From: Metaphire vulgaris
Taxonomy: Eukaryota > Annelida > Clitellata > Crassiclitellata > Megascolecidae
Reading direction: 5' to 3'
DNA length: 64,000 bases
Assembly (NCBI GenBank): GCA_018105865.1
Contig: CM030865.1
Span: forward strand, 3,010,216 to 3,074,215
Positions 1-64,000 of this stretch are shown one piece after another (position 1 is the stretch's first letter; each line of letters begins with the position of its first letter). The translations under genes and the position numbers were made by a program. The notes beneath the pieces are model-generated. The model was not told where the DNA came from. It did no database searches and worked only from the letters and a program-made list of their open reading frames with translations.

Positions 1-132
1 TTCCCATTCTTGCTGGCAAACGTGCCTTCCAGATCCCAATTGCCCCATTGGACATTATTTTTTTGACGGTAAATTCAGTGACTTGGTTTTTTTTTACTTT
101 GCTTTATATTTGAATGATGTTCTGATTTACAG

Positions 133-178
133 GAGCAGTTTATTTCTCTTGCTTGTGATGACAACTATTGTTCTGATG
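133..178 (+). CDS. Possible upstream exon of the TNFR-CARD receptor
   Basis: A pyrimidine-rich tract and AG precede 46 bases that translate to a cysteine-containing peptide ending DDNYCSDG. The next GT leaves phase 1, the phase needed by the cysteine-rich exon at 1006, and the joined reading (SDG then LCEACPNG) is TNFR-like. The donor is only moderate, and a GAT repeat starts right after it, so the frame also runs on as an Asp-rich tract. This is inference from phase and cysteines alone. Confidence 0.38.
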
Positions 179-345
179 GTGATGAGGGTGGTAGTGGTGG
201 TGATGGCAGTGATGATGATGAACAGCAGGGTGAGGATGGTGACAGTGATTATGATGGTGACAATGATGATGATGATGATGATGACGACGATGATGATGGT
301 GATGATGATGATGATGATGATGATTGCAGGGACATCAATGATAAC
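179..345. repeat. GAT/GGT microsatellite-like tract
   Basis: Imperfect runs of GAT and GGT triplets that read as poly-Asp on the + strand and poly-Ile/Val on the - strand. It begins directly after the possible exon donor at 178. Nothing else is seen up to about 500. Confidence 0.8.
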
Positions 346-499
346 AGTGAAGTCATGAGTGTAAAAGGCCTTTTGCCTTGAGGGTGCTACATAAATGAAA
401 ATTTCATCTTGGGCCTCACAAGGTGATAAACATTTACTAACCTTTGTCAACAGTGACAAAAATTTAACTGGGATTTTTAACAACACAAACATAGGAACA

Positions 500-835
500 A
501 GACCAAGGAATCAACCATCAAGGGCATGACCAGGACCAAGGACACAGCCCTCAAGACCAAAACCAAGACCAAGGACTCAACCCTCAAGGCCATGACCAGG
601 ACCGAGGACTCAGCCCTCATGGGTAGGACCAGGACAAAGGACTCAACCTTCAAGGCCAGGACCAAGAACACAACCATCAAGGCCAGGCCAGGACCAAGGA
701 CTCAACCCTCAAGGCCAGGACCAAGGACTCAGCCCTCATGGCCAGGACCAAGACAAAGGACTCAACCCTCAGGGCCATGACCAGGACCAAGGACTTGTAA
801 CTTGTCCTTAAGGCCAGGAAGACCAAGGCCAAGGA
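500..835. repeat. Minisatellite, roughly 33-bp degenerate unit
   Basis: About ten degenerate units built on CCAGGACCAAGGACTCAACC with short spacers. It keeps a reading frame open by chance on + (TRTKDS-type repeats), but no splice context or start supports coding. Confidence 0.8.
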
Positions 836-1005
836 CTAACCTCCCTGAACTGAACCAATATTTTGCCTGAGTAATGCTTTTTGAATCATTTTCTGAGCCA
901 ATGCATTTCTTGGGTTTAAATCTAAGGAGGTTAAAAACAGTGGTAAAGAGGATTTTCTGTGACTCAATACTATCATGTCTTTGATTGAGTATTGGTTTAC
1001 TTTAG

Positions 1006-1903
1006 GTTTATGCGAAGCCTGTCCCAATGGAAAATGGAAGAATGAAACAGGTCCTGACGAATGTTTCAATTGCACTCAGTAAGTATGTAACATGATATTG
1101 CTCAAATATGGGTCATTTCAGGCTGGAACACTTTTAACCAAAATGCTATAGTATAGCATATAGTATAGTCATAGAAGTTATTTCAACCAAATCTCGATTT
1201 GCTGAAAAGTTGAATTTCCGTGTAAAATTTTACGCAGACATACTAAAAAAATTAGAGGGAATATTGCAGGGGGTCAGAAAATTAAATTAGCAGGTTGACA
1301 GATCTTTAGTTAGCAAGTCCTGGCATTTTTTGACACAAGATTTAAACTCCATACGCACTTTTCTTGCTTTTACCGATGCAAACTGGTCTATGATATGCTA
1401 AAGGTCAGTTTTCTCAGTTTCTTCTTCTCTTTCTACGCTGAGTAGAGACCAAGATCACAGTTTTTTTTTTGGTGTCATCTTCAAGGCAGGCAGGACACTA
1501 GCTACCTGCCATAACCCAGGGTCATCACTTTTTGATCACCCCCACAGTTATTTTATATTAATTATTCCAAAACGAATTTTCAACTACAATCCAGAGGGAA
1601 GAAGATCTAAAGGAAGACCGAAAAGACGATGGGTGGACGGATTGGAAGAGGATCTGCACACGGCAGGACTGAATCTTTATGGAAAAACTGACGGAAGACA
1701 CCGAATGACCTTGGAAGAAATAGCAAAGGACAGAGAACTTTGGACAGATGTCATGGAGAAGTCAATAGCTGGACACAGCTGGAGGACGAAGACCTGACCT
1801 GACCTGATTGATAATATTTAGCATATAATTTGTGATTGTTTCAGATGCAATAAAACAAGTCGTGAATGTAATGCAACAATGGATGCAATATGTGTTCACT
1901 CAG
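1006..1903 (+). CDS. Two exons encoding the TNFR cysteine-rich module
   Basis: Exon 1006-1078 (AG at 1004, donor GTAAGT at 1079) and exon 1845-1903 (AG at 1843, donor GTAC at 1904) join in phase 2. They give a module with cysteines spaced as in TNFR c6 repeats: CEAC, then DECFNCTQC, then REC, then DAIC. Potential N-glycosylation sites are NET, NCT, NKT and NAT. The intron between them holds the 3' end of a non-LTR retrotransposon. Confidence 0.75.
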
Positions 1904-4900
1904 GTACATTTATCTTCACAGGAAAATTTATTACTCTTTCTTGACTGTCTGGGTGTACAACTGGACGTACCCTGGTATATTATTCTCTGAATTTATGCTG
2001 AAGACCTAAGCATTTTGCTCATTTTAGTGATCTGGGATGTCTTTAGGAGATAATGTGTTGAGGGTAAGAGTTCAGTTTGATCTTGATCTGAAAATTGAAC
2101 CCAGAAATTTCAGTTCTATTGCTGCTATAAGTGTGCATAGTACCATAAGTAAGTGCATACACTACTCTGCTATTGTGTGCTGTTCAGTGTTCATATTAGT
2201 ATTACTGTAATGCCACGTGTCGTAGTTTCTGGATTACTTTGGAATTCTGATTTTGTTTTGTTTATTTGATTAGAATAATTTATTTTTCATAACATTTGTT
2301 TATAGTGGACAAGTGACTTCACATCTTAATGAAGTTATGTGGGTATTAAGAGCCTGATATTTAATTTGTATTTATTTGTAATTGTTCATGAACAGTTAAT
2401 TTAGGCATCTTGCAGGTTAAGCAAAGGTATTTTAGCATATGCTTGAATGAATACATTTTCATTTTTTCTAGGTGATGTGCCTCTAGAGCCAAGCACAGGT
2501 GGCAATAGTTTGGAGGCAGGTGCTATTGTGTAAGTTGTATATTTCTTGTATTATGCAAATTTCTTAATAGCTATCAGTTGATATTATTATATATTGTATA
2601 TTAATATCAGTTGATATTATTATATATTATATATTAATATCAGTTGATATTATTATATATTATTCTCCCCTCTCAGTTTATTTATTTATTATTGTCATTA
2701 TAGTGCTCAGTTATATGTTGTATTGTAATAATCAGTGGGGTGGGAAGATAGCAGAGTGGTAACGACGTTGGACGATGGAGCAGAAGGGTTCAACTCCCGC
2801 AGGAGCCCTAAGGTCAACTCAGCCTTCTTTTGCCAGATGGTGATGGCAAATGAATAGCGGATTAATCCGCAGAGTAAACAGGCGCTTTGCATGAGAATAC
2901 TGGCCCCGTATCATGTAACTTGCACCAGTCACCTGGCTTAGGGCCTTGGAAACGGAGATCAGCACTGCCCTATTAGCCTTGAGGTTAGCCTTGAGTGCTT
3001 GGGAAGGACTTTACTTTTTTTATAATAATCAGCATATCTTGAAGACACTTTTTGTTTGTCAATAACAGTTTAGACACTGCTGTACAGTACTACGGTAGTT
3101 TTGCCAATTTTTCAGTTTCTATTCATCTCTTTGATAATGAGCTCTTTTTCTAGTTTGCCATTCAGGATGTTCTTCATGTAAAGAAATAGTGTTGAAGGCA
3201 TTGTTTGACTGCATCTGCGGCCAGCAAGTGCTCACGAGTTTATTATTATAATTATTTTTATTATTATTATTATTAACGCAGGCTTTGTTGATGCAGCATT
3301 TGAATCATGGTAATGAACATAGATGTGGTTACTGCATCGTGAGTCTTTGTTTGTTCTTATATACTTTTGTTGTTGTTGATATTAATCCTGATGGGTCTGT
3401 AATCCATGTTTTAGTTGTCTTTTGTGTGTGGATCAGGTTATGTTGCTTTTTCAAAATTGGTGCTTGTCAGATCCTCATTGTCTGATAAAGGTTTTGTATT
3501 GATTATTATTGCTGATGCTATGGTAGTCCTACTGTTACAAACTTTTAGCACTTCTATTTTGTGATTTTGCAGAGGTATAGTTGTTGGAGTTTTCTTGTTC
3601 TTTTGGATTTGGGCAGAAAACTGCATTTGATCATTTTATTAATTTGGTGCATTTGCCAGTCAGGAAGTACATTTGCCAGATAACTCCAACTTACGGTCTC
3701 TTATTTAACCAAAAAACGAAAAGATCAGGTATGTCAAAATGCATTTTAATGATAATTTTTGTCTTGAAACGTTGTGATCATATATCACTCGCTGTCTTTA
3801 GACAGACCATCTCAAACTATGCAGGTCTGGTTTTAGTTAATTTTAGAAACCAGCCTGCTATTTATTTGATACAAACATAGAACTGGGATTTTTTGTTTTC
3901 ACGAAAGCTACTAGCCCTTGTTGTGGTCTTTAGTATTGTGAGCTTTCCATTTGGGTAATTAACTCCTTTACCAGCCATCCCGAGCCCCACTCGGGCTGTT
4001 ATCTTTCATAAGCCGCTCAGCAGGAGTTGCTCTCAGGCTACTTTGGAAGCCGTCCAAAAATTTTAATGGACAGTAAAGGGTTAAGAATATATACTGTGCA
4101 GTGCAAAGAACATAGACAACATGACCAGCATGTTTGATTTTGTTCATTGTGATTTTTGTTTTCTACTGCAGGATCGAGGTCCGGAATTTCAAGTGACAGG
4201 GTATCATCACAACCTTTAAGTAATATTTTATTTTGTCATATTTTTACATTAATGTAATTATGTAATTATGTAATTATAAGGCTGGTCCCAATAATTAGGA
4301 CAATAATTGATGTGGACCTTAAAATTTGTCTTGTATTGACATCTTAAACATTTGAATTGTAGTATTCCAGGGCTTCTTTATTCTTTGTGTAGACTCAGAA
4401 TTCTCCTATCAAGCTACTTTTAGATGAAATGTGTTTACATATCATGATAACAGTAATGACAGACAGTAATTATGCTTAATTTAGGGTTCATCCATATAGT
4501 ACGTATGCATAAAAAGGCATATTTTCAACCCCCTTCCCCGTTGCACATGGCGTACGTAGGAACAATCTCCAAAACCCAACCCCCTCAGTGTGTACGTACC
4601 GTATGGATGGACCCTTAATTAATACCAACAGTGTAAAGTGATTAGCATTGACTTACAGTAATATGACCAGAAAATTTTTGACTATATAAGCACTGCTTTA
4701 GGGCTCAGCCATATACTACATATGCAAAAAGGCATACTTTAAACAGACTGCAGAAGTTCATTTTGTATAATAGTCTGATATTTTGAAAAGAAATGTTTTA
4801 AGTTAATTTTTGAATTGGACCACCATGCCCAAGGATGTTTGACTGGAACTACTAGCTCTGAATTAAAACATAATTAAAAAATTAGAATTTTCATGTCACA

Positions 4901-6394
4901 GCCAATAAATAAAAAACTAGTAAATAAATTAAGTTTATGATAAACCAGTTTAAAATTAAATTGTCTGCTAATATTTTTAAGATGCCTACTTTGTTCCCTT
5001 CTGGTATCTTTTTTCCAACTCTTGCTTATTAAAGTTTAACCATAGCTTGTGGTTATAGATATTGATTTTGAAATTTTGTTACATAGTTATGCGTTGTGCC
5101 CATCTTTTGTGTGTTTTGGTTATATGAATTCACTAATATGTGTTTTTATTATAAATGAAAATCAATTTCATATTCACTGTTTACTGAATCAATATAAATT
5201 GAAGTCTTGCTCTTAACTTCTATTGATGATAACTGTATCACAATTTGTATTTATTTACTGCACCTATATTTAATAGTTAAATAGTATGCCTCCACTTAGA
5301 TAGTTTTGTGATTTTGAGTTGGAAATAAACTTCTTCTTCTTCTTGAATTGTTCCATTTTGTATGTGCAGTGCCTTCTCAGAATGGGGACCGAAATCGATC
5401 GAATGCAAATCCTAATTCACAGGATCCAAGTACTGATCATCTTATTGGCAGTGGACAGGATGAAAATGACGATGCAGACAATGCTGATGGAAATAATGAG
5501 ACTTCAGGTCAACCTATCAATGGCGGTGAAACAATTCCTGTTGATACGTCAGTCGTTGATAATCCTTCACTGCCGCCGGTTTTGCCTCAACCTGATCCGG
5601 GTAAAATTTCAATCCTTCATTACTTGTTTCAACGTAACAACTGAACCTATGCACAGGGTGGCGCAAAAAAAACGGACTAGCCACATTTAGGTTTGCATTT
5701 GATATAGTCCGGTTTTTTTGCGCCACCCCGTAGTTCTGTGCTGTTAGATTGTGACTTTTCATATTAACGTTGTATTGTGCCATTTTGTAATTGCAGTAAG
5801 TCAACAAAATCAGAATGGGGCCCCATTCATCTGAGGGAAAATGAAGATCCAATTAATCAGAATTTGAATGCAAATCAACCGCTCGGTGGCAGTCAACAGA
5901 ATGGAAATATTAATCCTCAAAATGGCGGTGTCGTTGATCCTCGAGTGGTCGCTAACCCTCGAACGTCTTCAGCTTCATTTCAATCTAATCCAGGTAAAAT
6001 GTCATTCAATGTCATGTCAATCTAATCCAGGTAAAATGTCATTCCTTAATTACTTGTTTTAATGTAATACTTACCTGAATGTATGTAGTTTTGTGCTGTT
6101 TTTGGTATTAACTGTTTTCTGATTCTTTTTAAAGAGATTTAAATGGGATAATTATGAGATCATCTTCTTGCTGACTACAAAAATATTTAAGTAACTATTT
6201 TTATCATCATGTTTCTCAACCAGTATGAATTATTATTATTATTATTGTTATTATTATTATTATTAGTATTATTATTAGACAATTTCTTCAGCACAATAGG
6301 CAAGTCTAAGTTTAGTACGTCTTATGGAACTCGTCTGTAAAGTGCTCTCGACTACCGCCCGAGCTTTAAGATAGCGCTATAAAAGTCGTCACTC

Positions 6395-6475
<81 letters not shown>

Positions 6476-9400
6476 GGTCCAAGACAAGAGCACTTAACAA
6501 GTTCAAAACCTATCTCTTAAATAAATATGTTTTTGGGTTCACTTTCACTGCATGAAATTTAATTGTTTTGAGATTCCTGTTTAGCATAGCATTTTTATTA
6601 TACTAGACTTCAAATTAATAATGGACCTATTTATTCGCAGCCCTCTTAACAGATAAATCACATGAATATAATTATGTTGTTATAATTAGTTGAGATTTAG
6701 AGGCAAAAATTGTTACAGGGAAATTGTCATGATGAAAATGAATGAATGAATGAAAATGTAAGTGATTTAGAAAAAATTGTTGTCATGAGAAAAGATTTAT
6801 TGAAATGTAACGCAAATTGTTTTTCCATTGAATTTCTTTCAAAATATGGTATTTTTGCATTTTAATGAATGCAGACTGATATTTTTAAATTAACCTACAA
6901 AATTTGAAAATGGTGAAGCATTTTGAAACATTTCTTTTACCAGCTCAGCTTTATCTGCAGATTTGATTTGGGTCGGGTCATGACCTGATTATATTATTCG
7001 TGGGAAAATAGAGCTACGAGTTCAGAAAGACTGAGAAACATTCCCTTCGATTCTTATCTTCTAATGAGAATAAACTTTAGTTCTAAATTTCTGCAGTTAA
7101 ATATACATGTAAATGTAATGTAACAAAATGTAAAAAATATTTATATAGTGCCTCTTCTGAAGAATCACTCAGAAGCGCTCCCAATTTAGTACCAGTAATG
7201 TTAGATATTATTTGACTTTTGCACTCCAGGGTTCTGCCTCTGTGGCTTTTACAACTACTAGAACCTTTGCACTGAAAACTTATATTTGACAATTTTTGTC
7301 ACTATGTATGTCTAGCCCATGGCAATGAAGAACAACAACCTCCTAGTCTTTGTTCATTTCTCCATCCTTATGACAGCAGCGGTCATGACACCAGTGTCGC
7401 TGGAGTAGCAGAAACACCAGCAGCACCTTCATTGGACCCAACCAGTCAAGGCGTTGTGAATCTAAGAGAAGATCCATCTGTAGTCTCCAGAACACCAAGC
7501 CTTCCAAGCCAAGTGCCAAGCCTTCCAAGCCAAGTGCCAAGCCTTCCAAGCCAAGTGCCAGGTGCTGCAGGTATTTGTTGCAGATTTTTGCATTGATTTT
7601 TAACCTGCTATTGCCAAAGCTTTCTTATTCCCAGTTTACTGTCAGTAGAATGTGAAGGAATAAGTATGGAATTTTAAGATATCTTGTGTCTTTTTTAGGC
7701 ATAGTTTTTGATTAGTTATGTGATAGTTATGTAGTTTTTTGTGCTATAGTTGTTGTGCATAAATTTGGTCTGTGCATAAGTAATGAATGATAATAATATT
7801 ATTATAGTCTAATGAATATTATGGAATTTCATGCTATGAGGAATGAATTCTGAGAAGGCAAGTGACTTGGCATATTATTAAGGCTTTAATTGGTCGTATG
7901 TTCTATATCAGCTATCTGCAAACCTTGACCTGTGGGTCAAAAGTGGGCTTTCACAGGTATTTTAGTTAAAGGTATTTTAGTTATTCTGCAAAATCCTTGC
8001 TGCACATTCTAAACACAGAGTCTTCTGTCCCTATTGCTCATTCAACTTCGCTGACCAGGCCCATCAAGGGAAATTCCAGGCCCTGGGAAGAGCAGTCACA
8101 GGCCCCTACAAATTTTTTAGCAAGTTTGTGAAATGTTTATAATGTCCTCGAAAAGTCCAGCGATTTTCAGCAATTTTTCTGAAAATACATAGACAAAGTG
8201 ATGGTGACATTTTTTGGTTGTCAGACTTTTCAAGACATTAAAGGAGTACATGCTGACATGCGCCACAATGCCTTCTTCTTCGGGCCCTCACCACACCTAC
8301 AGCGTTAGTAACAGCACGAAATAACTTTATTGCGGACCCATCCAGGCCCCCTAAAAATCGCCTGGCCCTGGGTATTTGACCCCCCCCCATTTTGGCAGGC
8401 CTGTCTCTGATACCATATTTTTACTTCTGATTTCACCGGTGGACTTTTTAATAGATCTCCAACTGTCGACTCCACAGCTTGTGCGAGAACAGATGCACAG
8501 ATCTGATATCTTGCAGGCGAAAATTAGCGTAGATATATGGAACTGTAGCTGATACTTATTGTTATAATTCTATGTTGCTATTGCAGAGCCTCCTCTTTGG
8601 GATTTTGAGGACTGCATTACCAAAAACTATAATACAATCTACTATCATCTCACTTCTTTGGATTACATATGGGGTGCACTTCTTGAGAAAGACATCCTAA
8701 CTCATGTACAATTGTTGCAGTTAAAGGTGATGAGCATGAGTTTTCATTGTTGGTCGTTGATTTTAGGATTTTTTTCTTGGCAGGGGAAATTTTACTAGGC
8801 AGTTAGACTAAACAAATTATACTGCACAGGTTGAATGCAAGTGCTTAGTTATCACATTTTGAAAATATGAGAAATAACAAAATAGTTTTACCATTTTTGT
8901 GGTGGACGTTTATACTCGATTTAGTTTTATTGGAAACTTTGACCATCAGAGATGAGCTGTAGTAAGTGTTGTTATTCAATTTTGAACTTTATTAAAGGTT
9001 GCTTAGCAGATTTTTAAATGTAGATCAGAACATTTAGTTAACCAAGAAACTTGTAGAATATTAATATATCTTGAATGTATATAAAAGTTTTTCCAATTTT
9101 AGATTATTATTGAATTTATTGTTTATGGCTAGTCCATATAGTATGTATGCAAAAGAGGCATATTTTCAAGCACCCCTTGTTGCACACAGCGTACATAGGA
9201 AAAATCTAAAAAATCCGACGCCTCAGTGCGTACGTGCTTTATGGATGGACCCTTATAGTACTGTATATTAAGAAATAAGTAAGAGGAATGCAATATTGTG
9301 TCAATTTTAGGAAATTGAGAATAATAGAAGTAGGCATGCTGCCATTGATGAAATGATTCGGTTGATGAGGCTTCAAGGCAACAACGGATTTGTGTGTTTC

Positions 9401-9505
9401 ATTCAAGCATTGGTTGCCAAGGAAACCAAACTAGATGAACTAGCTAGACGTATACATCCACAGTTGACTGAACAATTCATCAAAAAACGAGGCATGATTC
9501 TATGA
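1006..9505 (+). CDS. TNF-receptor-like transmembrane protein with C-terminal CARD (5' end missing)
   Basis: Ten exons fit together by phase: 1006-1078, 1845-1903, 2472-2529, 3573-3728, 4172-4219, 5370-5600, 5814-5993, 7316-7570, 8587-8726, 9311-9505. Seen: a cysteine-rich module (CxxC, CFNCTQC, EC, AIC spacing) typical of TNFR repeats; a short stalk (PLEPSTGG); a hydrophobic exon (GIVVGVFLFF); a basic stop-transfer-like segment (KTKRSGSRSG); a long Asn/Ser/Pro/Gln-rich tail with three SLPSQVP repeats; and a CARD ending at a stop. Known: TNFR-family receptors bind TNF-like ligands outside the cell and usually signal through death domains or TRAF motifs; CARDs pair with other CARDs. Inferred: a surface receptor that recruits CARD proteins directly. 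Oddity: exon 3573-3728 is one base out of frame and contains a stop. Most internal exons are phase 1-1, which allows cassette splicing. The first exons lie left of the window. Confidence 0.72.
1450..1815 (+). pseudogene. 3' end of a non-LTR retrotransposon reverse transcriptase ORF
   Basis: From about 1590 the + strand reads GRRSKGRPKRRWVDGLEEDL and ends at a stop near 1797. That is the basic C-terminal tail typical of many animal non-LTR reverse-transcriptase ORFs. It ends in a CCTGA triplication, as expected for a LINE 3' end with a short tandem tail. The copy is 5' truncated and sits in the receptor intron. Confidence 0.75.
2566..2665. repeat. AT-rich tandem repeat, about 36-bp unit
   Basis: Three near-identical copies of a unit containing ATCAGTTGATATTATTATAT, in the intron after exon 2472-2529. 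Confidence 0.75.
2738..3025 (+). mobile_element. tRNA-derived SINE
   Basis: The left end has an A-box-like TAGCAGAGTGG and a B-box-like GGTTCAACTCC about 45 bases apart, as in a tRNA-derived RNA polymerase III promoter. A unique body follows, then GGGAAGGACTTTA and a T-rich end. The acceptor stem does not fold as a functional tRNA. It is most likely a SINE. Confidence 0.65.
3573..3728 (+). CDS. Transmembrane exon of the receptor, frame-broken
   Basis: The acceptor (TTTTGCAG) matches the phase-2 donor of exon 2472-2529 and gives GAIVGIVVGVFLFFWIWA, a convincing membrane helix. The frame hits TGA at 3628-3630. The downstream part that fits the next exon (ending KTKRSG at donor 3729) is open in the frame one base over. 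No GT before the stop allows an internal intron. Either the run of T at 3601-3604 carries one extra base (assembly error or allele), or this form ends as a short-tailed receptor. Clear exon, uncertain product. Confidence 0.55.
3959..4084. mobile_element. TTAA-flanked inverted-repeat element
   Basis: It starts TTAACTCCTTTACCAGCC and ends in a related inverted GGACAGTAAAGGGTTAA. Flanking TTAA on both sides is the target duplication typical of piggyBac-type elements. It is non-coding and 126 bp long. Confidence 0.55.
4484..4614. mobile_element. MITE, family with GGGTCCATCCATATAGTACG ends
   Basis: The ends GGGTTCATCCATATAGTACG and GTATGGATGGACCC are inverted repeats around a body with AAAAGGCATATTTTCAACCC. 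The same family recurs at 9128, 15278, 16616 and 19018, and in pieces at 4699-4745 and 57972. The whole element is nearly palindromic. No superfamily is assigned. Confidence 0.75.
5654..5730. mobile_element. Palindromic mariner-like MITE, copy 1
   Basis: The ends CAGGGTGGCGCAAAAAA and TTTTTTTGCGCCACCCCG are inverted repeats of about 25 bp around a short loop. They resemble Tc1/mariner termini. Other copies at 20233, 24373 and 52397 are flanked by TA on both sides. This copy lies between receptor exons 5370-5600 and 5814-5993. Confidence 0.75.
5986..6040 (+). promoter_or_regulatory. Duplicated splice donor after exon 5814-5993
   Basis: The exon end and donor (CAATCTAATCCAGGTAAAAT) occur a second time about 38 bases downstream, giving two identical 5' splice sites. 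Using the second would add residues and keep reading only if phase allows. It looks like a small tandem duplication over the donor. Confidence 0.6.
6228..6475. repeat. SINE-like tail with ATT and AAT microsatellites
   Basis: An ATT run at 6230-6275 is followed by about 120 bases containing AGCGCTATAAAAGTCG, then an 80-base AAT run. The GCGCTATA motif followed by a triplet tail recurs across the window and resembles 3' tails shared by L2-type LINEs and their SINEs. Confidence 0.6.
8040..8410. mobile_element. Degenerate element with CAGGCC repeats
   Basis: A segment starting near CCAGGCCCATCAAGGG and ending GGCAGGCCTGTCTC, with several short GGCCCTGGG motifs. It sits in the intron before the CARD exons. 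It looks like an old inverted-repeat element, but ends and target duplication are unclear. Confidence 0.35.
8587..9505 (+). CDS. Two exons encoding the CARD
   Basis: Exon 8587-8726 reads into LEKDILTHVQLLQLK and joins in phase 0 to exon 9311-9505 (EIENNRSRHAAIDEMIRLMR, then LQGNNGFVCFIQAL). The order (helix with LLEKDILT, then IE, then a helix ending in RL, then G..GF..F..AL) is the CARD signature. It closes about 25 residues before a stop at 9503-9505, so the CARD is C-terminal. A death domain or DED is less likely because the gap-ILT-QLL and FIQAL spacing fits CARD best. Confidence 0.78.
9128..9253. mobile_element. MITE, GGGTCCATCCATATAG family
   Basis: It starts AGTCCATATAGTATGTATGC and ends TTTATGGATGGACCC. 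It lies in the intron between the two CARD exons. It is a copy of the family at 4484. Confidence 0.7.
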
Positions 9506-10557
9506 CTAATACTTTGAGTTTTTGAAAATGAATCTCTTTTTTAAATCAATCAAGGATTTATTTCCAAAACAAACAATCAATTAATCAAGAATTTCCAAAA
9601 AAAATGAAATGATATACATGTATCATCGTACATTTTGAAACACAAACAGAGAATATCAAACACGTATATCATTTTAGTTTTAGTACAGACTTTATATTTT
9701 TAAAATCTTTTTGATTTCCATTTGTTTAATTTGGCATATCACTGAATCTGTTTCTCCAGTCAGATTTAGTTGACACACTCTTCAAGTGCAGCTGAACATA
9801 CTGTTAATGTAGTTCTGCAAGAGCTTCAAATTTTGTGGAGTTGACTTTAGCAAGATTTGGATATGTAGATAACAGTCGCTGTGACTTTAACAGTAGTTTG
9901 ATAGCAAGAGGAATGGCTTTAATTGGATTTGACAGTATGACTACTCAGAATGAATGTTAAGGTCAAGGTTAACCATGTCATAATTATTGGTGGGCCTTTG
10001 GAACATGGCAACCAACAGATAATGGCATCCTAATGTTTGGCTTTAATTGATGCTGTCTAAATTCTTGCAAATTGTGTTACATTAATATAGTGGAATTAGT
10101 TAGTAAAAAATACTTTAAATGGCACAGAGAAGGGAAACTTGACGATATGATGTAAATGTAGTTGGATTCTTGATTGTTTTTTGTTATTTTATTTTGTGTA
10201 AATTGGACCCCCCAGAATGTTTTGACTCTGTCAAGCTGTTTTGATATCACCACTGTTGATGCCTGTGGTCACTTGTCATTTCTATCATGTATTCCACTTT
10301 TGTTGGTGATGATTTGTCTCCATGTGATGTGAAGTGACCCAATTGTTTTTGTTAGTTTTCCTAGTAGTGCTTCGTACGATATGCCACTTTAATCAGTCCG
10401 TGCTTATTAGCGGTAATTTGAAGCTCTTTGAAGTTGCCTATCTTGGGGCTGATTTTATGCAAATGCCAGCTACGTGTCTGTAAACCCCTGAACCATTCCT
10501 TTGTTTGGGCAGTTCATTTAATTAAGAAAAGACATCTTAAACTTGATGTTTCAACAG
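9506..10557. other. 3' flank of the CARD gene, no feature seen
   Basis: AT-rich unique-looking sequence after the CARD stop codon. It probably holds the 3' UTR and polyadenylation site. AATAAA-type signals are too frequent in this AT-rich DNA to choose one. Confidence 0.4.
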
Positions 10558-10617
10558 ATTCTGAATTAGAAGATCCAACAGAAGATCAACATAGAGAGAC
10601 TGAACCAGTGAATAAAG
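10558..10617 (+). CDS. Candidate phase 1-1 exon downstream of the CARD gene
   Basis: AG at 10556-10557 and GT at 10618 bound 60 bases reading TDSELEDPTEDQHRETEPVN. It is acidic and low in hydrophobics, like the receptor tail exons, and has the same phase (1-1). It may be an alternative tail exon spliced in place of the CARD, or part of a neighbouring paralogue. Confidence 0.5.
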
Positions 10618-11084
10618 GTGTAGAATCTGATTTTCCACAGTGTATTTTTAGATATTGAAATGTTATAATGAATTTGATTATTTGAATTTTTAAGCTGTAG
10701 TCATCATCAATGCTTTTTAATAATGATCATTATGATCATCTTTATTACATAGTGAAACATTTTGATAGTTTTATGGCACTGTTGTTTTTTAATAGGACCC
10801 ATTTTTATTTCAAAAGCAGACATATGACTGAAACTCTGTTGTAGTCTATTCATGATTGCTGTTTTGTATCAAATTGTATGACAGTAATTTACTGGGATTA
10901 GGTTGATAGAATAAGTAATGGAAAAAATAATGAGGAGCAATAAGTGTAGTTGGATTTCTTTTGTTTTCATTTTGTTCTTTGACTAATACTTGATTGATGA
11001 AATGATTGATTTCTTTTTCAAACAAACTGAACTGCATTTAGGCATTATGTAAGTGTTACCGATATATCTGTTTCTGTTTTTTAG

Positions 11085-11378
11085 CATCATCAGGAAATAA
11101 CACAGGAATGGATGATGTAGACTATGGCAGAGCAGCTGGTGAAACTAAAATTAAAGCTATTGGCTCTGATGAAACTAAAATTAAAACTATTGGCTCTGAT
11201 GAAACTAAAATTAAAACTATTGGCTCTGATGAAACTAAAATTAAAGCTATTGGCTCTGATGAAACTAAAATTAAAACTATTGGCTCTGATGAAACTAACA
11301 TTAAAACTATTGACTCAGATGAAACTAAAATTAAAGCTATTGGCTTTGAAGAAACTAATATTAAAACTATTGACTCTG
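11085..11378 (+). CDS. Phase 1-1 exon with 10-residue repeats (GSDETKIKTI)
   Basis: AG at 11083-11084 with a T-rich tract and a strong donor (GTAAGA at 11379) bound 294 bases. After a short leader (NNTGMDDVDYGRAAG) it encodes eight near-perfect 10-residue units of type GSDETKIKAI. Units vary at replacement sites (T/A, K/N, G/D) while the frame stays open, which fits coding. It shares phase with 10558-10617. Function unknown. No downstream exon was recognised. Confidence 0.6.
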
Positions 11379-11418
11379 GTAAGAATCAATTGAGACTTGA
11401 TTCTGTTGATTGAAGGAC

Positions 11419-11498
11419 TTAACCCCTTAACTGGGTATTTAACTGTAACTCAATGTAAAATGGATGGATATATCCGTAGTCCCCAGTTAAGGGGTTAA
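11419..11498. mobile_element. Palindromic TTAA-flanked MITE, copy 1
   Basis: TTAACCCCTTAACTGGG at the left and CCCCAGTTAAGGGGTTAA at the right, about 80 bp in all, with a core that mentions TATATCC. Copies at 22743 and 42046 are highly similar. The TTAA flanks suggest piggyBac-type mobilisation. Confidence 0.7.
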
Positions 11499-11671
11499 GC
11501 TCAAAACTAGGCTGATGTATGAAATTATAGCGGCAGTATCGAAAGACCAATGAATTTGAAAGAAATTAGATCCCGAGTTGCTCATATGGAATTACTCTAC
11601 ACGTGGAGAAGCACAAACTGCATCTCTGTTCATATGAACTGCTATGCATATACAGAACAGAATCTTTGATA

Positions 11672-11844
11672 CAGTAGAACCTCGTTATATCGAAGTTCAA
11701 GGGCCATGATAAATGCTTCGATATATCCGAGGTTCATTATATCCAATTCCTGTATCATTAACACTGTTTTGGCGGGACCAGCGCTCAAATTCGATATAAA
11801 CGTTATTTTGATATAAGCGAGTTCGATATAACGAGGTTCTACTG
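11672..11844. mobile_element. pogo/Tigger-like MITE, copy 1
   Basis: The ends CAGTAGAACCTCGTTATATC and GATATAACGAGGTTCTACTG are perfect or near-perfect inverted repeats flanked by TA on both sides. This terminus is typical of pogo-group Tc1/mariner elements. It is non-coding and 173 bp long. A second copy lies at 55886. Confidence 0.8.
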
Positions 11845-12239
11845 TATGTTTATGTTGCTCAGGCACCTTTCACAAAACTTGTTATATCTGTTTATCTAAT
11901 GTGATTTTTAAAGTTGTGTAAAATATAATAATAATCATATGCTTATGATTATTATTATATTTTGGCATTTATTCTGCAGAACAAATTGATATTTTTAGAC
12001 ATTTATTCAATAATTAATTTTCTGATGTAAACAGTAGAGATGGATGTAAAAATTTATTTTAGATATGACCTGGTAAATCTGTTCATGTTATTGGGCTTTG
12101 ACGATTGTCTTTATTTTTCAAATAATAAGTTGACATTTATTTTATTGGAGCCGATAGGAAATTAATGTTACATTCAGAATGGGAGACAAATTTTAAGCAT
12201 GTTTTGGAATTCCAGTTATATGAAGTTGTGTGCTGGAAT

Positions 12240-12500
12240 AAGCCGTACGGCATTTGTAGGGGAGTGAGGGGAATTTCTTGGCCACTGCATGCTATCAATA
12301 CAGTGACTTATTAGTGCCTTTTTTGCCATCAGTCATATTTGTAGTCCTCTATGTGCCTTGAAAATTGCTATGCTTTGTACAGCTGCACTGCCTGATGCAG
12401 ATTGTCACTCATTTTTGAGTTATGATGACTAGTTGTCACGAGGGGGAGGGGAGTAAAAAAACTGCCAAAATCGTGTGACGTCATTTATGGACAGCCCCAT
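12240..12500. mobile_element. Fragment of the GTCCATAAATTACGTCA element family
   Basis: The segment ends GTGTGACGTCATTTATGGACAGCCCC, the right end of the family seen intact at 36031. The left end is not clear. It contains a G-rich stretch like the other members. Confidence 0.45.
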
Positions 12501-12651
12501 AACATAATGAAACAATTAAAATTCTTTTACACTTCTTTATTGACTCTCAAAGAGCACACTGTGAGTAAGACTTAAAAAGCTAACTTTACCTGCTACTGCA
12601 GCCATTGTATGTTGAGATTTAAGATTGAACTTGAACTGCTTGCTTTTGATA

Positions 12652-13240
12652 TTAAATAATCATCATCATCATCTCGGCTCTCTGCAGCCATATGCTGCAA
12701 CAGCTAGATAGGAAATGTGTCCCATGTTTTCTTTCTTTGGATTGTCTATCAGCTTCTGCGATGTTGATTAGTCTGAGTTCGAGGTCTTCTTTGATGTTGT
12801 CAATCCACCATTTATTCAGTCTTCTTTTTCTTCTCTTTCCCTGTATCTTTGTATGTAGAGCTCTGTATGGCCATCGGTTGTTTTCCATTCTGCACACATG
12901 ACCAACTCTTGATAATCTTTTCCTTCTAACTAATCTTGTCTACAATACTGTCTTTTAGCCCAATCTGTTGTTTGGTATATTCATTTATTATCTTATGCAA
13001 TCTGCTCACTCCCAGTATTTGTTTCAAACAGAACATTTCTGCCACCATTATCCTGTTTTTCATCTGCCTTTTTAATTGTCCATGTCTCAAAGCCACATAG
13101 TATTTGAGTTACTAATGTTGTGTTGTATATTTTCAGTTTGGTTTCAATTGTTTTTTCTCCAGTTTTTAAAAACTTCCTTTTTTTTGATAAAATTTGATGA
13201 ACATTCAGTTTTTCTTCAGCAATTATAAATATTTCCATAT
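12652..13240 (-). pseudogene. Non-LTR retrotransposon reverse-transcriptase 3' fragment
   Basis: The - strand reads CGFETWTIKKADEK from near 13110, then ENNRWPYRALHT and KRRKRRLNKWWIDNIKEDLE. These are the classic late-RT and C-terminal tail motifs of animal non-LTR elements (GSETW... and WxDDIxEDL). Frames change between 13000 and 12900, so it is decayed. A CAT/GAT run at 12655 is the likely 3' tail. Confidence 0.8.
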
Positions 13241-13344
13241 TTTCTAGTACAATTTTTGAGATTTAAAGATTGCAATTATGAACAATGTTGGTGATAGGAT
13301 ATTATGTAATTCCTGTGCAATTTTAAGATTTATCCATTCTATTA

Positions 13345-13525
13345 TTTAGTGTTTATTCTAGGCCTTCTTAAATTTCCCCTCCCAAAGTTTGAAAATGATT
13401 TTCAATTTTTTTAGATGTTGGCTGGGAATGAAATATTTTTCCAAATGTTGGAAACTCAAACCTTGTCCCCAAACATTTATAAATCCCCCCAATGTCAAGG
13501 GGGTTGAATAAACACTGGTTTGATA
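13345..13525. mobile_element. MITE fragment, CAGTGTTTATTCTAGGCC family
   Basis: AGTGTTTATTCTAGGCCTTC at the left and GGTTGAATAAACACTGG at the right are inverted. Related copies lie in P450 introns at 38526, 38704 and 43508. Confidence 0.6.
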
Positions 13526-15277
13526 ATCAATTTTTTCCCTGTGTTTGTTGCTTTTTAATATTTAAATATTATTATTAAATATTAGTAAACATTATTATAT
13601 AATATTGAGGATTATATGATGTCGGAACTGTAACACTGTTGAGTGGAAGAATTCTAGTTTATAATCTGCTTACATTTTGTTGCTGGTCTCTTATATGATT
13701 TAGTGAACTTTTCAGGATTTAATGTATTAATTTCATCATTGTAAGTTGCTTTTGAGGCAGTGTTTAAGTAGAGAATGGAATTGATTGCAAGATTTTGAAT
13801 CATATAAGACTTTCAGGACATTCCTTTGTATAATTTTATCAAAATGTGTGGTTTTAAGGCTTCAATATTGATGTCAGAAGTGCTCAAAAGCATTCACTGC
13901 CCTGTACAGTGTACATGCTATCTGATATGTGACTGAACTGATAGCTTAATATATTAGGCTAATTTATAATGCATTGGTAATAGAAAAATAAAAAAGCCTT
14001 TGCATACAGTTTTAATACTTTAATGGTTTCAATAAGTCAAACTGTAGAAGTAAACAATCGGTTTACAAATTGATTTGATATGATGAGATTCCTGTAATCA
14101 GTGTCCCTAATGGCTTATGGTGCCATGCGTTTAATAAAAACCCTGTATTCCAATTATATTCAATTCAACAGTCGTCACAATCTATCAGTATAACTAAATA
14201 TATGCACAAAATATTTGCAAGGTATATACCCCATGTAGGTTTCACATTGACAATCCATAGCCAAAAATATGTGATTTAAATCTCTATGTTTGTGAAGCAC
14301 AAGAGTTACAGAAACACTCGTTTCAAACCGAATCAACTCTTTTTGTTCTGTTAGCACCGATCTCCACAACTCTTTCCAAAACTTCGCAACTCTGCACACC
14401 TCCACAACTACTGTATTCATTAATCTCTTCAAGTCTTTGCAGTTCTCCATAACTGCTACCAAATCCTTGCATTGAAAAACAAATTTAACCACTCCAAAAA
14501 TTTTCACAACATATAGTACTACCTGATTAAGAGTTCAACAACTGACGTGATTCTTTCTTGCTGCCAACAAAATAAGCAGAAATCCTGAATTTCAGTTTTA
14601 TAATGACAGTCTGTAGCTGTATGTAGTCTGCACCTGTACAACTGCAGTTTCAGACATGCAAAATTCACATTTTCTTCGCATCACCACAAGAATCTCACAT
14701 ATTTTTTCAAGACTTCTTAGTTGGCATACCACATCACCCCATCCCTAATCTCTTCACTGCCGAGTGCCAACATATCTCTAATTTGTAACCTGCCTTCCTA
14801 GTTAACATCTCATAATCTGCTACTTAATTTGATTACTGTATTTTACAAGAGAAAGTAGCTTGTTGATTCATAAAGCAAATCGAGCAACAAAACAAAAACA
14901 TTCTAACAAAAGCTGATAATGGTCTTATGAACATTTCTAAAGCGTAACAAGACATGCACATAGTTGTACAAGTACTGTAGATTCAATGCACAACTAAACA
15001 TAACATTGATAAAAACTTGGCAGAATGATAAACAGAAACAACAATGAATTAAAAATTGACAAAGATCTCTGAACTAAAAAATTCCACGCAAAATTGCTGC
15101 ATTAATAATATAACTGCAATAAAATTTTAAAAGTTGTCCTATAGCTTCTGCAGAATGACTTTAGCCATAAGAACAAACAACAAAATTCATACTGAATATA
15201 TTTGTATAAATTGTGTATCAGGTTTATGCCCCAAATTCCCCAGTTCGAACACAAAACTTTGCATGTTTAGTATACTA
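13526..15277. other. Region between the convergent receptor and MEF2 genes
   Basis: No host gene seen. It is AT-rich, with a 165-bp block at 14881-15050 that recurs at 15918-16105. Confidence 0.4.
14881..15050. repeat. Segmental duplicate, copy 1
   Basis: The block containing AAAGCTGATAATGGTCTTAT and GCACATAGTTGTACAAGTA recurs about 1 kb to the right (15918-16105) in the same orientation with scattered differences. It may be a local duplication or two copies of one unnamed repeat. Confidence 0.65.
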
Positions 15278-15416
15278 GGAGTCCATCCATATAGTATGTA
15301 CACACCGAGGTGTGGGGAGGTTGGATTTAGAAAATTTTGCATATGTACGGTGTGCAAACGGGGAGAGGGGGTTGAAAATATGCCTTTTTGCATACGTACT
15401 AAGTGGATGAGCCCTT
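15278..15416. mobile_element. MITE, GGGTCCATCCATATAG family
   Basis: AGTCCATCCATATAGTATGT at the left and a mirrored GTACTAAGTGGATGAGCCC at the right. The body includes GTTGAAAATATGCC, shared with the other members. Confidence 0.7.
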
Positions 15417-15439
15417 CCTAACACAATAATATAAAATCA

Positions 15440-15732
15440 GGCAGGGACGATTCTAGCCAAATAAAACTGGGGGGCTATGCCCCAGGCTGTGACCACTGAG
15501 CAGGAGGTGTCCCCAGAGGTGCCCCTAATTCACGAAAGTCTGATGAGCAAAAGTCATAAACTCCTCAGAATGGGCGACAACAAAAAGGTCACCAGGTCAT
15601 GTGTTCCTCAGCTGGTGTACTTTAATTGACCTGCAAAAAAAGACAACTGGCATCTTAACTGGGGGTTGGGGGCCAAAGCTACAATCTGGCAGAGCTACAG
15701 CACCTCTGCTCCAACGTGGAACCGCCCCTGAA
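15440..15732. mobile_element. hAT-like element remnants
   Basis: Starts near GCAGGGACGATTCTAGCC and ends ACGTGGAACCGCCCCTG, the right end of the GGAACCGCCACTG family. The internal GGGGGTTGGGGG and GCCCC tracts are typical of the MITEs in this window. Ends do not pair cleanly. Confidence 0.45.
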
Positions 15733-15917
15733 AACAGCACTGTCAATATATAGAATGAAACAAAATTCACCACCAATACAATCATCCCAAAAATCAATTA
15801 CTTGTTCCAACAACAAGTTTCAAGTATCTCGAAACAAAAAAATCACAAAAATCACAAGAGCTCTTCCCATCTATGATTCAATTCAACATACTGTAGTGAC
15901 TGTGCACGTAGCATAGA

Positions 15918-16105
15918 TACAACAAAAACATTGTAACAAAAGCTGATAATGGTCTTATGAACGTTTTTATAGCGTAACAGGACATACACATAGTTGTACA
16001 AGTAGATTCGATGCACAGCTAAACATAATATTGATAAAAACCTGGCAGAATGATAAACTGTCATAAACAACAACACTGAGTGTCTAAACAAAGATACTGA
16101 TAAAT
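15918..16105. repeat. Segmental duplicate, copy 2
   Basis: Second copy of the 14881-15050 block. It ends at the target duplication of the element at 16115. Confidence 0.65.
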
Positions 16106-16114
16106 ACTTGACAC

Positions 16115-16297
16115 CAGGGTGCGATTTGTGACCTGGAGCAGTGGGGGAGAATATGTCGAGCTTGGGGGATGTAGTTGTTGGGGAAGTGTAACAGTGGGGG
16201 ATGTAGTGGTGGGGGATGTAGCAGTAGAGGGGATGCAGTTGGGCAGTGGGGGGGGGGGGGGAGAAATCCCCCCTTCTCCCCTACAAATCACACCCTG
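16115..16297. mobile_element. hAT-type MITE with perfect 8-bp target duplication
   Basis: The ends CAGGGTGCGATTTGTGA and ACAAATCACACCCTG are inverted. The 8-bp CTTGACAC flanks both sides (16107-16114 and 16298-16305). The body carries a GGGGGGGGGGGGGG run. An 8-bp duplication with a CAG start is diagnostic of hAT-type insertion. Confidence 0.85.
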
Positions 16298-16615
16298 CTT
16301 GACACAGTGAATAAATGGGAAGTATTCAAGTAATATGCTGTACAACAGCATGCGTGCGTGACTAATTGTTATAAAAGCGGTGGAAACTTTGGCAAAACTA
16401 CCGTACTAATATTTTTATCACCGGTGTTAGTCAGATGGCTAAAAACCAAAATGTTTTACCCCAAGTGTACAGTTATCTACAATACATCACAATTATAAGC
16501 GTAAACTAATATAATAGTGTGCCGCTAGGCTCGAGCCTTCTCCACGCTTGAGAGGCTAGGCCAGGGAAGGGGAAAAGTATAGTGGCTGGGCCCACACTTT
16601 TTCATCAAAGTTTAG

Positions 16616-16753
16616 GGTCCATCCATACATATAGTATGTACGTACTCAGTGAGGGGGCGGAGGGTTGGAGTTAGGAGATTTTGAGCATGTACGATGTGCA
16701 AACGGGGGTTGAAAATATACCTTTCTTGTGTACGTACTATATGGATGAGCCCT
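16616..16753. mobile_element. MITE, GGGTCCATCCATATAG family
   Basis: GGGTCCATCCATACATATAG at the left and ACTATATGGATGAGCCC at the right. It ends 12 bases beyond the MEF2 stop codon, so it is likely within the MEF2 3' UTR. Confidence 0.75.
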
Positions 16754-16764
16754 TATGCCCTTGA

Positions 16765-23011
<6,247 letters not shown>

Positions 23012-23249
23012 TTCTCTGTCGGTCGCAAAAGTGGAAAACTCGACTGGTAAACAGAAATTACTCCGAAACATTACCATCAACCTTCTCAACGTGATAAAAA
23101 AAAGAGAAAAGATAATAAGTCCAACCAGAGATTTATCGGTAAACACTAAATTTCTCTGAAGCAATAAAATTTCACATGCAAAAAACATATTTAGACTAAA
23201 TCCACTAAACAAATCTTTAAAAAGTGCAACAACTGTTGTCTGCATCATC

Positions 23250-23468
23250 CAGGGATTTATCTACACTCCCCAGCGGGGGTTACACCCCCGGTTTTTGACA
23301 TACACTCCCCTGCCCCCACACCCTATGCCACGGGTGGTGTTGGCTATCACATAACAGACATATGCTAAAAGTAGTATGAAGTTGCTGCGAAGGACAGTGG
23401 TGTTATGATGCAGTTGTACTGGGTATTATATGTTCAGTTTGCAGATGATACAAAACCACTTAAAATCA

Positions 23469-23515
<47 letters not shown>

Positions 23516-23607
23516 GAAAAACTAGCTGTATAAGACTCAACACTGGACATTGACACCCCCTGCAATTTTGGGACACCCCTGAACACAAATTCCTGGATAA
23601 ACGCCTG
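23250..23607. mobile_element. hAT-type MITE with perfect 8-bp target duplication
   Basis: CAGGGATTTATCTACACTCC and CCTGGATAAACGCCTG ends. GCATCATC flanks both sides (23242-23249 and 23608-23615). The body contains GGGGGTTACACCCCC and an ATT microsatellite at 23471-23513. Confidence 0.85.
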
Positions 23608-23734
23608 GCATCATCATCATTGTGTACTCGCATACTCATCAACCCCAGATACTTTCCCTGTAAGTACTCAACAATGCGGCAAACAACCTGTACTGTTCTA
23701 CAGTTTATGATGGTCAGTAAATTTATTCACAACA

Positions 23735-23959
23735 CTATGTTTTATTGACATGCCAAGGACACCCGATCATCTGTCTGACCTCCAAACTGTGTCTGTATCT
23801 ATCTCTCTCTCTGTCCTCTGTCCTGGTTTTTTGCCAATCACTGTTCTGGCCTGTGCATACATCACTAGCCATTGTAAAATTATGCAGATAAGCACCTGTG
23901 CCAGCGCTGTGCTCTCTGCCACTTCTACTACCGCCATCGAAGTGAATTACAACAGTCAA
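23735..23959 (-). pseudogene. Possible RNase-H-like peptide fragment
   Basis: The - strand from 23959 reads VVIHFDGGSRSGREHSAGTG, then AYLHN. FDGGSR...GAGA(Y/V)L is the pattern of the first two strands of RNase H folds. The reading turns to low complexity after about 40 residues. It may be a retroelement scrap or chance. Confidence 0.28.
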
Positions 23960-23999
23960 AGCTATTCAATGTCATACTTAACAGAAGTTCATATTAAGT

Positions 24000-24079
24000 C
24001 CGATGAGACAGACAGACACACAGACAGACAGACAGACAGAGACAGACAATGACAGAGAGAGGGGAGAGAGAGAAACGTG

Positions 24080-24113
<34 letters not shown>

Positions 24114-24200
24114 GACAGAGACAGAGAGAGAGGGAAACATGAAGAGAGAAGAAAGAGAGACAGGCAGACAGGCAGAGACAGAGAGAGATAGGTAAACAGA
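24000..24200. repeat. CAGA/GAGA microsatellite
   Basis: About 190 bases of imperfect CAGA and GAGA units. Confidence 0.85.
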
Positions 24201-24372
24201 GGCCATCAAAACATACAGCAACACCCTACTGATTCACAGAACATGAACCCCCAATTAACACAGACCACTTTATTTGGACCAATGGAGTCCATGCTAACTG
24301 AGAAAACAAAGTCTTGCAATGTTAAACAAACCATTACATCCATTCTCCTGTGTGAGATCTAATCAGTATCTA

Positions 24373-24450
24373 CAGGGTGGCGCAAAAAAATCGGACTATA
24401 TTAAATGCAAACCTAAATGTGACTATTCCGGGCTTTTTTGCGCCACCCTG
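24373..24450. mobile_element. Palindromic mariner-like MITE, copy 3
   Basis: CAGGGTGGCGCAAAAAAATC and GCTTTTTTGCGCCACCCTG, TA outside both ends. Confidence 0.82.
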
Positions 24451-24611
24451 TACTCATACTACCGGTTGCACAACTACAGTTGTACAAGTACAGCGCTGCT
24501 AGTGCAACAGCACCTCCAACTCGTCAGTGGCATACAGAGACTGGTTATGCCCCAGAACCCCAAGTTGTCCAAGGTAGAGGAGCACAGTACAGAATAGCGG
24601 AGGCACATCGA

Positions 24612-24712
24612 CATTTTCAGCTGGTTTTTCAGAAGGTTTTCAGGGGTTTTCAGCCAGTTTTTCAGGGGGTTTTCAGGAGGTTTTCAGCCAGTTTTTCAGG
24701 GGTTTTTCGAGT
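24612..24712. repeat. Short tandem repeat, GTTTTCAGCCAGTTTTTCAG type
   Basis: Alternating TTTTCAG and GGGG units of about 16-17 bases, six or so copies. The segment before it (24470-24600) keeps a + frame open with peptides such as YAPEPQVVQGRGAQYR. No splice or start supports calling it an exon. Confidence 0.7.
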
Positions 24713-25024
24713 GAAAAGTCTTGACAAGCAAAGGAACGTCGTCAAGTAAAATTCCAGTGTGCTTACAATTTGTTTCTATCGAACCTACCCATACTTGACC
24801 TTTCATCTGGATGCCCCTCCCCTCTTCACGCTACTGCAACTACTCCACTGCTACTTTTATACTCCAGCTAAAATATCCCTAAAGAGAAGAGCATCTCAAA
24901 CACATGCTTAGTCACAGAATTTAACTGGGCTACACTGTTATAATTGCACATGCACACACACACATACACAAACACATGTATGTATGTATGTATGTATTGG
25001 TATAAGAACTATTAAGTATAAGAT

Positions 25025-25170
25025 AACATATTAATAATAATTATGCACTTCTATAGCACCATTTCTAATACCTAAGGGTATCAATCGATGGTACTTCAAA
25101 CCCATCCGCAAAAGACCAGGTCATTCCAGAGATCAGTCAGAGGGAAAGAGCGAGACAGACAAAGCACGTC
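25025..25170. mobile_element. SINE-like repeat, CTATAGCACCATTTC family, copy 1
   Basis: ATGCACTTCTATAGCACCAT, then AAGGGTATCAATCGATGGTA and AGACCAGGTCATTCCAGA. The same order recurs at 25470-25600 and 29770-29880, and inverted at 39405-39490. Each is bounded on the ATGCAC side by AAT/ATT triplets, as expected for a 3' triplet tail. Confidence 0.7.
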
Positions 25171-25432
25171 GACAAGCTCCTGCTTGTAAATGAAAACCCC
25201 CTAACAGTTTTTCTTTGTAAATGTACATGGCTGGAGGTGCTTCACTGCTTTCATCAATCTGTCTATGACATCGGACTTGCATCGATCAATACTAATGGAT
25301 GCTGACTGCATCTGCAATGAAGAAAATCTCGTGATTTTCTGCAACGAGTTTGCTCACGTCTGAATTTATAAATTCGACCAAGCATGCTGAATGCTAACAT
25401 GCCATGCCAGTCTGCAAATCAGCAATTCTGTA

Positions 25433-25436
<4 letters not shown>

Positions 25437-25467
<31 letters not shown>

Positions 25468-25600
25468 CATAATGCACTTCTATAGCACCATATATAATAC
25501 CTAAGGGTATCAATCGATGGTACTTCAAATCCATCCGCAAAAGACCAGGTCATTCCAGAGGTCAGTCAGGGAAAGACTGAAAAAGCTAATTGAAAGAGAT
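25437..25600. mobile_element. SINE-like repeat with AAT tail, copy 2
   Basis: AAT run at 25437-25466 followed by the same body as copy 1 in the same orientation. Confidence 0.72.
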
Positions 25601-25650
25601 GTGTTTTAAGTCTGGATCTGAAAATACTCAATGAATTGGAAGATCTGACA

Positions 25651-25651
25651 G

Positions 25652-25729
<78 letters not shown>
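25651..25729. repeat. GA dinucleotide microsatellite
   Basis: About 39 uninterrupted GA units. Confidence 0.97.
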
Positions 25730-25730
<1 letters not shown>

Positions 25731-26154
25731 CAAATTTTTGGTCCAGAAATAGAAAAAGCTCTCTTACCAATTTCAGTGTTGGTTCTAGACAGAATGTGCT
25801 AGCAAACATTAATTTAAAGTTAAAAGTTAAAGTTTAAAGTTAAATCTGTATTTCTGTAAATCTGCAAGTCTGCAACTCTGTCTGTCTAGTCTAACATAAC
25901 ATGGCAGTCTGTAAAATCTCTGTGTTCAAGTCACTGCCAGATCCAATTAGTTCTAGGTAATTGGTGATTACAGGCAATTAGAAGTTAGAACAGCACAGTC
26001 AATGACTCCAGACAGTCGATATCCTGTACTACTGCATCATCTACACCGTGAGAAGTAACAGCTACAATAGACCATCGGTGTCATATGTTGGATAATAACA
26101 GCCAATTAATCGATTAAATAAACTTCTTTAGTGCCGCAATCATAGTGTCAAGGA

Positions 26155-26355
26155 CAGGGGTATTCAAATGGCGGCCCACGAGTCGGATCCAGCCCTCCAA
26201 AGATCTGAAATGGCCCGCGAAGATACTGAAACGATAAATAACTTTTTCAAATACCTAGGAAAAACATTTCTTATGTCTTATTTTCAACTTAACCAGGACT
26301 TCAGGCTCCAGTCATAAAAATGTGGCCCTTCATACAATTTAATTGAATATCCCTG
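26155..26355. mobile_element. hAT (Charlie-like) MITE
   Basis: CAGGGGTATTCAAATGGCGG and ATTGAATATCCCTG inverted ends, with GGCCCGCGAAG inside. This end type is known from hAT elements. No matching 8-bp duplication is left. Confidence 0.6.
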
Positions 26356-27192
26356 GCCTAGGGCATCAACCAATGGTGCACAAAATCCAATCCAAATTAG
26401 AGACAGGTCAAGCCGGAAAGGTTAGTCAGATGGGGGAAGGGGGTAGAAATCCAAGGGGATAGGCCAAGCCATGGCCAAACAGGTATGTCCTAAGACCAGA
26501 TCTAAAAGCTGACAATGTGCTGTGCTGTACTCAAATTTCAAAATGATGTGCACATCAGTTAACTGTCACAACTAAAGCTGGTGAAGGCTTTGGAACATTT
26601 TTCATGTTCCCATGCCTGTGACTTTCAGCTGAAATTAACTAGAATTTAGGCAAAAATACTCAAAATCATAGTTGGCTAAATTATAAAACTCATATAGAAA
26701 AAGTGACAACAGTTCCCAATAGATCCTGTGAGAATAAAAGAAAACCAGAATGTTCATGAGGTGAAAACATTTACCAGTACATTAAGAAATAACAATTATA
26801 GATATCCTGCAATTATGTGCATAGGCGCAGACATTCTAAAATGAGAAACGTTTAAATTAATATTTACTAGCACATTCTGCTCATTTTTAGCATCATACAA
26901 GCTGTTATCACAGCTATGTGATTTACATATTACATTCAATACCTGTAATCGCCAACTAAGACCACACAATCTGAACATTTCAATAAATACTACAATAGCT
27001 GGGTTTAACAGTACAGATTATACTATACAAAAATATAAATTTAAATAAGTAAATCAAATCTAAATTCAATTTTCAGTTTGCTAAAACCTTTGCAGGATGT
27101 TGCAATCATGGAATAAACTAGCAAGTGCACACGATCATTATAAACACATCTTAAACTGGGTAAAATTTATATAGCGCTGCTTAAACTTGGCG
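26356..27192. other. Unannotated stretch
   Basis: AT-rich, no gene seen. At 27160-27192 it contains the inverted end of a GCGCTATATAAATTT-type SINE, the target of the large foldback element. Confidence 0.4.
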
Positions 27193-27340
27193 CAGTGCGC
27201 CACGTCTATAAAGCTAGCAGCGGATTCGATATTCAGATATTCACACATTCGATCCATAGATATGACCAATAGCCTAAATATAACTCCGTCATACAATTAA
27301 ATATTTCTAATATATTTTAATATCTGCCTATATCTACATC

Positions 27341-28690
27341 GAGTGCTAGCCCTCTGGGGTGTACCCCTCCAATTTTGTGTCTATATCTCTTCCAGGTCAA
27401 AAGTGCTAGGCCATTTAGACATTCGCCAATGCTATTTAATAGCCTAAAAATTCATGTCTTGTAAAATTATTTTGTACGCAACTTTTTAAATTTCTGCCTA
27501 TACCTACACCGAGTGCTAGCCCTCTGGGCTCTACCCCTCCAATATTGAGTCAATATCTCTTGTACATCAAAAGTGCTGGGTCATTTAGACATTCACCAAT
27601 GCTATTTAATAGCCTAAAATATTCGTACAGGGTAAATTAATTTTTATGCAACTTTTTAAAATTCGGCCTATACCTACACCGAGTGCTAGCCCTCTGGGCT
27701 CTACCCCTTCAATATTGAGTCAATATCTCTTGTACATCAAAAGTGCTGGGTCATTTAGACATTCACCAATGCTAATTAATAGCCTAAAAATTCATACTTG
27801 GTAAATTAGTTTTTATGCAACTTTTTAAAATTCTGCCTACATCTACACCGAGTGCTAGCCCTCTGGGCTCTACCCCTCCAATATTGTGTCTATATCACTT
27901 GCAGGTCGAAAGTGCTAGGCCATTTAGACATTCGCCAATGCTATTTAATAGCCTAAAATTTCATATTTGGTAAATTAATTTTTTATGCAACTTTTTATAA
28001 TTCTGCCTATACCTACACCGAGTGCTAGCCCTCTGGGCTCTACCCCTGAAATATTGTGTCAATATGTCTTGCAGGTCGAAAGTGCTAGGCCATTTAGACA
28101 TTCACCAATGCTATTTAATAGCCTAAAATATTCATACAGGGTAAATTAATTTTTATGCAACTTTTTAAAATTCTGCCTACATCTACACCGAGTGCTAGCC
28201 CTCTGGGCTCTACCCCTCCAATATTGTGTCTATATCACTTGCAGGTCAAAAGTGCTAGGCCATTTAGACATTCGCCAATGCTATTTAATAGCCTAAAAAT
28301 TCATACTTGGTAAATTAGTTGTTTATGCAACTTTTTAAAATTCTGCCTCTACCTACACCGAGTGCTAGCCCTCTGGGCTCTACCCCTCCAATATTGAGTC
28401 AATATCTCTTGTACATCAAAAGTGCTGGGTCATTTAGACATTCACCAATGCTATTTAATAGCCTAAAATATTCGTACAGGGTAAATTAATTTTTATGCAA
28501 CTTTTTAAAATTCTGTCTATATCTACATCGAGTGCTAGCCCTCTAGGCTCTACCCCTCCAATATTGAGTCAATATCTCTTGCAGGTCAAAAGTGTTTGGT
28601 CATTTAGACCTTCACCAATGCTATTTAATAGCCTAAGAAATTCATGCCTTGCAAAATAATTTTTTATGTAATTTTTTAAATTTCTAGGTA
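27341..28690. repeat. 170-bp tandem array, 8 copies (left arm)
   Basis: GAGTGCTAGCCCTCTGGGCT recurs at 27341, 27511, 27681, 27850, 28020, 28190, 28360 and 28530, spaced 169-170 bases. Each unit also has CCAATGCTATTTAATAGCCT and TTATGCAACTTTTTA. Units differ by a few percent. A decayed ninth unit ends near 28720. Confidence 0.93.
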
Positions 28691-28984
28691 TTTCTACTGC
28701 TAGTGTTAGCCCACTGCCAAACTAACCCACTCTCCTGAGTCTCCTCCCACTGAAGTGGCTATTGACATACCCACCATTGAATTCAGTCTTCCCCCCTCTG
28801 TGACAGGAATGTTGCATTCACTGGCAGCTGAGGGAGAAAAGCAAAAAATGAAACTTTGTGTTTTGGTGGTAAATGGGGATAGGGTAATGTTAACATTTGA
28901 AACAATTTATCAGCGTTGCTTATTAGACCAGTTATATATCATCATGACCAGGCAATAAAATTGACAAATCATTACTTAGAGATA

Positions 28985-29145
28985 GAGCAATAGCTCATAT
29001 TTGACATGCATATGGCTTTTCTCCAAAATGATTTCTTTCATGGCTTAAACACTGAATGTTTTTCATCAATTTTACAAACATATGGTTTTTCCCCCACAAT
29101 GAATTTTCTCATGGCATTCAAGAATAGAGGATGTGTTTGTATCCA
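28985..29145 (-). pseudogene. Degenerate C2H2 zinc-finger fragment
   Basis: The - strand reads GEKPYVCKIDEKHSVF with a second degraded linker near 29010. The GEKPYVC linker is diagnostic of C2H2 arrays. Stops and lost histidines show decay. It lies inside the foldback element. Confidence 0.6.
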
Positions 29146-29429
29146 ATTTATAAATCTGCAATATCTTCAATTTCTTGCTGTTTCCTCGAACCACTATATA
29201 TTATGTAGTTCCTTTATTTTCTTAAGTCAAACTATCCTATAAAGTAAAGTGATAGCATATTGCAAATTTTAGCATTAACTTGAAGTGCCCAAATTTCTCT
29301 TTCTCTATCACACAAATTGGGGACTGCCAGAATATTTTAAGAATACCGGTAAGCTATTGCATGTGTCCAGGTTAGAGCTGCAGCAATTCATTGATTTGAA
29401 TCAATATATATATATATATATATTATATT

Positions 29430-29720
29430 AGTTTACATGTTTATTCCTTCGATTCATTGATATTCAGATATTCACACATTCGCTCCATAGAGATGCCAAT
29501 GTGTAATTGGTGTAATTGTGGTGAGGACATCTCATAGCGCGAAATTTTAGGCCGACGGCCTAACAGTCACCCCTGAATGCACATGCCAGTGAGAATGTCA
29601 AATTTAGAAAACCATCTCGTTGACTTTGTGTGCTTTTGGGATTTTACAAATGACGAAAGATTAAATCTGCAGGAAAAGTTCTATGCCATTTCGACTTTTT
29701 GCCAATGCTATTTAATAGCC

Positions 29721-29755
<35 letters not shown>

Positions 29756-30110
29756 TAATAATAATAACAATAATTATGCACTACTATAGCACCATTTCAA
29801 ACACCCAAGGGTATCAATCGATGGTACTTCAAATACATCCGCAGAAGACCAGGTCATTCCAGAGATCAGTCAGAGTGAAAAATGAGCCTAAAATAGACAT
29901 CATTGTTAAATTAGTTTGTTATATCACTTATAAAATATTTGGCTATTTACAGACCATGAGTTAGCCCTCTGGACTATACAACTCCAATATTATGTCAAAA
30001 TATCTCGTAAATAAAAAGTGTTGGCCCGCCTAGAATTTGGCCAATGCTATTTAATAGCCTAAAAATTAATACTCGTAAATTATTTTCTTATGCAACATTT
30101 TTCATCCCCG
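29430..30110. repeat. Internal, older copies of the foldback arm repeat
   Basis: 29450-29500 repeats the arm's ATTCAGATATTCACACATTC, and 29690-29725 and 29960-30105 carry GCCAATGCTATTTAATAGCC with GTTAGCCCTCTGGAC. A CTATAGCACCATTTC SINE with AAT tail (29722-29880) is inserted between them. Confidence 0.7.
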
Positions 30111-30199
30111 CCAACTTCATATGAATTCATTTAAGCCCAAACCTGAAATCCTCGAACCGCCATTGCCCGTCAGGGTCGCGACCCGACGGGCAATCACAG

Positions 30200-30430
30200 G
30201 TTAACTCTTAACCAGTGAGTCTTGAGAGCTTTCAAGAATTAAGAGGAGAGAAACCGTATTTGAGCACAGTATGTGACAAATTATGTAGTCATTAAACCAG
30301 TCATGAATGCCAAGAAAGAGTTCATACAGACAACAAGCGGGATGTTGGTGAAATGAGTGATAAACCATTCAGTATTTTTCCACTCTTGGATGCCTTTGGA
30401 GAAATCTATTTTACTCCAAAGTGTAGCTCT
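30200..30430 (+). pseudogene. Degenerate C2H2 zinc-finger fragment
   Basis: The + strand reads RGEKPYLSTVCDKLCSH followed by a stop, then DKPFSIFPLLDAFG. Zinc-finger linker spacing is kept, but cysteine and histidine positions are damaged. Confidence 0.55.
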
Positions 30431-31481
30431 TGAATCATTTTAAAAATTTAGATGTTGGACTGGGAATGCTTTTAAAGAACATTCTTATGCAGTTTTTTGG
30501 CGATGACATATTTGTACAATATAACAAGTTTATTAGTTTACGTACTCTTCACTGTGCTTATTGTGCTTCATGTAAATATGTTACCCATCATTATTATAGT
30601 CACATAAATGTTTTAAAAACATTACAAGGATTTGCCATCTGAGAACGAGACAATAAGCTTTGAGTACAATAGAGTGTAATGCATATGAATTAAGAGAAAC
30701 CATTACTGTATGGTTTGCAAATATGGATGTAATTAATTTTGGTGGTTTTTTGGTATTGGTTATATAAGATTGTATGTGAGAGAAAGTTACTGAAATATAT
30801 TTTTCATTAACATTTCAAGTAGAGTAATTGTAAGTTGTACCATACAATTTATAGTTCTTATTCTATGTAAAAGTTATATTGTTTTTACACTTCTGTGCAG
30901 ATTGTTATTTAGAATAGTTAGCTTATTAGATTCAAAGGAGACCTACGATTTTGTGAAACTTTTTTCTGTCACCGGAATATATGTATACCTAGTCATATAT
31001 GTATATATTGGAACACCTTAACAATTTTAATTGACTTATGTGTATCAATCATTTTGCAGGTTGCAGTTCCTTTACGTAAAAAGTTTCTGCCCATTCAGTG
31101 TTTATACAAATTTATTTCATAGCCTAAATTCAACCTCGTCCTTATGTTAACTATTAAAATATGTTGCTATTTCCTTCCTTTCTATAGATCATGCAGAATA
31201 CTACACCTCCCCTTATCGTATATATTAACAATGCTAACGCATATAGTAAACGTTTGATATAATAAAGTATTATTTTAATTTCAATCAATTGAAGTCATTT
31301 AATTGTCAATTATTTTAATGAAATTAATGTGAAATTCAATTAAGCTTATTTCTCCGGCATGAATTATATAATGGCATTCAAGAGTGATTACATGACTTAA
31401 TAATGATTGCCTAAAATACCTAAAACATTCGGTTTTTCTCGGTATTAGTTCTTTCAGGGCGTTGAAGGCTGATAAATGTCT

Positions 31482-31667
31482 TCATGGTTTATCACATATT
31501 TTACAAGCAGACGGCTTTACTCCTGTAAGAATTGCTTCATGTTGTTTAAGGTGACTTAATTGAATTATTTTGTATTGCTTGTATAGAGAATACGGTTTCT
31601 CGCCTTTTTTAAAAAAGGTATTTTCATGAATGTTCAATCTACTAATGGTGAGCAAATGCTTTGCCAC
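31482..31667 (-). pseudogene. Degenerate C2H2 zinc-finger fragment, 61 codons open
   Basis: Reads GEKPYSLYKQYKIIQLSHLK, then QHEAILTGVKPSACKICDKP. The finger order (linker, first Cys pair lost, LxxHxxxH partly kept, linker, CKIC) is clear. Opposite in orientation to the fragment at 30200. Confidence 0.65.
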
Positions 31668-31879
31668 ATATTATATGTGGCAATCCCAGAAATTATTGGT
31701 GGGGAGGATGGATAAAAGTTTATAGTAAGTTGCATGGTGGTGGGGTGGAATGTGAAGAAAAAAAGAAAGGAAAAAAGGTCAATGTTGGTGCTTTGCCCAC
31801 TAAATGTTAATAAGCCTTGCCAAAAGGCCGACAAGCAAAAAAAGATCATTAACAGTATTTTTCACTATATTTTTAAACA

Positions 31880-31975
31880 CTCACCAGAAAATAGGTTGAC
31901 AGGCTAAAATGGTCATCCGAGTCCTGGTGGGTGAAGGCATCCCCATCATCACCATAGTGGAAGCGCCACTGCACA
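31880..31975. mobile_element. MITE fragment with shared internal motif
   Basis: Contains AATAGGTTGACAGGCTAAAA, then GGTCATCC, and ends TGGAAGCGCCACTGC, the right end of the GGAACCGCCACTG hAT family. Truncated inside the foldback element. Confidence 0.5.
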
Positions 31976-32609
31976 TGTTTATATAACAGTATTCCTATCT
32001 TCCCATGCTTTGCATGTGCAATGTTGCTTTGGCTGACTGTCTGTAGTTGAAAACTTTAAGCTAAACAAAGTGTTCATTAAAAAGGCATCCTTATGAAAAT
32101 TGTTGGCTTTAAAAATATATATGCCGGTATGTTGTTCAGTGAATACTTCCTTCAAATGCAAATACTAAAGAAATATCTGGTAGGCATGTATGCCTTAGGA
32201 GAAAAATTTTGCAATAAAATAAATGATATAAAATCAATGTCATTGTACCCAATGTACCGGTAATATACATTCAAATTGCATAGGCCTACACTCTTCTGTA
32301 CATAAAAATAAGCTGATTATAATTATGCCTTAAAACAATTAAAATTTCAAAAGTCTAATTTGCCTACTGATTAATATCAGAGACATGCCTAAACTAAAGG
32401 CATTTTGCTATACAACCTATCACTTACGGTTTTGCACCGTTAAATTCATAACCGCCATTTATCTGTTAAAACAGTTAAGCAAGATCATCAAATTCTCTCA
32501 ATTCAGAATAGACAATATCTGCAATTTCTTCCAATCATTAGACCAACACTATCACTGTAAAATTATTTTAAAATATCAAAAGTTGCATAAAGAATTAATG
32601 TACGGAGTA

Positions 32610-33070
32610 TGAATTTTTACGCTATTAAATAGCATTGGTGAATGTCTGAATGACCCAGCACTTTTGATGTACAAGAGATATTGACTCAGTATTGGAGGGT
32701 AGTGCCCAGAGGGCTAGCACTCAGTGTAGGTATAGGCAGAATTTTAAAAAGTTGCATAAAAAACTAATTTACCAAGTATGAATTTTTAGGCTATTAAATA
32801 GCATTGGTGAATGTCTAAATGACCCAGCACTTTTGATGTACAAGAGATATTGACTCAATATTGAAGGGGTAGAGCCCAGAGGGCTAGCACTCGGTGTAGG
32901 TATAGGTAGAATTATAAAAAGTTGCATAAAAAACCAATTTACCAAGTATGAATTTTTAGGCTATTAAATAGCATTGGTGAATGTCTAAATGGCCCAGCAC
33001 TTTTGACCTGCAAGACATATTGACACAATATTTCAGGGGTAGAGCCCAGAGGGCTAGCACTCGGTGTAGA
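32610..33070. repeat. 170-bp tandem array, 3 inverted copies (right arm)
   Basis: The inverse of the left-arm unit: GAGGGCTAGCACTCAGTGTA and variants near 32709, 32879 and 33049, spaced 170 bases, followed by the unique inverted end. Confidence 0.9.
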
Positions 33071-33210
33071 TATAGGCAGATATTAAAATATATTAGAAAT
33101 ATTTAATTGTATGACGGAGTTATATTTAGGCTATTGGTCATATCTATGGATCGAATGTGTGAATATCTGAATATCGAATCCGCTGCTAGCTTTATAGACG
33201 TCAGTGCGCC

Positions 33211-33635
33211 AGCTTATTCACAAGCGCTCAACGATTTTACTTACTTAGAGCACATCTATGAGACTTTGACCCAGGTAAAGGTAAAGGTTCGCCCATACTC
33301 GAGTTGTGAATGCATTCTGGACGTTTTGATGGATTTCATAGCCAACTAATTTTACTCACCTTTTAAAAGTAAACACTGGAAACAAATGGAGACAAAATCC
33401 ACATTTATTCGCCTATTTTTCGCATCTCGTTCAGTACTCGAAAATATTTTTTAACAAATCAAGATAGAAGCCTATGTAGGCGTTGCTTAAGCGTAACCCA
33501 CCCGCCCACAACAATCCTCTAACCAATCACTGATTGTCTGCGCATGTGATTTGATTGACGTCCAGACCATGATGCATTGCGTGACACTTTAAACTATTAG
33601 CTGATTGGAGTGGCTGATACACCAGAATGCATTGT
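33211..33635. other. Continuation of the foldback target, nothing further seen
   Basis: Starts with the SINE half cut by the foldback element (AGCTTATTCACAAGCGCTC) and continues as unique-looking sequence without a supported gene. Confidence 0.4.
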
Positions 33636-33837
33636 GCGTACTAACCATGGAGTTATTATTAGAGGAGACGGCATTACGTCATTTGGCTGAAGCCAACTTT
33701 TTGGGAAATTCCCAAACGGCAGCCACATTGGTAGACCCAAAAAATCATCAGCTGAGCCATGGGGAATAGCTGCGGATATGTTTTATCAATGATCTAAGAA
33801 CTTTTTATTAGTATGTATTGAAAATGGAGATTCAGAT

Positions 33838-34515
33838 CAGTGGAGGTTCCAGGATTTGGCAAGTGCGGGGGCGTTGGGGTGGCAACTTCTAATCATAGGG
33901 GCCTACCGCTTGTTGTTAGGTATGTAGTATTAAGTATAGGGTCCCAACAGGGAGGCCACTGGGGCCAGACACCCAATAGGGGCACTGACCCACCCTGGGC
34001 CCAGTGGCGGCTCCAGGATTTGGCAAGTGGTGGGGGTGTTGGGGGTGGCGACTTCTAATCAGGGGGTCCTACCGCTTGTTGTTAGGTATGTAGTATTAAG
34101 TATAGGGTTCCAACCGGGTGGCCAATGGGGGCCAGGCACTCAATAGGGGGCACGGACCCACCCTGGGCCCAGTGGCGGCTCCAGGATTTGGCAAGTGGGG
34201 GCAGTTGGGGTGGCAACTTCTAACCATGGGGCCTACCGTTTGTTGTCAGGTATGTAGTATTAAGTATAGGGTTCCAACAGGGTGGCCACTGGGGGCCAGG
34301 CACTCAATAGGAGGCACGGACCCACCCTGGGCCCAGTGGCGGCTCCAGGATTTGGCAAGTGGGGGGCCGTTGGGGTGGCAACTTCTAACCATGGGGGCCT
34401 ACCGTTTGGTGTCAGGTATGTAGTATTAGGTATAGGGTCCCAACAGGGGGCCACTGGGAGGCCAGGCACTCAATAGGGGCACGCCCCCCGGGGCCCCCCT
34501 GTGGAGCCGCCACTG
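33838..34515. repeat. Tandem array of a MITE-derived unit, 4 copies of 158-174 bp
   Basis: CAGTGGCGGCTCCAGGATTT starts at 33838 (variant), 34012, 34170 and 34334. Each unit continues with TGGCAAGTG, GGGGTGGCAACTTCTAA, AGGTATGTAGTATTA and CACCCTGGGCC. The array ends with an inverted GGAGCCGCCACTG terminus, so a hAT-type element has been amplified in tandem between its ends. Confidence 0.85.
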
Positions 34516-34662
34516 AGCCGCCACTGATTAAGATGCTATTGTTCGAAATTTGTGTCTGAAAAATAGCAAGTGGACAGCCTATTGGATGATATTAATCGTG
34601 TTTTCAATAAGGCATGGGGCTGTCCATTAATTATGTCAACAATTTTTGGGCAATTTTCGACC

Positions 34663-34946
34663 CCCTCCCAGGGATATTTTTACACCCTCCTAACACCCCT
34701 CAACACCACCACCCCCATTTGAGGTCGACACCCCCCAAAATTTGGTAATGTGATAATGCAAAATGGATACTAATTAGCTCTGAACACCCCCTCCCCCCAA
34801 TGGAGGACACCCCTTCCCCCAAACTTTTATTGTCGGATGACCTTTTTTGTCAGCCTTTTCCGGGAAGAGACTTAAAAATTCCGACACTTCCCCCCCATTT
34901 TCCCGACACCCCCCCACCAAATTCAAAATCCTAGAAATAACACTGC
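34663..34946. mobile_element. Nested MITE, CAGGGATATTTTTACACC family
   Basis: CAGGGATATTTTTACACCCT at the left and TCCTAGAAATAACACTG at the right, carrying GGATGACCTTTTTTGTCAGC. It interrupts a GTCCATTAATTATGTCAAC element whose undisturbed sequence is seen at 62551. Flanks CCCCTCC on both sides support insertion. Confidence 0.65.
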
Positions 34947-35329
34947 CCCTCCCCTCCTTGTCATCAACTGTCAACTTTCAGTTACCCCCCACGTCCGATT
35001 CAACCACAATGGCCGCTAACAATGGAGGTGCTATTTTTAGCCTACGCGCTACTGGCTTCACGCAGCCTGGTTAGAAATGACGTAATGCCGTATCCTCTAA
35101 TAATAAATCCATGGTACTAACATCCCGATTAGAAGACCCTAAATTTGTATCATGTAATATCCATAGTCTTTACTTAAAGGCCATTCCAAACTCAACCAAA
35201 ATAATTTGTGGCTCTATCCTTGTACAGAGCCTCAGCAGACAGCACATACAGCATATCCGTGGTCCAGATTTGTAGGAATATAATGATTACGAAAAAATAA
35301 AATAATATGAATATAAATAGAAAAAAGAA

Positions 35330-35640
35330 ATAAATAAATTCGTCTTGTCTTTTTTGCTTGTCTGAATTTTTTTGCTTGTCAGTGATTTTGGAGAGGAAAA
35401 AATACAATTATGACCTATTTTTGGCTTGTCAGGGTTTTTCGAGAGGAAACAATGCAAGGATGACCTTTTTGTTTGTCAAGAGTTTTCGAAACACGAAAAT
35501 GGAGTTGGCCCACTGTGACGTCATATTTTAGAGGGGTCCGACGTTTTGTGACGTCACGCTATGGAAGGGTGAAGGGGGATAAAAAGTGCCTTAAATCGAA
35601 TGAGACGTAATTTATGGACGATCCCTATTGAATAGAGGGT
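35330..35640. mobile_element. Right part of a GTCCATAAATTACGTCA element
   Basis: Repeated TTTTTTGCTTGTC motifs, then GACGTCACGC and the end AGACGTAATTTATGGACGAT. The left terminus is missing. Confidence 0.6.
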
Positions 35641-36030
35641 GCATAGGCCCTATAGATATGTAAAAATCTAATCGGTTTAAATAAATTCTCCGACAAAACC
35701 CACATTTTCCTCTTGATCCATCTTCATTGCTTTAAACTTTGCAAGAATAATCAATAATATTGTTCTCAATTTCGATCTACAGGGTTCGAAATAGAGCACA
35801 GCCTGCTATTTCATAATACACACGCCATTGACTGTATGAGAACGAGGGACATCAACTAAATGAAAGTCCTGCCGAATATCTTGCGGAATTATGCCTAGTA
35901 GGGCGATCGAGGAAAGAGCCGCGTATATCTGGTTCATTATATATAGGCCTACAACAGGTTTTATAGACATCAAAAACAAGTTTTGTAATAATTATTCGCT
36001 GTGTGAGAGAAGCCTATAATGAAGGCCTAT

Positions 36031-36446
36031 GGGGCCGTCCATAAATTACGTCACGCGGTTATGGGGGGGGGAGAGTTCCGGCCATTTGTGACGAGGTGTG
36101 ACGAAGGGGGGGGGGTTCCGTATATATGTGACGTCACGCAGAAAAAATTTAGGCCATGACCTTTGACCGTTTTTGCGTGTCTGACCTTTTTTGGCTTGTC
36201 AGGGATTTTGTAGAGGAAAAAATACAACAATTATGACCTATTTTTGCTTGTCAGGGTTTTTCGAGAGGAAAAAATACAAGGATGGTCTTTTTTGCTTGTC
36301 AAGGGTTTTCGGAAGACGAAAATGGGTGGGGGGTGTCGGCCCGTTGTGGCGTCATATTTTAGGGGGTCCAACGTTTTGTGACGTCGCGTTTCGTAGAGGG
36401 GTCAAAAAAGTGCCAAATTCGCGTGACGTAATTTATGGACGACCCC
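36031..36446. mobile_element. Intact inverted-repeat element, GGGGCCGTCCATAAATTACG ends
   Basis: GGGGCCGTCCATAAATTACG at the left and GTAATTTATGGACGACCCC at the right, 416 bp. The body has three copies of a TTTTTGCTTGTCAGGG motif. No coding capacity. Related ends at 12500, 34616, 35640 and 62551. Superfamily not assigned. Confidence 0.78.
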
Positions 36447-36449
36447 TAG

Positions 36450-37130
36450 GGGCAGGATGATGTCGGTCACAAACCGGGGGTGTTACCCCTGCTTGGGGTG
36501 TAAGAAAATCCCTTAGCCCTACCCATCAATACCGCAAGTTTGACAATACGAGTAATTAATTAATTGATTATGAGAACGAATACCTAACTTCGTAGCCTAA
36601 ATCAAAAAGGTAATGCATTGTTCCGCTCATGTTTAAAAGATAGGCCACTCGATTTAGTTTTTAGCTGAAAATTCAATTAACATATAATTAATAATTATAA
36701 TTAATTAACAATTGGACAAATAAATAGATTCATTATAGTTGTCACTTCTGCAATTGATCGTCATAATCTACAATGAATTTGATGAAACTTTCTGTTACTA
36801 GGCAACAGAGATCTATGATTAGTTGTAAATAACACCGTTATACAGCATGTGAACGTCACCCACATAAATTCAACAAAGATTTCGCGATAACAGAACGAAA
36901 GTTTATCGTTTTCTACAATCAGAAATCATGCTTTGAAATGATCTAGAACTACTAAACTGTTTTGCCGATGTCTGAATTTATCGCCGAGAGAGCACCGTCC
37001 AAGACTACCGTCTCAGTTTTAGAGGATAACCATAAGAACGGGAATTGAGGAGCGCATGAATTCTCTTGGGCCGTCCTAGAACATCGCCTCAATGAAAGAG
37101 AGCATTTGAAACAGCAGGTCAGAAGAAATG
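36450..37130. other. Unannotated stretch
   Basis: No gene or repeat recognised apart from a GGGGGTGTTACCCC fragment at 36476. Confidence 0.4.
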
Positions 37131-37690
<560 letters not shown>

Positions 37691-37720
37691 ACACTCGGCC
37701 ACCATCACCACCACCGTCAC

Positions 37721-37910
37721 CAGGGGCGTAGCCAGGAATTTGATTTGGGAGGGTATAAATATTTGGGGAGGTATAAACCTTAAGTACAAACCATATAAAC
37801 TACATATAACCACATATAACCACATAAATCACATAAAAAAACTTTAAGGTAGACTTTGGGGGGGGGGGGTTATATATACCGATATATCCCCTCCCGTCGC
37901 TACGCCTCTG
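37721..37910. mobile_element. hAT-type MITE, CAGGGGCGTAGCC family, perfect 8-bp duplication
   Basis: CAGGGGCGTAGCCAGGAATT and CGTCGCTACGCCTCTG ends; ACCGTCAC on both sides (37713-37720 and 37911-37918). 190 bp. It lies about 230 bases upstream of the P450 start codon. Confidence 0.88.
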
Positions 37911-38144
37911 ACCGTCACTTTTATAAATGCGGATGATTTTGAATCGATTGAAGTCTTTTTCAACTTTATAGCCGATGTCACAAAAGCCCATTTATTTTAC
38001 TGCAATTCAAAACCCAAAGCAACTCTACCCGATTTAGGCCTAACAACTGCATACCATCGGATCAAGCTGCAACGCAACAACAACAACAATGTTCCGACGT
38101 ACTTTTCAGTATATACCAACACCAGCAATAAGCCGTTGCCAGCC

Positions 38145-46031
<7,887 letters not shown>

Positions 46032-47742
46032 GAATCGCCGCTCTTCCTGGTTTCCTCGCCTACGACGCGATTGCGGAACAAATATCACGAGAAAACATTT
46101 TTGGGACACCGTCACGTAACCGCAACACACACTATGGCCGAGGCAGACGTTACAGTTTAATCGGAGAAAAGAGCTTCACTAAATGGTACAAAATTAAAAG
46201 GCAATCGTGATTACTTTTCCGCAGAAATATATCAGAGTTCAACAGCGCTTGCAACAATATTCAAGCTAAGCCTCGTACACTCGATTACAAAGTACAAAAA
46301 TAGAAGAAAACTGCCTGTAGGCTAAACATAATATGTACAGTCTAAAGTAGAAAAATAGATGAATCAAAAACAGATTAGGCCTAATTTTATACGATGCACA
46401 ATTTCCAATATTCTTCAGGTCTATCACTAAATCGCAACGTTTTTGTGTTTGTTTGCAGCAAAGTGAAACATTATTAACTTGCTTACTTACTAAATCGTGC
46501 AACTAAAAAAACAACCTTTGCCCAATTAATGAACTTGTGTAATTTTATTAACATATTTACTGTTTTCTGAATTCTTAAAATACATGCTGTCCAATGCCTT
46601 TGGTACTGAATTGTCTTTTATGTATGTAATTCCAGCACCATCAGCTGATGTTATAGGGCCTATTACAATTGGCCCAATCAAAAATCAATTTATACAGCGC
46701 TTTATGGATCAAGAGAGTACAAAATCTTACAGATGTTAAGAAGATGTGACTAACTGATGATGACGACGACGACGATGATGATGGTGACGACGATGATTGA
46801 TGATAATTAATTAACCGGTAGAAGGCCTATTTGCACATCTGAAAATATACGCGACAAAGCTTCTAATAAAATTTACAAGTAGCTTTTCAAATAATGCGAT
46901 AGACAAGCGCTATATAAATGTCTTTTTACAGTACATTACAGGATACAGTTGCATATTGCACAGACTTATTTATCTCCAACAATTAGTCGCGAAACCAATT
47001 TGTTTTTCTCACGACGCCTTACAAAATCTCTACGTCCCAAAGTTTTGTATTAAAAGAACTAATGTCTATCAATTTAACACGAACATGATGACTAGATATT
47101 ATAATAGGGGTAACCATAGGCGCCAACTCTGCTGTGTTTTAAGACTACAGTTTATGATTATTCTGCCCCAACCAGGCCCCTGGAAGTTTTGAGATTAAAA
47201 TTTCTACCACCAATGCTTGTGAACATCTTAAATTAGCTGATGACCTTTTTGCTCATAACATTTGGGTCCATGTTAAAATGAGTAAATTTTGCGCAATAAC
47301 AATAAAAGGGGCAACTTATATTTCTGAATGTCTCCGGCGACCCCTGGCAAATCAACCATTTGTTGTTTAATGTATTGAGAACCGCTGTAATAGGGTCCCA
47401 ACTGGGGCCAACTCTGCTGTGTTTTAAGACTACAGTTTATGATTATTCTGCACCCATGGATGTTTTGACATTCCTACCAGCAAATCAGGTGGAATTGGAC
47501 CGACTAACATTTGGGTCCATGTGCCCGTGTGCAGATTCCAAAATATTGCAGGATGAAAGAGAAAGCTTACGGGGACACAGCGTCACCCTCAAACCAGAGG
47601 CGCACCTTCCACCCCGGCGCCCAGAATATATGGACCCCTGCCTCCCCTAGCTCCGCCTCTGTCTCAAACCCACCCCAAGCCCTATTGGCCTATTTAGTTT
47701 ACGAACATCAAACAACGTTTTGGCGTCACTCTCTTCTGATGT

Positions 47743-47790
<48 letters not shown>

Positions 47791-47802
47791 TAATACTAAT
47801 AA

Positions 47803-47850
<48 letters not shown>

Positions 47851-47874
47851 CTACTACTACTACAGTACTACCGC

Positions 47875-47941
<67 letters not shown>

Positions 47942-48030
47942 ACTACTGCTGCTACTACTGCTAGTACTACTTGCTACTACTGCTACTACCACCACTACTG
48001 CTACAGCACCACCGCTACTAATACTAATAC

Positions 48031-48064
<34 letters not shown>

Positions 48065-48080
48065 ACTAATAATACTGCTA

Positions 48081-48121
<41 letters not shown>

Positions 48122-48141
48122 GCTACTACTACTACTACTAC

Positions 48142-48172
<31 letters not shown>

Positions 48173-48493
48173 AATAGCAATGTGATCTAAAGTGGTTTAG
48201 GAGGCTATAAGTGATCCTGTGCGAAAACGACTGTAGTAAACTCTCCACATTAAATAACCTAGTTCACCAAGGGATATTGCCTTTGTTATGGGCATAATGA
48301 TTATAATACTAGTATATATAAGGATTATGGTTATGGGAGTCCTCCGGCGGTAGGGGTGGGGGCCCTGCGCCTTCGGCGCCCATAGCGACTGCTTTGGGCG
48401 AAGACTAAACGAACGTCGAGGGAACAGTTTCACGGAAATGGCGGAACTTGCACGGCTTCTTCGAACTCTTTACGGGACGTAAAAGTCTTTTCT
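46032..48493. other. Intergenic region between convergent P450 and lectin genes
   Basis: No gene seen. 46680-46920 has SINE-tail motifs (ATACAGCGCTTTATGG, AAGCGCTATATAAATG) and a GAC/GAT run. 47108-47185 and 47395-47463 share AACTCTGCTGTGTTTTAAGA, a duplicated fragment. 47740-48180 is microsatellite. Confidence 0.5.
47742..48182. repeat. Compound AAT/ACT microsatellite
   Basis: Alternating AAT and ACT blocks over about 440 bases, with a few GCT units. Confidence 0.95.
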
Positions 48494-55057
<6,564 letters not shown>

Positions 55058-55077
55058 CTGAAACAGAGAGTAGCATC

Positions 55078-55540
55078 AATCAATCAATTATTATTATCAA
55101 TAAATTATTATTAATTATTATTATTATTATTATTATTAATCAATCTACGAAATTTAATCGCAGTAATCAATGGAATCAAGTCAATCACTTTACAAAGGAA
55201 TCACTTGTCAATCAAAATAAGTGTCACTTTAAGCTTCTCAAAACAGCAATCGCTCAATCAATATATCAAAAACCAGTCAAGCAATCAAAGTATCAATCAA
55301 TCATTCAATCAATCGCTCAATCAATCACGAAAATCAATAGATTAACAAGCCAATCAACCATTCAAATTATCAATCAATGAAATTATCAATCAATCACTCA
55401 ATCAATCGCTCAAGCAAACCAATAGATCAATCAATCGCTCAATCAATCGTTAAATCAATCGCAATCAATAGATCAAAAAACCAATCAACCAATCAAATTA
55501 TCAATCAGTGACATTATCATTCAATCACTCAATCGCTATG
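55078..55540. repeat. Cryptic AATC-rich simple sequence
   Basis: Irregular TCAATCAATC units over about 450 bases, with an ATT patch at 55090-55138. No coding signal. Confidence 0.75.
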
Positions 55541-55782
55541 TTGGGCGGAGGTTTGGCATAGCAACGAGAAGAGGTATTCTGGCTTATTCTAGTGGTGGGA
55601 TTTCGGCAAAACCGTTGAGAAATGTTCTTGGGAGTGGTGGGTAGCACCTTTGGAACAGAATACGCGAATACGCCAAAAACTCCTTTAACTCCTAGATGAC
55701 CTTTTATACTCGACAATTTTCAGTCGAAAATGTCTATGTGCCCCTCCCCATTGCTCCGAAACCCTGGCTACGCCCCTGGGCA
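55541..55782. mobile_element. Degenerate GGGGCGTAGCC-type element
   Basis: GAGGTTTGGCATAGCAACGA at the left and CCTGGCTACGCCCCTGGG at the right. Confidence 0.5.
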
Positions 55783-55885
55783 GAGAGTCACTGATAATGC
55801 AGTAAATATAAATAACATGACTGGAAACCAACAGTGTTCCGTCCTGTGCTAAGAGAGAATTTCGTACCGATAGTACACTATAATA

Positions 55886-56063
55886 CAGTAGAACTTCGTT
55901 ATAACGTATTTAGCGGGTATGTAAAATTTAGTACGTTGTATATCAGAGGTACGCTTTATCCAATATCAATCAATACGGTAGTATATCCTACGGTACCGTA
56001 TATTGCGGTACTTTATAACCGAGTTTACGTTATAACCGAGTTCGTTATAACGAAGTTCTACTG
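55886..56063. mobile_element. pogo/Tigger-like MITE, copy 2
   Basis: CAGTAGAACTTCGTTATAAC and GTTATAACGAAGTTCTACTG, perfect inverted ends flanked by TA. 178 bp. Confidence 0.85.
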
Positions 56064-56319
56064 TAGATAGTCAAATGCACCATGAAAGAGAGCAGAGTTC
56101 TTCTTACTCATTGTTTTTCGTCAGAACTCGTTTCAGCCTAAACAAAAATCCAAATCACGAACATAAACATTCCATGCAAAATCAAAACAACATTCACAGA
56201 AAATTACACCTATATGATGAAATCCTTACTATAGGCCTGCATTCTATCAGCCGCAAACCTTGTTATCATCCTCCACAAATATACTTTGCTGCGACTGCCT
56301 ACCTGTAGGCTATCTACAA

Positions 56320-56640
56320 CCTTGACGACCACGGACTACGGATTACTGACTATGGATTTCCCCCCAAAATTGAAATTCCCGTGAATATTTTGGTGCACTG
56401 CTACATGGACTTCAGTGGCCCCTATAGAAATTTATGTTTGTCAGTTCCCCGGCTTTTCAGTTCCCCCCAGTACCGGAGTACAAGACAGATTAAGACTGCC
56501 TGGAACTACAACCTTGCAGTTGGTCTACTGACTATGGATTACGGACTCAGGATTACGGACTAAAAGGTTTACGGACTAAATGGATTACAACTATTATTAC
56601 GGACTCTGGATTACTGGACTGTGATCAGTAACATACCATC
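56320..56640. repeat. ACGGATTACGGACT-type short repeats
   Basis: Scattered ACGGACTA, TATGGATT and GGATTAC units at 56331-56358 and 56525-56620. The sequence 45125-45145 is similar (ACTACGGATTACGGATT), next to a SINE tail. Confidence 0.5.
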
Positions 56641-56904
56641 AAACAGCGTCGTTGAAAGATGGAACTGAAATGGACGAGAACATAGAAATGGCTACGAGTG
56701 TGAATGACTTCAAAATGAACGTCAATACTAGAGTAGTACTAGATTTGGCATGTGGGGGGAGGGCCGCTGGTTCTCAACAGGGTAAACCCTCCAACCATTT
56801 GTGTGAGCTTTAAACCTTATTATTATTATTCCCAACAGGGAGCCACTGGGAGGGGCAGGCACTCATTATTACGGGCCCTCTGCCCCTTATCACTTCTGAC
56901 TATA

Positions 56905-56978
56905 GGATACTAGATTTGGATGGGTACAACTGTGGTTCTTACACAGGACAGACCCTACTGAACCACTTTAAACCTTGC

Positions 56979-57062
<84 letters not shown>
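56905..57062. mobile_element. SINE-like repeat ending in ATT tail, copy 1
   Basis: GGGTACAACTGTGGTTCTTA, CACAGGACAGACCCTACTGA and CACTTTAAACCTTGCTGTTA, then ATT triplets. Near-identical to 61840-62096, and a fragment is at 56760-56830. Confidence 0.72.
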
Positions 57063-57065
<3 letters not shown>

Positions 57066-57295
57066 CCTAAGAGAGGGGCAAACGGGGTGGTCCGTCCTAA
57101 GGAACGCAAGTAATTATTTTTCGTGCTATAACGCCAATGTCATTGTTAGTAGTAAATGAAGGCGAGTCACAGCTAATAATTGCTGCCTTCACTTTATTAA
57201 TTGATTAATTAATTATAATTTTATTTAGGAATTTTCATCACATTTACCGATAAATAGTTCAGAACAACAAAGAGTTTGGATTGGGTTGGTGTGAC

Positions 57296-57860
57296 ACACG
57301 AGCACATATGCATGCAGAATGAAAGAGGACAGAAAGATCAAAGCTCTAGCGCTTGGAATAATGGAGGTGTCAATAAGAAATGAAGGCCACACAAGGAATG
57401 GTGTGATGATATTCAGTGGCAGTTCCAGGATTTCATGTTGGGGGGGGGGATGAAAATAGAAGGGAAAAAATCAATAAATCAATAAATTTTGCCGAAAAAG
57501 TCTGATAAAAGAGATTTTTATTCATAATTTTACTAAACTTTTACCCCGAAAATAGGTTGACAAGCAAAAACAGGTCATCCACAGTTTTCCCCGTAGTTTT
57601 ACTAGACTTTTACCCAAAAATAGGTTTTACAAGCAAAATAAAAAGTCCGGTGGGGGATGCACCTCCACTCATCTCCCACGTGGAACCGCCACTGATGATA
57701 TTGAAGAATGAATGGCGTGGAAGCAGTTTACAGGATCTTAGACACAGAGCAATGAACTGGAAATAATGGCAGAAAACTGTGGAGATGGTATTACACACCA
57801 ATGGGAATTGAGCCCACGGTTGATTATGATGATGATGATGATGAGGATGATGATGATGAT
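57296..57860 (+). pseudogene. Non-LTR RT 3' tail interrupted by a MITE
   Basis: Left half 57300-57413 (KEDRKIKALALGIMEVS-type reading), right half from 57695 reading EWRGSSLQDLRHRAMNWK and a stop, then a GAT microsatellite tail (57823-57872). The DDIxEW...LRxxAMNW pattern is the RT C-terminal tail. The hAT MITE at 57414-57694 splits it. Confidence 0.72.
57414..57694. mobile_element. hAT-type MITE, CAGTGGCAGTTCC family, perfect 8-bp duplication
   Basis: CAGTGGCAGTTCCAGGATTT and CACGTGGAACCGCCACTG ends; ATGATATT at 57406-57413 and 57695-57702. Internal TTGACAAGCAAAAACAGGTC at 57556 and a second partial motif at 57625. It inserted into an older retrotransposon tail. Confidence 0.92.
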
Positions 57861-57971
57861 GATGATGACACCTATGCCAGGTACGTCCCTGTTCTGTGAT
57901 GACGATGCGACCAAAAGAAAGTGTCGCTCATTCCATCTCCCGTGCAACGCTAACTGAAGCTGGTTCTGTTT

Positions 57972-58040
57972 AAGGACCATCCATATATTTCGCACGCAAA
58001 AGGCATATTGTCATATCCATGCCCTGTTGCACCCCTGTTG
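57972..58040. mobile_element. MITE fragment, GGGTCCATCCATATAG family
   Basis: AGGACCATCCATATATTTCG with CAAAAGGCATATTGTCATAT. Only the left half remains. Confidence 0.5.
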
Positions 58041-59160
58041 CCTCACAGAGTAAGGAATTTTTCTACCAACTCCCTCCTTAGCCGAAAAGAATACGGGTCT
58101 TAGGTTTAAAATAATATACGGACTTAACCGAAAAATTTTTAATACCAGCCTTACGAAAGAAAAACAACATCACAGATCATAAATTCTTCGAGTTCAAAGT
58201 CCACACTTAGCCACCAACACAAGCCGCCAACACGCAATACGCCTACCGAAGACAAGAACTAAGGCCTAAACTTGGGCGGTCGGTTTCGACTCCCACCCAC
58301 CCACCTTTTGACAGACTAGGCTCTGGAGTTTGTAACCCCCTCCCCCACATTTTGGCAAGAGGCAACTTTTGACATAAAGAAAACATCTTGTCAAACGTGT
58401 CTTTTTCCATTGTAGACGTACGTTAAAACCGAGTCAACATCTTATATATAGACTGTTTGGCGCCTGGCAGTCTACTTTCTGAATTCAGTCAGTATAGTAT
58501 GATAAATGGTAATAGTTTAGTACAAAATGAAAGCGAGATGACAAAGTGTGCTAGAGTAAGTAAGCAAAATCTCGTAAATTTATATAGCGCTTCGGTCAGT
58601 AGTACAGTAGTAGCTGCTTATTCTTATAATGCGCTTAATCTTTCTTGAAATAGCTATAGGCAAGGTGGTTTGTCGGCCGGGCAAAGGTCAGTGTATACAA
58701 GTGTCATTTCACAAAGGGGGGCTGATCTGACAAGGTTGGCGACCTTTTATATTTTTATGGAGTTTACTCCTCGACATCATGACTTTTGGAATACATTTAA
58801 AAACTAATTACCACAAACAATGGAAGGTTTTAAAAAATAGGTATAAATGACGTCCCTAAAAGACCTCAAGGTTTGAGGAGATAGTGAACGAATTAAAGGA
58901 ACTGAGGATGTGAAGCTTGTTGTTTGATCATGTTGTAAACACCAAGTTTAGTAGCTGGTTAGAACTAAGTCTATTTCATGAGACTTAGTCTAAGCATTTT
59001 ATTTAATCGATCAAGAGTAATTATTTGTTATTGCAAATTATAACAGTTGGTAGCCAGCAAACAACAGCTGCTATGTGAATTTACGGAATTTTCCTAACGT
59101 CCTGAGTATCAGATCATAAATTCTTCGAGTCTAAAGTCCACACTTAGCCATCATCGGGGC
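58041..59160. other. Unannotated stretch
   Basis: No gene recognised. 58130-58175 and 59110-59150 share TCATAAATTCTTCGAGT and CCACACTTAGCCA, a duplicated fragment of unknown nature. 58565-58680 has a SINE-tail-like TATATAGCGCTTCGG. Confidence 0.45.
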
Positions 59161-59350
59161 CTGTTTTAACGCGCAGGAATACACAAAATGTGCAGTGATA
59201 AAATGAAAATGTGCAGTGGTAAAATGCAATTTTCTGTGCTTTGTGCAGTGATAAATTTTCCGGACGACCTTTTTTCCTTGTTTTTTTGCGCGGACGTCCA
59301 CAAATTTTCCGAGTTTAGCGCAGTGATAGATTTTTCTTGAAACAGTCCCT
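59160..59350. mobile_element. Element fragment related to 44870-45060
   Basis: TGTGCAGTGATAAA repeats, then GGACGACCTTTTTTCCTTGT and GCGCGGACGTCC. The inverse order is at 44880-45060 (ACATCCGAGCGCAAAAAAAC). The family carries a variant of the shared internal motif. Confidence 0.5.
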
Positions 59351-59491
59351 GGCCATCATAAAACTTCAGTGGTGGTGCCTGGGCAGACACAGGGAGGAGG
59401 AGGAGGAGGAGGAGGAGAGAAGCGATGGAAAGAAAAGGTAAAGGGTTGTGTCCCCCACAGTTTCATCCAAGTTTACGCCAGTCCTGAAGAC

Positions 59492-59682
59492 CAGTGGCGT
59501 CGCCAGGAATTTTGGGTTGGGGGACAAAAGGGGGTCGGCGTGTCAGATTTCTTACACCACCCCACACACCCCCTCCACAAAAAACTTTCTCACCGGATTT
59601 GCGCGAATCTGACAGGTGGTCTGGGGTCAGGTTGGGGGGGGGGCAGTTACCCCCATTTGCCTCTCCCGTGGCGACGCTAATG
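59492..59682. mobile_element. hAT-type MITE, CAGTGGCGTCGCC family, perfect 8-bp duplication
   Basis: CAGTGGCGTCGCCAGGAATT and CCCGTGGCGACGCTAATG ends; CTGAAGAC at 59484-59491 and 59683-59690. It lacks the shared internal motif. Confidence 0.88.
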
Positions 59683-60359
59683 CTGAAGACCAACTTAAAA
59701 ACTCAAGAAGAAACGCTAAAAAGAATTATATTACCATCGAGACGATTCTAATACTATAGGGGGGGGGGACTACAGGCCAGACCCACTAAAATCCAGGCCC
59801 ACTATAAGCCTATTTGTTCGTCATTATTCATGATATTCAGCGTAGGTCTTTATGAATCACGACCTCATAATCAACGATCTAAGTCTATTGGCCTTAGTAT
59901 CACGCTGTAAGACTAGTGTTTGATTTTTTCCTAAACATTAGGGCGGACTACTTTCACCCCAAAATTTTCTACTTCCTAAAGAATCTTGCTCGAACACATC
60001 AATCAATCAAATCAAATTTATTTTCTCAACATTTCAAGACTAGACAGCTTAACTATAGTATAAACCATGAATAACTGTAGGCCCTATACTTGAACAGAAA
60101 TATGTTGAATAATTTTTCAACATCAAATTTGTGCAAATAACAAAGATGTAATAATCTAGTAATAATATTAATTAATGAGAATATAAAGTAGATCTAGGTC
60201 ATGTAGAAAAAAATTATCAAATGAGTGAATTAAGCTCTCTACCACCGCAAACTGAACAATGTTATCAATAGACCCAAATTTTGCAATATAGCACCACGGT
60301 AGAAGAGATCTTTTAGTAGAAGTGTGGTTATAGATAACAAAAGAAATGGGAGCCAAGGG

Positions 60360-60361
60360 AG

Positions 60362-60427
<66 letters not shown>

Positions 60428-60611
60428 AAGTAGGAGTAATAATAATAATAATAATAATACAGTAATAGTAGCAGCAGTAGTATCGATATTATTGTTATTA
60501 TTATTATTGGTAGTAGTAGTAGCATTAGGCCTATTATTGTTATTAGTATTAGTGGTAGTAGTTGTTGTTGCAGTTGTAGTAGCAATAGTAGTAGTACTGT
60601 AGTAGTAGCAC

Positions 60612-60667
<56 letters not shown>

Positions 60668-60775
60668 CAGCAGCAGCAGTAGTAGTAGTAGTGTAGTAGG
60701 CCTAGTAGCAGTAATTGCTGTTATTGTTGTTGTAGTAGGAGGAGAAGGAGGAGCAGTAGCAGTAGCAGAACAATT
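60360..60775. repeat. AGT/AAT/ATT compound microsatellite
   Basis: AGT at 60362-60440, AAT at 60440-60460, mixed AGT/GTT/ATT to 60605, AGT at 60608-60700, GTT and AGG at the end. Confidence 0.94.
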
Positions 60776-60903
60776 TTACTCATAATAACAATAGCAATAA
60801 CAATATTATAACAACAAGTGTCATCATTGATAGAATTTATACAACAGCCTCATTAATCGCAATTACCGTAAGAAGATTATTAGCCTCGAAACACATTAGC
60901 ACA

Positions 60904-61103
60904 CATGGGCGTCCGCAGAAAATTTTCCATGGGGGGTGCAAACTAGGTCTGGTGACGAAAGAAATTAATTTTTTCCAGGGGGTGTAAAACAAGGTTTTGT
61001 GACGAAATAAACAAGTAATTTTACTTTTTTCATAATTCCACAATTTTTCCAGGAGGGGGGGGGTGCAGTTGCACCCCCTTGAACCCCGCTCCGAACGCCC
61101 ATG
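60904..61103. mobile_element. hAT-like MITE, CATGGGCGTCCG ends
   Basis: CATGGGCGTCCGCAG and CCGAACGCCCATG ends; TTAGCACA and GTAGCACA flanks match in 7 of 8. The centre has GGGGGTGCA and its inverse. Confidence 0.75.
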
Positions 61104-61206
61104 GTAGCACATTGATGTACGAAATCAGTAAAACACCGTTTCAAATAGGATTGACCTATCGTCAGTAGGCTTAACGAACGTCATACGAATGATAATTATC
61201 TTACCT

Positions 61207-61330
61207 CCGTTAAGCACGACCAGTTACAAACGTGAGAACCCGACCAAAATTCGCCACAAGCGGGCAGAATTACACAGCTGAGGTCTCAACGCAGTCAATA
61301 CGAACGACAGTTACGAACAAATACTGTAAT
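61207..61330 (-). other. Possible 5' non-coding exon with strong donor
   Basis: On the - strand AACGGAG is followed by GTAAGATAAT at 61206, a near-consensus donor, after about 120 bases without long repeats. It could be an untranslated first exon of the lectin gene, but no acceptor, start codon or promoter motif confirms it. Confidence 0.25.
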
Positions 61331-61820
61331 AACACTATTCACTAGGTTGTTTTAAAAGGTGCGTTGTTAGCGACATTGCGGGTCGATTAAGTCCACGCTT
61401 CTCACCCAACTCGGATTTCCACATACGCGAATCTGCTATACCACGCCGAGTACTATACTATGTACTACTGAGCCACATGTATACTAGTCCCGGTCGACCT
61501 GATTTGCCAATGAGAGATACCGATAGCCTACATCCTATTGAGTCTATGACATTATACCAAGACTAATTGCCTTGACATTATACCGCGTGCCAATGACTAG
61601 GGCCTATCTAGCCAAGCCGTTACCGTACGGGTCTAAGCCTATCGTATCTTGACTGTGTGTTAAAAAACCCGGTATGGTAAAAATAGATTTCATCTCGCGC
61701 ATGCCTGGAGAGGCTTTTAAACAGCTTCTCGAGCCGACAAACCGCTAATTAGGGCATAGGAACATTTGGTAAAATTGGAATCTTCGAGGAAATCCGTGAG
61801 CGTACAACTGAAAATAGACA
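61330..61820. other. Unannotated stretch
   Basis: Nothing recognised. It is richer in CG dinucleotides than its surroundings. Confidence 0.35.
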
Positions 61821-61839
61821 GTGTATGGGATACTACAGT

Positions 61840-62260
<421 letters not shown>

Positions 62261-62550
62261 AGATTACAGGGCGGAAGACGGCAGAGTGAGTTACGCGCTG
62301 GAGCGGTAGGCTGACGAAGCTGTTCAAGACCCCCGTTAGCGCCACTAGTGGCTTTCACACAGGCAGCGCTGCCTCCTAAGCCAGTTTAAATCACGCTACG
62401 GTTAGTCAATGTCGCGTTGTGTGAGCCAGTACAGGAATTTAGTCTACACACAATTATATGCGTTACAGATGCAATCAGTTGATAGTCATCGGGGTACAAT
62501 GGGTGAACTTGGCAAATGATTCTTGTCCGTTAGTTGACAAATGTTTTTAG

Positions 62551-62966
62551 GGCCGGCTGTCCATTAATTATGTCAACAATTTTTGGGCAATTTTTGACCC
62601 CCTCCTCCCTTGTCAACAACTGTCAACTTTCACTTAACCCCCTCCCCATAATTACGTCAACAGCTCTTGACCCCCCCTCCCCAGATCAATGACATGTCCC
62701 AATAACAAGGTTATTATTTTTGTGGTAATGACAATTTTTCCCGTTTTTCCTCATCGAGTGTCAAAATGTGGTGGTGATTACCTTTTTTCTAATGCTTTTT
62801 TTCCATTGTAATAAGTAGTATTCTATGAAATTTCTTATTTTTATTATTTGAAAAAAGTGAAATTGTTGACGTCAACTTCTCTTGACCGCCCTCCCCCTGT
62901 CAACAACTGTCAAACTTTTCCGAACCCCCTCCCCCTAAATTGTTGACGTAATTAATGGACAGCCCC
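62551..62966. mobile_element. Intact inverted-repeat element, GGCTGTCCATTAATTATGTC ends
   Basis: GGCTGTCCATTAATTATGTC at the left and GACGTAATTAATGGACAGCC at the right, 416 bp, with CCCCCTCC and TGTCAACAACTGTCAA blocks on both sides. It is sister to the 36031 family and shows the undisturbed form of the nested element at 34616. Confidence 0.78.
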
Positions 62967-62987
62967 TTAAACAAAACTAGATTAATC

Positions 62988-63150
62988 CATTGGCGTAGCG
63001 AGGGTATCTGGCGCCCGCGGGGGCCAAGTCTACCGTTGGCGCCCCCAACACTGCTGACGAACAAAAAAAGGTCGTCACACTGTTTTCGGCGCCCCTCAAG
63101 TCTTACGGGTGCCCCTCTTCATGTAGTGCTGACGAGCAAAAAATAAATGT
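62988..63150. mobile_element. MITE fragment, TTGGCGTAGCGAGGG type
   Basis: CCATTGGCGTAGCGAGGGTA, then GCTGACGAACAAAAAAAGGT at 63055 and CTGACGAGCAAAAAATAAAT at 63128. The right end is missing. Confidence 0.55.
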
Positions 63151-64000
63151 TATTAGTCCTATTTCTGCCTACAATATTGATTCATGAGTAAGAAAGACTT
63201 TTAGTTTCTGTACTTAATTTAGTACAATAGTAGAGGTATGTCCCGTACTAAAACGTATAGGCACTAGGAGTATAATATGTACACGTGTAGTGATGAATAT
63301 GCATGAGTGCTATATGCACAGTTCTATGAGGCGGTCCGTTGTAAATGATCAGTAGCGACTAAAACATACTCAAGATAATATAATTTATGAGTTTTTGTCC
63401 GCAAAATGCGAATCCTTTGTGATCGACAAGCCGCTGATTATAATAATGCAGATACGTATCATACGATTAGACTTAGCAAGCAATGAAAAACTAACAATGG
63501 CTATCTTATAATAATAGCTAGGCCTATACGATTTCATATGAAGCATTGATAGAGGGAAAGAGAAAACGAGTAATTTTATGGGGGAAATAAATTTGTACGA
63601 CACCCGTCCCCTAGTACAATAGTAACTTACTTTAAACTGAGGTTTGTTGTGATTGTTACTACAACTTACCAGTTTACTACCGGTACATGACCGCCGTGAC
63701 TGCACTACTGCTGAAAACAATGGTTCGCAAAAAGCAACAAAAATGCGGTCCTCCGCAAGTTGATCAAAATTTATAATAGTCCGCTTGTAGCAAAGGGTTG
63801 ATCAACCCTGATCTAAATGAGCGAGAGACTATTAAAAATCATCGCATAACAGTGCTGTTAAGAACATTCTTCCTCATCATCTGCTTACTACTTAAAATAC
63901 TGATTACAAAATAGGCAAATGGAAATTAAGAATATTCGACAGAATTCTACTGTGTGATTAACAGATAGTAGAAGCAAAACGATTAAAAGCAATCGAAGGT
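63151..64000. other. Right edge of the window
   Basis: No supported gene. On the - strand ATG at 63720 opens 17 codons (MFSAVVQSRRSCTGSKL) up to a GTAAGT donor at 63669, a possible first coding exon. The evidence is only the donor. Confidence 0.25.

What the first reader, a model, noticed from the sequence alone, without database searches (positions are those of the whole stretch)
27202..33201. Foldback-type 6,000-bp transposon with satellite-like arms and a perfect 9-bp target duplication
Seen: matching inverted ends of about 135 bases, then 170-bp direct repeats (8 left, 3 right, in opposite orientation), CAGTGCGCC on both sides, and a SINE that becomes continuous when the element is removed. 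Known: Foldback elements have tandem-repeat inverted ends and 9-bp duplications; Mutator-like elements also duplicate about 9 bp. Near-identical ends imply a recent event. The 170-bp unit is close to nucleosome repeat length, so such an element could seed satellite DNA.
Basis: partly seen in the sequence, partly recalled or inferred. Interest (0 to 1): 0.88.

Follow-up and report, generated by a model that had tools for sequence, protein, structure and literature searches.

The report
Satellite-armed foldback transposon family, probably Rehavkus
This is a real jumping gene whose two inverted arms are built from short arrays of a 170-base repeat; it belongs to a family with dozens of copies in this animal's genome, and one large copy carries what looks like the enzyme that moves them.

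Summary
27202-33201 is an inserted element: outer ends identical over 137 nt, 170-nt arrays (8 left, 3 right, inverted), a perfect 9-bp duplication, and a dispersed repeat that is continuous across the empty site. The own genome shows a family. The outer 20 nt match 80 times at <=2 mismatches (reversed control 3); 56 of the 80 form 28 copies read at both ends. Of these, 20 have an exact 9-bp duplication, one 10 bp, seven are imperfect. Arms hold 2.8 to at least 30 units. One 26.3-kb copy with the same outer ends and an exact 9-bp duplication carries an uninterrupted 1378-aa ORF with a C-terminal PHD finger and DDE-like and Ulp1-like residues. This fits Rehavkus, a Mutator-related group; Tribolium Rehavkus-1_TC is already reported with 164-bp satellite arrays in its inverted termini. 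So: probable new Rehavkus family, known architecture. New here: two fixed end types (A/B in 19 copies). Only the window copy is A/A: 137 nt of A on a B-like arm, read as terminal conversion. Near-identical ends therefore do not date the insertion. No free satellite array was seen in a capped search.

The parts
27193..27201 (+). left copy of the 9-bp target-site duplication CAGTGCGCC
27202..27338 (+). left terminal domain, A-type end; its inner part resembles a diverged half repeat unit (local score 70 against a maximum of 55 in 500 simple shuffles)
27340..28685 (+). left array, 8 units of 170 nt
28686..32577 (.). non-coding middle domain; no stop-to-stop ORF of 90 aa or more; 98.3% identical to the middle of copy C16, to which eight further copies are 95.1-98.6% identical (C11a only in part, C19 lacks it, C8a has it rearranged)
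29001..29045 (-). weak C2H2 zinc-finger remnant (Pfam zf-H2C2_2 E=2.4e-4, below the curated cut-off); a second match at 31488-31553 (-) has E=0.18 and is not significant
29459..29500 (+). old internal copy of a piece of the terminal domain (93%)
29668..30101 (+). old diverged repeat units (about 71-87%), split by an insert at 29721-29880 that has relatives at 25002, 25433 and 39396-39545
30270..31055 (+). three stretches 74-80% identical to non-coding DNA beside the candidate transposase ORF of copy C27a (C27:376528-377727): trace of descent from a larger element
32578..33063 (-). right array, 3 units of 170 nt; the outermost unit is B-like
33065..33201 (-). right terminal domain, A-type over 137 nt on a B-like arm: inferred conversion tract; the next base (33064) has the B state
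33202..33210 (+). right copy of the 9-bp target-site duplication
27163..27201 (+). left part of the dispersed repeat that was the target; it continues at 33211-33231

Best explanation
27202-33201 is a non-autonomous cut-and-paste DNA transposon of a Rehavkus-like (Mutator-related) family with foldback arms. Shown: exact termini, a 9-bp duplication at insertion, dispersed copies with the same ends, variable arrays, and one large copy with the same outer ends and an uninterrupted candidate transposase gene. Inferred: a DDE transposase of that kind binds the terminal domain, and perhaps the repeat units as secondary sites, pairs an A end with a B end, excises the element and inserts it with a 9-bp staggered cut. 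Inferred: unequal exchange changes the number of 170-nt units. Inferred: the copy in the window had its B terminus overwritten by an A terminus, most simply by non-crossover conversion between its own inverted arms or from a sister copy; the intact target duplication argues against a crossover with another locus after insertion.
For: Ends, duplication, empty site. 80 matches of the outer 20 nt against 3 in the control; exact 9 bp in 20 of 28 copies, 10 bp in 1. C27a, C27:370722-397007: same outer ends, exact TCCTCTGGT duplication, 31 unit matches in the part of its right arm that was read, uninterrupted 1378-aa ORF. ORF: PHD at 1312-1347 (Pfam E 0.006; PDB PHD chains down to E 3.2e-5); a homologue P0001 (E 4e-118, 37% identity) conserves D467, D541, CAAH 588-591, E785, and H1186, D1205, Q1242, C1249; a repeat of 47 aa near 889-1077. 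Two other transposase remnants lie on the inner side of family or related ends: C10 at 1.9 kb, C22 at 23.6 kb; a rough chance estimate (22 loci, 80 ends) is 0.007 and 0.06. The window middle shares sequence with DNA beside the ORF. Literature: Rehavkus = 9-bp TSD, long TIR, PHD finger, minisatellite (PMC6446971, passages); Rehavkus-1_TC carries a 164-bp satellite in its inverted termini (PMC10218199, passages).
Against: No named Rehavkus transposase could be compared with the ORF. Pfam finds no transposase domain in it or in P0001, the PHD hits are below Pfam's cut-off, and the DDE and Ulp1 labels rest on conserved residues and recalled motifs. The model of P0001 failed (pLDDT 34.5). The right end of C27a matches the family only over about its first 70 nt. 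The other ends of the C10 and C22 elements were not found. Of seven unpaired two-mismatch end matches that I read, four (C2:14087584, C13:8650076, C17:10533330, C28:5994118) do not continue as this family beyond about 20-35 nt, so 80 overstates the number of ends. The first unit of the window's right arm is not close to any B arm read (best 91.2%). No binding or activity is shown.
Confidence: 0.78

Rival explanations
1. A canonical Mutator-like element (Phantom, Foldback-NOF or Tetris type), moved by a PF10551 MULE transposase of the host genome; the ORF in C27a is a passenger.
For: 9-bp duplication, long repeat-bearing TIRs; 105 PF10551 matches listed in the genome; Tetris and Tm1 are assigned to Mutator (passages).
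Against: Of the 105 listed matches (150 of 153 candidates scored) 44 lie on contigs that bear copies; none lies inside, or within 5 kb of, any of the 28 copies. One, C22:8287254, lies 1.8 kb outside an unpaired family end. Remnants of the C27a protein lie on the inner side of two further ends.
Confidence: 0.13
2. A P-superfamily element like Galileo (foldback-like arms, THAP-domain transposase).
For: Copy C8a holds a THAP-like exon (Pfam E 0.018, below cut-off). P-type matches lie just outside two copies (1.8 and 3.5 kb from C39, 4.1 kb from C54). Galileo has tandem repeats in long TIRs that hold THAP sites (abstract).
Against: The duplication is 9 bp, whereas Galileo copies have 7 bp (passages). 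None of the 139 listed PF21787 matches (63 on copy-bearing contigs) lies inside the 28 copies. C8a is old and holds other foreign-looking ORFs.
Confidence: 0.04
3. The identical ends of the window copy are ancestral (a young A/A master element), not a conversion product.
For: Its A terminus is identical over the terminal domain to the A ends of C39 and C8d. The first unit of its right arm is not a typical B first unit (best match 91.2%).
Against: The base after the tract has the B state, and the first unit is nearer to B arms (mean 89.7%) than to A arms (85.5%), while the terminal domain is nearer to A (98.2% against 92.2%) (11 other copies); 19 copies are A/B.
Confidence: 0.1
4. Not a transposon: a local inverted duplication of satellite DNA.
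For: Arms are satellite-like.
Against: Target duplication, continuous empty site, and dispersed copies with duplications directly outside the same ends.
Confidence: 0.01

Closest known systems
Rehavkus-1_TC of Tribolium castaneum with satellite TCsat23 (PMC10218199, passages read; the Repbase entry itself not seen)
   Same: 9.5-kb DNA transposon whose inverted termini hold short tandem arrays of a 164-bp unit, mostly five and eight monomers
   Different: Different unit and host genome; here arrays reach at least 30 units in one arm, and two end types, terminal conversion and an intact candidate partner are described
Rehavkus group in general (PMC6446971, passages)
   Same: 9-bp TSD, TIR 26-400 bp, one ORF with PHD finger, minisatellite
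   Different: Reported there only from Arthropoda and Annelida, while the host phylum is not identified here; an Ulp1-like region is not mentioned in the passages read
Tetris of Drosophila virilis (PMC4079207, passages)
   Same: Foldback with flanking domain, about 220-bp tandem repeats in the TIRs, 8-10 bp TSD, non-coding middle, repeat related to the flanking domain
   Different: No autonomous partner known; repeats also form longer satellite arrays outside complete copies, not seen here
Tm1 of Meloidogyne (PMC3169594, passages)
   Same: Foldback-like composite TIRs, mostly 9-bp TSD, coding and non-coding forms
   Different: About 14-bp repeat units; Phantom-like transposase
Galileo of Drosophila (PMC3688188 abstract; PMC3573991 passages)
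   Same: Long TIRs with tandem repeats; binding sites for the THAP domain were found in the repeats
   Different: P superfamily, 7-bp TSD

Membership tests
Rehavkus | 9-bp target-site duplication | tested here: met
   20 of 28 copies exact 9 bp, 1 exact 10 bp, 7 imperfect
Rehavkus | long terminal inverted repeats | tested here: met
   137-nt terminal domain plus inverted arrays
Rehavkus | single transposase ORF with PHD finger | tested here: met
   1378-aa ORF in C27a with C-terminal PHD: below Pfam's cut-off (E 0.006), E down to 3.2e-5 against PDB PHD chains; that the ORF is a transposase is inferred
Rehavkus | minisatellite in the C-terminal part / before the 3' TIR | tested here: met
   47-aa coding repeat near residues 889-1077 and arrays next to both ends
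Rehavkus | catalytic domain homologous to reference Rehavkus DDE | not testable with these tools
   no reference Rehavkus protein held; conserved D, D, CxxH, E with P0001 only
Mutator-like (PF10551 MULE) | PF10551 domain in the element | tested here: not met
   no hit in the ORF; none of 105 listed genome matches inside the 28 copies
Foldback (structural class) | inverted arms made of tandem repeats, variable in number | tested here: met
   2.8 to 27.7 units per arm in 13 copies; 31 unit matches in the part read of one arm of C27a
P superfamily (Galileo-like) | P-type transposase and 7-8 bp TSD | tested here: not met
   9-bp TSD; none of 139 listed PF21787 matches inside the 28 copies
Satellite-seeding element (Tetris-like) | unit also forms arrays outside the element | tested here: inconclusive

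The most novel reading that the evidence does not exclude
The nucleosome-length repeat arms (164 bp in beetle Rehavkus, 170 bp here) and the fixed A/B polarity of the ends are functional parts of Rehavkus transposition: the arms act as a phased platform for transposase, perhaps through its PHD finger reading nucleosomes, and an A end must synapse with a B end, so that terminal conversion to A/A, as in the window copy, inactivates the element.
Probability: 0.13. Interest if true: 0.82.

Novelty: new member of a known kind. Interest (0 to 1): 0.52.

Why it matters
Rehavkus is one of the less described DNA transposon groups ('very few' elements identified, PMC6446971, passage). This family gives an intact candidate transposase together with 28 mapped copies, so it can show how satellite-like arrays grow and shrink inside a moving element. 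It also shows how inverted arms keep two distinct termini, and how a copy can lose that polarity by terminal conversion. It warns that identity of terminal inverted repeats should not be used as an insertion clock.

Tried and rejected
Searches that found nothing: end pattern in GTDB contigs and unit pattern in IMG/VR (prokaryotic and viral collections, so expected); P450 exon against 5.8 billion proteins; Rfam on the window; NCBIfam on the ORF. Structure of P0001: pLDDT 34.5, not used. Host phylum: the COX1 search gave only one short match on a large contig; two haemocyanin searches did not complete. The lead that C1:21343269 begins an autonomous MULE was set aside: a matching inverted end lies 1.7 kb further on, before the MULE at 21353333; its flanks agree in 6 of 9 bases only. 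MULE and P-type transposases and the THAP exon of C8a were considered as the mover and set aside (rivals). Zinc-finger remnants in the middle are weak and were not pursued.

Rows set aside: of the 80 matches, 56 form the 28 copies read at both ends and 24 are left over. Of these 24, four (two on C8, C20, C36) were read at one end and continue as the family over 138 nt; seven were read, of which three (C1, C10, C22) continue as the family or a relative and four do not; 13 were not read. So 20 of 28 refers only to copies with both ends read. In one search, 8 of 28 copies have older end types that do not fit the A/B scheme, though their own two ends also differ. C8a was left out of the arm comparison, which used the window copy and 11 others. 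One search scored 40 of 156 candidates, 34 of 104, 40 of 157.
Full report
OBSERVATION. The element at 27202-33201 is real and its borders are exact. The outer ends are identical for 137 nt in inverted orientation, the next base differs, and in the next 170 ungapped positions 22 differ. The inverted arms extend 418 nt at 94%. Eight units of 170 nt lie in the left arm and three in the right; the 11 units have a mean pairwise identity of 87.9%, range 75.4-97.6. CAGTGCGCC flanks both ends; among 57,800 tested position pairs 6,000 apart, only this pair and its one-base shift match over nine bases. Removing the element and one duplication gives a sequence that matches a dispersed repeat at 45155-45216 across the join, 54 of 62 columns.

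ANATOMY. The inner part of the terminal domain resembles a half unit: its local alignment to the unit scores 70 against a maximum of 55 in 500 simple shuffles. The middle has no stop-to-stop ORF of 90 aa or more. It holds an old terminal piece (29459-29500, 93%) and old units (29668-30101) split by an insert with relatives elsewhere in the window, and one weak C2H2 remnant. Best matches between units of the two arms are often out of register (R2 with L3, 97.6%; 127 nt covering the first part of R1 with L4/L5 at 98%), as expected if array parts are exchanged.

FAMILY. The window lies in a 728-Mb genome of 246 contigs. The outer 20 nt occur 80 times with up to two mismatches, against 3 for the reversed pattern. 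56 of these 80 form 28 copies that I read at both ends: the window copy, 12, 15. Exact 9-bp duplications: 20 of 28. One (C39) has 10 bp. C31 has 8 of 9; C40, C41 and C54 are near matches with one or two inserted or lost bases; C8a has 6 of 9; C19 and C30b have 5 bp. Position counts over the 20 exact 9-mers show no strong consensus. Of the 24 matches left over, four read at one end continue as the family; of seven others read, three continue as the family or a relative and four do not; 13 were not read. Lengths of the 28 are 1.9-26.3 kb. In the 13 copies read whole, arms have 2.8-27.7 units; 31 unit matches lie in the part of the right arm of C27a that was read.

TWO END TYPES. Six diagnostic columns defined on ten copies separate an A end from a B end. 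Of the 17 remaining copies other than the window's, nine (C9, C11b, C13, C17, C19, C21, C37, C54, C162) also have one A and one B end (C37's B end with 5 of 6 states), so 19 copies are A/B; the other eight have older types. The window copy alone is A/A. In all 27 other copies the two ends differ at 8-47 positions; in the window copy at none. The right arm of the window copy changes type at the inner border of the terminal domain: base 138 has the B state, and the first unit is closer to B arms (mean 89.7%, best 91.2) than to A arms (mean 85.5%, best 86.9), while its terminal 137 nt are closer to A (98.2 against 92.2%) (window copy against 11 others). Against this, that first unit is not close to any one B arm, whereas the left arm's first unit is 97.7% to A arms on average; array change in the right arm may account for it. 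I infer terminal conversion. The intact duplication argues against a crossover with another locus after insertion.

AUTONOMOUS CANDIDATE. Copy C27a (C27:370722-397007) has the same outer ends (its right end only over about 70 nt), the duplication TCCTCTGGT, arrays of the same unit and an uninterrupted 1378-aa ORF on the minus strand at C27:378698-382831. Pfam finds only a sub-threshold PHD finger; PDB PHD domains match at E down to 3.2e-5. One homologue, P0001 (880 aa), matches residues 200-870 at E 4e-118, and the pair conserves D467, D541, C588/H591, E785, then H1186, D1205, Q1242, C1249, then the PHD cysteines. I read these as a DDE core, an Ulp1-like protease region and a PHD finger; the first two labels are from recalled motifs. 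The ORF holds a 47-aa tandem repeat. Other matches in the genome (34 of 104 candidates scored) are broken (C4, C22, C28; main pieces 69-92%, one C4 piece 40%), short (C3:22234272, C10, C32; 61-67%) or more distant (mostly 33-54%, for example C3:17434525, C6, C20, C33). Remnants lie on the inner side of a related end on C10 (1.9 kb) and of an end on C22 (23.6 kb); a rough chance estimate at those distances is 0.007 and 0.06. Three stretches of the window's middle within 30270-31055 are 74-80% identical to non-coding DNA beside the ORF in C27a, which supports descent of the small copies from a larger one.

OTHER MOVERS TESTED. PF10551 (105 listed matches): none inside or within 5 kb of the 28 copies. 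PF21787 (139 listed): none inside; three within 5 kb outside (two beside C39, one beside C54). THAP (150 scored of 451 candidates): a sub-threshold THAP-like exon is in C8a.

WHAT IT IS. Rehavkus is described as Mutator-related with 9-bp TSD, TIR of 26-400 bp, one ORF with a PHD finger and a minisatellite, known from Arthropoda and Annelida (PMC6446971, passages). [quoted passage not shown] The match in architecture is close, so I file this as a probable new Rehavkus family, not as a new kind. A full-text search for 'Rehavkus' returned 8 papers; I read passages in four of them. Those passages do not mention two fixed end types, terminal conversion, or an Ulp1-like region; the Repbase entries were not available.

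HOW IT WORKS. Shown: dispersal with 9-bp duplications, shared ends, variable arrays, a candidate gene in a copy with the same outer ends. Inferred: trans-mobilisation by that transposase, the arrays as secondary binding sites (as found for Galileo, PMC3688188, abstract), array change by unequal exchange, terminal conversion in the window copy.

LIMITS. Counts from genome searches are lower bounds. Only 28 copies were read at both ends. No activity is shown. Confidence in the best explanation was lowered slightly (0.80 to 0.78) on re-checking, because four of the seven unpaired end matches read do not continue and P-type matches lie near two copies.

Noticed in passing
window 33838-34526: A second repeat-bearing element 0.6 kb to the right: CAGTGGCGGCTCC-like ends, about four 166-nt tandem units each beginning with that end sequence, and flanks ATTCAGAT / ATTAAGAT (6 of 8), so perhaps a hAT-like element of another superfamily; its end word (16 nt, up to 2 mismatches) recurs at 19778, 43230, 53490, 57414, 57679 and 59492.
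   Followed up: partly
window 38145-44848: Cytochrome P450 exons (PF00067 at 38.1 and 44.4 kb above cut-off, 42.1 kb below it) with long trinucleotide repeats between them.
   Followed up: no
window 48831-49498: 83-nt tandem repeats, 8.3 copies, next to a CAGGGGCGTAGCCAGG-like sequence.
   Followed up: no
window 35367-35470 and 36182-36311: Two short tandem arrays of nearly the same 50-52-nt unit in the same orientation, about 0.7 kb between them.
   Followed up: no
L013/L014 (C8:4308484-4320786): Old 12.3-kb copy whose middle is broken and inverted; it holds a THAP-like exon and a piggyBac-like ORF (Pfam E about 0.02 each, below cut-off) and an ORF that by eye resembles a reverse transcriptase.
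   Followed up: partly
L079/L086 (C1:21343269-21344959): Related shorter element, about 1.7 kb, with ends ACCTCCATAAAGCTAGCAGC; flanks agree in 6 of 9 bases.
   Followed up: partly
G000 C33:12102516, C3:17433790, C6:8795041: Other long reading frames 38-44% identical to the candidate transposase, apparently further Rehavkus-like families in the same genome; their ends were not read.
   Followed up: no
L009/L010, L011/L012, L018: Copies C30a, C26 and C11a share an ORF, by eye reverse-transcriptase-like, at the inner border of the B array, so they probably descend from one copy that had received that insert.
   Followed up: no
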